From assembly GCA_014859965.1 (NCBI GenBank), contig JACZKQ010000180.1, positions 1-53,720 of the forward strand: a stretch of DNA of 53,720 nt. The letters are read 5' to 3'. This document shows positions 1-53,720 of this stretch, one piece after another. This DNA is from Phycisphaerae bacterium (lineage in GTDB: Bacteria > Planctomycetota > Phycisphaerae > Sedimentisphaerales > Anaerohalosphaeraceae). Below the pieces are notes generated by a model. It was not told where the DNA came from. It saw only the letters and a list, made by a program, of their open reading frames with translations, and did no database searches. Made by a program: the position numbers and the translations under genes. The first letter of the stretch is position 1; each line of letters opens with the position of its first letter.

Positions 1-1521
1 GTTGTAGTCCATTATCCTGCCACCCGTGGGCTGCCACTGGGTTTTGCCGGCGCCGGCGGCCCAGGAATCGCCGAAGGCGTGGGGGTCCTGAACGAGGCGG
101 ACGCTGGAATGCCAGAGGACGTAGTCATTGCCGAGCAGGAGAGCCCAGAAGGACTCGTTGAGCATCATGTGAAACGGCCAGGCGATTTCGACCTGGCGGA
201 TGATGTCGCCGTTGGGGAAATGCAGGCGCGACTTTGTGCCGGCGCGGTACATCGTGCTGTTGACGCCTTCGGCGTTGGACCAGCCGAACTTGAGGACGCG
301 GCGGTCGGGGGCGGCCATGAACTTTCGCTCGTAGTTGTAGATTTCGTTGTAGATTCGGATGCCCTCGGGGCAGACGGCGTAGCTGTCGAGGTAGCCGCCC
401 TGCAGCCAGTTACGGTAGTCGATCGCGCCGGCGGAGAAGTACCGGCATTCATCTTGCCAGGCGCCGTCGCGGTACTGCCTGCGGGCCATTTGAGGCGTTG
501 AGAGTCCTTCGATCATGCGCTTGGCGTCGAAACCCCAGAGGAAACTGACGCTGTTGTCGTAGCCTTCGAGCGCGCCGAAGTAGTCGTCGTAGAGGCGGGT
601 CTGGTTGGGCGAGGTTACGTGCAGCTCTTTTTGCATGCGGCGGTAGATGCCATCGAGGACCTGCTGTGCGCGTTCGCCGTGGTTTTTGATGCCGCGCGTG
701 CCGAAGTTTTCGTCCATTTCGGCGGAGGTGATGAAATCGCGGTCCATGGGGTGATCGGCGATGAGCCAGTCGTTCGAGGCGAGGGCGCCGGAGTGGTTGA
801 GGGCCTGCTTGGTCTTCCACTTTTTGCTCGCGGGGACCGTGTCCAGTTCGCCGTAGCAGTATTGGATGTGCGTGACTTTTTTGTAGATCTGCTCCAGCGG
901 AATGTCCCAGAGGAGGCGGGTGACGCCGAAGCCTTTGTCGGGGGGCAGGTGCAGGTCGTGGGGCAGGACCTGGTAGTGCGGCAGCCAGGAGACACGCTGG
1001 AGGTCGTAAGGCAGAGTGATGTGGCGGACACCCTTCTGCGGTGCGTCTTCGGCGCGGAGCGGGATGACCGAGATGTTCACATAATCGAGCTGGGCTGAGT
1101 TGGCGCGGTACGTTTCGGGGTTGCACGTCAGATTCCACGGTTGCGCGAACACTTCGTCATAGGTGTTGGCCTTGATCCACTGGATGGCGAAGCCATAGCT
1201 GCCGGGCGGAAGCATGAGTCCTTCGCCGCGCAGGGCCTTTTCGTCGGCCGGTGTGAGGCGGCGGTGGGCGTGGTCGTAAATGAACGGCCGACACGCGTTT
1301 GTGCCGTCAAAGGAGCGTTTCGTCGTCGGCGACACCATTTTGACTTTGCCGTCGGGCGTGATGTCGAAGTTCACGTCCTGGGTGGGGATCCACTCGTAAA
1401 GGCGGCCGTTTAGTATCTTGCTATAGACGCCGGGATTGTTGAACGCGCCGGCGGCAGGTGAAGGCGCGGCGTTTGCATGCACCGCGAGTATCGCTGACAA
1501 AGTGAGGAGTAAGGAATACAT
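1..1521 (-). CDS. Secreted protein of unknown family (3' end outside window)
   Basis: An open frame of 507 codons runs without a stop from an ATG at 1521 to the left window edge, so the C-terminus is missing. The start is preceded by AAAGGAAA at good spacing. The first 19 residues form a signal peptide (MYSLLLTLSAILAVHANAA), so the product is exported. The rest is rich in Trp and Tyr, which is common in carbohydrate-active proteins. I do not recognise the family and see no clear catalytic motif. It is the last visible gene of the minus-strand array of secreted glycosidases, so a role in polysaccharide breakdown is inferred from context only. The coding frame is certain; the function is open. 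Confidence 0.8.
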   Translation of the reverse strand, partial: MYSLLLTLSAILAVHANAAPSPAAGAFNNPGVYSKILNGRLYEWIPTQDVNFDITPDGKVKMVSPTTKRSFDGTNACRPFIYDHAHRRLTPADEKALRGEGLMLPPGSYGFAIQWIKANTYDEVFAQPWNLTCNPETYRANSAQLDYVNISVIPLRAEDAPQKGVRHITLPYDLQRVSWLPHYQVLPHDLHLPPDKGFGVTRLLWDIPLEQIYKKVTHIQYCYGELDTVPASKKWKTKQALNHSGALASNDWLIADHPMDRDFITSAEMDENFGTRGIKNHGERAQQVLDGIYRRMQKELHVTSPNQTRLYDDYFGALEGYDNSVSFLWGFDAKRMIEGLSTPQMARRQYRDGAWQDECRYFSAGAIDYRNWLQGGYLDSYAVCPEGIRIYNEIYNYERKFMAAPDRRVLKFGWSNAEGVNSTMYRAGTKSRLHFPNGDIIRQVEIAWPFHMMLNESFWALLLGNDYVLWHSSVRLVQDPHAFGDSWAAGAGKTQWQPTGGRIMDYN

Positions 1522-1583
1522 CAGGAACCATTTCCTTTCAAAGCGCACAAAATGATTGACTGCAAATCTGCACACACAAGCCG

Positions 1584-1700
1584 CTACTGACCCGTTTTTG
1601 TCAGGAGAGCGACGAAATGGCCGGCTTGCGGGGCGGTGCATTTTTGCGTGATTTCCTTGAAATGGTTTTCGACATGAAAACAGCTCAGCCAGGTTGAGAC
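1584..1700 (-). pseudogene. Possible remnant of a glycosidase C-terminal tail
   Basis: Between hicA and the unidentified secreted gene, one minus-strand frame ends in TAG at 1586-1584 and reads ...CTAPQAGHFVALLTKTGQ. This resembles the last residues of the neighbouring glycosidases (for example [35 protein letters not shown]). There is no plausible start codon with a ribosome site and the frame is only about 40 codons, running back towards the hicA stop. It could be the leftover tail of a paralogue whose 5' part was lost when hicBA arrived, or a chance match; the stretch is short. Confidence 0.35.
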
Positions 1701-1702
1701 TA

Positions 1703-1909
1703 TTACAACTCGTCTTCCCGAATTCCCGCAGCCTTCATCAAGGCTCTCTGCAGACCGGCCTTAAGGTCCTTATTGGCGTGGACTGGAACCGTAATCCGAA
1801 AATTCGAGTCTTCTCTTGTGTAGATATGGTGGCTGCCTGTGATCCGTGCAGCTTTCCATCCGTGGCTTTCGAGAATTTTACAGAACTGCTTGCCGCTAAG
1901 CGTCTTCAT
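1703..1909 (-). CDS. hicA: HicA-family mRNA interferase toxin
   Basis: A 68-residue protein of the YcfA/HicA double-stranded-RNA-binding fold. HicA toxins cleave mRNA and stop translation until bound by HicB. The N-terminus MKTLSGKQFCKILESHGW and the GSHHIY segment around residues 25-30, which carries the catalytic His, match the family. The length is normal. The start at 1909 lies three bases after the hicB stop codon, so the pair is translationally coupled, in the antitoxin-first order. It sits inside the secreted-glycosidase array, which suggests insertion into that operon. Confidence 0.93.
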   Translation of the reverse strand: MKTLSGKQFCKILESHGWKAARITGSHHIYTREDSNFRITVPVHANKDLKAGLQRALMKAAGIREDEL

Positions 1910-1912
1910 TAT

Positions 1913-2116
1913 TCAAACAGCCAACTCCATGACTTCGTCTTTGTCGCCGAGTACGATATCTTTCATATCGATTGACAGGCACCCGTTCACCGCATCGTAG
2001 ATGTTCTCGATGAGTTCCTTCATGTCCTCGCCTTGCGTCATACAGCCGGGAATGGCCGGTACTTCCGCCCAAAGCCCGCCTTCGTCGGCTTCGTGGATAA
2101 TCACCTTGATCTTCAT
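1913..2116 (-). CDS. hicB: HicB-family antitoxin
   Basis: A 67-residue protein with the partial RNase-H fold of HicB antitoxins: KVIIHEADEGGLWAEVP, then PGCMTQGEDMKELIENIYDAV. HicB neutralises HicA by direct binding. This copy is short: it stops after the RNase-H-like core and lacks the extra helix-turn-helix or ribbon-helix-helix found in longer HicB proteins, so whether it can bind DNA itself is unclear. It lies directly upstream of hicA with a three-base gap. A perfect inverted repeat sits 46-70 bases upstream of the start. Confidence 0.93.
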   Translation of the reverse strand: MKIKVIIHEADEGGLWAEVPAIPGCMTQGEDMKELIENIYDAVNGCLSIDMKDIVLGDKDEVMELAV

Positions 2117-2161
2117 TGTTTGCCTTCAATATAGACAGGTTTAACCTTCTTCTTTGATCGA

Positions 2162-2186
2162 TCTTACCAAAAAACTACTGGTAAGA
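2162..2186. promoter_or_regulatory. Inverted repeat upstream of hicBA, possible operator
   Basis: TCTTACCA and TGGTAAGA form perfect 8-base arms around a 9-base spacer, 46-70 bases upstream of the hicB start. Toxin-antitoxin operons are often autorepressed through such a palindrome. The encoded HicB lacks an obvious DNA-binding tail, so the binding protein is uncertain; a short terminator-like hairpin for the upstream gene is another possibility. Confidence 0.35.
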
Positions 2187-2293
2187 CAAGATCAAATGCC
2201 GCTCGGAGAGCAGGAAACACATTTGAACACCGGTTTCACCCTGCCGTGCCCCCCTTCGGGCGGGCGGGGCAGACAGGCAAGGCATGCCCTTTC

Positions 2294-3706
2294 TTATCCG
2301 GCGGAGACGAGGACGAGGGTGTGTTTGCCCTCGGGGGCGGTGAGGGTCACTTTCTTGCCGGCTTCGGTCCGGCCGGCTTCCTGCCATTTGCTGGTTCCTA
2401 TGTTTAGTGATTCTATTTTGTAGGCGCCCTTTTGGGCGGCGAGGTCGAGGTCTACAGAGCCTCCATTGGGGAAGTAGATTGCGTATTGTTTGTCCTTAAT
2501 GAACGTCAGGTAGGCTTCGTTTGCGGTTCGGTTGGAGAGGAGCTTACTTTGGGCGTCGGGGGTCGCGTTGATGATGTCGAACTTTTCGAGGAGCATGCGG
2601 GCGCTCTTGATGTGGGCCTTGGCGATGTCGTTGAGGCCGAGGCCGGAGTCGGGGCGGTGGAATCGGGCGGAGGCGGCGCCGCCGATGATGTGGCGCCACA
2701 AGCGTTCCGTGCCGTCCTGGTTATTGCCGTATTTGCCGCCGTCTGCGCCGTAAGTCTTTACCGTGTTGAGCGGGCGCGGCTGCTGGGCGATGCGGGCGCG
2801 GACCCACTGAAAATTGTCCCAATGCTCCTGGCCTTTCTTCTGGTTGTTCTGTGAGACGTCGGCGAAGTCGTAGCGTTCGGGATGGTCGAGGGTGCGCTTG
2901 TGCTCGTCGGATTTGAGGTCCCACGCGTCCCACATCTCGGTGACGCAGACCTGCTTGCCGGCCTCGGCGGCGCGGCGCTTGATATGGGCGGCCCAATGGG
3001 CGCCCCAGGCCTCCTGGGCCGACGTTTCGTTGTCCATGCAGTAGAGCACGTGGTTGTATTTGAGGGTGTGGGAGAGCATTTTGTCGACGAAGCGCTCCTG
3101 GTACTTATAGATGACGGTGTTATTGCGCTGCTTCGGGGTGGTGAAGAAGAACGGCTGCTGGTTGCGGCCGGGGTGGTCGGGATACTCCGGGGCGAAGCCG
3201 GACTGCTCGTAGGTGTAGTTGATGTTGTTCTTCGGGTTATAGGGATGCGGGGGCCAGTTCTTGGTCGAGTGGTCGAAGCGGTCCCAGACCTCGATCTGGA
3301 CGATGATGCTGCGTTCGCCGGTCCAGCGGAGCATGTTCTCGAATCGCTGCCAGTATTCTTCGTTCCACTGGTCGAGGTCGTATTTGCCGTCGGGGAGTTT
3401 TTTGTACGGGTAGACTTCGAAGTCGTGGTCGGGGCGGTCGCTCATGGTGTTGCGGATGTAGTTGGCGCCGACGGCGACCATTTCGTCGAGGTGCTCCTTG
3501 AGTTGGGGTATCTGGAAGAGGCTGTCGTCCTTGCTGCCGCCGATGAGCACCACCGGCTTGCCTTTGTACTGCCAGTAGGAGGGGTTTTCTGCATACGGGC
3601 GAATGCGCGCGTCATCGGCTGCCGCCGTGTCGGCTATCCACGCAATCGCCGTTGCGCACAGGGCGATGATCACGATTTGATTGACTCGCGTTTTTTCGGT
3701 CAGCAT
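2294..3706 (-). CDS. Secreted DUF4038-like glycosidase, paralogue 3
   Basis: A 470-residue exported protein. The ATG at 3706 has AAGGAG eight bases upstream; a TTG at 3724 in the same frame has no ribosome site. After a signal peptide ending near TAAADDA comes a TIM-barrel domain opening with [24 protein letters not shown] motif (Asn226-Glu227) sits where clan GH-A enzymes carry the acid/base Glu. The last 70 residues form a beta-rich tail of the putative collagen-binding type ([13 protein letters not shown]). Two close paralogues lie upstream (9138-10598 and 10630-12027). Its tail is the most diverged of the set, having SLNIGTSKW where the others have WLD. The substrate is unknown; plant or algal glycans are likely. 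Confidence 0.85.
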
Positions 3707-3734
3707 TTTTGATCTCCTTGTCAAGTAATGATTG

Positions 3735-6098
3735 TCAGTGGGCCGTAATGAGGGCCGCCCAATGGCCTTTGCCCGGGCTTTTCAGTTCCAATGTCCGGCC
3801 GGGCTGTGTTTGCTGCGTTTGCTGCCAGGCACTGCGCGTGATGTCCAGTCAGCGAACCTCCATCGCGCCTTGTGATGCGGAGACATCCAGCTTCACCTGG
3901 CGTGTGCCGGGCGCGGCATACTTTTTGGCCGCGTCATCGAGAACGAGCACCCAATCAATGATTTCGCCTTTGTCGGGCGGCTGAAACTCGCGATGGCCTT
4001 TGTTGGGGAACTCGCCGATGGCGGTCGCCTCACCACAGCGCGGATTGTACCACCATGCCTTGACCTTCGAGCCGCTGATCGCGTCCATGCGCACCGTAAA
4101 GGCGCGGCTGACGGGGGCGTATACCATCGCATAGGAGCCCTGTGCATCTCGCGTGGCGACGAAGCGGTAGCGACCTGCGCCAGGTACGGCGGTCGGGACG
4201 ACGAGTCCGGCGGGCATGTCGCCGCCGGGGGTTGAGAGCGCCGGTTCGCCGTTCGGGGAGGTGGCGGTGGTGCGAAAACGGACCTCGTAAGCGTCGGCCT
4301 TCTGGCCGAGGGTGAGGTTGCGTGCGCTCATGTCGGCGGAAAGCGTTACGATGCGCGCGGGACCGGCCTGGACGGTGTTGTCGGGCCTGATCCAGGCTTC
4401 GATAGTGAAGGATCGCGATTGCTTGACGGCATTGATCAGCTTTGTCGCGGGAGTTTGAGAGGCGATCAGCGCAGGTCGGGCGAACCGCAGCCCGCCGCTT
4501 CCGCCTCGCCAGTGGACGTCAGACGCGTTCGCCATATGCAGATTTAGCGGTTCGCCGACTCCGGAGGTGTCTTTAATGATCCGGCCGCCGCCTTCGCGGA
4601 ATTCATAGAGCGCCACCGGGCTGCCGGCGGCTTTGGCCGGACCGGCGTTGAAGGCGCGGGCTATATCGGCGGCGTCCAAGGCACGCGCGTGCAGAGCCAC
4701 ACGGTAGAACTCGCCGAGCCAGGGACGGTCTTCGGTCAGCTCGTTGCCCAAGGCCAGGCGGAAGCCGTCATCCCAGTTCGAAAGATCGCCGCCGACATTG
4801 CCGGATGAAGCCGCCGCCCCATTGATGTAAAGCACGGCTTTGCCCATCTGATCGCGGGTATAGGCGACATGCGTAAGCTTCGTATCGATGAGGGTTTTGC
4901 GGTCAGTCGCGGCCGGTACGCCGTCGGAGGTGTGGGCGACGATGATCGAGTCATCGGGGATGCGGGTGAGGAACGGGCGCGACTCCATGAGCCAGCGGCC
5001 ATACTGCATCTGACGGGCGCCGGGCTGGTCGATGGCCTCGTACCAGGGCATCAGCGGGTTGTTGATCGGGGCCCGGCCGGGCTGCCACATCTGCCAGACG
5101 GAATGATGGCCGTAGGTGTGCCCGAACGCGCCGGTGAACAGGTTCCAGTAGAGCGGCCGGCGAACATCCGAAGCGATCGAGTGGCCCAGGTCCTTCGGCC
5201 TGAACGAAACGGGATGATCCTCGTAGATCGGCTCGCCGTCCAGGACGGGCTTGATGGGCGTGCGGTCGTAGTCGACGCGGGTATTGTGGTAACCTTCGTT
5301 GAACTTCGTATTGTGTCCGTTCTGACGCATGTTGACATCGAGCCAGTCGTCATTATGGAAATCCTGGGCCGAGCCTGAGCCGCCGCGCGGGTGGAAGGTC
5401 ATCAGATGGGCGCCGCCGTCGCCCTTGCGAAGGCCGCGAGCCATGGCGCGGATGATCTCCTTGTGGCCTTCATTCTGGATGGTGCGGTCGCCGCCGAGCA
5501 CCCAGATCAGATGCTTTTCGCGGTATCGCCGCCCGAGCCACTCGCCGTAGACCTCGGCGTTCTGAACGGTAAACAGCGGCTTGTTGTCTTTGACGTTGTC
5601 ATGCCAGTACCGCCCCCACGTCGGGAGAAAGCCGATGTAGAGACCAAGGGCGTTGGCCTTGTCCACGATGTAGTCAACCTGGTCCCAGTAATCGTTATTG
5701 GGGCCGTCCTGCACCGCCGGACGGGCGGGGTCCTGATCGATCAGCGGCAGATGGCCGTAAGGGTTCGGGTCGGAGTGTCCATTGATTTCGGCCAGCGCCA
5801 CCGCCTGGATGACCGTGTATCCATTGGCCGCGCGGTTCTCGAGGTATCGATCGGCCTCTTCGCGATTGAGTCGGTGGAAAAGTTCCCATGCGGTATCGCC
5901 CAGCCAGAAGAACGGCGTACCGTCCTCGTAGACGAGGAACCTCGCATTCTCCGAAACCTTCAGCCGTCCAAGGCGGCCCTTGGCGGAGGGCTGCGCCGCA
6001 TACGCGTTACTCCACACAAGCCCCACGACCAGCAAAAGCATTGAAACACCGGCCAGCGAGGCTCGCCCCTTCCTGCTGCTGCATTTTACATTCATCAT
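3735..6098 (-). pseudogene. Large DUF4038/LamG glycosidase with a TGA nonsense codon near its C-terminus
   Basis: The intact part spans 6098 to the TGA at 3851-3849 (749 residues). The start ATG-ATG at 6098 follows AAAGGAAAAATTT. A signal peptide is followed by an apiosidase-like DUF4038 barrel ([19 protein letters not shown], then [14 protein letters not shown]), a concanavalin/LamG-like beta module ([11 protein letters not shown]) and a putative collagen-binding domain. The frame stops at GAMEVR-TGA, but the same frame continues with LDITRSAWQ...[14 protein letters not shown] to a second TGA at 3737-3735. Paralogues read HVRWLDIAGSAWQ and EVRWLDVTGSAWQ, so the TGA replaces a conserved TGG (Trp). 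The loss of 38 residues trims only the tail; the catalytic domain should still be made. A sequencing error is the simplest alternative. Confidence 0.8.
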
Positions 6099-6213
6099 AA
6101 ATTTTTCCTTTGCTTCGTTTTGTTTCATGTAGCCGTTTCTGCCTTCCGGTTCCGTTATGTGTAGAATTTCAAACAACTGCATTTGCCGTGTTCTGACCGC
6201 TCATCGGCCTTGT

Positions 6214-9072
6214 TTATGGCTCGATGCCGAAGAAGGTCTGGCACGGCAGCACCGACACCCAGCTCGGGCTGAAGGAACCGGAGCCGATCCAGTAATCGAA
6301 AACTCCGGCCGCCGAGGCCCATTGGAGGGGCCAGCCGATTTCGCCGCTGGAGAGAACAAACCCGAACCGCAGCCGGCCGGCTGCGGGATCGAACAGCTTC
6401 AGTTGGTCGCGCGGGATCGCCATCTCATACACGGTCAATTGCGCCGCTTCGTCCCGTTGGATCTTCACCTGTGCGCCCGCCACTGGCCCGACCCCCGGAA
6501 CCGCCGCCGTTTGATAAGCGGTGCGCCGGGACGTGTCCGCACCCCATTGCCGAATCAACTGAGGACCGGTCGCCGAGGTGTGAACCACATATTGATAATC
6601 CGTGTCGTAGAAGTGCCCTTTCCACGCCCACGGATCGTCCATCTGTCTGCCCCAGCCCGGCACCCGGTCGCGAAAGCCGAAGGCCATGAAAAACGCGTCG
6701 CCGCAGTTGCGTATGTGCTCCAGGCCTTCCGGCTCGCCCATGCGGTAAGGCAGGGTGACAACTTCAGTTCGACCGCGGCGCGTGACCGGTTGACCCGCGC
6801 GGCACACTAACTGCGGCTCGCGGACCGCCGCTGCAACGTAAATATTTCGTTCGTCATAGGCGGTATACACCCGCAGGACCACCCGGCCGCCACCCCCTGT
6901 TTCCATCTTCACGCGGCCTGGATTGAGGAGGGCCTGAGTCGGATCGAGCTTGCCGTCCGAGTGGGCGCTGTCCATGAACACGGGCAGCGCATCCGCCCAA
7001 TCGTCCAGTTTGCCGTCCACGCTGATGGATCGCCTGAGAAAACGCGCAACGGCCAATTCCTGCCGGTGCGTCATATCGCCGCAGTCTGTCTGCAATTCAA
7101 AAGTGACATCATAGCGCGCCTGGGTGGGCAGAGAGCCGGCGGGCCATTCCACCGCAATCTCCTGCAACCGGCCGGCCGGGAGGGTGAACGGAACGGAGCG
7201 CCGCGCGTCGTCGGCATGGCGAATCAGTGTCAAGGTCCCCGTCACGCTCCGGTTGAGCTGGTTTTCCAAGCGTACGCCCAGGGGCTGGGCCTCACCGGCC
7301 GGCTGGAGCAGCGATAAGGCGGAAACGTTCACCGGGGTCACACCGGTCATCATAGCCTTCGCCAACCGGTTACGGAAGCTGGCCACGTCGAGCTGCTCGG
7401 TGGTAAACCAGACCACACGTTCGCCAAAGGGAACGGTTAACGTTCCGTTGCGGCGCGGAATCTCGCGCCCTACCATATCAAACGCCCGGATGTCACCCGG
7501 CGCCGACAGTGACAGCGTGCCGTTGCGGTCCTGTTGTCCGGCGCTCGGACCGGTGTGGCTCCAGACGGCGGCCACCTTCATCCGGTCATCGCGGCGGTCA
7601 TCCGGCACAGGCACGGTCCAACGGCTGTTCAGTTCCGCGGCGCGCGGCAGTTGCCGCGCGGCCTCGTTGACGTACCGCGGGTTGGCAAAGACCGCCCCCC
7701 ACAAAAGCGACTGGTGCGGCCAAATGTCGGCCACAATCGGGCGATCTTCGAGAAAATGCGTCATGACGGCGAACGTGGTGTTGGCGCGGGTATTGTTCTC
7801 GTGAAAACCGAAACCCCACTGCGCATTGCCTTGAAATGCGCCCGCCAGGGCGGATCGAATAAAGTATTGAACGAGCTTGTAGGCGTCGGTCTCATCGCCT
7901 GCGGAACTGCCCGCCTCGGTCATGTAGTAATACGGCAGACCCATGCGCCGCGTGACCACCGCGCCTTGATCGAGTGATCGGCCCTGGCCGCTGTTGCGAA
8001 AGGTCGGATCGTGCACGCCCGAGTATGGGTGATGGGACGTGCCCTGCAGCAGCCCCTGCCACGACTCGGGGTACGGTTCGATGTGATCTTCCACAAACAT
8101 CGAGCTGTTGCCCGCGACGATGCGCATGGCCGGGTTTACAGAGAGAGCCATCCGGCACCACGCGCTTTGAAACTGGCGATACACCGCCGGTTCCGCCGCC
8201 CACGTCCAACCGTAAATCCACGGTTCGTTCCAGAACTCCCAGGTCGTAATGCGGGGATAATGACGCACGATCGTTTCCCATGTTTCCACAAACTCGCGCA
8301 CGTCCCGGGGTGGGCCGTGCATGTCCGTTCGGCGCGCCAACTCCGACCGCATCCGCTCGCCAAAGTGATAACCGACGATCGGCAGTATCCATGTGTCGTG
8401 GTCCAGACATTCCTGCCACGCCCGGTCCATGCCGCTCAGGTCCAGACGACACGCACCGTCCGGCCGCTCGGGGATTTCCGCCCGGACCGGGTTCAGGTGC
8501 GTCCGCTGAACCTTCATGCCGATGGCCTGCAGAAACCGCAACTGCAAGCCCGTCCGAATGCTCGACGTATTGGAGGCGAAAAAGGAATCCGGACGCACCC
8601 CGCGATGATGCGGCGGGATAACGCCCAGCCCGGTCGAGGCCTCGAAGGTCTCCCCTGCGACCCGGCAGGTGGCGAACACCTGGAAGAAGCCCTGCTCCGC
8701 CTGGAAATCAAACGTGCTGCTCGCCATCGCACCCTCGGCAGGCAGGACAATCCGGAGTTCCTCACACCACTCAACCGGCTGATGGAAAATGTCTTGCGCG
8801 GTCAACCGGACGACGATGTCGCCGCCGGCGGGCGCCAGGCGCGACGCACGCAATTCGATGCGGACGGGTCTTGCCGCCCCGCCGACCGCCTGCGGATACA
8901 TCCGAAATATCCCGTCCAGAGGCACCAGTTCAAGCCGCACCTGCGGCTGGGCCGCGAGGCACTCGGCCGACAGCAAGGCCGCAGTCAGCACCGCCGCCAC
9001 AGCCGCCCTGTGCAGAAAAAATGTTTCTTTCACTCGGCACGTCTCTCGCTCGTTCAGACTCTGTCTCCGCAT
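6214..9072 (-). CDS. Secreted GH-A clan glycoside hydrolase with CBM9-like tail
   Basis: A 952-residue exported protein. The ATG at 9072 follows AAAGGTAG; the longer open frame upstream lacks a ribosome site. Order of parts: signal peptide ending in ECLAAQ, a beta-sandwich of about 130 residues, a TIM barrel with WEFWNEPW (acid/base Glu283) and YYYMTEAGS (likely nucleophile Glu386), a further beta-rich part, and near the C-terminus a CBM9/DOMON-like module starting ISVDGKLDDWADALPVFMD. The two Glu motifs place it in clan GH-A, near GH39/GH5-type enzymes; the exact family cannot be fixed by eye. It lies between glycosidase paralogues in the same direction and probably acts on the same polymer. 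Confidence 0.83.
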   Translation of the reverse strand: MRRQSLNERETCRVKETFFLHRAAVAAVLTAALLSAECLAAQPQVRLELVPLDGIFRMYPQAVGGAARPVRIELRASRLAPAGGDIVVRLTAQDIFHQPVEWCEELRIVLPAEGAMASSTFDFQAEQGFFQVFATCRVAGETFEASTGLGVIPPHHRGVRPDSFFASNTSSIRTGLQLRFLQAIGMKVQRTHLNPVRAEIPERPDGACRLDLSGMDRAWQECLDHDTWILPIVGYHFGERMRSELARRTDMHGPPRDVREFVETWETIVRHYPRITTWEFWNEPWIYGWTWAAEPAVYRQFQSAWCRMALSVNPAMRIVAGNSSMFVEDHIEPYPESWQGLLQGTSHHPYSGVHDPTFRNSGQGRSLDQGAVVTRRMGLPYYYMTEAGSSAGDETDAYKLVQYFIRSALAGAFQGNAQWGFGFHENNTRANTTFAVMTHFLEDRPIVADIWPHQSLLWGAVFANPRYVNEAARQLPRAAELNSRWTVPVPDDRRDDRMKVAAVWSHTGPSAGQQDRNGTLSLSAPGDIRAFDMVGREIPRRNGTLTVPFGERVVWFTTEQLDVASFRNRLAKAMMTGVTPVNVSALSLLQPAGEAQPLGVRLENQLNRSVTGTLTLIRHADDARRSVPFTLPAGRLQEIAVEWPAGSLPTQARYDVTFELQTDCGDMTHRQELAVARFLRRSISVDGKLDDWADALPVFMDSAHSDGKLDPTQALLNPGRVKMETGGGGRVVLRVYTAYDERNIYVAAAVREPQLVCRAGQPVTRRGRTEVVTLPYRMGEPEGLEHIRNCGDAFFMAFGFRDRVPGWGRQMDDPWAWKGHFYDTDYQYVVHTSATGPQLIRQWGADTSRRTAYQTAAVPGVGPVAGAQVKIQRDEAAQLTVYEMAIPRDQLKLFDPAAGRLRFGFVLSSGEIGWPLQWASAAGVFDYWIGSGSFSPSWVSVLPCQTFFGIEP

Positions 9073-9137
9073 GTAACTACCTTTCTGCCCAGTTCTGCGC
9101 AAGCGATCTTTTTGAGATTCCACTTGCAACCCTCGCA

Positions 9138-10598
9138 CTAATTCACCAAAATCATCACCGCCCAATGGCCCTTGCCAGGGGTCGTCAATTCCAGTATCCC
9201 GCCGCCTTGCTGCCGCAGTGGCGCTTGCCAGGCACTGCCCGTCACATCCAGCCAGCGCACTTCCAGCGAACCAGGCGCCGCTGAGGCATCCAGTTTCACC
9301 GCCCCGCCGTCCGGAAAATACACCGCATACTGCTTGCCCGGCTCGGCGAGGCAGTACGCCTCGTTGGGCGACCGTTCGCTGAGCAGGTCGTTGCGCGGGC
9401 TTGTGCGGGTCAACTCAACCGCGTCGGCGATTTTGCGCATGGAAGCAATTATTGCCTGAGCGCGGGGGCTGAGGCCAAGCCCGAAGTCTGTAGCGGCCTC
9501 GTGGGCGTCCGCGTTTTCCAAGGGGTGAGGCCGGTGGAAGCGCACGCTTGCGCAGCCGGCGAAGACGATGCGGCAGAATCTCGCCACCGACTCTTCCTCA
9601 CCGTGTCGCGCTGCGCCGTAGTTCTTGTTGTTGTTGATGGGGCGGGGCTGTTTCGCAAGGCGTTCGCGAACGTACAGGATGTTGTCGTAGTGCTTCTGAC
9701 CGAGACCGGCCCACGCGTTGTTCTGCGAGATGTCCACGAACGTGTACAGATCCGGGCGATCAAAGATGTATGCATGGTCCTTGCTCCGCACGTCCTCGCT
9801 CCTGCGCATGTCGGTTGTGCATACCTGCACACCGGCGGCCCGGGCCCGCCGGCGGACGAATTCGGCCCAGTAGTCCCCCCACTCAACGCGCTCGCCGGTC
9901 TCGTTGTTCATGCAGTAGAGCACGTGAGGACAGGAAAGGGAATACGAAAGGAGCCTGTCCACGAAGGCCTGCTGATAGCTCAGCACAAGTTGGTTATTAT
10001 CCAGCGCAGGAACACTGCGGAAAAATGCGTGGTCCGTCGGCTCGCCCCGCGGTTCATAACTAACTCGCGTCGGCAGGCGGGATTCTTCGGCCGTATAATT
10101 GACGTTGTTGGCAGGGTTGAAGGGGTGCTTGGACCAGCCGCCAAGGGATTGATGATCCACATAGTGATCCCAGGGATCCCAAATCTCGATCTGGACGATG
10201 ATGTCCCTTTCGTAAGTAAGCCGAAGAAAATTTTCAAACCGCCGCCAGTACTCCTCGTTCCATCGATCCAGATCGAACTTACCGTCGCGTTGCGCGTATG
10301 CGAAGACATTGCCCGTATTGCGGTGGCTCATTGTGTTGCGAAGGTAATTGCCCCCGACCGATTTAAGAAGATCGAGATGGCGCTGGAGGCCGATTGGATG
10401 ATTAAAGAGGTTGTCTTGCCAGGAACCGCCCAGCAGCAGGACGGGCTTGCCCTTGTACTGCCAATAGGCCGGATTCGCAGGGTATGGCTGAATGTGATCT
10501 GCGGTGTCAGCGAAAGTCCGGCCGCCCATCCAGAACATCACAAAGGCAAATGCGAGAGCCACTGCGATGCGGCATACGTGGTGCTTTTCTGCAAACAT
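9138..10598 (-). CDS. Secreted DUF4038-like glycosidase, paralogue 2
   Basis: A 486-residue exported protein. The ATG at 10598 has GGGAG upstream at eight bases; the in-frame TTG two codons earlier would overlap that spacing badly. The N-terminal signal peptide ends near GRTFADTAD. The TIM barrel begins [18 protein letters not shown] and has YCMNNETG with the presumed acid/base Glu233. The C-terminal beta module ends EVRWLDVTGSAWQAP...TPGKGHWAVMILVN. Its layout matches the adjacent gene at 10630-12027, with only 31 bases between them, so they look like tandem duplicates that have diverged. Probably a wall- or surface-active glycosidase; the substrate is unknown. Confidence 0.85.
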   Translation of the reverse strand: MFAEKHHVCRIAVALAFAFVMFWMGGRTFADTADHIQPYPANPAYWQYKGKPVLLLGGSWQDNLFNHPIGLQRHLDLLKSVGGNYLRNTMSHRNTGNVFAYAQRDGKFDLDRWNEEYWRRFENFLRLTYERDIIVQIEIWDPWDHYVDHQSLGGWSKHPFNPANNVNYTAEESRLPTRVSYEPRGEPTDHAFFRSVPALDNNQLVLSYQQAFVDRLLSYSLSCPHVLYCMNNETGERVEWGDYWAEFVRRRARAAGVQVCTTDMRRSEDVRSKDHAYIFDRPDLYTFVDISQNNAWAGLGQKHYDNILYVRERLAKQPRPINNNKNYGAARHGEEESVARFCRIVFAGCASVRFHRPHPLENADAHEAATDFGLGLSPRAQAIIASMRKIADAVELTRTSPRNDLLSERSPNEAYCLAEPGKQYAVYFPDGGAVKLDASAAPGSLEVRWLDVTGSAWQAPLRQQGGGILELTTPGKGHWAVMILVN

Positions 10599-10629
10599 TT
10601 CCAAATCTCCCTGTAGAAAGCAGCAATTT

Positions 10630-12027
10630 TCAATCCGCCGTCACGAGTACGGCCCAGTGGCCCCTGCCGGGGGCCTGCAAATCAAGAATGTGGCCGCTTT
10701 GGACCGTCTGCGGCTCCTGCCAGGCGCTGCCGGCGATGTCCAGCCAGCGGACATGGATTGCGCCGCGGGCAGCGGAGGTGTCCAATCTTACCGCACCGCC
10801 GTCCGGGAAATAGACCGCGTACTGCTTGCCCGGCTCGGCGAGGCAGTACGCCTCGTTCGCCGACCGTTCGCTCAACAGGTCGTTGTTCGGTTCGCAAGCA
10901 ACAACGTTTATCGCGTCGGTCAGCATCCGCAGGCTCTTGATGTGCGCCTGGGCGGCGTCGCTGAGCCCCAGGCCGCTTGGGGGGCGGTGAAAGCGGCTCG
11001 ACGCCGAACCGCCGATGATGTTTCGCCAGAACTTCTCCTGTGCGTTCCGGGTTGTGCCCGTCCAGACCGCCCCGCTGTCGGCCCCGTATATCTTCGTGTT
11101 GTTGATCGGCCGCGGCCGCGAGCCCAAATGCCGGTAGATATGCTGAAGGTTGCCCCAATGCTCTTCCGGGTCGAGGATGGCGCTGTTCTGCGACGCCTCG
11201 AAGAAGCTGTACACATCGGGTCGATCGAGCGAGGCCAGATGCTGGTCGGCCTTGAGGTCGAGCGTCCAGTACATCTCCGCCACCTCAATGCCGCGGCCGG
11301 CGGCAAGGGCCTGCTTGCGCAGATATGCCGCCCAGTACCACCCCCATTGGGGCGGGTACTGCGGATGAATCTCATTGCTGATGCAGTACAGAACATTGTC
11401 GTATTTCAGACTGTACGAGAGCAGCTTGTCGACGAAGCGCTGCTGACAGGCCAGCACTACACGGTCATGATGCAGCGCCGGAACCGTCATGAAAAAGTCG
11501 TGAGGCGCACCATGTGACGTGCCCCTGCCGTACCCCGGCCGGACGTACGCCGCCTTCAACCGCGTGTTCTCGTGCGTATAGGTAACGTTATTCGCCGGGT
11601 TCCACGTGTTATGCGTCCACGTATCCCCGTGCATGTCCCACATGTCCCAAAGCTCGATCTGCACGATGATGTCGCGCTCTCGGGTCAGTTCCAGAAACGT
11701 CTCAAACCGCCGCCAGTACTCCTCATCGAACTGATCGAGGTCGTACTTGCCGTTGTCGAGTTTCCTGAACGGATGCGCATCGCCGGCGTCGCGGCTGCTC
11801 ATGGCATTGCGAACGTAATTGCCGCCGACGGACTGGAGCAGGTCAAGATGTTCCTTCAAGTTGGCGATCTGAAACAGATTGTCCTCCACCGAGCCGCCGA
11901 TCAGGAGCACGGGTTTGCCGTTGTATTGCCAGTAACGGGGATTCTTGTCATAAATGGCGATGCCCTTTGGAGCGGCGTATGCGGCGGCGACTGTCATCAG
12001 CAGAATTGCAGCATTCAGGGTCCTCAC
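10630..12027 (-). CDS. Secreted DUF4038-like glycosidase, paralogue 1
   Basis: A 465-residue exported protein starting at GTG (12027) with GGAG nine bases upstream. The signal peptide is MRTLNAAILLMTVAAAYAA. The barrel opens with RYWQYNGKPVLLIGGS, includes VQIELWDMWD, and has YCISNEI with the presumed acid/base Glu219. The tail carries the conserved HVRWLDIAGSAWQ and APGRGHWAVLVT segments used here to diagnose the nonsense codon in the 3735-6098 gene. Family knowledge: related apiosidase-like enzymes cleave side chains of complex pectins; the exact reaction here is not known. Confidence 0.85.
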   Translation of the reverse strand: MRTLNAAILLMTVAAAYAAPKGIAIYDKNPRYWQYNGKPVLLIGGSVEDNLFQIANLKEHLDLLQSVGGNYVRNAMSSRDAGDAHPFRKLDNGKYDLDQFDEEYWRRFETFLELTRERDIIVQIELWDMWDMHGDTWTHNTWNPANNVTYTHENTRLKAAYVRPGYGRGTSHGAPHDFFMTVPALHHDRVVLACQQRFVDKLLSYSLKYDNVLYCISNEIHPQYPPQWGWYWAAYLRKQALAAGRGIEVAEMYWTLDLKADQHLASLDRPDVYSFFEASQNSAILDPEEHWGNLQHIYRHLGSRPRPINNTKIYGADSGAVWTGTTRNAQEKFWRNIIGGSASSRFHRPPSGLGLSDAAQAHIKSLRMLTDAINVVACEPNNDLLSERSANEAYCLAEPGKQYAVYFPDGGAVRLDTSAARGAIHVRWLDIAGSAWQEPQTVQSGHILDLQAPGRGHWAVLVTAD

Positions 12028-12093
12028 AACTCGACTCTCCGTGTTCTGATTTATTGTTTTCTCTTATCCTGGTTCGCCGCAGCCGTTGCGGTT

Positions 12094-13278
12094 CTAAGGC
12101 TCTTTGCCGCGGTACGCATCGGGGTCGCTGATGAAGGGATACGAGGCGGCATGAATCGCATACCGGTCGAGCCATTCCAGGTTGTACTCATGGTCAATCA
12201 CTTGTCCGCCGCGAACACGTCGCAGAATGGCATTGCGGTACATGGAAGGCTGCCACGCCACGAAGATATTGCCGTCCGAGTAGGCGTCATCGCCCCAGCC
12301 TTTCTGGTGATGCCCGCTGTTGTATTGACCATTGCGTTTGAGGCGTTCGAGAAAGCCGCCGCAGTTGAATTTGTTCCGGTAAGGATCATCGATGAACGGC
12401 AGCGCGTCGCGGCCCAGCACGGTCTTGAGATTGTCGAGGACCGCCCATTCGCCGCTGATGTCGTTCCAGTCGTCCGAGCTGTTGCGCGGCAGCGCGCGAA
12501 GCTGATCCGGCGAGCCGACCTCCGGCCACCAGTAATGGTATGCGTGCACCACCCGCATGTTCGCGCAGACAATCTCGCTGGCCCAGGCGAGTTGGCCGTT
12601 GTACGCATTGGCGGACACGTAGAAGACGATGATTTTGTCAGCAATGGCGGGGTTTCGCTGCCAGGCGGACGCCAGCGTAGCGGATTGGCCGCCCATGGCG
12701 ATGAGCACCGGTTTGTCGGGACGGGCGGCGTGCCAGGACATGATGAGGTCGACACAGGCTTTGGCGCCCGGGCTGTCCGGGTCAGGTTTCGCCTGCGTGT
12801 TGCCGATGATGGGCTTTGGGATCCGCTCCATGCACATACCCGATCTCAGGCAGCGGTCGTAATGCCAGAAAGCCGACTCCTGCCATATCTCCTTGAACAC
12901 ACCCTTGGGATCGATTGGTGTGACGATCTGGGCCGCCAGCGTGATCTTGCCGAGGCCGGCCATGGCGCAGAGCACATCATCGTCGAGCACGTCGGCGTAT
13001 TCGTCATTGTCATAAATGATCGGATTCGGCAGCGGCTTGTCCGGGAAGAAACCGGCGGGCATTGTGACACCGTGGAGGTAAAGCCCTGCGGGATAACCGG
13101 GGCGATCGAAGCCCCAGTCGCCCACGGCGGGGTTGGGATTTCGGGACCAGTCGGTTGTCATGGCATTCCAGGCGGCCGGAGGTTGCGCAAACGCGAGGCC
13201 GCCGATCAAGCACAGCGTGAGAAAGGCTTTCCGCCTGTAACACGATGCGAAAATAGGAAGTATACTGAAACAGCGCAT
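12094..13278 (-). CDS. Secreted nucleoside-hydrolase-like protein
   Basis: About 394 residues from the ATG at 13278; an in-frame GTG one codon earlier (13281) is equally well spaced from GAGGGA, and a TTG at 13314 overlaps the end of the upstream gene. A signal peptide (FLTLCLIGGLAFA) directs export. The segment PIIYDNDEYADVLDDDVLC resembles the Asp-rich calcium site of inosine/uridine nucleoside hydrolases and DUF1593-type proteins. Later segments (PVLIAMGGQSATLASAW) fit the same fold. In a polysaccharide array such proteins are more likely to act on sugars than on nucleosides, but that is inference. It follows the TIM-barrel gene with almost no gap, so they are co-transcribed. Confidence 0.75.
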   Translation of the reverse strand: MRCFSILPIFASCYRRKAFLTLCLIGGLAFAQPPAAWNAMTTDWSRNPNPAVGDWGFDRPGYPAGLYLHGVTMPAGFFPDKPLPNPIIYDNDEYADVLDDDVLCAMAGLGKITLAAQIVTPIDPKGVFKEIWQESAFWHYDRCLRSGMCMERIPKPIIGNTQAKPDPDSPGAKACVDLIMSWHAARPDKPVLIAMGGQSATLASAWQRNPAIADKIIVFYVSANAYNGQLAWASEIVCANMRVVHAYHYWWPEVGSPDQLRALPRNSSDDWNDISGEWAVLDNLKTVLGRDALPFIDDPYRNKFNCGGFLERLKRNGQYNSGHHQKGWGDDAYSDGNIFVAWQPSMYRNAILRRVRGGQVIDHEYNLEWLDRYAIHAASYPFISDPDAYRGKEP

Positions 13279-13306
13279 CACATGGTTTCCCTCACATAGG
13301 ATGCTA

Positions 13307-16530
<3,224 letters not shown>

Positions 16531-16532
16531 GC

Positions 16533-16584
16533 TTGGCACGGGCATCCTGCCCGTGGGTAATCCCGGCACGCCGGGAGAGCGAAT
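16533..16584. repeat. GC-rich inverted repeat after ligA
   Basis: CACGGGCA-TCC-TGCCCGTG is an 8-base-arm hairpin just after the ligA stop, followed by a second small palindrome (CCCGGCACGCCGGG). The GGGCATCCTGCCCGTG core recurs in inverted, slightly changed form near 48,980. No T-run follows, so it is more likely a dispersed repeat than a classical terminator. Confidence 0.45.
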
Positions 16585-16610
16585 TGTTAACCAAACAGCC
16601 GCCGGAGACG

Positions 16611-17729
16611 ATGGACGACACCGACTACATGCAGAGGGCCCTTGACCTTGCCGCCAAAGGCATCGGTTGGGTAGAACCCAATCCGGCGGTGGGGTGCGTG
16701 ATTGTGAAGGACGGGCGAGTCATTGGGGAGGGCTTTCATGAGCGGTTCGGCGGCCCGCACGCGGAGATCAATGCACTGGCGGACTGCCGGCAGCGCGGCA
16801 TCGATCCCGCCGGGGCGGCCATGATCGTGACTCTCGAACCCTGCTGCCACGTGGGCAAGACCGGCCCCTGCACCGAGGCGGTCATCGCCGCCGGCATCGC
16901 CAAGGTGGTGATCGCTACAGGCGACCCGTTCCACCAGGTCGCCGGCGGCGGCATCGAGCGGCTTCGAAACGCCGGCATTGACGTGGAAACGGGCCCCGGC
17001 CGGGAACAGGCCCTCGTGCTCAACGCCCCGTTTTTCAAGTACGCCCGCACAAAACGGCCCTGGGTGATCGCCAAATGGGCCCAGAGCGCCGATGCGTTTC
17101 TGGCGTCACGACGTCATCGCTGGATCTCCTGCGAGACAAGCCGCCGCGACGTACACCGGCTCCGGCGCCGCTGCCAGGGCATTCTGGTCGGCGTGCAGAC
17201 AGCCATTGCAGACGACCCCCGCCTTACCGTCCGTATAGCGGACGTCGCGTGGGAACGGCAGCCCCTGAGAATAATATTGGACAGCACCCTGAGAATACCC
17301 GATGACAAGAGGGTTCTGGATACCGCCGAGGCGGCAACGCTGGTTGTTATCACGAGCGGCACGCTCCAAAAGCAGTCCCGCCGGGTCGCGGCGATGGCCG
17401 GCCGCGGCGTCGAAATACTGGCGGTCGCCGAAAACAAGGGCAGATGCGACCTGAATCAGGTGCTGGAGCAGTTGGGCCGGCGAGGGATCCAGCAATTGCT
17501 CGTCGAAGGCGGCCCTGCCGTGCTGACCGATTTCCTGCGGCAGGACCTTGTCGACGAAGTCAGAATATACCTAGCGCCGACCGAACTGGCTTCGGAGGGC
17601 GCCGTAAGAGTAACCGAAACGATGGCGTCATTTGTAAAAAACCCGGAGCAACTCCTTCACGGAACCACGAGTAATCTGGACTGTGACCGCTGCATCGCGG
17701 GCCTGATCCACGAACCGCCCGGCGAATGA
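16611..17729 (+). CDS. ribD: Bifunctional riboflavin deaminase/reductase RibD
   Basis: 372 residues from the ATG at 16611 (GGAG close upstream). It catalyses two steps of riboflavin synthesis: deamination of the diaminopyrimidine phosphate, then NADPH reduction of its ribosyl side chain. The N-terminal deaminase has GPHAEINAL (His50, catalytic Glu52) and PCCHVGKTGPC (zinc ligands Cys78, Cys87). The C-terminal half is the RibD reductase (CQGILVGVQTAIADDPRLTV, QQLLVEGGPAVLTDFL). No other rib genes and no FMN riboswitch lie nearby. It is followed after 48 bases by the kinase gene. Confidence 0.96.
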   Translation: MDDTDYMQRALDLAAKGIGWVEPNPAVGCVIVKDGRVIGEGFHERFGGPHAEINALADCRQRGIDPAGAAMIVTLEPCCHVGKTGPCTEAVIAAGIAKVVIATGDPFHQVAGGGIERLRNAGIDVETGPGREQALVLNAPFFKYARTKRPWVIAKWAQSADAFLASRRHRWISCETSRRDVHRLRRRCQGILVGVQTAIADDPRLTVRIADVAWERQPLRIILDSTLRIPDDKRVLDTAEAATLVVITSGTLQKQSRRVAAMAGRGVEILAVAENKGRCDLNQVLEQLGRRGIQQLLVEGGPAVLTDFLRQDLVDEVRIYLAPTELASEGAVRVTETMASFVKNPEQLLHGTTSNLDCDRCIAGLIHEPPGE

Positions 17730-17777
17730 TTGCCGCGGGGCCTTTGGGTCCGCCCGGCATGGAGATATGAACGTATT

Positions 17778-19112
17778 ATGATCGAACCAGAGCAACAGAC
17801 CCAGCCGCAGTCCAACGCGCCCGGCGGAGGCGCGCCCCTGCGCCGCAACCAGAAACTCGGCAAATACCGGCTTGCCCGACGCGTCGGCATGGGCGGGTAC
17901 TGCGAGGTCTGGAAGGCGCGCGACCGCGTCGAAGGCATCTGGGTGGCTCTGAAAATACCCCAGCCCGACACCAGCGGCAAACGCGACAATCAGGCTATGC
18001 TGCGCGAAGTGCGTCTCGTCGCCCAGTTGCGTCATCCCCATATCATGCCCGTTAAGAACGCCGAGATTATCGACGGCTACGCGGTGATGGCCACCGAACT
18101 GTCCGTGCGGACGCTCGACGACTGTTCGCGCCCGATGAGCTTCAAGCGCATCGTCATGATCATCACGCAGGTCCTGGAAGGCCTGACGTACGCACACAGC
18201 CACCGCATGGTCCACTGCGACGTGACGCCCGGAAACATCTTTCTGTTTCCCAACGGCCGGGTTGCTATCGGTGATTTCGGTATCGGCCTGAAGATGCACG
18301 GACGCATGGAAACCGTCGACGAATTCGGCACGCCCGGATACGTTGCTCCCGAGCAGGCCTACGGGCACCCCACCTATCGAAGCGACTGCTTCTCAGTGGG
18401 CCTGATCCTCTACGAGTTCATCACCGGCGTGCTGCCCCGATGGCCTTTCACCTGGCCCTACCGGGGCCATGAACGGCTGCGAAAGCAAACCAGCACGGAG
18501 TTCGTCAGGTTCATGAAAAAAGCTCTGGCCGTAAAACCCGACGAACGCTTTGTCAATGCAAAGCAGATGTCCGCCGCCATGCGGGAGGCCGTACCCCGCG
18601 CACTCGATGCGTCCGTACGTCCGGCGGCAGTGCCGCGCACGCCCGACTGGCGGCAGCTCCGCAGGGAGACTTTCCTCAAACGCTACAGGAAAGTCCTGCC
18701 CGACATGATAGCCTGCACGGCCTGCGGTGAACCCGTTTCCGAACGCATGCACCTGTGCCCGTGGTGCGGCACGACGCGAAACCGTTTTGACGAGCAAAGC
18801 CGTTTCAGTCATGTCTGCTCGCGCTGCCATAAAGGGCTTTCGCCATCATGGAGCTACTGCCCGTGGTGCTACGGCGTGGGGTATATCCCGCAGCCTGAAA
18901 AGAACGGCGTGGTGATAAGCTATCACGATGCCTGCCGTCACTGCGGTGGCAAGGTCATGCGTTTCATGCGGTATTGTCCGTGGTGCAATCGCAGAATACG
19001 AAAAGCCTGGGTGGTATTCCCGTTTCCGGAGACCTGCGCCAAGTGCGGGTGGTCGGTCGATTCGGATTACTGGAACTACTGCCCGTGGTGTACAAAGCGA
19101 CTCATCGAATAG
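17778..19112 (+). CDS. Ser/Thr protein kinase with four C-terminal zinc ribbons
   Basis: 444 residues. The Hanks-type kinase domain (about 28-280) has a Gly loop (GMGGYC), VALK Lys59, alpha-C Glu77, HCDVTPGN with Asp148 and Asn153, and DFG at 166-168. The usual HRD Arg is Cys, so it is a non-RD kinase that should not need activation-loop phosphorylation. The remaining third holds four CxxC pairs each closed by CPWC (CTAC/CPWC, CSRC/CPWC, CRHC/CPWC, CAKC/CPWC), forming tandem zinc ribbons; no transmembrane segment is present, unlike PASTA kinases. The partner phosphatase gene starts about 18 bases after the stop. Ribbons probably bind protein or nucleic acid. The start at 17778 is the best in-frame ATG, with GGAG at a slightly long spacing. 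Confidence 0.92.
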   Translation: MIEPEQQTQPQSNAPGGGAPLRRNQKLGKYRLARRVGMGGYCEVWKARDRVEGIWVALKIPQPDTSGKRDNQAMLREVRLVAQLRHPHIMPVKNAEIIDGYAVMATELSVRTLDDCSRPMSFKRIVMIITQVLEGLTYAHSHRMVHCDVTPGNIFLFPNGRVAIGDFGIGLKMHGRMETVDEFGTPGYVAPEQAYGHPTYRSDCFSVGLILYEFITGVLPRWPFTWPYRGHERLRKQTSTEFVRFMKKALAVKPDERFVNAKQMSAAMREAVPRALDASVRPAAVPRTPDWRQLRRETFLKRYRKVLPDMIACTACGEPVSERMHLCPWCGTTRNRFDEQSRFSHVCSRCHKGLSPSWSYCPWCYGVGYIPQPEKNGVVISYHDACRHCGGKVMRFMRYCPWCNRRIRKAWVVFPFPETCAKCGWSVDSDYWNYCPWCTKRLIE

Positions 19113-19129
19113 GAGACTGCTCCATCGCG

Positions 19130-19936
19130 TTGCCAGTGAATACACACGAAGCCGACAATACCCTCGAAAAGGCCTTGACGACACACCCGGCCTTCCGCTG
19201 GGCTGCGCTGTCGGACGTGGGCAAGAGCCGCGATGTGAATGAAGATGCATGCCGCGTTGAGCCGGAGATCGGGCTGTTTGTCGTTTCCGACGGCATGGGC
19301 GGACACAAAGGCGGGCATCTCGCCTCCGGCATCGTCACCGAAGACCTGCCCGTCATGATCGAAAACAAACTCCACACACTCCGCAGCGGCCGCGCCCATG
19401 CCGTGCGTCGCGTCTTTAAGACCACGCTCGCCGAGCAGAGCAAACAGCTTTGGATGGAGGCCGTCGTCGGCGAACACGGCTTCAGGGAAATGGGCGCCAC
19501 AGTAGTCGTCCTGCTCATTCGGGACAGCCGTGCCTACGTGGCCAACCTCGGCGACAGCCGCATCTATCGCCTTCGGCGCACCGGACTCAAACAACTGACG
19601 AGAGATCATTCCGTCGTTTCCGAACTGCTCGAAGCGGGCCGCATTCTCCCCCATGAGGCCCAGACCCATGAAGCCCGCGGCCAGATCACTCAATACATCG
19701 GCATGGATGATACGAAAGCCGCACCGCATCTCAGGACGTTCGCGCTGCGCAAGGGCGACCGCCTTCTGTTGTGCACCGACGGACTGACCGACATGCTCGA
19801 CGACCTCGCCATCCGCCGCATTCTGACGACCAATGCAGACCCCGATGCGGCATGTCGCGCCCTGGTCGACGAAGCGAACGACGCCGGCGGCCACGACAAC
19901 ATCACCGTTGTCGTCGTGGACTGCGTTAAAGCCTGA
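19130..19936 (+). CDS. PP2C-family protein phosphatase
   Basis: About 268 residues. It removes phosphate from Ser/Thr and is the expected antagonist of the adjacent kinase. Metal-binding PP2C motifs are all present: SDVGKSRDVNEDACR, VVSDGMGGHKGG, NLGDSRIYRL, LLCTDGLTDML and GGHDNITVVVVD. The start is uncertain. AGGAG overlaps the kinase stop (TAGGAG at 19110); the candidate starts are TTG at 19130 and GTG at 19136, while an ATC at 19124 is ideally spaced but unusual. The frame is open upstream into the kinase gene but without family sequence. The overlap of stop codon and ribosome site points to coupled translation. Confidence 0.93.
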   Translation: MPVNTHEADNTLEKALTTHPAFRWAALSDVGKSRDVNEDACRVEPEIGLFVVSDGMGGHKGGHLASGIVTEDLPVMIENKLHTLRSGRAHAVRRVFKTTLAEQSKQLWMEAVVGEHGFREMGATVVVLLIRDSRAYVANLGDSRIYRLRRTGLKQLTRDHSVVSELLEAGRILPHEAQTHEARGQITQYIGMDDTKAAPHLRTFALRKGDRLLLCTDGLTDMLDDLAIRRILTTNADPDAACRALVDEANDAGGHDNITVVVVDCVKA

Positions 19937-20004
19937 TTTGGATTGCACCAGGTCACGATAAACTGCCCTCAGACAGCCTGCGGCCGACGTTTTGCGGTTT
20001 ATCG

Positions 20005-20033
20005 TTGACGCCGCAGCCCTGTTTCTGTAGGAT
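20005..20033 (+). promoter_or_regulatory. Sigma-70-like promoter of the DUF1080 lipoprotein
   Basis: TTGACG (20005-20010) and TAGGAT (20028-20033) are 17 bases apart, about 65 bases before the start codon at 20100. Confidence 0.5.
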
Positions 20034-20099
20034 TCGGACGTCTTCAGTTACAGCTTGCGCCCGGCAGTAGTCCGGGGCGAAACATTAGAAAGGGCAACG

Positions 20100-21101
20100 A
20101 TGAAACACATGGTCAGGTACGTGGTAATCGCCGCCATACTGGCGGGACTTTGGGGATGTCAGAAGTCGGACGGACAAGGCCGGGATGCCGATAAAAGCGA
20201 ACCGAAGGCCGTTGCACTGATTACGCCGGAACTTTCAAACTTCGAGTTCGAAGGGCAGCGATGGGCGTACGAGGACGGGATTGCCGCCCGCGTCGGCGAG
20301 GGCGACCTGCATGATTTGTGGGTCAAGGGCCAGTACGGTGACTTCATTCTCGAACTGGAATATAAGCTCGCATCCAAATCCAACAGCGGCATACTCATAC
20401 GCTGTACGGACAAGGCCGACTGGATCAATACCGCGTTGGAGATTCAGCTGCATGAGACAGGCGACGGCACCGTGCACGGCCAGTCCGCGGGCATCTACGA
20501 TTGCATGTCGCCCGACTTCATCGAAGTTGCCCATCTGGAGGCGACGGTGAACGAGGCCGTTACAAACATCCCGCTGGTTTTGAATCAGGACACTGCATTG
20601 TCAAATGCAGCAACGGTCAAGATCGTAAAGATGTACAACAACTTTCAGACGGTCGAACGCAACGGCAAGATCATACCTTACGAAGGCTCCGACACCGGCT
20701 GGAATCCGGCGCTCTACGTATCGGTTAAGAACGACGGCGCCGAAGAGATGGTGCTGCTGGAAGGCGACAAGCCGGTCGCCAGCGATAAGGGCAATTGCAC
20801 ACTGGTCTTCCGCACGGAGAAACGCATCGCCGACAAGGACGTGCCGACGCCCGCGGATCAATGGCACACAATGAAGGTCAAAGCCAAAGATAACATGATC
20901 GAAGTCTGGTCGAACGGCCGCAAGGTGCTGACGATGGATTTGAATGCGTGGACGCAGGCGGGGTGGAACCCGCAGGGAACAAAGAACAAGTATAACGTCG
21001 CTTTGAAGGACATGCCGCGTCATGGCTACATCGGACTTCAGGATCATGGTTTGCCCGTCTGGTTTCGCAATGTGAAACTGACGGTTCTGGACGGATCGTA
21101 A
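20100..21101 (+). CDS. DUF1080 (3-keto-disaccharide hydrolase-type) lipoprotein
   Basis: 333 residues; ATG at 20100 with GAAAGGG upstream. The N-terminus MKHMVRYVVIAAILAGLWGC is a lipoprotein signal with a lipobox-like LWGC (Trp at -2 is unusual), so Cys20 is probably lipidated. The mature part is a concanavalin-like DUF1080 fold: GDFILELEYKLASKSNSGIL, GQSAGIYDC and WHTMKVKAKDNMIEVWSNGR are standard. Some family members hydrolyse 3-keto-glycosides; many are only binding proteins. It is a single-gene unit closed by a strong terminator. Confidence 0.92.
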   Translation: MKHMVRYVVIAAILAGLWGCQKSDGQGRDADKSEPKAVALITPELSNFEFEGQRWAYEDGIAARVGEGDLHDLWVKGQYGDFILELEYKLASKSNSGILIRCTDKADWINTALEIQLHETGDGTVHGQSAGIYDCMSPDFIEVAHLEATVNEAVTNIPLVLNQDTALSNAATVKIVKMYNNFQTVERNGKIIPYEGSDTGWNPALYVSVKNDGAEEMVLLEGDKPVASDKGNCTLVFRTEKRIADKDVPTPADQWHTMKVKAKDNMIEVWSNGRKVLTMDLNAWTQAGWNPQGTKNKYNVALKDMPRHGYIGLQDHGLPVWFRNVKLTVLDGS

Positions 21102-21135
21102 GCGACGGATTGCTGCTTACTTAATGAACGGCGAC

Positions 21136-21170
21136 AAAAGATCCCGGCGCTCAGCGCGGGATCTTTTTTT
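21136..21170 (+). terminator. Rho-independent terminator
   Basis: AAAAGATCCCGGCGC-TCA-GCGCGGGATCTTTTTTT: a long GC-rich stem with one bulge, then a run of seven T, 35 bases after the DUF1080 stop. Confidence 0.93.
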
Positions 21171-21907
21171 CTGCCTGCACCTTGCGGTGTTTCTCACCCC
21201 GGCCGAGTTGTTCAAAACGGTCGTCGCATTCCGCCAAATAGCAGCCGACTGTGAGTTCGAATCGTCAGCGCCGCAACTTTTTTGAAAATTTTTTTTGGAC
21301 CGGCCGCACCTGATCTTCCACCGACCATCCCGACGCCGGCGCCCCGGACGGCCGCAGGCCCCCCCGCCGCCGAGTCTTCGGCAACCTCATTTTGCAACCC
21401 GATTGCCAATACTGATAGGAATGCTTCCATGCTTTGGCGTCCGCCGGCTGACGCCGTCCCGGCCGGCCGCCACCACAGCCTGACGCACGCCGCCGTCATC
21501 TTCATTTCGAAGGATTAACGCACCTTCGCCGACGCGCCGCGGCGCGATTCCACCGAAAAGCCAAAAAAAGTGTTTGACGCCGCCCTCCATATCTTTTACA
21601 TTTTGTAAAACGTAAAAGACGGAACAGCCGCCCCCAGGATACTCAGACGATGCTGAAGAACGACAATTGTTCCGGCGGGAGGCGCGGCGACGTTTCTTGC
21701 GGATGTTTTGAAATGCATTACTGACCGGGCGGTCCTGGAATATGGGAGGCCGCAAAACGTAACCGCGGCCGGCAGGCGTCGCAAAGAGAGAGCGAGCCTG
21801 AGTGCCGGCGGCGTTAAGCGTGAATTGCTCTCTATGATTGATCGGCTGATCCGCTCGTTCGCATTGGATCGCTGTTAGTTGTTGACTGTTAATTCGTTGA
21901 ATGCTGT
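21171..21907. other. 737-base stretch without a convincing gene
   Basis: Open frames on both strands here (for example 21387-21755 minus) show no family signature, signal peptide or ribosome site. The stretch holds T-rich tracts near 21,275-21,297 and the palindrome at 21594-21610. It probably contains the control region for the MerR-like gene. Confidence 0.5.
21594..21610. promoter_or_regulatory. Perfect palindrome TTTTACA-TTT-TGTAAAA
   Basis: Seven-base arms around three T, an operator-like site for a dimeric regulator, 300 bases upstream of a MerR-like gene. The binding protein is not known. Confidence 0.4.
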
Positions 21908-22210
21908 ATGACTGCCATAAAGCATGACAAGAAAATGAAATTCCAGGTGCCGGTAAAACTGTACCGCATCGGTGAGGTCGTCCGCTACACGCCGTTTACA
22001 CGGCAGACGATACATAATTACACCACCATGGGATTGATTCAGGAATCGGATTGGACCGAGGGCGGTCATCGTCTATACGACGAATCGGTGTTCGAGCGAT
22101 TGGCGACAATAATGGAATTACGCAAGACCAATACGCTGACCGAGATTCGAAAGATGATGCGGCACAATGTCGGGCGAGACCCGAACCGTGCGGCAGCGCG
22201 AAAGGCGTGA
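21908..22210 (+). CDS. MerR-type helix-turn-helix regulator, short form
   Basis: A 100-residue protein with the MerR winged-helix head: YRIGEVVRYTPFTRQTIHNY, GLI, then GGHRLYDESVFERLATI. It ends after about 95 residues, so it lacks the long dimerisation helix and effector domain of full MerR proteins. The ATG at 21908 is used here; the in-frame ATG at 21935 is possible and neither has a clear ribosome site. It lies 74 bases before flgB and then a flagellar-type sigma factor, which suggests a role in controlling motility genes. That role is inferred from position only. Confidence 0.8.
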   Translation: MTAIKHDKKMKFQVPVKLYRIGEVVRYTPFTRQTIHNYTTMGLIQESDWTEGGHRLYDESVFERLATIMELRKTNTLTEIRKMMRHNVGRDPNRAAARKA

Positions 22211-22284
22211 CGCCGCAACCGACCGCATCGGCGCACGCTTGAGGGGTATTGAAGGAACGGGATTAAGAGACAGGAAGTCGAACC

Positions 22285-22707
22285 ATGAATATCTCATCCG
22301 TCGTCACGGACAACATCTCGGAACTGCTGGCAAAGATACTCGAATTCACACAGCGGCGCCGCGAACTGATCGCCGCAAATATTCTGAACGTGAATGAGCC
22401 GGGCTACGAGCCGAAGGACCTCGATGTAGACGAGTTCGCCGACCTGATGACGCAGGCCATTTCCGAACACCTTCAGAATCAGCGACTGCTGCTGTGCGAC
22501 GGACGCCACACCCGCTTCACCGCAAACGGCTGTTTCGAAACAATTCCGATCGTAGACGAAAAAGCCAAGCGCATCCTGGCCCGCGACAGCAAGGCGTATC
22601 TCAAAGATCAGATGGCACGTCTTTTCGAAAACGTGCTCAATCGCCGGTTCGCGGGGGAATTGCTGTCGCAGAAGCAGTATCCGAGTTCTACTCCCCGGTT
22701 TATCTGA
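22285..22707 (+). CDS. flgB: Flagellar basal-body rod protein FlgB
   Basis: 140 residues with the rod-protein N-terminus: LEFTQRRRELIAANILNVNE followed by PGYEPKDLDVDEF. This matches the FlgB/FlgC signature, although the usual TPGY is EPGY. FlgB forms the proximal rod of the flagellar motor after export by the flagellar type III system. The ATG at 22285 follows AGGAAG at about ten bases. FlgC and FliE, which normally follow, are absent here; instead a small frame and a FliA-type sigma gene follow. Confidence 0.87.
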   Translation: MNISSVVTDNISELLAKILEFTQRRRELIAANILNVNEPGYEPKDLDVDEFADLMTQAISEHLQNQRLLLCDGRHTRFTANGCFETIPIVDEKAKRILARDSKAYLKDQMARLFENVLNRRFAGELLSQKQYPSSTPRFI

Positions 22708-22753
22708 TTTACCGTCCGGACCGCGGCAGCGCGGTTCAACAAGGACCCTAAGA

Positions 22754-23005
22754 ATGATGCGTAACATACAAAAAGCCCAGCCGACACTTTTCGGACGCAA
22801 GCCGACCGGCAGCGCAGCCGGCGACGACCGCCCGCGCGGTCCTGTCCGCCAGGCGTTTGCCTCGCCGCCGAACAGCGGCCGGGAAAACCTGAGCACGCAT
22901 CGACCTGGTTTTTTAAAGCGCAGTATGCAATTGGTCGATAGGGATGTGCTGGCAAATCGGGTCATTTGGGGGCCGGACGTTTCAACACGGATGTGCTGCG
23001 AGTGA
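22754..23005 (+). CDS. Small hypothetical protein between flgB and the sigma factor
   Basis: An 83-residue frame starting ATG-ATG at 22754 with AAGGA about nine bases upstream. It is basic and proline-rich with no membrane segment and no family I recognise. The ribosome site and position in the presumed operon support it; the composition (many Arg, Pro and Gly) is also that of spurious GC-rich frames. Confidence 0.3.
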   Translation: MMRNIQKAQPTLFGRKPTGSAAGDDRPRGPVRQAFASPPNSGRENLSTHRPGFLKRSMQLVDRDVLANRVIWGPDVSTRMCCE

Positions 23006-23062
23006 TTTATAGGACCCTTGCGGCGGCAAGACGCGTTTTCAAGGTTATAAGGAGGTACACAA

Positions 23063-23842
23063 ATGAAGACGGCACAAGTTCAAGACATCCAGGAAGTCTG
23101 GCGTGCGTTTTTCGAAACGCATGACGAGTACTCCCGCAACCGTCTGATGGAAAACTACCTCCCGCTGGTCAAGTACACCGCCGACCGCATCTACGCCAAA
23201 CTCCCCGATAAGGTGGAGCTCGACGACCTGATCAGCGCCGGCATCTTCGGCCTCATGGACGCCATCGACGCGTTCGATCCCGAGCGCGGCGTCAAGTTCG
23301 AGACCTACTGCACGCCGCGTATCCGCGGTTCCATCCTCGATGAGCTTCGCAGCATGGACTGGGTGCCCCGGCTTGTACGGGCCCGCGCCCATCAGCTCGA
23401 GCGGGCGCTGGCGACGCTGGAAGCGCAGCTCGGCCGCGTTCCGACCGATAAAGAGATTGCCGCCGAACTGAACATGAACATGGATGACTTCCACCGCCTC
23501 CAGAAAGACGCCACGGCAACGGGCGTCGTTTCGCTGAGCAACAAGTTCAACGAATCCGACGGCGAAAAGGACATCCGCGAAATCGACATCATCGAAGACC
23601 AGAAAAGCCAGAACCCCGTTCACGAGGTCCAGAAACGCGACCTCAAAGGCCTGCTCACAAAAGGCCTCACGCGGGCCGAGCGGCTCATTATCGTGCTGTA
23701 CTATTACGAAGAGATGACAATGAAGGAGATCGGCGCCACGCTCGACCTGTCCGAGTCGCGCGTCTCGCAGATGCATTCTTCGATCATTGCCCGACTCAAG
23801 GCCCAGATGAACAGCCGCCGCAAGGAGTTCGCCATCTCCTAA
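23063..23842 (+). CDS. fliA: FliA/WhiG-family RNA polymerase sigma factor
   Basis: 259 residues; a strong AAGGAGG precedes the ATG at 23063. Sigma-70 regions are clear: region 2 (NYLPLVKYTADRIYAKLP, then DDLISAGIFGLMDAIDAFDP), region 3 (GRVPTDKEIAAELNM) and region 4 (ERLIIVLYYYEEMTMKEIG, LDLSESRVSQMHSSII). Lack of region 1 and the overall length fit the FliA/WhiG group, which transcribes flagellar or developmental genes. The flgB gene upstream supports the flagellar version. Confidence 0.94.
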   Translation: MKTAQVQDIQEVWRAFFETHDEYSRNRLMENYLPLVKYTADRIYAKLPDKVELDDLISAGIFGLMDAIDAFDPERGVKFETYCTPRIRGSILDELRSMDWVPRLVRARAHQLERALATLEAQLGRVPTDKEIAAELNMNMDDFHRLQKDATATGVVSLSNKFNESDGEKDIREIDIIEDQKSQNPVHEVQKRDLKGLLTKGLTRAERLIIVLYYYEEMTMKEIGATLDLSESRVSQMHSSIIARLKAQMNSRRKEFAIS

Positions 23843-23870
23843 GCACGCTCGGACAAACAAAGACTACAAG

Positions 23871-23902
23871 AAACCGTCGTCCCTCCGGGGGCGGCGGTTT
23901 TT
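23871..23902 (+). terminator. Rho-independent terminator after fliA
   Basis: AAACCGTCGTCCC-TCCG-GGGGCGGCGGTTTTT: a GC-rich stem and T-run 29 bases past the sigma-factor stop. Confidence 0.85.
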
Positions 23903-23915
23903 CATTGTATGCGGG

Positions 23916-23943
23916 TTGCGATTCCACGCCGGACGACTATAAT
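23916..23943 (+). promoter_or_regulatory. Sigma-70-like promoter of dapF
   Basis: TTGCGA (23916-23921) and TATAAT (23938-23943), spacer 16, 34 bases before the dapF ATG. Confidence 0.5.
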
Positions 23944-23976
23944 GCAGGGCTGTACCGCTGTAGAAAGGGACGGGTA

Positions 23977-24852
23977 ATGCGTTTTACGAAAATGCACGGT
24001 TTAGGCAACGACTACGTGTACGTCAACTGTTTCGCCGAACAGGTCGACGATCCTGCGTCGCTGGCCGTGGCGGTCAGCGACCGGCACCTCGGCATCGGCG
24101 CCGACGGGCTGATCCTCATCTGCCCGTCCGATCAGGCCGCCGTGCGTATGCGTATGTTTAATGCCGACGGCTCGGAAGCCCAGATGTGCGGCAATGGCAT
24201 TCGCTGCGTCGCCAAGTACGTTTACGATCACGCCGTCGCCGCACCTGCCGGCGAGTTTTCCGTGCCCGGCCAGGGAACATTCGCGTCGTCTTTGCGCATC
24301 GAAACGGGCCGGGGCATCTTAACCCTCGGCCTGGAAGTCGGCGGCGACAATACCGTCGAGCGGGTATGCGTCAACATGGGCCAACCGATCCTCAGCGGCC
24401 CAGACATTCCCGTGGACATGCCCGGCGAGCGCATTGTCAATGAACCCCTCGACGTCCGCGGCGACGAACTCCTCATGACATGCGTGTCGATGGGCAATCC
24501 CCATGCGGTGTTCTTCTGCGACGACACCGCCGCAATCGACCTGGAGCACATCGGCCCCCTCATCGAGCATCATCCGATGTTTCCCGAGCGGGTAAACGTC
24601 CATTTTGTCCGCATCGAAGGACCCGGCGAGTTCACCATGCGCACCTGGGAGCGCGGCAGCGGCATCACAATGGCCTGCGGCACCGGCGCTTGTGCCTGTG
24701 CGGTCGCGGGCGTGCTCGCGGGACGCTGCGAGCGACTGGTGCTGGCCCACCTGCCCGGCGGCGACCTGGAACTCAACTGGTGCGAACAGGACAACTGCGT
24801 TTACATGACCGGCCCCGCCGTCGAGGTCTTCACAGGCGAGTGGCCGCACTGA
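23977..24852 (+). CDS. dapF: Diaminopimelate epimerase
   Basis: 291 residues from the ATG at 23977 (MRFTKMHGLGNDYVYVN, the standard DapF opening). It converts LL- to meso-diaminopimelate for lysine and peptidoglycan. Both active-site Cys motifs are present: MCGNGIRCVAKY (Cys71) and ITMACGTGACACA. Length is normal. Its presence implies meso-DAP peptidoglycan or lysine synthesis through DAP, consistent with the L,D-transpeptidase further along. Confidence 0.97.
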   Translation: MRFTKMHGLGNDYVYVNCFAEQVDDPASLAVAVSDRHLGIGADGLILICPSDQAAVRMRMFNADGSEAQMCGNGIRCVAKYVYDHAVAAPAGEFSVPGQGTFASSLRIETGRGILTLGLEVGGDNTVERVCVNMGQPILSGPDIPVDMPGERIVNEPLDVRGDELLMTCVSMGNPHAVFFCDDTAAIDLEHIGPLIEHHPMFPERVNVHFVRIEGPGEFTMRTWERGSGITMACGTGACACAVAGVLAGRCERLVLAHLPGGDLELNWCEQDNCVYMTGPAVEVFTGEWPH

Positions 24853-24907
24853 TTACATCCCGATAAACACGCTCCCTGCCATCCCCAGCCGCGAATATTT
24901 TTTCAGG

Positions 24908-24936
24908 TTGACTATCGCGCACGCCGGTTTTACTAT
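24908..24936 (+). promoter_or_regulatory. Sigma-70-like promoter of the kor operon
   Basis: TTGACT (24908-24913) and TACTAT (24931-24936), spacer 17, 46 bases before korD. Confidence 0.55.
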
Positions 24937-24981
24937 GGTTGATACCCCTGCCTGAAGAGGGGCATTGTTTTTGGTGATTGA

Positions 24982-25221
24982 ATGGCTGACATAAAGATCG
25001 ACAAGGACCGCTGCAAGGGCTGCTGCCTGTGTGTCGCTGAGTGTCCGCGCGGCAATATTCGAATGGCCGAACTGCTCAACGATGCCGGACAACCTTACGC
25101 CGAGATAGTCGATACCGATAACTGTACCGGATGCGCCTTGTGCTGTCAGATGTGTCCGGACCTGGCGATTGCCATCGGCCCGAAAAAACCGGCCCCCGAC
25201 AAGGCGCCGGGCAGCGTATAA
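24982..25221 (+). CDS. korD: 2-oxoacid:ferredoxin oxidoreductase delta subunit (2x[4Fe-4S])
   Basis: 79 residues with two [4Fe-4S] motifs, CKGCCLCVAECPRG and CTGCALCCQMCPD, the length and layout of the small ferredoxin subunit of KorABCD/VorABCD complexes. It passes electrons from the TPP enzyme to free ferredoxin. It is the first gene of the four-gene operon D-A-B-C. The ribosome site is weak. The substrate cannot be read from this subunit. Confidence 0.93.
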   Translation: MADIKIDKDRCKGCCLCVAECPRGNIRMAELLNDAGQPYAEIVDTDNCTGCALCCQMCPDLAIAIGPKKPAPDKAPGSV

Positions 25222-25271
25222 TTAGGCACGCCTCCCGATTCGTTGGCGGCATGCTTTGGAGAACTCGTGTT

Positions 25272-26339
25272 TTGAAAATACTCCTCAAGGGCAACGAAGT
25301 AATGTGCGAGGCGGCGATCCAGGCGGGCTGCCGGTTTTTTGCCGGGTACCCGATCACGCCTCAAAATGAAGTGCCGGAATATATGTCGCACCGTATGCCC
25401 GCCGTCGGCGGCGCCTTCGTGCAGGCCGAAAGCGAGATTGCGGCGATTAACATGCTCTTCGGCGCCTCGGCCGCCGGCGCCCGCTGCATGACAAGCTCAT
25501 CCTCGCCGGGCATCAGCCTCAAGCAGGAGGGAATCAGCTACATTACTGCGGCCGAACTGCCTTGCGTCATCGCCAATATGCAGCGAGGCGGACCCGGGCT
25601 CGGCAACATCCGGGCCTCGCAGGCGGATTACTGGCAAGCCGTCAAAGGCGGCGGTCACGGCGATTACCGACTGATCGTATTAGGTCCGTCGACGCTGCCG
25701 GAACTCTACACGCTGACGATGAACGCCTTCGACTATGCAGACCACTATCGCAACCCGGTGTTGATCCTGGGCGACGGCATCCTGGGCCAGATGGCTGAGC
25801 CGGTCGAGTTGACGCCGTATGCGCCGGTCGTCGATCTGCCCGAGAAGGATTTCGTGCTGGACGGCTGCGCAGGGCGAAAACCGCGCGTAATCAAGACCCT
25901 GTACCTGCGGCCCGCGCTGGAACTTGTGCACAGAAATGAACTGCTCCAGGCCAAGTACGACAAAATCAGCAGCGAATTGAGCCTCTTCGAAGAGATAGAA
26001 ACCGCCGACGCCGAACTGATCGTCGCGGCCTACGGCATCACGGCGAGGATCGCCAAAGGCGCGGTCCGGACCGCGCGGCGCAATGGCCTGAAAGTCGGCA
26101 TGATTCGGCCCATCACGCTGTGGCCGTTTCCGGAGGAGCCTTTCATGCGGGCCGCCCGGACGGCGGAAAAGTTCCTCGTTGTGGAAATGTCCAACGGCCA
26201 GTTTATCGAAGACGTCAAGCTGGCGACAGCCTGCCGACGTCCGGTCGAGTTCCTCGGCAAAGGCGGCGGCTGGTATCCGACGCCCGAGGCGATTTTCGAA
26301 AAAATCAGTACGATGTGTGAAAAGAGTCTTGCCGACTGA
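25272..26339 (+). CDS. korA: 2-oxoacid:ferredoxin oxidoreductase alpha subunit
   Basis: 355 residues from a TTG at 25272, which has GGAG ten bases upstream and gives the usual opening KILLKGNEVMCEAAIQAG; an ATG at 25251 is the alternative. It carries the pyrimidine-binding and domain II parts: GYPITPQNEVPEYM, QAESEIAAINMLFGAS, TSSSSPGISLKQEGISY. The complex oxidatively decarboxylates a 2-oxoacid to acyl-CoA, reducing ferredoxin; it can run in reverse. The split four-subunit form fits 2-oxoglutarate or branched-chain 2-oxoacid enzymes rather than single-chain pyruvate enzymes. Confidence 0.93.
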   Translation: MKILLKGNEVMCEAAIQAGCRFFAGYPITPQNEVPEYMSHRMPAVGGAFVQAESEIAAINMLFGASAAGARCMTSSSSPGISLKQEGISYITAAELPCVIANMQRGGPGLGNIRASQADYWQAVKGGGHGDYRLIVLGPSTLPELYTLTMNAFDYADHYRNPVLILGDGILGQMAEPVELTPYAPVVDLPEKDFVLDGCAGRKPRVIKTLYLRPALELVHRNELLQAKYDKISSELSLFEEIETADAELIVAAYGITARIAKGAVRTARRNGLKVGMIRPITLWPFPEEPFMRAARTAEKFLVVEMSNGQFIEDVKLATACRRPVEFLGKGGGWYPTPEAIFEKISTMCEKSLAD

Positions 26340-26375
26340 TGGCCGGTGCGACCAGTACGAATAGCGGGGTTTATA

Positions 26376-27107
26376 ATGGAATTTGAGAGACCAACGACGC
26401 TTCTTGAGACCCGGACGCACTACTGTCCGGGATGCGGGCACGGCATCGTGCATCGCCTGGTCGCCGAAGTGATCGACGAACTGGGAATACGCGAGCGCAC
26501 AATCGGCACGGCCCCCGTGGGCTGCGCGGTGCTGCTCTACGACTACTTCAACTGCGACATCATCGAGTGCGCGCACGGCCGCCCCCCTGCCGTCGCCACC
26601 GGCCTCAAACGCGTGCTCCCCGACCGCATCGTCTTCACGTATCAGGGAGACGGCGACCTGGCCGCAATCGGCACCAGCGAAACCATTCACACCGCCAATC
26701 GCGGCGAAAACATCACCGCCATCTTTGTCAACAACGCCGTCTACGGAATGACCGGCGGGCAGATGGCCCCGACCACGCTCCTCGGCCAGAGCACCACCAC
26801 CAGCCCTGACGGACGCGGCCTCAACCACGAAGGCCCCCCCCTGAAGGTCTGCGAATTGTTAGCCAGCCTCGACGGAGTGACCTACCTCGAACGTGTCGCA
26901 GTGAGCACCGCAAAGGATACCATTAAGGCACGCAAAGCCATTCGCAAGGCCTTCGTCAACCAGATCGAGGGCAAGGGATATTCGCTGGTCGAAGTGCTCT
27001 CGATGTGCCCGACGGACTGGAAACTCTCGCCGCAGCAAGGGGTGGACTTCGTCAATCATCAGATGAAAAAAGTGTTCCCGTTAGGGGTCTACAAGGACAG
27101 GAGTTAA
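26376..27107 (+). CDS. korB: 2-oxoacid:ferredoxin oxidoreductase beta subunit (TPP-binding)
   Basis: 243 residues from the ATG at 26376. The start region THYCPGCGHGIVHRLV supplies the beta-subunit Cys motif and the TPP/Mg site is GDGDLAAIGTSETIHTANRG followed by FVNNAVYGMTGGQ. Length fits the short beta subunits of Kor/Vor enzymes. The stop is three bases before the korC start, so translation is coupled. Confidence 0.94.
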   Translation: MEFERPTTLLETRTHYCPGCGHGIVHRLVAEVIDELGIRERTIGTAPVGCAVLLYDYFNCDIIECAHGRPPAVATGLKRVLPDRIVFTYQGDGDLAAIGTSETIHTANRGENITAIFVNNAVYGMTGGQMAPTTLLGQSTTTSPDGRGLNHEGPPLKVCELLASLDGVTYLERVAVSTAKDTIKARKAIRKAFVNQIEGKGYSLVEVLSMCPTDWKLSPQQGVDFVNHQMKKVFPLGVYKDRS

Positions 27108-27109
27108 CG

Positions 27110-27685
27110 GTGTCCGATGCAGAGACGGTCATGAGCGGTCAGGAAACGAAGATCGTCATCGCGGGCTTCGGCGGCCAGGGCGTCGTCGTCGCCGGAAATA
27201 TCATCGCCCGAGCCTGCGTCATCGAGGGCCGAAACGTCACCGGCATGATCTCCTACGGCGCCGAGATGCGCGGCGGCACCGCAAATGCGACCGTCGTCAT
27301 ATCCGAAGGTGAGATCGCCAGCCCAGTTGTCGAAACGCCCGACATGGCGATCATCATGAATCAGCCGTCGCTGGACAAATTCGAACCCGTGATTGCCGGC
27401 GGCGGCCTGCTGATTCTGAATACGTCGCTGGTCGACCGCAGGCCGCACCGGGACGACCTCCGCGCCGTGCAAATCGCCGCATCGCAGATCGCCCACGAAC
27501 TCGGCAATGTGCGTGTGGCAAATATCGTGGCGCTGGGAGCATTCATCAGGAAGACAAAGCTCTTGCGCCCCGCAAGCGTCGAGCAGGCCATCGCCGACCT
27601 CTTTGCAAGCAAGAAGGCGGCGCTCGTGGAACTCAACATTCGCGCGCTCAACGAAGGCATGGCGCGTCTGGTCGAGGCGTCATGA
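27110..27685 (+). CDS. korC: 2-oxoacid:ferredoxin oxidoreductase gamma subunit
   Basis: 191 residues from a GTG at 27110, which has AGGAG six bases upstream overlapping the korB stop. GFGGQGVVVAGNIIARAC and SYGAEMRGGTANATVVIS are the standard gamma-subunit segments. Together with korDAB it completes the enzyme. Its stop overlaps the start of the next gene as ATGA (27682-27685), so an ExbD-like protein is coupled to a metabolic operon. Confidence 0.93.
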   Translation: MSDAETVMSGQETKIVIAGFGGQGVVVAGNIIARACVIEGRNVTGMISYGAEMRGGTANATVVISEGEIASPVVETPDMAIIMNQPSLDKFEPVIAGGGLLILNTSLVDRRPHRDDLRAVQIAASQIAHELGNVRVANIVALGAFIRKTKLLRPASVEQAIADLFASKKAALVELNIRALNEGMARLVEAS

Positions 27686-28203
27686 ACAGCGTAAACGCCG
27701 ACAGGCCGCGGGAATATCCGCGAGGGATGGGGAGGCACGTCCTGGAGGCGTTGCGACGCCGCAGGACACCGGGCACGGGCATTCGCATGACCCCGATGAT
27801 CGATGTGGTATTCCTGCTGCTGACGTTTTTCATCCTGACGATTCGTTTTCGCGTGCCGGAGGAATTCCTGCCGATCACATTGCCCAGCGCCCTCCAGGCG
27901 CGCCGGATCGGCATCGTCGAACCCTTGGAAATAAACATTGCTGCGCACCCGAACGGCTGCATGGTCGCCTTCGGGCCCGGCGGCCGGGCGGGCGAACTGC
28001 TGATCGGCACGGACACAATTGACGCCGACCTGACCGCCCTGACCACGCGATTCGTCGAAGTGCTGCAAACCCAGCAGCGAAACGTCGGCGATCCCATCGA
28101 AGTCATCTGCAGCGACGCAGTGTCCTGGGATCACCTTGTGAAAATATATAACATTCTCTACGCCATGGGAATCAACGACATCACCTTTGGCATGACCCAC
28201 TGA
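27682..28203 (+). CDS. ExbD/TolR-like inner-membrane protein (orphan)
   Basis: 173 residues. A basic cytoplasmic head (to about residue 35) is followed by one transmembrane helix with the family motif MTPMIDVVFLLLTFFIL, including the proton-carrying Asp, then a periplasmic domain. ExbD/TolR proteins work with ExbB/TolQ to use proton flow for work on envelope proteins. No ExbB gene lies beside this copy, so it may share the one at 35022-35870. The start overlaps korC by ATGA, and the next gene, a secreted helical-repeat protein, begins two bases after its stop. Confidence 0.88.
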   Translation: MNSVNADRPREYPRGMGRHVLEALRRRRTPGTGIRMTPMIDVVFLLLTFFILTIRFRVPEEFLPITLPSALQARRIGIVEPLEINIAAHPNGCMVAFGPGGRAGELLIGTDTIDADLTALTTRFVEVLQTQQRNVGDPIEVICSDAVSWDHLVKIYNILYAMGINDITFGMTH

Positions 28204-28204
28204 C

Positions 28205-30469
28205 ATGCACGGCATTTCACTTCTGACAATCCTCTCCGTCGCCTGTATGGCTTTTGCACCGATGGCACCGGGTGCAGCCGACAGTCTGCCGGACACTGCC
28301 GACGCCCGGCGCTCCGCCGCACAAGCCGAGGCCGCCTACGCCGACTTCATGCAGCAAAGCATGGAGATTCGCCTTGGATACCTCTACGGCGGCAGTTTCA
28401 TAAGCGACGCCCACCGAGACCGCATCGCCGCCCTGGCGACGCAGACCGCCGACACACTGGAGCGCCTTCACCACCGGCAGGAACAGGTGCGCAGCGCCAT
28501 CGAGGCCTTCGAGGGCCCGTCCTGGGATGAGATGTACGGCCAAACCGGCCTGTGGCGCACAATCTACACGGACTGCCACAAGACCCGCCTGCTCAAGTGC
28601 CGCGTCGACCTGTACGCAGCGATAGCCGCCGACGATACCCGGCGAAGCCGCACCGCCCATGGAGTGCTCAACAGCCTCAGGAACGTCGCCGAGGAACACG
28701 ACCCCGCAACCCGGTTGCTGCACGCCGAAGCCCTCTGGCTCACCGGCGGCCAAACAGAGCAAACCAATGCCGAACAAATAGTCGACACCGTTCTCGCCGG
28801 GCCAAACGTCGCCCCGGCCCTGCAGTGCTGGGCCATACTCCTGCGCCTTCGCCTCACCGGCCGCATTTCCGCCGCCGATTTCAATCGCGTCTCGCAAGCC
28901 GTCGCCGGCGGACCCTGCGACGATGACTTCGAGCTCAATCTTCAAACAGCGTTTCTCGAACTACGCCTCAACCGGCCCGAACGGGGAACCCTCCTCAAAA
29001 AGACCGCCGCCCGGTGGCCGCAGGCCCAGGACGTCATGGGCCGGGCGATTCTCGGCTGGCTCGACAGTCAGCACGCAGCGGGCAAACTCGACGCCGACAC
29101 AATCGAACGCCGCACGCCGATTGAAATAGCCCTCGCCCTCAAGGCCGCCCGCCGTACCGGCCCCGCCGCCCACCGCCGCATACTCGAAAAAATCTGCGCC
29201 AGCGAGCGCTTCGCCACGCCTCTGGCGCTCTTCCTGTACGCCGAGGCCTGCCGAGAAACCGAACCCGCAACGGCAATCCGCGCCTATCTCCGCGCCGCCA
29301 TGACCCACCAGCAATCTCCCGACGCCGACCTCGAAGCCGGCGCCCCCGAAATGGCCCGCCGCGCCGCACAACTGGCTTACAAGCTCTATTACGATGACAC
29401 CCGCTATCTCGACAGCGCCCGCCTGGCGATGGCGTACTACCACGGCATCGCCGGCCCCGACGTCGATCAGCAGCTCGAATACCTCTACTCGCAGGTCCTC
29501 AACGAATCCCATCTGGCCGACCAGTGGCGTCCGTTATGCCAGGCGATCGCCTCCAAAGGCGGCCCATTCTCACACGACGCCCAACTCGACCTGATCGCAG
29601 CCCAACTGAAACAAGCCGCAGACGCCGCCGCCGTCGCGCAGGCCGCCGAAGCACTCGAACAACTGATCGCATCCCTCGACGAGACCGACGACCACCGCCG
29701 GCGAGTGAAACGCCAGGCAACCGCCCTCTACTGCAAGATGCTTCTCGAACGCAGCGCCGACGGCGACGCCCAGAAGGTCCTCGACCTGCTGGGCCCCCTC
29801 CCCGCAAATCCCGAATGGACGCTCCACGTGCTCAAAGCGACGGCCCTCGACAAGACCCAACGAGCCGACGAGGCGGTCGCCGTCCTCGCCGACGCGTTCG
29901 ACACGCTCACCTGCGACGCCGCCCCGGCCGTATATGCAATTCTCACGAACATCGTCGAACGCATCGAACAATATCAGTCCACCCCGGCGGATGACGCACG
30001 GCTTGCCGACAAATGCCGGCGACTGGCGGCCCTCTGCCTCGACTGTGCCGACGCCCCCGGCCGCCCGCAAGTCGAACTGCTGTACGCCGAAATCACGCTC
30101 CTCGCGCAAGCCCCCCACGAGCCCGCGCCGGCGAAGATCGAGCAGATCCTCAACGACCCCGCCCACGAGCACCATCACGCCGATTGGCTCCGATGCCGCG
30201 CCCGCCTCCTGACCGCACAGGGCCGCCACGACGAAGCCTTCGCAGCCTGGGCCGCACTCCGCGAAAGCCTCGCCAAAACCACCGACCCCGCCCGACCCTG
30301 GCAATGGTGGCAGGCAAAGTACTATGAACTCCTCTCCTTCCGGCAGTCAAGCCCCGACAACCACGCCAAAGTCGCCCACGCCGTCGCCGTCCTGCAAGGC
30401 GCCTTCAGCGACATACCCCCCATCTGGGCCCAAAAGCTCACAGCCCTCCAGGCAAACCCCCGCCGATAA
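28205..30469 (+). CDS. Secreted alpha-helical (TPR-like) repeat protein
   Basis: 754 residues with a signal peptide (MHGISLLTILSVACMAFAPMAPGA). The mature protein is almost wholly helical, Ala-rich and built from degenerate repeats of the TPR type (for example EALEQLIASLDETDDHRRRV, LLHAEALWLTGG). Codon use is extremely C-rich in third positions. It starts two bases after the ExbD-like gene, so the pair is surely co-expressed: an envelope scaffold energised by the ExbD protein is a reasonable guess. I do not recognise a specific family. Confidence 0.82.
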   Translation: MHGISLLTILSVACMAFAPMAPGAADSLPDTADARRSAAQAEAAYADFMQQSMEIRLGYLYGGSFISDAHRDRIAALATQTADTLERLHHRQEQVRSAIEAFEGPSWDEMYGQTGLWRTIYTDCHKTRLLKCRVDLYAAIAADDTRRSRTAHGVLNSLRNVAEEHDPATRLLHAEALWLTGGQTEQTNAEQIVDTVLAGPNVAPALQCWAILLRLRLTGRISAADFNRVSQAVAGGPCDDDFELNLQTAFLELRLNRPERGTLLKKTAARWPQAQDVMGRAILGWLDSQHAAGKLDADTIERRTPIEIALALKAARRTGPAAHRRILEKICASERFATPLALFLYAEACRETEPATAIRAYLRAAMTHQQSPDADLEAGAPEMARRAAQLAYKLYYDDTRYLDSARLAMAYYHGIAGPDVDQQLEYLYSQVLNESHLADQWRPLCQAIASKGGPFSHDAQLDLIAAQLKQAADAAAVAQAAEALEQLIASLDETDDHRRRVKRQATALYCKMLLERSADGDAQKVLDLLGPLPANPEWTLHVLKATALDKTQRADEAVAVLADAFDTLTCDAAPAVYAILTNIVERIEQYQSTPADDARLADKCRRLAALCLDCADAPGRPQVELLYAEITLLAQAPHEPAPAKIEQILNDPAHEHHHADWLRCRARLLTAQGRHDEAFAAWAALRESLAKTTDPARPWQWWQAKYYELLSFRQSSPDNHAKVAHAVAVLQGAFSDIPPIWAQKLTALQANPRR

Positions 30470-30615
30470 CCCGCCGCCGCTTCAGGAAATCGCATAAAGT
30501 CGCCCGCACGACGCCGCCGATAACAAAGTGGGGACGTATTTGCTGCACAAGCCGCGGCTGTTACGATTTTAATCGCCTCCGGGAGAACCACTTTCACGAT
30601 ATTGAGTATTGGGTG

Positions 30616-30644
30616 TTGAAGGCGGTAAAGATTTTCACTATAAT
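30616..30644 (+). promoter_or_regulatory. Sigma-70 promoter of clpX
   Basis: TTGAAG (30616-30621) and a consensus TATAAT (30639-30644) are exactly 17 bases apart, 83 bases before the clpX start. The 258-base gap after the helical-repeat gene holds nothing else I can identify. Confidence 0.75.
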
Positions 30645-30727
30645 TGATCCGAGGCTTCCCGCGGCGGGCAATCAGCCATACGGCCGCGACAAATGGATTG
30701 AAGCCGCACTATAACCGGGAGACAGTC

Positions 30728-31999
30728 ATGGCAAAAACATCAAACAGTCGGGGCAAAGACATCTGCAGCTTCTGCGGACGGTCCAAGAAGCAGGTCGATG
30801 CGTTCGTAGAGGGCCCGGGAGGGGTCTTTATCTGCCCTGAATGTATCGATCTGTGCTATAATATCGTGCGCCAGGAGCGCAAACGCGTCAAAGGCATGAG
30901 CTCCTCCATGGAAGAGGTGCCCAAACCCCGCGAAATCAAGGAATTCCTTGACCAGTACGTCATCGGCCAGCAGCACGCCAAGAAATGCCTGTCCGTCGCG
31001 GTCCATAACCACTACAAGCGCCTCCTCCACTCCGAGCTGGAGGATCAGGACGTCGAGATCGAGAAGTCCAATATTCTCCTCATCGGCCCGACCGGTTCCG
31101 GCAAGACCCTCCTCGCACGAACCATGGCCCGCGTCCTCCACGTGCCCTTTGCCATCTGCGACGCCACCACCGTCACTGAGGCCGGCTACGTCGGCGAGGA
31201 CGTCGAAAACTTCCTCCTGCGCCTCCTCCAGTCCGCCGACTACGACATTGAAGCCGCCCAGCGGGGCATCGTCTACGTCGACGAAATCGACAAGGTCGGC
31301 AAAACCAACCAGAACGTCTCCATCACGCGCGACGTCTCCGGCGAAGGCGTCCAGCAGGCCCTCCTCAAAATGCTCGAAGGAACCATCGCCAATATACCCC
31401 CGCAAGGCGGACGCAAGCACCCCGAACAGTCCTACATCCAGATGGACACCTCCCAGATCATGTTCATCTGCGGCGGAACCTTCGTAGGCCTGGAGAATAT
31501 CATCCGAAAGCGTCTCGGCAAAAAGACCATCGGCTTCGCCAGCGAGCACGGCGGCCACGTCGACAGCAAGGCCGAATACAGCAACGTGCTCGCCCAAGTG
31601 GTGCCCGAAGACGTCATCGAATACGGCATGATCCCCGAAATCGTCGGCCGCCTGCCCATCATCACGACCCTTCAGGCCCTCGACGTCGAAGCACTGATCG
31701 ACATCCTGACAAAACCCAAGAACGCCCTCATCCGCCAGTACCAGAAGCTCTTCGAAATGGAAGGCGCCAAACTGGCCTTCACCGAAGACGCCCTCAGGAT
31801 GCTCGCGACCAAGGCGATCCAGCGGGACACCGGTGCCCGTGCGCTGCGGGCCATCACCGAAGAACTCATGGTCGACTTGATGTACCGCCTGCCCGAAGAA
31901 GGCAAAGACGAGTCGTACACCGTCACCAAGGACGTCATCAAGGGCACCGCCGACCTCTTTGACCAGAAAACCGGCAAGGCCGTAAAAGAATCCGCCTGA
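30728..31999 (+). CDS. clpX: ATP-dependent Clp protease ATP-binding subunit ClpX
   Basis: 423 residues from the ATG at 30728 (GGGAGA upstream); the open frame continues upstream without family sequence. ClpX unfolds tagged proteins and feeds them to ClpP. Visible: N-terminal zinc-binding domain with four Cys (13, 16, 36, 39), Walker A GPTGSGKT (Lys126), Walker B VYVDEIDK, pore loop GYVGEDVE and the sensor/arginine-finger region ([20 protein letters not shown]). No clpP or tig is adjacent. The 3' end runs into a small tandem duplication. Confidence 0.98.
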
Positions 32000-32098
32000 C
32001 AACCCGTGCGTCGCCTGACAACGCGTCTCCGGGCGTCTACGCGCATGATACGAACCTGTTGCGGGCGTGTACGTGAATGATACGGGCGTGCCGGGCCG
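31994..32098. repeat. Two short tandem duplications after clpX
   Basis: The clpX stop region GCCTGACAACCCGTGCGTC is followed directly by GCCTGACAACGCGTCTCC (19-base period). Next, GGGCGTCTACGCGCATGATA at 32031 is repeated at 32063 as GGGCGTGTACGTGAATGATA (32-base period). Both look like local slippage duplications that have diverged. Confidence 0.6.
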
Positions 32099-32110
32099 CT
32101 TCCCAGCCCT

Positions 32111-32234
32111 GCCGCAGCGCCGTGGAGAGGAAAACCGTTTGGGCAGAGGCCAACATTGGGAGCATCTTTTCGCCGGGGGGGGGGGAATTCTGGCATCTGG
32201 GCCCCGAACCGTTTTGCTCGGTCCTCCTGGCGCC
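32111..32234 (+). repeat. Dispersed palindromic intergenic repeat, copy 1
   Basis: Starts GCCGTGGAGAGGAAAACCG, continues with GGGCAGAGGCCAACATTGGG, has an 11-G tract in TCGCCGGGG and ends CCGAACCGTTTTGCTCGG. It shares this order of blocks with copy 2; its terminal arms pair imperfectly. It sits in the gap between clpX and the next small gene. Confidence 0.75.
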
Positions 32235-32291
32235 AGATGCGCAGCCGGTTTGAGGAGAATGCGTTTGCCCTAATAAAGAAACCGAACAACC

Positions 32292-32320
32292 TTGATCTCA
32301 GCAGGTATGTCTGTTAAGAT
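32292..32320 (+). promoter_or_regulatory. Sigma-70-like promoter, possibly for a leaderless mRNA
   Basis: TTGATC (32292-32297) and TAAGAT (32315-32320), spacer 17. The expected transcription start falls on the ATG at 32327. Confidence 0.4.
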
Positions 32321-32326
32321 TCTTAT

Positions 32327-32677
32327 ATGTCCAATCAGCGTCTAATCCGGTGTCTGTGTGGAATGCTGGCCGTTCTGGTCATCGCGCAGAGTGGCTTTGC
32401 GCCCTTGACCGGCGGAGGTTCGAAAAATGACGGCTCTGCTCCCCTCGCTGGCTTCAATCAAGTCCAGGCCTGCCCGGTTCAGTATGCCCTCCCCGGCCAC
32501 AAAGCAAGACATCTCTCGCCCTCTATCGCACAAGAGTTCCTGATACCCGTTGAGAAAAGCCAAATGTGTGACCTTTCTCAACTCGACCCGTGGTGCCCCG
32601 GCAGACAATCACGATGCGGGTTGCCGCAGGCGGAAGCCCCCACCCTGCTCGCGCTCAACTGTATGCTCACCGTGTAA
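32327..32677 (+). CDS. Hypothetical protein with signal-like N-terminus
   Basis: A 116-residue frame. RLIRCLCGMLAVLVIAQSGFA could be a signal peptide; the remainder is Cys-containing and matches no family I know. There is no Shine-Dalgarno, but the promoter upstream would start transcription at or next to the ATG, which would make it leaderless. It could also be a chance frame beside the dispersed repeat. Confidence 0.4.
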   Translation: MSNQRLIRCLCGMLAVLVIAQSGFAPLTGGGSKNDGSAPLAGFNQVQACPVQYALPGHKARHLSPSIAQEFLIPVEKSQMCDLSQLDPWCPGRQSRCGLPQAEAPTLLALNCMLTV

Positions 32678-32792
32678 TCCTCCCAATCAGTCATTTGCAT
32701 GTCGAACGTGCGCGCCCAAATAAGACAACTACGCTCTGTTGTGCGCGCCCGTTCCGGATGACCTACAGACCAGTTCAATATTGGGAGTTCTT

Positions 32793-33257
32793 ATGTCCTC
32801 GACCAACTCATCCTCACAAGGAAAACTCGACCACATTCGAGAATTATTTGAAACCGGCCGGGCGGACCAGGCCTTGCAGTTTATTGAGAAGACCGGAAGC
32901 CAGACCAGCGAGTTGAAAAACGCTTTCGGCGTCTGCCTCATGCGGGTCGGCCAAACCGACAGAGCCGTCACCACACTGCGGGAGCTCGTGTTCCAACGGT
33001 ACATGTGCATCCCTGCGGACACCCCGCCGCTCTTTCAGGCCAACTACGCCACGGCACTGCTGCTGAAAAACTATAACCAGCCGGCCATCGACATCATCGA
33101 GGATCTGCCGACGTCCGCGCATCCGTATATCGGCCGGCTTCGCCAAACCATTCACCAGTGGCGCAAGACTTTGCCGATATATCATCGCGCAGGGTGCTTG
33201 ATCAAGTTGTACCCTCCAACGCCGGTGATAATGAGCTATCCACCGGGCGACCTGTAA
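32793..33257 (+). CDS. Small TPR-like hypothetical protein
   Basis: 154 residues from the ATG at 32793, which has GGGAG seven bases upstream. The helical pattern IRELFETGRADQALQFIEK, ELKNAFGVCLMRVGQTDRAV and LFQANYATALLLKNYNQPAI gives three TPR-like repeats, so it is likely a cytoplasmic protein-binding module. No signal peptide or membrane segment. Lower GC and a less biased third position than its neighbours. Confidence 0.7.
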   Translation: MSSTNSSSQGKLDHIRELFETGRADQALQFIEKTGSQTSELKNAFGVCLMRVGQTDRAVTTLRELVFQRYMCIPADTPPLFQANYATALLLKNYNQPAIDIIEDLPTSAHPYIGRLRQTIHQWRKTLPIYHRAGCLIKLYPPTPVIMSYPPGDL

Positions 33258-33318
33258 CAGGGGTGCGCACTGACAAAAATATGACAGATAATCATTCTGG
33301 GGATGCAAGGATCATGCA

Positions 33319-34278
33319 ATGAGCATCGCACTGCTTCTGCTCGTCGGCCTGGTGTTGCTGTATTTCGGTGCCGAACTGCTGGTCAAAGGGGCCGTCGCTC
33401 TCGCGCGGCGGATGGGCGTCGGCCCCCTGGTAATCGGACTGACCATTGTGGCGTTCGGCACCAGTATGCCTGAAATGACCGTCAGCATCCAGGCCGCCCT
33501 GTCCGGGTCCGGTGACATCGCCGCCGCCAATGTCATCGGTTCGAACATCTTCAACGTTGCTTTTATCCTTGGCCTGGCTGCCCTGATCTGCCCGATCCGC
33601 ATCACGGCCCAAATCGTCAAGGTCGACATCCCCATCATGATCGGCTTGTCGCTCTTGTGCATCGGTCTTCTGCACGACCGCGGCCTGTCCCGGCCGGAGG
33701 GCCTGCTGCTGTTCGCAGGCATCGTGGCCTATACCTGTTTTGCATTTTACCTCGCCCGCCGCAATCCCTCGGATGCGGTCGTACACGAGGCCGAAGAAAT
33801 GCTCGAAAAAGAGAAATCCGACTGGCTCGCCCCCTCTGCGGGGCGGGCAATCGGGGCGGTGCTCGCGGGACTGGTCCTGCTGGTGCTGGGCTCCAAGGCG
33901 CTGGTCACCGGGTCCATCCGCCTCGCTCAGGCGATAGGCCTGTCCGAGGCCGTTATCGGCCTCACAATCGTCAGTGCCGGCACCAGCCTGCCGGAACTCG
34001 CCACGTCGGTCGTCGCCGCGATGCGTCGTCAGCCCGACATCGCCGTCGGCAATGTCGTCGGCTCCAACATCTTCAACATTCTCGCCATCCTCGGCACGTC
34101 CTCCATGCTCGTCCCCTGGTCGGCCCCCGGCATAACCACAGTCGACCTCTGCGTCATGCTAGGCATCGCCCTTCTCTCGCTCCCCTTCATGTGGAGCCGC
34201 CTCACTCTCTCCCGACTCGAAGGGGCGCTGCTTCTGTTCTGCTACGGCCTCTATCTCGCCTGGCTCTGGCCAAAGTGA
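33319..34278 (+). CDS. Calcium/sodium antiporter (CaCA family, YrbG-like)
   Basis: 319 residues, ten or so transmembrane helices in two inverted repeats. Both alpha-repeat signatures are present: AFGTSMPEMTVSIQAAL with NVIGSNIFNVAFILG in the first half, and SAGTSLPELATSVVAAM with NVVGSNIFNILAILG in the second; the Glu residues bind the cation. It exports Ca2+ against Na+ influx at the inner membrane. ATG at 33319 with AAGGA upstream. It is convergent with exbD across a dispersed-repeat copy. Confidence 0.95.
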   Translation: MSIALLLLVGLVLLYFGAELLVKGAVALARRMGVGPLVIGLTIVAFGTSMPEMTVSIQAALSGSGDIAAANVIGSNIFNVAFILGLAALICPIRITAQIVKVDIPIMIGLSLLCIGLLHDRGLSRPEGLLLFAGIVAYTCFAFYLARRNPSDAVVHEAEEMLEKEKSDWLAPSAGRAIGAVLAGLVLLVLGSKALVTGSIRLAQAIGLSEAVIGLTIVSAGTSLPELATSVVAAMRRQPDIAVGNVVGSNIFNILAILGTSSMLVPWSAPGITTVDLCVMLGIALLSLPFMWSRLTLSRLEGALLLFCYGLYLAWLWPK

Positions 34279-34325
34279 TTCCAGGGCTGTCGCATACTCC
34301 GAACTCCGCATCGCAAACCCAACAT

Positions 34326-34442
34326 GCGGCGACCCTGGAGAGCAAAACCGGTTGGGCAGAGGCCAAAATCAGGAGCATTTGTTCGCCGGGGGGGGGATTT
34401 TGGGCTCTGGGGCCCCGACCGGTTTTGCTCGGCCCTGGCGCC
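34326..34442 (+). repeat. Dispersed palindromic intergenic repeat, copy 2 (best preserved)
   Basis: Starts GCGGCGACCCTGGAGAGC. The outer arms GAGCAAAACCGGT (34340-34352) and ACCGGTTTTGCTC (34418-34430) are perfectly complementary, and four more pairs (one G-T) extend the stem to 17. Between them lie CAGAGGCCAAAATCAGGAGC and a 9-G tract. It lies between the convergent antiporter and exbD genes and could act as a bidirectional transcription stop. Confidence 0.8.
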
Positions 34443-34492
34443 GCCGGCTACCCAGCGCGCAAGCCGCCCCCGCCGGTGCGCCTCGCCTCCAT

Positions 34493-34957
34493 CTACTGCC
34501 GTGGTTCGTGCTTGATCACCGCCCACTTGATGTCCGTCGCCGAGCTTTGGCTGATCCCCGCCAGGGCGTACTTGGCATGTTTGAACGTCACGTCCTTGTC
34601 GCAGCGAAGCGACACGATGCGCTTCTGCCGCGGCAGGTTCGCCAGTTGCCTGTCAATCGCCGCCGCAATCGCCCAGGCCGCCGTCTCACCGTCCGCCGCA
34701 GCCAGAACCTCGGCCCCCACGGCATAGGCCACCACCCCGTTCTCATCGAACATCACCGTCACCGTCGTAAGCTGCTCGCCCTCCGCCTCCGAAGGCTTGG
34801 CGCTGAGGATCTTGTCCGGAACGGCCACCTCGAAGTTCTCCGCCGCGATGAACTGGCACACCAGCATGAAGAAGATGATCAGCAGGAAGACAACGTCGAT
34901 GATCGGCGTCATATTGAAACCGGCAGGACTGCTGCTTCTGTCGTTCAGGCCGCCCAT
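34493..34957 (-). CDS. exbD: ExbD/TolR-type biopolymer transport protein
   Basis: 154 residues; ATG at 34957 with GGAG six bases upstream. One N-terminal transmembrane helix carries the motif FNMTPIIDVVFLLIIFFML with the essential Asp, followed by a periplasmic domain. It forms the proton channel with ExbB, encoded 64 bases upstream. Likely the third gene of a vWA-exbB-exbD set that energises an envelope process. Confidence 0.94.
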   Translation of the reverse strand: MGGLNDRSSSPAGFNMTPIIDVVFLLIIFFMLVCQFIAAENFEVAVPDKILSAKPSEAEGEQLTTVTVMFDENGVVAYAVGAEVLAAADGETAAWAIAAAIDRQLANLPRQKRIVSLRCDKDVTFKHAKYALAGISQSSATDIKWAVIKHEPRQ

Positions 34958-35021
34958 GAGATCTCCACTTTCGCCGGTAATGTCCCCAGCGCCGCGTCAC
35001 CCGACCGAATGATGACGCCGT

Positions 35022-35870
35022 TCACGCCGATTCTCCGGCAACGCCGCTGCGCTGGCGATGCGGCGGCTCGCGTCGGCCCGTCCGCCGGTCCTCCAGACTG
35101 TCGGCCGCAAAGCTCGCCTGCACGCACGGCCCGGTGCTCACCTGGCCGAAGGGTATCTCGAACAAAAGGTCCTCGACCTCAACCGCCGCCTCGCTGATCA
35201 GCGTCTCCACCCGCGTCCTGAAAATACCGTGAACCGCCAGCGCCGGGATCGCGATCAGCAGACCCCAGAACGTCGTCACCAGCGCAATACTGATCTTCGC
35301 CGCAAGCTGATCGTGCGGCGGCTGGCCCCCCGCGATGCCCAACACATTGAACGCCTGAATCATGCCGAACACCGTGCCGAACAGCCCCACCATCGGCGCG
35401 ACGTTGCCGATGATATTGCACCACTCGACCTTGCGCAGAAGATGCAGCCCCTGCTCCTGCAAACATTCCGCCGCGATATGCTGCAGGTGCTGGATGTCCG
35501 CCTGCACGCGGCGGCTCTTGCTCAGCGTCCGAAGCAGCGTGCGGCTGACCAGGTCCTCTCGACCCGACAAACGCGCCGGCAGTTGCGCCGGCACGACGGC
35601 ATGCGCCATCGCAAGGATCTCGCCGGTCACCGTCGCCGGCAGCAGCCGCCTGCGGCGAACGGTCAACGCCAGATCGAGCGCCAGATACAGCGCCGCCACC
35701 GACATAGGCAGCAGCACAAACCAGACGATCTTGCCCCCCGCGATGACAAACTGATGAAAAAAGCTGTTTGCCGTATCCCCGGCGCCGTCCGCCCCGCCTG
35801 ACGCAAGGGCCGCCTTGCCGATCAAGGCAATGAAGCACGCACCGCCGATTGCGAATCCGCTCTTTCTCAT
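35022..35870 (-). CDS. exbB: ExbB/TolQ/MotA-type proton channel protein
   Basis: 282 residues from the ATG at 35870; the longer frame upstream has no family sequence. A signal-like first helix, a second helix (IVWFVLLPMSVAALYLALDL), and the diagnostic paired helices: IGNVAPMVGLFGTVFGMIQA and ISIALVTTFWGLLIAIPALA. ExbB pentamers hold an ExbD dimer and convert proton flow into motion. The C-terminal tail after residue 245 is longer and basic. Upstream in the same direction is the vWA/TonB-anchor gene. Confidence 0.94.
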   Translation of the reverse strand: MRKSGFAIGGACFIALIGKAALASGGADGAGDTANSFFHQFVIAGGKIVWFVLLPMSVAALYLALDLALTVRRRRLLPATVTGEILAMAHAVVPAQLPARLSGREDLVSRTLLRTLSKSRRVQADIQHLQHIAAECLQEQGLHLLRKVEWCNIIGNVAPMVGLFGTVFGMIQAFNVLGIAGGQPPHDQLAAKISIALVTTFWGLLIAIPALAVHGIFRTRVETLISEAAVEVEDLLFEIPFGQVSTGPCVQASFAADSLEDRRTGRREPPHRQRSGVAGESA

Positions 35871-36054
35871 AAGGCCATCCGGATGCTGTAGAGTTGCTCG
35901 TCCTTTATAATCATTATCGCTGTGCGGCCACGGTGCATTACCGCTAAATCGTGACGCGTCCCGGCGCATCGGGACGGCGCGTAATGTGCCGCCGTGCGGC
36001 TTCCGTGCCGCACTTTTCACATACCCTCAACAGCATAACCGAAACACGCCCGGT

Positions 36055-36954
36055 TTACCATGCGATGTTTACGAATTCGCCGCCCGTTTCCGCGGCGATC
36101 TCCTGCAGAATGCGCTCGTCCGCCGGCTCCGTCCAGAAACCGATGGTGTTGATAACGGTGGCGGGGGCAAGGTCCCCCCGAAGCCTGCAAACCTGTTGCG
36201 CAAAGGTCTCCGCGCCGGCAGGCTGCAAATCGAACCCGTCCGTCAGGAAGTATATCAGCCCCGCGCCCGCGCCCGAAGCGTCGCGCAGCGACATCGCCCG
36301 GGTAAGCGCGTTCAGCGGATCCGTCGTTCCCGAAGGAATGGCGCGATCGATAAACGAGTACGCCGCCGCCTTGGCCGCCGGCGTCGCCCGCACAAGAGCG
36401 CCGCCGCCCGATTCCAGAAGCAGGTTCCCCTGAAGAAAAAAGACAACGCAGAAAAACTGGTCCGGCCGCAGCGAAGCAACCGATGTCCTGAGCTGGGTTT
36501 TCACCAGCCCGATCCTCCCGTGCATCGAGCCGGAGCAGTCCACCACATAACAAATCTTTCGAACGTCCGTGAACTGACCGAAAAATTCCACACCCCGCGA
36601 CCACAGGTCCGGACCGATCGCAGCATCGGCGCCGCCCCCCGCTTCGACCGGCTCGGGCGCGACCGGCTCCATGCGGGACCGAACGGGAATATCCAGCGGC
36701 CGCTTCGTAACGGCTTGCGTCTCGGCCGCCGCGAAAAGCTTCTTGATCTTCGGCTTGGGCGCAGCCGGCGACGCCTCCGAAAGACGCTTGATCTGCGCCC
36801 GGCTCGCCGTCTGACGGCTGCGCGCAGCCCCATCGTCCGGGCGATTGGTAAAGCGGGCAAAAAAGAACCCCACCAGCAGAACGGCATGCAGCAGGACCGA
36901 AAGCAGCCATGCCCAAAATGTGACCCCTCCGACGCGATGACGCGGACTACCCAA
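36055..36954 (-). CDS. von Willebrand A protein with a TonB-like membrane anchor
   Basis: 299 residues from a TTG at 36954 with AGGAG seven bases upstream. One N-terminal transmembrane helix reads WLLSVLLHAVLLVGFFFA: Ser19 and His23 are four apart, as Ser16 and His20 are in E. coli TonB, where they contact ExbB/ExbD. A Pro/Lys-rich linker follows (AAPKPKIKK). The rest is a vWA domain with the MIDAS set VVDCSGSMHG (Asp139, Ser141, Ser143), the SGTTDP Thr and YFLTDGFD Asp. There is no TonB C-terminal domain. ExbB and ExbD follow in the same operon. The natural reading is a periplasmic vWA protein moved or signalled by the ExbBD motor. Confidence 0.88.
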   Translation of the reverse strand: MGSPRHRVGGVTFWAWLLSVLLHAVLLVGFFFARFTNRPDDGAARSRQTASRAQIKRLSEASPAAPKPKIKKLFAAAETQAVTKRPLDIPVRSRMEPVAPEPVEAGGGADAAIGPDLWSRGVEFFGQFTDVRKICYVVDCSGSMHGRIGLVKTQLRTSVASLRPDQFFCVVFFLQGNLLLESGGGALVRATPAAKAAAYSFIDRAIPSGTTDPLNALTRAMSLRDASGAGAGLIYFLTDGFDLQPAGAETFAQQVCRLRGDLAPATVINTIGFWTEPADERILQEIAAETGGEFVNIAW

Positions 36955-36986
36955 GCCGTAACTCCTGCCCCCGACCGTACGCGCCC

Positions 36987-38123
36987 TCAGTCGACGACGC
37001 GCACTTCGGATTTTTCCGGAACGAGCAGATTGTAAACTTCAACGACGTCTCCATTATGCAGGCGGATGCACCCCCGCGAGGAACGGGTCCCGATGCTTTC
37101 CGGCTCCTTGGTGCCGTGGAGAGCAAAACCCTCCCGCGCCTTGTTTGTTGCATCGAGCCCCTCGATGGCAATCCACCGCGAGCCGAGAGGATAGTCCGGG
37201 TCGCTGGCCAGGTAGGTCCTGCCGCTCTCCTCATCGTACCAGGTCGGCTTGATCAGTTTCCCGCCCGCCTTCACTCTCCAGCGCCCCGCGGGGGTCTCTC
37301 GGCTCTGTGTGCCCAGGCCGATCTTGTAGCTCTTAATATACATCTGACTGCCGAGATACAGGTCCATCGTAAACGTCGAACGGTACACCTTGACGTGGAA
37401 AGGCCCCTTGATCACCTTGATCTTCTGACCCGCCTGAAGCAGCTCCGGCCGACGTATGTCGTTGATCTGCATCAGTATCTCATACGGCACGTCGAATTTC
37501 TTGCCTATGTTGGCCAACATCTCGCCCGGCCGCACCGTGTACATCTCGGTCAGCGTGTCCGACGGAAAAACCGTCTTGCTGAACATCCACTGCTGGGCTA
37601 ATTCCGTAAGCTTCTTCTTGACGCTGGTGCGGTACTCCGGCGTCATCTCAGTCGCAAGAACCGCATTGAGCGAGTCGCGGGCGGCGATGAGCTGGCCCGT
37701 TTCGAGCTGCTTGAGCGCCTTTTCAATACGAGTCAGCGTCGCCTCGGTCATGTTGGCCGTTGCGTGCGGCACCGGATTGAACGCCACCGGCGGCGTATTC
37801 GTCGTCGCAGGCTGCGGCGCCGCGGCAGTTGTCTCGGTGCGGGTCGACAGCGCAGGCGCAGGATTGACGTAGGTTGTATCGGCTCGGGCCGTATTCCCCC
37901 CGACCGGCCCGGACGAACGCTCCGGCGGCAGCACATAAACCGACTCGTTCCCGGGCTCCGGACCAACCGGCTCACCGCCGCCCGCCACCCCGCTGTCGCG
38001 GCCGCGGGACTTTATCAGCATGACCGTGCCGATCACGATCACCAGCAGCGCCACCACCAGGTAACGCGTATTGGAGTTCCTCCGCTTGCCGGTGCTCAAC
38101 GGCTTATATTCGTACTTCGCCAC
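36987..38123 (-). CDS. LysM-containing L,D-transpeptidase
   Basis: 378 residues from a GTG at 38123 with GGAGG eight bases upstream; an ATG at 38129 is too close to that site. A single N-terminal helix (YLVVALLVIVIGTVMLI) anchors it, followed by a Pro/Thr-rich linker, a helical segment, a LysM domain (MYTVRPGEMLANIGKKFDVP) and a YkuD catalytic domain with HGTKEPESIGTRSSRGCIRL, in which His and Cys are the active-site pair. It forms 3-3 crosslinks in peptidoglycan or anchors proteins to it. It begins 20 bases after the cyclo-ligase gene stop and ends 33 bases before the vWA start. Confidence 0.95.
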   Translation of the reverse strand: MAKYEYKPLSTGKRRNSNTRYLVVALLVIVIGTVMLIKSRGRDSGVAGGGEPVGPEPGNESVYVLPPERSSGPVGGNTARADTTYVNPAPALSTRTETTAAAPQPATTNTPPVAFNPVPHATANMTEATLTRIEKALKQLETGQLIAARDSLNAVLATEMTPEYRTSVKKKLTELAQQWMFSKTVFPSDTLTEMYTVRPGEMLANIGKKFDVPYEILMQINDIRRPELLQAGQKIKVIKGPFHVKVYRSTFTMDLYLGSQMYIKSYKIGLGTQSRETPAGRWRVKAGGKLIKPTWYDEESGRTYLASDPDYPLGSRWIAIEGLDATNKAREGFALHGTKEPESIGTRSSRGCIRLHNGDVVEVYNLLVPEKSEVRVVD

Positions 38124-38142
38124 TATCATTTCCTCCGTAACA

Positions 38143-38709
38143 TCAGGCGCATTGGATGAGTCCCTCATCCGTCACAATGAAATCGACGCTCTTGTCGTGA
38201 CCGTCCATCGGAACCGCCTCGACGATCTGCTCGACAAAGGCCAGCGAACACACCGCCGCCGACAATTGCGGCGACGCAAGAAACCGGTCGTAGTACGCTC
38301 CCCCCCTGCCCAGACGGTTGCCGCTCTTGTCGAACGCCAGGCCGGGCGCCACGACAAGATCGATATCTTCCAGAGGCATCGGAATGCCCGTAGTCGGATT
38401 TCTCAACCCGCTCGCACCGGTGGTAATGCCCGTTTCCAGCGAATTGATCTGCACCGGTATGATGTGCCGCTGCTGCCACGAGATCTTCGGAACGACCACT
38501 GTTTTTTGCTGCTGCCAGCAGTGCAAAATGATCGATGTCGTGTCGACCTCGTGCGCCAGCGACAGATAAATCATTACCGTATGAGCGCTTATGAACGCTT
38601 CATTTCGAATCAGATGCTGCGATATCCGCCTGCTCTTCTCGGCCCGGGTCTCTTCGCTGAGCCGCTGGAGCCGCGTCGAAACTTCGCGCCGAAGCTGTGA
38701 TTTATCCAT
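38143..38709 (-). CDS. 5-formyltetrahydrofolate cyclo-ligase
   Basis: 188 residues of the YgfA/MTHFS family. It converts 5-formyl-THF to 5,10-methenyl-THF with ATP, recycling a folate that inhibits one-carbon enzymes. PGLAFDKSGNRLGRGGAYYD is the substrate/ATP-binding signature; the basic N-terminus (MDKSQLRREVSTRLQRLSEE) is typical. It is normally near ssrS (6S RNA), which I did not find here. Possibly the first gene of the minus-strand envelope operon. Confidence 0.95.
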   Translation of the reverse strand: MDKSQLRREVSTRLQRLSEETRAEKSRRISQHLIRNEAFISAHTVMIYLSLAHEVDTTSIILHCWQQQKTVVVPKISWQQRHIIPVQINSLETGITTGASGLRNPTTGIPMPLEDIDLVVAPGLAFDKSGNRLGRGGAYYDRFLASPQLSAAVCSLAFVEQIVEAVPMDGHDKSVDFIVTDEGLIQCA

Positions 38710-38751
38710 ACCTGCACCCTCAAAAGCAACCTTCCCTGTCGCTTGCTGTTT

Positions 38752-40104
38752 TCAGTTTATCTCTTTTAACTGATCCTGGAGTTTTTTCAAATACTCCTTT
38801 ATAAATTTTTCCCTTCCGAGGTCCTTGGGCTGGTAATAGGTCTTGCCCAGATCACAGCCGAGATAATCCTGCGGCACATAGCCCGTCGGGCTGTTGTGCG
38901 GATACTTGTATCCCTGACCGTGGCCGAGCTTCTTTGCTCCGCCGTAACTTGCGTCCCGCAAATGCTTTGGCACCGGAATGGTCCTTCCGGCCCGCACGTC
39001 GGCCATGGCTTCGCCGATCGCTTTGGTGCACGCATTGGACTTCGGCGCGCACGCCACATAGATCGCCGCCTGCGCCAGCGCCAGCCTGGCCTCGGGCAGA
39101 CCTACAAATTCGGCGATCTGCACGGCCGACGCCGCCAGAACCGTCGCCATCGGATCGGCGTTTCCGACGTCTTCAGCCGCACAAACCGCGATTCTTCGGG
39201 CCACAAACCGCAAATCCTCGCCCCCGGCGAGCATTCTCGCCAGCCAGTAGACCGTTGCGTCCGGATCGGAACCGCGCATGGACTTTTGAAGGGCACTGGC
39301 GAGGTCGAAATGGGTGTCGCCCGTGCCATCGTATTGAATCGACTTTTGCTGAATGGATTCTTTAGCGATATCGACGGTGAGCTGGATTTGCGCGTCGCTT
39401 TCGGCCTTTTTCTGCGATAAAACCGCGATTTCGAGGGCTGTAAGGGCTTTTCTGGCATCGCCGTCCGACATCACCGCGAGAAATTCCAATGCTTTAGGGT
39501 CGGCTTCTATATTGAGCTTGCCAAAGCCCCTTTCGGGGTCGGCGAGGGCGTTTTTGAGCACCTGCCGGACCTCTTCGGGGGTGAGCGGTTCGAACTGGAA
39601 AACGGTGCTTCGGCTGATAAGCGGCGAATTTACGGCAAAAAACGGGTTTTCGGTGGTCGCGCCGATGAGAATAACGACGGCATTTTCGACGTCATCCAGC
39701 AAAACATCCTGCTGGGCGCGGTTGAAACGGTGGATTTCGTCGATAAACAGCAAGGTTTTTGCATTTTCTGACGCCAAACGGCCCTTTGCGAGGTCAATTA
39801 CGCGCCGAATATCCGCTACGGACGCGGCCGGGGCGCTTATATAGTGAAAATCCGCGTTTGTATGCGCCGCAATCGCCCTTGCGAGGCTTGTTTTGCCGGT
39901 TCCGGGCGGGCCGAAGAAGATGAGGCTTGTGAGGCGATCGGCGTCGAGCATGCGGCGGAGGAGCTTGTTTGGGGCTATAAAGTGGGTTTGGCCGACGAAT
40001 TCGGCGATGGTTCTGGGGCGCATTCGGACGGCCAAGGGGGCGTTTGCCTCGATTTGGGCCTGTTCTATGGGGGTAAACAGCGATTTTTCGTGGTTTTTGG
40101 CCAT
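38752..40104 (-). CDS. rarA: Replication-associated recombination AAA+ ATPase RarA (MgsA)
   Basis: 450 residues from the ATG at 40104; the frame is open for 100 codons upstream but these do not match the family. It acts at stalled forks, with clamp-loader-like folds: LAVRMRPRTIAEFVGQTHFI, Walker A FGPPGTGKTSLA (Lys71), Walker B LLFIDEIHRFN, sensor 1 GATTENPFF, and the C-terminal MgsA part (FVARRIAVCAAEDVGNADP, VPKHLRDASYGGAKKLGHG). No strong ribosome site. Third-position strand bias flips inside the gene near 39,400. Confidence 0.96.
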   Translation of the reverse strand: MAKNHEKSLFTPIEQAQIEANAPLAVRMRPRTIAEFVGQTHFIAPNKLLRRMLDADRLTSLIFFGPPGTGKTSLARAIAAHTNADFHYISAPAASVADIRRVIDLAKGRLASENAKTLLFIDEIHRFNRAQQDVLLDDVENAVVILIGATTENPFFAVNSPLISRSTVFQFEPLTPEEVRQVLKNALADPERGFGKLNIEADPKALEFLAVMSDGDARKALTALEIAVLSQKKAESDAQIQLTVDIAKESIQQKSIQYDGTGDTHFDLASALQKSMRGSDPDATVYWLARMLAGGEDLRFVARRIAVCAAEDVGNADPMATVLAASAVQIAEFVGLPEARLALAQAAIYVACAPKSNACTKAIGEAMADVRAGRTIPVPKHLRDASYGGAKKLGHGQGYKYPHNSPTGYVPQDYLGCDLGKTYYQPKDLGREKFIKEYLKKLQDQLKEIN

Positions 40105-40592
40105 TTGGGTATTATACGTGAGCGCAGGTGGGATGTCACAGGGAATTTGCGGGGCGATAAATGGATCAGGAGGGACGATCCAACGGGGGAATGCGGGGAT
40201 GAAAAGGCCGCCCCAAAAGGACCCATTGTAGACAATCGCGATGTTTCCCACCTGTGGAAAACAGCGCAAAAACGTGCAAAAGAGGTACGCGGGAGAGCAC
40301 AAAAATTGCATTTTTGCGGCTTTTCGCTTCAAATTTGCTTCCAAAAATGACGGAAACTGACAAATAAGGTACGCGTGAGGACACGTTTTAATTCCCAGCA
40401 GGAAATTATGGTACGTCTTGTATGTTGTCAAAACGAAACAATCAACAGAAGTTTAGCACTAAGAAGAACAGGCGACCAGAACAATCGAGTTTGGACAGAC
40501 AGTGCTGTCTTGTGGACCTTCCTGGACGGCATTGGCGACCTGGGCAGTTTGGGGCGGCTGGCGGATTTGGGCGGAATTTTTATAAAGAGTAG
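40105..40592. other. Gene-free stretch upstream of rarA and the PEP-CTERM gene
   Basis: No convincing gene on either strand. It holds a pair of 17-base direct repeats (40284-40300, 40368-40384) and AT-rich segments. It is the shared upstream region of rarA (minus) and the PEP-CTERM gene (plus). Confidence 0.5.
40284..40384. repeat. Two 17-base direct repeats GGTACGCG(G/T)GAG...CAC
   Basis: GGTACGCGGGAGAGCAC at 40284 and GGTACGCGTGAGGACAC at 40368 match at 14 of 17 positions, 84 bases (eight helical turns) apart. Spacing in whole turns suits cooperative protein binding. Function unknown. Confidence 0.4.
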
Positions 40593-40621
40593 TTGACTGG
40601 GGTAGGCGTTTGGGTTATAAT
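40593..40621 (+). promoter_or_regulatory. Sigma-70 promoter of the PEP-CTERM gene
   Basis: TTGACT (40593-40598) and consensus TATAAT (40616-40621) are 17 bases apart, 57 bases before the start codon. Confidence 0.8.
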
Positions 40622-40677
40622 CCTTTATCTGGAGTATGCGTTTGTCTATATTTAAGACTTCGACAGGAGAAAGAGCG

Positions 40678-41388
40678 ATGAAGAGAATTATGGTTCCGGT
40701 TGTTATTTTGGCGCTGGTCGCCGCCAGCAGTAATGCTGTTGTACTGGTAACGCCTCTGCGGGTGGATTTCGGCACGCCGACTTCGGCAGTTCAGGAAGGC
40801 TGGCAGGCATTCCAGGGCATTCACGAGGATGCGCTGAATCTGTATGTGCCTCGGGAGTTTTCGGCGTTCGGCACGACTGTCACGGTTGGGCTTAGCTGGA
40901 ACCCGCATGTGCCTCGCTGGGAGTCGATGCAGATGATCGATCGGGGCGGTAGCGTGGACGTAGATACGCCGGACCTTCTTCGCGACTGGACGGGGACAGA
41001 CGGACGCGTTTACGGCGGCCCGTTGACGCTGACGATCACCGGTCTTGCGGCCGGGGAGTATGGCTGGCTTTCGTATCACCACGACACCTCAGATCAGACG
41101 GGCATTTTTGACGTGCTGGTTGTCGACGCAAGCGGCGAGCGGACCTTTACGGGCATCGACATCAGTGACGGCAACTCGGGCGTCAAGACATTAGCCGAAG
41201 CGACGAAATTCAGCACGAGCCTTTTGAGTGACGGTTCGGCGATCAAGCTGACTTTCACGTCGGTCGTTGGCGAGCCCAACGCCGAAAAGTTCTTTGTGAT
41301 GAACGGCTTTCAGATCGTGCCGGAGCCTGCAATGCTCGTACTCCTTGGCCTGGGCGGTCTCGGCCTGCTGAGACGACGCCGCGCGTAA
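40678..41388 (+). CDS. PEP-CTERM sorting-domain protein
   Basis: 236 residues; ATG at 40678 with AGGAG eight bases upstream. A signal peptide (MKRIMVPVVILALVAASSNA) and a C-terminal PEP-CTERM anchor (VPEPAMLVLLGLGGLGLL then RRRRA) mark it for exosortase processing and surface or matrix release. The middle is a beta-rich domain of about 190 residues with LTITGLAAGEYGWLSYHHDT, resembling other cell-surface domains of planctomycetes; no catalytic motif is seen. A single-gene unit with its own strong promoter and terminator. Confidence 0.93.
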   Translation: MKRIMVPVVILALVAASSNAVVLVTPLRVDFGTPTSAVQEGWQAFQGIHEDALNLYVPREFSAFGTTVTVGLSWNPHVPRWESMQMIDRGGSVDVDTPDLLRDWTGTDGRVYGGPLTLTITGLAAGEYGWLSYHHDTSDQTGIFDVLVVDASGERTFTGIDISDGNSGVKTLAEATKFSTSLLSDGSAIKLTFTSVVGEPNAEKFFVMNGFQIVPEPAMLVLLGLGGLGLLRRRRA

Positions 41389-41417
41389 CACGCGTCACCA
41401 TTCCGAATAGAATCCAC

Positions 41418-41449
41418 AGCCCCTGCGGTAAACCGCGGGGGCTTTTTTT
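41418..41449 (+). terminator. Rho-independent terminator after the PEP-CTERM gene
   Basis: AGCCCCTGCGGT-AA-ACCGCGGGGGCTTTTTTT, a strong stem with seven T, 30 bases after the stop. Confidence 0.93.
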
Positions 41450-41593
41450 GTTTTCGTACCTGCATACTGTCTCCTATCTCGCGTGGACGGCGAGAGTTAT
41501 TGGGGGGTGATGGAAGATGTGCACCATGAAGGACATGAGGAGGCTCGATGCGGCGGAGAGTTGGGGCGCGTTTTCTTTGTGTTACCTCGGAGG

Positions 41594-42133
41594 CTACACT
41601 TTGAGGGGAACCGTCCAATTCTGTACTTGCAGACTTTGGCCAGCAACGGCTTTGATTGCCCTCATTTTGTCGTCAGACACCAAGATCATTCCATAGCGGA
41701 GTGCCTGGGCTGCCATCCATAAGTCGTTTTCCTGAATCTGCAGATGGAGGGATGATACAGGATCGATCAGTTGTTCTGGGCGCAAGCCCTTGCCTTTCAT
41801 CTCTTTAGGCCCATATTTTTCAAACAGTCTCGCCCTGAGTTGACCATATTGCACGGCAGTATGCTTATCGATTAATAGCGGCAACGGTGACTGTCCGGCA
41901 ACAAAAGCCCTGAACTGAGCTTCCCGAGACCGCTCCTTCAACTTCATGGCAGTGTAGCCATATTCGATTTCCCCCCACGTGATGATAGATGCAAGCACAT
42001 GGGCACTGCCAGTATGTTTTGGGTCGCCGGTGATCGCTTGTATGTGAGCCTGGATATTTGCCGCGTACTCTGCATACTTCTCGCCGTTAAACCAGAAGCT
42101 CCAGATATTCGTGTCCAACAGATAATCCGCCAC
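41594..42133 (-). CDS. PIN-domain ribonuclease (VapC-like)
   Basis: 179 residues from a GTG at 42133 with GGAG six bases upstream; that site overlaps the stop of the methylase gene, so the two are coupled. PIN acidic residues are visible: YLLDTN (Asp7), WGEIEYG (Glu55), ENDLWMAAQAL (Asp137) and LVSDDK (Asp154/155). PIN proteins cut structured RNA such as tRNA or rRNA. No VapB-like antitoxin is next to it; it is longer than most VapC proteins (about 130-140). Its partner appears to be the methylase upstream. Confidence 0.87.
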   Translation of the reverse strand: MADYLLDTNIWSFWFNGEKYAEYAANIQAHIQAITGDPKHTGSAHVLASIITWGEIEYGYTAMKLKERSREAQFRAFVAGQSPLPLLIDKHTAVQYGQLRARLFEKYGPKEMKGKGLRPEQLIDPVSSLHLQIQENDLWMAAQALRYGMILVSDDKMRAIKAVAGQSLQVQNWTVPLKV

Positions 42134-42136
42134 GGA

Positions 42137-44725
42137 TCACTCCTTGAAGGCCTTAACGGCATTTTCAAAGGCCTTGCAGACTTCAGGTGAACGATTCTTC
42201 TCGACCCATTCGGCGGCGAAGGCGGCTGTCGAAGCTTTGTACTCAGGCGAAATGAGAACATGCAATGGTATGTAAGGGTTAGAGCCCGGCGGATAATAGG
42301 TTCTGAAGTCGAAATCAACTCCCGGGCGCTTCCAACCGGAGAAGAACTCAAGCACCTGTTTTTCGAATTCGGGCGGAAGGTCGTATAGCCGCATGACCTC
42401 GGCGTCGATGGCTAACATTCGTTGCCTGGCTTCCGCCTTGTTCACGTCCGCCTGCAGAACACCATCGGACGGGTACAGAGCAAAGTAATTCTCCACTAAT
42501 GCTTTAAGAGTAGACAAGGAACTTCCGGTTATAGGCGGCAGCGGCATGTTGCGAATTGTGCCGGATAGGTTATGGCGTTCCATACTGTTACAGAATACAT
42601 AAGCGTTTGCGAGCGGACTGTTGCACACTGCCCACAGCGTCTGTAAGTTCCACGAAGGATTCGTGGGGCGTAGAACCAGGAAATTGCTGGTGACCGAATG
42701 GCCTTCACGATCGAGCAGTGCTTTCAGTCTCCAAGGCCCTTGACTGGTTCGTGCATAATTCATGAGAACCTGCGGTACACCTGTCTCTGTGCCCCATTGA
42801 GGACGCCGAATGACCTTGGGGTCGAGGTTCATCCAGACGGGTGCAGGTAAGTCAACAAGGTTAAGCTTGCGCGGAAACTTAGCGAAACCCCGGACTGCAC
42901 CTTTAAAGCAAGTATTTGAAATCGTCTTTGCGCCTGCGGGAAGATTCTTTCCTTTGTATTCCAGGCCCTTACCGCCGTCAGCAACCGCCGCCAATGTTTC
43001 GTAAGCAGATTCACAGTACTGCCAGACTGCGTGCAGTGGCGGCAGTCTAAGATCGAAGCATGCGTTTTCGGCGAAACGTGATTGGGGTACTACTTCGTAT
43101 GGTGCAGAATAATTCGCTGTAAAGCTCTGCAGCTTGTGCTTTTCAACACGTACGACGCGGGTCTCGTTGTCGCCATGACTTTTTGCGGCTTCAGCAGTAA
43201 GCTTTTTACCAAGCAGCACGACCGACTTGTGTCTTGCAAAGACAAAGACATTTTCCGGCAGACAGCAGATTTCTCTCAGTTCAAATTGATGCAACAGGTG
43301 TTGGCGTAATGCCGCGGACTCCTTAGCATGTAAAAAACCTTGCGGCAAAATGACGCCGAACACAGAATTTGCCGGCATGTGGGGGAGAGTTCTCCAGAGC
43401 ACTTCTGTTGCTTTGTTGAACGAGCGAAGTGAAATACCCGCAGCCCGGTATGCAGCTTGTTCCCCAGGAGTGAAGTCCTCGAAAGGCGGATTGGACAGAA
43501 GGATGGTGGCATTCCGGGCAACAGCAGACAGCGTGTCGTTCGCATAGACATCTTCTTCTATGAGCTTCCAACCATTCGGATTGGGGATATCCGCCAGTGT
43601 GAGTGAAAGTCTTGCGATTTCTCGTGCGAAAGAGTCCTTCTCCAGCCCGACAAGCCGCTGCTGAAGATAATCATGCCGCTGATCAGGATCGCCGGAATAC
43701 AGCTCTCGCAAGAGCCTCATGGCTGATGTGAGGAAGGGTGCATGGCCACATGTGGGCTCAAGGATTACTCTTTGCGCTTCGGGGATATCCTTTATCCAGG
43801 GCCAAAGCTGCCAGACGATATAGTCGACCAGATACTGGGGAGTCGCATGGATGCCAAGCGCCTTTCTGAGGTCGGGGGTGACAAGGACCTGCTCGTAGAC
43901 GTTTCCGAGTGCTTCGACGGTGAGATTTGCAAGACTGGAAAAGTCCTTCAACTTCGCAGCGGCCGCGTGCAGCGCTAACTCCTGTGTGGGAGAATGTACT
44001 TCGAGGGGAATCTCTGCTCCGTAGTGACGTTTGACGCGGCTAAGAACCATCGACACATCCTGCAGGGATAACTGCCGGAAATTCCTGACGCCTTTGTCGT
44101 GAAGAAGCTTTGCAGCGAGAAGCCAGAAGGCAGCCTTGAACAGCCATTTTTGATTCTGAGGTAATTTTAGCTGGGCGGGTGTGAATGCCTGCGATCTCAA
44201 GGTATTCAAAACCTGCTCCATCAGGCGGGCCAACTCCTTACCCATCTCCTCCTCAAGTACAGGCATGAGCCCGGCATCGACAAACTCCAACTGCTGCTCC
44301 GTGTCCAACCTTCCGAGGTTCTTGGCACGGTAGATGCGAGCCGGCGAGAAGTCGTCTTTGTGCCGGCCAAAAAAGGCTGCCCACTCGGACTTTAGAATAC
44401 GCTCTTTCAGGACCGCACCGTCGCGACTCAGCTTCCACAGCAGCAAACGTGAATCGTGGAGGAGAAAAACAAGCGGCGCGCCAAAACCGCGGTATGATGC
44501 CGCCGCAGGAGCAAGAGCGGATTCTCCGAGATTAGATGCATCCGCAATTGCGAGGCATGCGCTTCGTGCGTCAAAGCTCTGATCGGCAAAAGCTGCCAAA
44601 GGAATGGAGTATGTGCCCTTAGCATCGGCATAGACGTAGTCCTCGCGCAGCAGGTCACTCGCATAACCGCACTTGTGCAGATAAGAAACTAATTGGCTTA
44701 TTCTATTGGCGCTGCTTGCGGGCAC
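42137..44725 (-). CDS. Large N6-adenine DNA methyltransferase (Eco57I/type IIG-like)
   Basis: 862 residues from a GTG at 44725. The methylase core has motif I VILEPTCGHAPFLTSAM (322-337) and motif IV LSNPPF (410-415), so it should transfer methyl from SAM to adenine N6. Motif I deviates from the common DPACGSG. About 300 N-terminal residues precede it; they contain ACLAIADASNLGESALAPAA, GFGAPLVFLLHDSRLLLWKL, where type IIG enzymes carry a PD-(D/E)XK nuclease, but I cannot see an intact D-ExK triad. The C-terminal 300 residues resemble a specificity (TaqI-like) region (VCNSPLANAYVFCNSMERH). No separate endonuclease gene is adjacent; instead a PIN nuclease is coupled. Likely acquired DNA. Confidence 0.85.
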   Translation of the reverse strand: MPASSANRISQLVSYLHKCGYASDLLREDYVYADAKGTYSIPLAAFADQSFDARSACLAIADASNLGESALAPAAASYRGFGAPLVFLLHDSRLLLWKLSRDGAVLKERILKSEWAAFFGRHKDDFSPARIYRAKNLGRLDTEQQLEFVDAGLMPVLEEEMGKELARLMEQVLNTLRSQAFTPAQLKLPQNQKWLFKAAFWLLAAKLLHDKGVRNFRQLSLQDVSMVLSRVKRHYGAEIPLEVHSPTQELALHAAAAKLKDFSSLANLTVEALGNVYEQVLVTPDLRKALGIHATPQYLVDYIVWQLWPWIKDIPEAQRVILEPTCGHAPFLTSAMRLLRELYSGDPDQRHDYLQQRLVGLEKDSFAREIARLSLTLADIPNPNGWKLIEEDVYANDTLSAVARNATILLSNPPFEDFTPGEQAAYRAAGISLRSFNKATEVLWRTLPHMPANSVFGVILPQGFLHAKESAALRQHLLHQFELREICCLPENVFVFARHKSVVLLGKKLTAEAAKSHGDNETRVVRVEKHKLQSFTANYSAPYEVVPQSRFAENACFDLRLPPLHAVWQYCESAYETLAAVADGGKGLEYKGKNLPAGAKTISNTCFKGAVRGFAKFPRKLNLVDLPAPVWMNLDPKVIRRPQWGTETGVPQVLMNYARTSQGPWRLKALLDREGHSVTSNFLVLRPTNPSWNLQTLWAVCNSPLANAYVFCNSMERHNLSGTIRNMPLPPITGSSLSTLKALVENYFALYPSDGVLQADVNKAEARQRMLAIDAEVMRLYDLPPEFEKQVLEFFSGWKRPGVDFDFRTYYPPGSNPYIPLHVLISPEYKASTAAFAAEWVEKNRSPEVCKAFENAVKAFKE

Positions 44726-44958
44726 ATCCTGCCTTTCCGATCGTGAACAGATGCGAGCCTGCGATTCCTCATAAATGATATCGACAAAGGCGTCCGGGAA
44801 CTTGAATTACGAGAAGATTAGCATATCCTGATTCGGTGGTCAACGGTCGACTACGAGCACGGAGGATGTGGGGTTGGTTGGGGGGGTGATGAAAGATGGT
44901 GCACGATACAGGACGTGAACTTCCTCCTGGTGTTCGCAGTGTTTCCTTCATCCCTCTC

Positions 44959-46395
44959 TTAACCGCAAGGTTGGGCGGCGTCAGAGAGGGGCAGGACGAC
45001 CACGAACGTTGTTCCGTCCTGGCGGTTGGATGTTACTGTGATGCTTCCTGCATGCAGTTTTGCGATGCCCTGTGCGATTGCCAGTCCCAGGCCGCTGCCG
45101 CCGGAGTCGCGGTCGCGCGCTTTACTGACGCGATAAAAACGATTGAACAGGAGTTGGCATTCCTGCTCGGGGATACTGCCGCCTTCGTCCTGTATCCTGA
45201 CGGCCACGCGGCTGTGTTCAACCTGCACCGCCACTGTTATGGTCGTGCGGGGCGGGGCGAATTTGATGGCGTTGTCAATCAAGTTACCAAACAACTGACG
45301 CATTTGAAAAGCATTGCCGTTTATCTCGGCGTGATGCAGCCGCCGGTCGAGGATGAATTCCTTCTCCTGCCAGAGCGGCTTGTAACTTTCGATGACATCC
45401 TCCAATATTTCGTCAACTCCGAGGGTTTCCCACTGGTCGATGCCTTCGCGGTTTTCCAATCGCGACAAGTGCAGCAACTGACCGATCAGGCTGTTGAGCC
45501 GCTCAATATCCTCCAGTGCGTTTGAAATGGTCTCCTCGTAATAGTCCGTCGTTCGTTTTCTGGAGTGTGCAAGCTGAAGCGTGCTTTTGAGCAGCGTAAC
45601 GGGAGTTTTCAGTTCATGGGCGGCGTCGGCGATGAACCGCTTTTGCTCGTTCATGGCGTCGGCGAGCCGGGCCAGCATGGCTTCCCATGACTTGACAAAG
45701 GGCCGCAGTTCCTGATGTATCCTGTCATCCTCCTGCTTGATTGCATTGAGGTTCTCCTGGGTGATCTGGTTCATTCGTTCCGCAAGGGAATCAATGGGTA
45801 TGAGACCCCATCTCAAAATGCGGTGGGTCAATCCGAACGCCGCCCAGATGACAATTGCGCTTGCAATCACCAGTACTCTTACGAATTCACCGACTTCGCT
45901 GTAGGCGTGTTCACTGCTGAGAGCCAACGCGATGTTCAAGCGGGATGCGGTCTGCGACACATCATCGGGATTGGTATAAGCCGCCCAAATGACTCTGTAC
46001 GTTTTGTTATGCCGTTCGAGATCCGCCAGTATGAAATCGCCGGGCGACGGCGGCGCAATTTTTTGACGGGCGAGTGCATCGTAAATATCCGAGGTGATCA
46101 AAGGATGCATCTCGTTGTCAACCGTATTTTCCACCCATACCTGGTAGTCGATCTTTTGGAAAGCGCCTTTGGGATTCAGGAATGAATGTATTTCCCGTTC
46201 CATTTCGTCGTCCGCAACGTTTGTAAGCAGCAGGCTCCTTATCTGCTGGAGGTCCGATTGCAGGGTCACGTCCAAGTTTCGCCATAGAGACTCGCGGAAC
46301 TCATGATAGGCGACGCCGGACAGAACCGTCACAACGGCCGTCGTTAACACGGCAATACAAATTCTGATGCGTATTTTCAGAGATTTCAGTCTCAT
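44959..46395 (-). CDS. Sensor histidine kinase
   Basis: 478 residues. Two transmembrane helices (about 10-30 and 173-190) flank a 140-residue periplasmic sensor, then HAMP, a dimerisation/phosphoacceptor box FIADAAHELKTPVTLLKS (His260) and an ATPase domain (N box NLIDNAIKFAP, G boxes DEGGSIPEQE and GGSGLGLAIAQGIAKLH). It starts four bases after the stop of the response regulator and forms a PmrB/QseC-like partner. The ligand is unknown; the sensor has no motif I recognise. Confidence 0.95.
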   Translation of the reverse strand: MRLKSLKIRIRICIAVLTTAVVTVLSGVAYHEFRESLWRNLDVTLQSDLQQIRSLLLTNVADDEMEREIHSFLNPKGAFQKIDYQVWVENTVDNEMHPLITSDIYDALARQKIAPPSPGDFILADLERHNKTYRVIWAAYTNPDDVSQTASRLNIALALSSEHAYSEVGEFVRVLVIASAIVIWAAFGLTHRILRWGLIPIDSLAERMNQITQENLNAIKQEDDRIHQELRPFVKSWEAMLARLADAMNEQKRFIADAAHELKTPVTLLKSTLQLAHSRKRTTDYYEETISNALEDIERLNSLIGQLLHLSRLENREGIDQWETLGVDEILEDVIESYKPLWQEKEFILDRRLHHAEINGNAFQMRQLFGNLIDNAIKFAPPRTTITVAVQVEHSRVAVRIQDEGGSIPEQECQLLFNRFYRVSKARDRDSGGSGLGLAIAQGIAKLHAGSITVTSNRQDGTTFVVVLPLSDAAQPCG

Positions 46396-46399
46396 CAGA

Positions 46400-47071
46400 T
46401 CATTCTTCCAGAAGATAGCCCTGCCCGCGGAGCGTTTTTATCAGGCCGTACTTTTTTTGAGGGTCCAGTTTTTTTCGCAGGGATGAGATATACACCTCCA
46501 CTACGTTTGAAAAGCGTTCCCAGTTGAAGTCGTACAAGTGCTCGAGCAATTCTTCCTTGGAGACCACGCGGCCGGCGCGCATGGCCAGATAAACAAGGGT
46601 GTGATATTCCATCGGCGTCAGTGTGACTGTTTCCTGATCCACCGTCACCTTTCTCTGAGAGGTATTGACGGTCACAGGGCCCACTTTCAGTACGGGGTCG
46701 GCTTTTCCGTAAGACCTGCGTATCAGCGCCTTGCATCGCGCAACCAGTTCGCCCATATCAAAGGGTTTGGTCAGATAATCGTCGCTGCCGCAATCCAGGC
46801 CCTGCACGATCTCGGAAGGTGTATCGCACGCGGTCAGAATCAGGACGGGGGTCGTACTGCCCTGTTTTCGAATTTCGCGGAGAACATCCAATCCATGTTT
46901 GCCGGGGAGTCTCAAGTCCAGAAGTATCAGATCGTAAGGCGCGCCGAGCGCCATGTGCAAACCGTCGACGCCGTCATATGAACAATCGACGGCGTACTTT
47001 TCATTTTCGACGAGGATCTGCGCGATATTTTTGGCGAGGCGTTTCTCGTCTTCTATAATCAAAACACGCAT
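46400..47071 (-). CDS. OmpR/PhoB-family response regulator
   Basis: 223 residues; ATG at 47071 with GGAAGG upstream. Receiver domain with acidic pair (IIEDE), phosphoacceptor LLLDLRLP (Asp52), Thr (LILTACD) and Lys (LTKPFD). The C-terminal winged helix (TLTPMEYHTLVYLAMRAG, NVVEVYISSLRKKL, TLRGQGYLLEE) is of the OmpR group, closest by eye to PmrA/QseB. A CTTAAG-N5-CTTAAG site lies about 90 bases upstream in the divergent promoter region, matching the PmrA recognition box. Confidence 0.95.
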   Translation of the reverse strand: MRVLIIEDEKRLAKNIAQILVENEKYAVDCSYDGVDGLHMALGAPYDLILLDLRLPGKHGLDVLREIRKQGSTTPVLILTACDTPSEIVQGLDCGSDDYLTKPFDMGELVARCKALIRRSYGKADPVLKVGPVTVNTSQRKVTVDQETVTLTPMEYHTLVYLAMRAGRVVSKEELLEHLYDFNWERFSNVVEVYISSLRKKLDPQKKYGLIKTLRGQGYLLEE

Positions 47072-47157
47072 TTGAATACCTTCCAGCGAATGGTCTAAGC
47101 ATCAGGACGGTTTACTATACCGATTGCTGCTGAAAGAACAAATCGATTATTTGATCC

Positions 47158-47179
47158 CTCTTAAGGTTCTCTTAAGGAA
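47158..47179. promoter_or_regulatory. PmrA-box-like direct repeat CTTAAG-N5-CTTAAG
   Basis: CTCTTAAGGTT and CTCTTAAGGAA form two 11-base direct repeats (one helical turn each). The hexamers CTTAAG at 47160 and 47171 are separated by five bases, the published layout of the PmrA box in enterobacteria. It lies between the response regulator (starts 47071, minus) and the methyltransferase gene (plus), so it can control both. Confidence 0.7.
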
Positions 47180-47241
47180 CGGCGGGTATAAGCCTTCTCA
47201 GGGTGTGCGATGTGATCCGCGACCACGGGCAGGGGTGCGAT

Positions 47242-47964
47242 ATGGATAGGATTTCGGGGCAATTACAAGGAATGGGAACAATGGAATGCGAGGTGCTTAG
47301 CCCGTGGGACGTTGTGAAAGTGTTCAACAGCCAACAAGCGGCCGACCGTTACGGCTCCTGTTTTAACGACACCGCTGCCGACCGGCGCAGAGATCGACGA
47401 GAAAAACGTTGTATTTCTGCGGCGCTGGCTGAAGTCCCTCGCGGCGGGCGGGTTCTTGATTTGCCGTGCGGGGCCGGACGAATATATCCTTTGCTCAAGG
47501 GGCTGGGACTCAAGGTGGTCAGCGCCGACAGCTCGCCATATATGGTGGAGATTGCCCGCAAGCGGGCCGCGGCGATGACTTGTGCAGCAGCCCTGCAAGG
47601 GGATTCGTTTTGCGTAGAGAATATCCTCGGGACGCGCTTTCATGACAAACAATTCGACGCCGTCGTCTGCAATCGCCTGTTTCATCATTTTGCAGACTCG
47701 TGCGTACGACAAAAGGCTCTTTGTGAACTGGCACGCATCTGTTCAGGCCCTATTGTCGTATCGTTTTTCTCCTGCCTGGCAACTGATGCCCTCACGTTTT
47801 ATCGCAAGAAGTATATCCTTCGTTATCCCATCAGGGACCGTATTCCCATCAGCCCGCTGACCTTCGCAAGAGATATCCGCGCCGCCGGCCTGAGAATCGT
47901 CGCGTGGCGGATGGCTCGCCCGCTTGTGTCGAAACAATGGTACGTGGTTTTACGCACGGCCTGA
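47242..47964 (+). CDS. Class I SAM-dependent methyltransferase
   Basis: 240 residues from the ATG at 47242 (AGGGG upstream); the ATG at 47281, with AAGGA at nine bases, is equally possible. SAM-binding motif I is VLDLPCGAGRIYPLLKGLG, motif II VVSADSSPYMVEIARKRA, and motif IV QFDAVVCNRLFHHF. The fold is UbiE/type-11-like; the substrate is unknown. It is divergent from the two-component genes with the operator between them, so it is the likely output gene of that system, perhaps modifying an envelope lipid or small molecule. That is inference. Confidence 0.86.
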   Translation: MDRISGQLQGMGTMECEVLSPWDVVKVFNSQQAADRYGSCFNDTAADRRRDRREKRCISAALAEVPRGGRVLDLPCGAGRIYPLLKGLGLKVVSADSSPYMVEIARKRAAAMTCAAALQGDSFCVENILGTRFHDKQFDAVVCNRLFHHFADSCVRQKALCELARICSGPIVVSFFSCLATDALTFYRKKYILRYPIRDRIPISPLTFARDIRAAGLRIVAWRMARPLVSKQWYVVLRTA

Positions 47965-48019
47965 TTTGTGCATCGATTTGGGTGGTGTTGTACAGGCCGG
48001 GATATAGCGTGCAAAGGGG

Positions 48020-48508
48020 TCAGAGGCGGCGCTGGTATGCCTGGTCGCATCTGCGGCAGAGGTGGGCGGGTTCGTAGCGTTCGAAGCCGAAGCGGCGGTA
48101 TAGTTCTATCGCTTCCGTCAGGACCGATGCGGTTTCGAGGGTCATGCGTGTGAAGCGGCGCTGCCGGGCTTCGGTGAGGGCGTGTTCCATCATGCGTCGG
48201 CCGTGGCCTTTGCCGCGCCAGTTGCGGCGCAGGTACATCTTTCGCAGTTCGCACGTGTGCTCATCGACGGGGTACAGGCCGCAGGCGCCGATGATCCGGC
48301 CGTCGGGCATTTCGAGGACGAGGAACGTGCCGCCGGGATGGATGTAGGACTGTTCGATGTCGTTGAGGTCGGCGTCTATGCATTCCGGGTCGGGCTGGAG
48401 GCCGTACTCGATGAGGACGTCAAAGACCATCTCGCGTATTTGAGCGGCGTCGGCATTGGCGGCCGGGCGCAAGTGAGGCCATGCGGTTTGTTTGGTGTCG
48501 TCGCTCAT
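48020..48508 (-). CDS. GNAT-family N-acetyltransferase
   Basis: 162 residues; ATG at 48508 with GGAG five bases upstream. GNAT motifs: GTFLVLEMPDGRIIGACGLY (beta 2-4), ELRKMYLRRNWRGKGHGRRM with the acetyl-CoA loop RGKGHG, and EAIELYRRFGFERYEP at the end. The substrate is unknown; a C-terminal CRRC pair is unusual and might bind metal. Convergent with the methyltransferase gene. Confidence 0.92.
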   Translation of the reverse strand: MSDDTKQTAWPHLRPAANADAAQIREMVFDVLIEYGLQPDPECIDADLNDIEQSYIHPGGTFLVLEMPDGRIIGACGLYPVDEHTCELRKMYLRRNWRGKGHGRRMMEHALTEARQRRFTRMTLETASVLTEAIELYRRFGFERYEPAHLCRRCDQAYQRRL

Positions 48509-48586
48509 ATCGGCTCCGTCTCGATCTCGGGTACGGCGGCTATGAGAGCATGCTGTGCGATGAAATGCAAGTCTTGATTGTGGGGT

Positions 48587-48840
48587 GAGATTGCTTCGCT
48601 AACTAACCGTTTTGCAGGACGTTGGCGCGGCACGCACGTGGCATTGGCAGGGTCGAGATTGCTTCGTCGCTGCGCTCCTAAGAAAATGGCTGGTTTGCGC
48701 GGGGCGCACGGGGTAGCGCCAAGGTTGAGATTGCTTCGCTTCGCTCGCAATGACGGTGGGGCGCTGGCAATGACGATGTTAGTCAGCCATTTTCTTTCGC
48801 ATGCTTGCCGGTGCAGCCGGGTCGGCGGCTCGCAATGACA
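48587..48840. repeat. Cluster of GAGATTGCTTCG / CGCAATGAC dispersed repeats
   Basis: GAGATTGCTTCG occurs at 48587, 48655 and 48727, and CGCAATGAC at 48745 and near 48831, with GGCAATGAC between them. Inter-unit distances (68 and 72) vary and the units are degenerate, so this is not a CRISPR. The same words are a common intergenic repeat in many environmental genomes. No gene is seen in 48,509-49,083. Confidence 0.6.
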
Positions 48841-48858
48841 TTAGGGGGCTCGCATAGT

Positions 48859-48925
48859 CCCCCGGCGAACAGATGCTTCTGATTTTGGCCTCTGCTTAAA
48901 CGGTTTTGCTCTCCATTGTCGCCGC
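48859..48925 (-). repeat. Dispersed palindromic intergenic repeat, copy 3 (truncated)
   Basis: On the minus strand: GCGGCGACAATGGAGAGC, then AAAACCGTTTAAGCAGAGGC, CAAAATCAGAAGCATCTG and TTCGCCGGGGG. It matches copy 2 up to the G tract, then stops; the right arm is missing. Confidence 0.75.
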
Positions 48926-49018
48926 AGGTGACGGGGGCCGCACAGCCGAAGGGCCAGACGTGCCTTGCCTCTACAACACGGGCAGGATGCCCATGCCCTG
49001 GACACACCGGGGCGGTTG

Positions 49019-49046
49019 TTGCATTTTGGGCGGGCGGCGGTACAAT
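49019..49046 (+). promoter_or_regulatory. Sigma-70-like promoter of the isomerase/epimerase gene
   Basis: TTGCAT (49019-49024) and TACAAT (49041-49046), spacer 16, 38 bases before the ATG. Confidence 0.55.
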
Positions 49047-49083
49047 CGTGCACGACATGAAAACCTTTTGAGGAGAAAAGACC

Positions 49084-49932
49084 ATGCTGAAGCTTGGAAT
49101 GCACGTGGACAACTGGCGGCATTTTGACGTTTCGTACGAGACGCCGTGTCAATTCGCGGCCGACCACGGGATGGAGTACGTGGAATTCGGCACTATCGAC
49201 GGGGATTATTTTATTCAGGCGCTGGGGTACAACCCGCATATCTGCCTGCACTCGGACCCGCTGGAGCTGAAGGCGTACCTGGACGGGCTGGGGCTGAAGA
49301 CTTCGCAGCTCGACGCGGCGTATCCGATGTCGTCGCCGTTAGGGCAGACGCGGGGGGTCGGCTATACGGTGCGGGCGATTCAGTTTGCCCATGCGCTGGG
49401 CTGTCCGTGCGTGGACACGACCGATGGCGGCAAGAAGCCGGCGGGCTACACGGATAAGGAAGTGATGGGGCTCATCAAACAGTATTATCGGATGGTGCTG
49501 GAGTGGGCGGAACGTTACGGGATTATCATCAACGTCGAGCCGCACGGGCCGTACACGACCGACCCGGATACGATGGAGCAGATACTTGGCATGTTCGATT
49601 CGCCGTACCTGCGGATGAATCTCGACACGGGCAACACCTTCATCGCGGGGCGCAACCCGGTCGACTTCGTGAAGCGATTCGGCGACCGGATTTCACATTG
49701 CCACATCAAGGACGTCAGCGCCGAGCTGGCGCGGGCGGTTCGCGGGGGTGAGACGGGCATCGCGTGCTCGGTTGCGGCGATCGGCGAGGGCGTCAACGCC
49801 GAGAACATCGCCGGGTGCATCGAGCTTCTCAAGGATGCGCAGTGGGACGGCGTATTATCGATCGAGTGCGAAGCGGCGCCGGGGAAGGTCGAGCAGAGCC
49901 TGGAATGGCTGCGGAAGGAGATCGCGCGTTAG
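49084..49932 (+). CDS. Cytoplasmic sugar phosphate isomerase/epimerase (TIM barrel)
   Basis: 282 residues; ATG at 49084 with TGAGGAG upstream. No signal peptide, in contrast to the related barrel at 13307-14302. Xylose-isomerase-like fold with likely metal ligands in IINVEPHGPY (Glu), LRMNLDTGNTFI (Asp), HCHIKDVS (His) and LSIECEAAPG (Glu). Members interconvert ketoses or keto-inositols; the substrate cannot be fixed here. Codon use is G-rich in third positions, like the genes to its right. Confidence 0.9.
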   Translation: MLKLGMHVDNWRHFDVSYETPCQFAADHGMEYVEFGTIDGDYFIQALGYNPHICLHSDPLELKAYLDGLGLKTSQLDAAYPMSSPLGQTRGVGYTVRAIQFAHALGCPCVDTTDGGKKPAGYTDKEVMGLIKQYYRMVLEWAERYGIIINVEPHGPYTTDPDTMEQILGMFDSPYLRMNLDTGNTFIAGRNPVDFVKRFGDRISHCHIKDVSAELARAVRGGETGIACSVAAIGEGVNAENIAGCIELLKDAQWDGVLSIECEAAPGKVEQSLEWLRKEIAR

Positions 49933-49975
49933 AGGGGCGCAAGGACAGGATGAGCAGGCCGCGGGGGGCGCCCCT
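49933..49975. terminator. Inverted repeat between convergent genes
   Basis: AGGGGCGC (49933-49940) pairs with GCGCCCCT (49968-49975) around a 27-base loop, between the convergent isomerase and threonine synthase genes. No T-run, so a terminator role is weakly supported. Confidence 0.25.
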
Positions 49976-50012
49976 GCGTTGAATGTCAGGTATGCCGCGG
50001 GATGGCGGCAGG

Positions 50013-51362
50013 TTATTGCATCAGGCGGATGATGCTTTCGAGGTCGTTTGGCGCTTCGACCGGCGGGTTGCTGAAGGGGCCCATGTTGTCCTTGTGGTAG
50101 GTGACGGTTACGTTGGGGTCCTTGAGCTGGTGGCCGGTGAGGACGCAGGCGACGGTCTCTTCGGGTTCGATGGTTCCGTTGCCCAGCATGTGGCGCAGGC
50201 CGGCGACCGTTGCGGCGGAGGCGGGCTCGCAGCCGAGTCCGTAGCGGCCGACGAGGGCCTTGGCGTCGACGATCTCTTCGTCGGGCACGGCCAGGACGAC
50301 GCCGTTGCAGACGTCCAGCGCACGGAGGCATTTCTTGAGATTGACGGGGCGGGATATTTCGATGGCCGAGGCGCACGTATGCGGCGAGAAGTTCTTCGCC
50401 GTGAGGTCGGCGTAGTATGCGTCGATGACGGACTGGTCGACGCGGCCGTCGTTCCAGCGGAGGTTGTGGTCGTTGTAGAGGTCGGCGAGGGTGCGGGCGC
50501 CCTGGGCGTTGATGACGGCGAGGCGCGGGATGCGGTCGATGAGGCCGAGGCTCTTGAGTTCGGCGAAGGCTTTGCCAAACGCGCTGGAGTTGCCGAGGTT
50601 GCCGCCGGGGACGATGACCCAGTCGGGAACGCGCCAGCCTAATTGCTCGACGATGCGGAACATGATGGTCTTCTGGCCTTCGAGGCGGAATGGGTTGACC
50701 GAGTTGACGAGGTAGATATTCAGCCGGGTGCAGACGTCCTGCACCTGCCGCATGCAGTCGTCGAAATCGCCCCGGATCTGGATGGTGTGGCCGCCGAAGT
50801 CCATGGCCTGGCTGAGCTTGCCGAAGGCGATGCGGCCGGAGCCGATGAAGACGGTGCACTTGAGTCCGCAGGCGTGGGCGTAGAGGGCCATCGAGGCGGA
50901 GGTGTTGCCGGTGGAGGCGCAGGCGCTGGCGGTTGCGCCAACGAGGCGGGCGTGGCTGAAGGCGGCGGTCATTCCGTTGTCTTTGAAGGAGCCGGAGGGG
51001 TTGAGGCCTTCGTACTGGAGGTGGAGGCAACCGGGCTGCATGCCGAGTTCGGCGGCGAGGTCGTCGTTTTGCTGGAGGATGGTCTGGCCTTCGCCGATGG
51101 AGACTTTGTGGTCGTCGGGGCAGAAATTCAGCAGTTCGCGGAAGCGCCAGACGCCGGAGAAGTCGAGGCGGTTATCGCGGCCGGCCCATCGCCGGGCGAA
51201 GTGGGAGATGTGCTCGGGCGGATTTGCCTTGTTCCAGTCGTAGACGATATCGAGGAGCTCGCCGCATTTGGGGCACTTGACGAGGGTCTGCGAGCAGTCG
51301 AACTCTGCTGCGCAATCGGGGTTGATGCATTTTTGACAGGCCGCTTCGCCTTTTGAAGCCAT
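50013..51362 (-). CDS. thrC: Threonine synthase
   Basis: 449 residues; ATG at 51362 with GGAG five bases upstream. It converts O-phosphohomoserine to threonine with PLP. The PLP lysine motif is NPSGSFKDNG (Lys127); the phosphate loop is GGNLGNSSAFGKAF; ASTGNTSASMALYAHACG is standard. An N-terminal zinc-ribbon-like part (CQKCINPDC ... CPKCG) is found in many bacterial and archaeal short-form enzymes. Annotation as a related PLP lyase is possible but the overall pattern favours ThrC. Confidence 0.93.
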   Translation of the reverse strand: MASKGEAACQKCINPDCAAEFDCSQTLVKCPKCGELLDIVYDWNKANPPEHISHFARRWAGRDNRLDFSGVWRFRELLNFCPDDHKVSIGEGQTILQQNDDLAAELGMQPGCLHLQYEGLNPSGSFKDNGMTAAFSHARLVGATASACASTGNTSASMALYAHACGLKCTVFIGSGRIAFGKLSQAMDFGGHTIQIRGDFDDCMRQVQDVCTRLNIYLVNSVNPFRLEGQKTIMFRIVEQLGWRVPDWVIVPGGNLGNSSAFGKAFAELKSLGLIDRIPRLAVINAQGARTLADLYNDHNLRWNDGRVDQSVIDAYYADLTAKNFSPHTCASAIEISRPVNLKKCLRALDVCNGVVLAVPDEEIVDAKALVGRYGLGCEPASAATVAGLRHMLGNGTIEPEETVACVLTGHQLKDPNVTVTYHKDNMGPFSNPPVEAPNDLESIIRLMQ

Positions 51363-51552
51363 ACGAACTCCGGTTTATTATGTCTTTTCCAATCTGCTGG
51401 TCTTTACCGCGGCCAAATCGCTCCGGCGGGCGCAGACCACTCAACTTCCGACACCGATATTCCCCTTTACCGTTCTGCGGAAATCATTGTTCGAATTATA
51501 CTCTTTGGCGCGACTGAAGTCACCAAAAAAGCTCCGGTGGCCGGGCGGGTCG

Positions 51553-51577
51553 CGGTTTTGCTCTCCAAAGTCGCTGC
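51553..51577 (-). repeat. Dispersed palindromic intergenic repeat, copy 4 (left end only)
   Basis: On the minus strand GCAGCGACTTTGGAGAGC continues with AAAACCG and then diverges. This is the 25-base left end of copies 1-3, here between the divergent thrC and GLUG-protein genes. Confidence 0.6.
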
Positions 51578-51641
51578 TGGTTGGGTTTGGGTTGCGGACG
51601 TCCGGAGAATGCGGCAGCTGGGCTGTTGAAGTTAAACACAG

Positions 51642-51670
51642 TTGACTTGCACTGGATATCCCTGTAAAAT
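51642..51670 (+). promoter_or_regulatory. Sigma-70 promoter of the GLUG/dockerin gene
   Basis: TTGACT (51642-51647) and TAAAAT (51665-51670), spacer 17, giving a leader of about 110 bases before the ATG at 51787. Confidence 0.65.
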
Positions 51671-51786
51671 GGATACCGGCATGCGGGGATGACGATTGTC
51701 GTCATGTGAGGCGACATGGCCCGGCGGACCCGCGGGAGAAAAGACGAAAGGGTTGCGGCTTTTTGGGTATTTGGAGAGGAGAGTCC

Positions 51787-53229
51787 ATGAGAAGCAGAGC
51801 GGGGTTGTATTGCGCCATCATCGCGGCATTGGGATTGTGCTCGGCGGGCGTTGGTGCGGGCGTTTATAGCGGGGGCGCGGGCACACCCGAAGTGCCTTAC
51901 CGGGTCGGCAAACCTGGCGACCTGATCGAGTTGGGCAACACGCTCAAAGACCATGCGAGCCATTTCGTCCTGACGAAAGATATTGATCTGGCCGGGCGTG
52001 GAAACAGTGATGACGGCTCATACTTTGTGGGGACTTTTATCGCCCGCGACACCGGTTATCTGTCGCCGACGACATTTGAGGGCACCGAGTTCACCGGCCG
52101 CTTTCAGGGTAACGGGTTTACGATCCGCAACCTGGCGATTGATACGCATGGCGAGAATCATTCGTATCTGGGCCTGTTTGGATCGGTGGGGGCCGGCGGC
52201 GTGGTGGAGAATCTGAGGCTGGAGAATGTGCGCATTGTCGGCGGGACGGATTGCCGGTACGTCGGCGGTTTGTGCGGCCGGTCGGACGGGCTGATCCGCA
52301 ATTCCTCTGTGCGGGGCGCGGCCGTTCAGGGGGGATATTTTGTCGGCGGCCTGTGCGGAAAGAACAGATCCGGGACAATCACCGGTTCGTTTTCAGACGG
52401 CTTTGCGGCAGGCCAGTTTTGCATTGGCGGCCTGTGCGGCGGAAACAGCGAGTATGCAAATTGGGCGGGGGTCATCGAGCTTTGCTCTTCGGGCTGTGAG
52501 GTCATGGCGGTCGGCGATAAGGCTTCATACAAGTTCGGCGGTCTTTGCGGCGAGAACTGGGCCACCATCCGACAATCCAATGCGTGGGGACTTGTCCGAG
52601 GGGAGAATTGGTTCGGCGGCTTGTGCGGCGGGAATTACGGCACGATCTTCGATTGCTACGCCGGCGGCGATGTGCGGGGGGCGGCGGATATCTATTCCTC
52701 CGGCGCCGGCGGCCTGTGCGGGCGGAATGACCGGGGAAAGATCATCCGGTGCTATTCGAGCGGATATGTCTCGGCGAGCGAAGCGGCGGGCGGGCTTTGC
52801 GGCATTGCGATCACCGACGGGACTTACGCCGGCCATGGCGTCACCTATGAAGACACGGCCAACTTCTGGGATGTCGACCGGTCCGGCCTCGAAGAAAGCG
52901 CCATGGGAACCGGATTGTCGCGTGGCGAGATGCAGAATCGGTTGATTTTTGCCGGCGCGGGATGGGATTTCGGCGGGGAGGCGGCCGACTGGCGAATACG
53001 GGACGGCGAAGATTATCCGCGGTTGGCCTGGGAGGCGATCCTGCCCGGCGATATGGCGGGGTCGCCCGGTGTGGACCTGGCCGACCTCATGGTCGTCGCG
53101 GATCATTGGATGCAGTCCTGTTCCGGCTGCCCGGCTGATGTCAACGGCGACGGCGTCGTCAACATGGCCGATGTCGGGATTCTCGGCGGCTATTGGATGA
53201 GCGGCGTCTGGGGCATAGCCCGAAATTGA
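51787..53229 (+). CDS. Secreted GLUG-repeat protein with dockerin-like C-terminus
   Basis: 480 residues; ATG at 51787 with GGAGAGGAG upstream. A signal peptide (LYCAIIAALGLCSAGVGA) precedes about 330 residues of right-handed beta-helix-type GLUG repeats. Seven repeats contain GGLCG (YVGGLCGRS, FVGGLCGKN, CIGGLCGGN, KFGGLCGEN, FGGLCGGN, GAGGLCGRN, AAGGLCGIA) where other GLUG proteins usually have Val or Ala for Cys. The tail carries two dockerin-like Ca2+-binding units: GVDLADLMVVADHWMQS and DVNGDGVVNMADVGILGGYW. Such proteins are secreted adhesins or extracellular-complex parts in planctomycetes. No catalytic residues are evident. Confidence 0.93.
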   Translation: MRSRAGLYCAIIAALGLCSAGVGAGVYSGGAGTPEVPYRVGKPGDLIELGNTLKDHASHFVLTKDIDLAGRGNSDDGSYFVGTFIARDTGYLSPTTFEGTEFTGRFQGNGFTIRNLAIDTHGENHSYLGLFGSVGAGGVVENLRLENVRIVGGTDCRYVGGLCGRSDGLIRNSSVRGAAVQGGYFVGGLCGKNRSGTITGSFSDGFAAGQFCIGGLCGGNSEYANWAGVIELCSSGCEVMAVGDKASYKFGGLCGENWATIRQSNAWGLVRGENWFGGLCGGNYGTIFDCYAGGDVRGAADIYSSGAGGLCGRNDRGKIIRCYSSGYVSASEAAGGLCGIAITDGTYAGHGVTYEDTANFWDVDRSGLEESAMGTGLSRGEMQNRLIFAGAGWDFGGEAADWRIRDGEDYPRLAWEAILPGDMAGSPGVDLADLMVVADHWMQSCSGCPADVNGDGVVNMADVGILGGYWMSGVWGIARN

Positions 53230-53436
53230 GCATTCCCGTAAGGTAATTACACGATCTCTAAACGCGTTGTATCGCACCGACTAAATTCCAGGCTCAAATC
53301 TCCTGCTCCGCTCATTTTCTTGCGGATTTTCGCGCCGTAAATACGTGCTTTCGGGGCCTGGAGCGGGTTTTATATTGCGTGCCGGCACTCTTTGCGTGGG
53401 TTGTTCGGGAGACCAGAAGTTTGCCGGGAAATGGAA
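53230..53436. other. Gene-free stretch before the tRNA
   Basis: No gene or clear terminator seen on either strand. Confidence 0.4.
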
Positions 53437-53510
53437 TGGGCGATACTGGATTCGAACCAGTGACCTCACGGGTGTGATCCGTGCGCTCTAACCAGCTGAG
53501 CTAAACGCCC
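53437..53510 (-). tRNA. tRNA-Val (anticodon CAC)
   Basis: The minus strand folds as a cloverleaf: acceptor GGGCGTT/ATCGCCC (one T-T mismatch), D stem GCTC/GAGC, anticodon stem CACGG/CCGTG with loop ATCACAC, T stem ACTGG/CCAGT with TTCGAAT. Loop positions 34-36 are CAC, which reads GUG (Val). CCA is not encoded. 74 bases, no intron. Confidence 0.95.
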
Positions 53511-53608
53511 TTCTTTGTTATACGCGTCCATTTAACATGATGGTCGGGCGGAGGTCAAGGGATAAATTCCGGATGCGGCAGATTCCGCGTTTGTACGGTG
53601 CGGCGGGC

Positions 53609-53637
53609 TTGTGGCGGCCCATCGGAGAGGGTACAAT
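53609..53637 (+). promoter_or_regulatory. Sigma-70-like promoter of the right-edge gene
   Basis: TTGTGG (53609-53614) and TACAAT (53632-53637), spacer 17, 65 bases before the ATG at 53703. Confidence 0.5.
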
Positions 53638-53702
53638 AATGGTTTCAGTGCTTTGAAATGAGAGCACCAGGCAAAGCAGGTTTTTTTTGAGGAGAACAGG
53701 TT

Positions 53703-53720
53703 ATGAACCAGCATATCGGG
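53703..53720 (+). CDS. Start of a gene cut by the right edge
   Basis: ATG at 53703 with GAGGAG eight bases upstream, reading MNQHIG before the window ends. The promoter and ribosome site make it credible; six residues say nothing about function. Confidence 0.6.

Follow-up and report, generated by a model that had tools for sequence, protein, structure and literature searches.

Within a stretch of DNA of 53,720 nucleotides from a Phycisphaerae bacterium (hereafter the window), two adjoining genes probably constitute a toxin-guard module. According to this proposal, a restriction-like methylase that has lost its nuclease activity would hold a toxin by means of an antitoxin-like tail and would release that toxin when the methylase is disturbed. 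The proposal draws on the features of the two proteins, on the recurrence of the gene pair in other genomes, and above all on the way in which the methylase tail and the toxin have been exchanged among relatives.

The methylase gene (positions 42137-44725, minus strand, GTG start) encodes a protein of 862 residues that is recognized as a gamma-type N6-adenine DNA methylase (Pfam N6_Mtase, E = 1.7e-14). An earlier note on this DNA, made from the sequence letters, had described a methylase of this length with two characteristic motifs. Both are present, namely motif I (EPTCGHAPFL; 43730..43759, minus strand, residues 323-332) and motif IV (NPPF; 43481..43492, minus strand, residues 412-415). A profile of the methylase family matches the structures of BseCI, another adenine-specific DNA methylase, HsdM, and the type IIG/B enzyme BsaXI. 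As in type IIG enzymes, motifs I and IV occur in the gamma order and a recognition region is part of the same chain; the TaqI_C specificity domain yields weak matches, and these are seen in relatives of the methylase only. Two other classes of methylase were considered. The MAD2 methylase profile of MADS scores 28.4 bits against a curated cut-off of 720, and the BREX-2 PglX profile scores 22.2 bits against a curated cut-off of 400, which places the protein outside both MADS and BREX.

A DNA nuclease would be expected in a type IIG enzyme, and the earlier note could see none in this protein. Inspection of the N-terminus for an intact nuclease agrees with that impression, in that a restriction-endonuclease-like fold is found but the canonical catalytic motif is not recognizable. 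The AF2 model of residues 1-269 (pLDDT 80.6) adopts a restriction-endonuclease-like arrangement, and the domain itself is assigned to residues 1-138 (44312..44725, minus strand) on the basis of this model, its structural matches, and the alignment of its third strand. The N-terminal model resembles the nuclease domains of DrdV (Z 9.9, rmsd 3.1, 117 residues aligned) and BpuSI (Z 9.5, rmsd 2.9, 123 aligned), as well as an HsdR (Z 8.9, rmsd 5.2, 126 aligned). Foldseek alone returned nothing below 1e-3 for this model, and a profile of the N-terminus gave no meaningful match to PDB sequences. Type IIG enzymes carry an active PD-(D/E)XK nuclease in the same chain as the methylase. Here the fold is present, but the E/D-x-K acid/lysine pair on the third strand is absent from all ten family sequences, in which this strand is composed mostly of small or hydrophobic residues (RSACLAI in the window copy). 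The domain has the appearance of a relic, and not of a nuclease that is still intact, with its catalytic residues seemingly lost. Acidic residues elsewhere in the N-terminus (D29 and D34) and K135 are kept, and given these residues an unusual nuclease active site is, strictly speaking, still conceivable. In one relative (L018:3618-3986), the nuclease-like domain is a separate ORF of 122 aa and shares 4 nt with the methylase ORF, an arrangement that reflects either a frameshift or a natural split.

Downstream of the methylase lies the gene for a VapC-like PIN ribonuclease of 179 residues (41594-42133, minus strand; Pfam PIN, E = 1.7e-12), a protein to which PADLOC assigns no family. The PIN profile matches VapC structures, a tRNA(fMet) endonuclease among them, and the acidic residues D7, E55, D137, and D155 are invariant in ten loci, as the active site of a VapBC toxin demands. 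Alignment to the Pfam PIN match reveals an insertion (LFEKYGPK..RPEQLIDP..; 41741..41827, minus strand) that is typical of a methylase-linked PIN subfamily and that sits before an ENDLW motif. It had been suggested that this gene has a GTG start and a ribosome site at the methylase stop, and the junction confirms both points. It reads AAGGAG-TGA-TCC-GTG, such that the final two methylase codons double as the Shine-Dalgarno-like sequence of the PIN gene (AAGGAG; 42140..42145, minus strand). An AF2 model of the methylase tail and PIN as one read-through chain is of low confidence (mean pLDDT 54.5); it reveals no interface and was set aside.

Relatives of the methylase are found in Planctomycetota, in Acidobacteriota, on three Rhizobiaceae plasmids, and on one viral contig. 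The methylase family had no match in phage records, and a Rhizobium-type query had none among viral contigs. An effector gene lies downstream and in the same direction in each of the 14 methylase loci whose downstream side is readable, a count from which the distant relatives L021 and L022 were left out. The start of the effector gene ranges from an overlap of about 20 nt with the methylase to 20 nt after it. Ten of these effectors belong to one PIN subfamily, one is another PIN protein, one is a RES protein, and two are HNH proteins. The same gene pair had been suggested as something to seek in other genomes, and indeed the PIN neighbor is conserved across phyla, with other effectors where it is absent. 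The divergence of PIN and that of the methylase are correlated (Mantel r = 0.61, p = 5e-5, n = 10 loci). Among 294 genomes of the same phylum, members of the PIN subfamily were found nowhere but next to the methylase, although the three positive genomes had already contributed to the profile. The system is rare, being carried by about 1% of the sampled genomes, and its patchy spread is typical of mobile genes.

Could an orphan methylase merely lie beside an unrelated toxin gene through chance or hitch-hiking? Toxin genes are frequent and mobile, and this pair is flanked by short repeats. However, the pairing is seen in all of the readable loci and across phyla, and the tail and the effector change together. 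We regard a chance association as very improbable, and it is practically excluded because the pairing recurs. Taken with the missing strand-3 motif, the presence of an effector gene next to every readable methylase supports the idea, first put forward in the earlier note, that an RNA-cutting PIN protein may stand in for a DNA nuclease beside the methylase, and that the two may serve as a defense or addiction module.

Several additional loci carry related genes. On a viral contig (L029:1-7457), a methylase-PIN pair lies near a ParB/N6_N4 methylase gene; a terminase-like ORF was identified there by eye only, and the PIN gene apparently has a CTG start. On another viral contig (L053:5719-6249), the PIN sequence of this subfamily is confined to the C-terminal half, lies in an odd reading frame, and has no methylase upstream; this fragment is probably either a remnant or the product of a chimeric assembly. 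Two genomes carry distant methylase relatives (L054:4726-8515 and L055:5448-9536; 26-27% identity), in which the next gene has weak matches to the metallo-beta-lactamase fold in place of PIN, RES, or HNH.

The methylase ends in a C-terminal tail (residues 809-862; 42140..42301, minus strand), which we propose is the effector-binding, antitoxin-like part of the protein. The main argument for this proposal is that tail and toxin change together in relatives; for the window copy, whose tail resembles no known antitoxin in sequence, the role is suggested by the position of the tail and by these exchanges. When the methylase of a Rhizobium plasmid (L026) is compared with L027 and L028, its closest PIN-type relatives, identity amounts to 32-56% as far as the pre-tail region but only 8-21% in the tail. 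This tail matches the Xre_MbcA_ParS_C and TIGR02293 antitoxins, and the next gene encodes a RES toxin. In L018, the match to the tail profile of the family extends no further than position 53 of 89. The remaining portion matches ORFs of other genomes, among which those in L049 and L052 are short, at 60 and 83 aa, and each immediately precedes a PIN gene similar to that of L018. Yet other tails, accompanied by an HNH effector, are present in L071 and L072, both of which were found after the idea of tail exchange had taken shape. The HNH protein of L071 weakly resembles PtuB. Plasmids searched with the L018 and PIN-type tails gave no match, and a search for a free-standing L071 tail found only a relative with a recognition region, a tail, and an HNH protein.

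One further ORF (L076:139-2324) encodes 529 aa and has an N-terminus that by eye is sigma-factor-like, fused to the family's recognition region and tail; a methylase domain is lacking, and an HNH gene follows. The unit made up of recognition region, tail, and effector seems able to move independently.

These comparisons also bear on the possibility that the pair is an ordinary two-gene restriction-modification system, wherein the downstream PIN or HNH protein would be a DNA-cutting subunit that replaces the decayed N-terminal nuclease. The methylase is of a restriction type and has a nuclease-like N-terminal domain, and HNH proteins are common DNA nucleases, so L071 and L072 could be ordinary pairs of this kind. 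The remaining effectors are harder to accommodate. RES is not a nuclease family, and the L026 methylase that precedes it bears an antitoxin domain. Likewise, the PIN profile matches VapC RNases, and the tail and PIN of L018 match a free-standing pair that resembles a toxin-antitoxin system. The RES case and the antitoxin-type tails therefore weaken this explanation, which we judge to be quite unlikely.

The grafting of antitoxin domains onto the tail and the presence of the system on plasmids would likewise suit a plain addiction module, in which the body of the methylase, for the sake of autoregulation or stability, just takes the place of the DNA-binding half of an antitoxin and senses neither phage nor methylation. 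Yet motifs I and IV and the GxHxTP motif are invariant in the family alignment at 30-50% identity, and autoregulation alone would not need them. The nuclease-like domain is also kept. We consider a module of this simpler type unlikely, and continue to favor a toxin guard. More tentatively, it is possible that the family represents a general immune platform, where one nuclease-dead methylase sensor is furnished with different toxins (PIN, another PIN, RES, and HNH) that are plugged in by exchange of the tail and the downstream gene.

The surroundings of the pair were described in the earlier note as direct repeats and a lowered GC content, and both descriptions hold in part. Imperfect direct repeats do lie outside the gene pair on both sides (41502..41538 and 44881..44918, plus strand, by pairwise comparison), but they extend over 38 columns rather than 42-44 bases. 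They are 84% identical with one gap. Of 4860 random window pairs, a single one scored as high, and over the whole genome the match has E = 6.8e-4. The repeats are real but short. Their use as the boundary of an element was set aside on account of their shortness and level of identity, and of weaker look-alikes that occur elsewhere at chance level. The GC content of the methylase and PIN genes (0.53 and 0.50) is indeed below the window mean of 0.595, but values just as low are seen in the adjoining genes for a histidine kinase and a response regulator (0.537 and 0.525), and GC3 alone separates the pair (0.57) from these two genes (0.63-0.65). Because the kinase and regulator genes are as low as the pair, GC content is weak evidence of foreign origin. 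Comparison with an empty site was also abandoned, since the closest family members, which share only 40-55% of the neighboring kinase, are too distant for this use.

No defense neighborhood was seen at the window locus, nor is there a gene for a specificity subunit beside the methylase-PIN pair. Among the annotated relatives, only the Agrobacterium plasmid copy (L028:4288-8774) adjoins a Shedu gene (SduA); a small gene of no assigned function overlaps the methylase start of this copy by 4 nt. In the window, a gene for a PEP-CTERM-type protein (40636-41388) ends just short of the module, and a strong terminator-like hairpin (41418-41443) is located between the two.

It is reasonable to speculate as to how a guard of this type might operate. 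The first protein would be what is left of a restriction-like enzyme, namely a methylase that has a recognition region of its own and might still read and mark DNA. Its C-terminal tail, given the exchanges observed by comparison, would bind and silence the separate effector encoded downstream, which in the window is predicted to be a PIN RNase of the VapC type whose active site is intact. The junction sequence suggests that PIN is produced by translational coupling, and hence only together with its guard. If the methylase were inhibited, lost, or engaged on the wrong DNA, then PIN could be freed to cut RNA, probably tRNA, and growth would stop. Loss of methylation or phage infection, the triggers envisaged in the earlier note, might set this off. 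Perhaps the pair acts in this manner as an abortive infection system, as an addiction system, or as both.

Some parts of this arrangement have precedents. Ronin (Silas et al. 2025, as summarized in the review PMC12409349) is a locus that resembles a restriction-modification system but is without a restriction subunit and has the toxin RonA, and the summary presents it as a proposed sensor of anti-restriction proteins. As with the window pair, a modification enzyme is kept, restriction is lost, and a small toxin stands in its place. However, the review's summary speaks of modification subunits, whereas the window protein unites a methylase, a recognition region, and a proposed antitoxin tail in one polypeptide. 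Joint exchange of tail and toxin is likewise absent from that summary, and the comparison with RonA is one of description rather than of sequence. PrrC is an RNase that a type I restriction enzyme holds inactive and that a phage inhibitor releases (PMC12409349), such that in PrrC-EcoprrI a DNA restriction-modification enzyme keeps an RNA-cutting toxin silent (PMC12409349; PMC12707154). The window module similarly combines an RNA-cutting toxin with an enzyme of the restriction-modification type, which would be its silencer. PrrC differs in being an anticodon nuclease within a working type I locus, whereas the window effector is a PIN protein with no adjoining specificity-subunit gene, and its partner is a single-chain methylase without a recognizable DNA nuclease active site.

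The arrangement is also reminiscent of VapBC, in that a VapC-like PIN gene lies downstream of a partner gene to which it is probably coupled at the junction. However, the partner upstream is an 862-aa DNA methylase and not a small DNA-binding antitoxin. Similarly, the type IIG/IIL enzymes BpuSI and DrdV have a nuclease-fold domain followed by a methylase and a recognition region in one chain, but the window enzyme is without the canonical nuclease residues, is extended by a C-terminal tail, and is accompanied by a separate gene for an effector. No description of the methylase-PIN pair was found in the open-access papers searched, a body of literature that mostly excludes subscription papers and preprints.

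If the proposed function is correct, restriction enzymes and toxin-antitoxin modules would be physically joined in one polypeptide, and a decayed restriction enzyme would be reusable as a sensor. Furthermore, the exchanges of tail and toxin would provide a natural set for testing how one sensor can be wired to different death effectors in bacteria.
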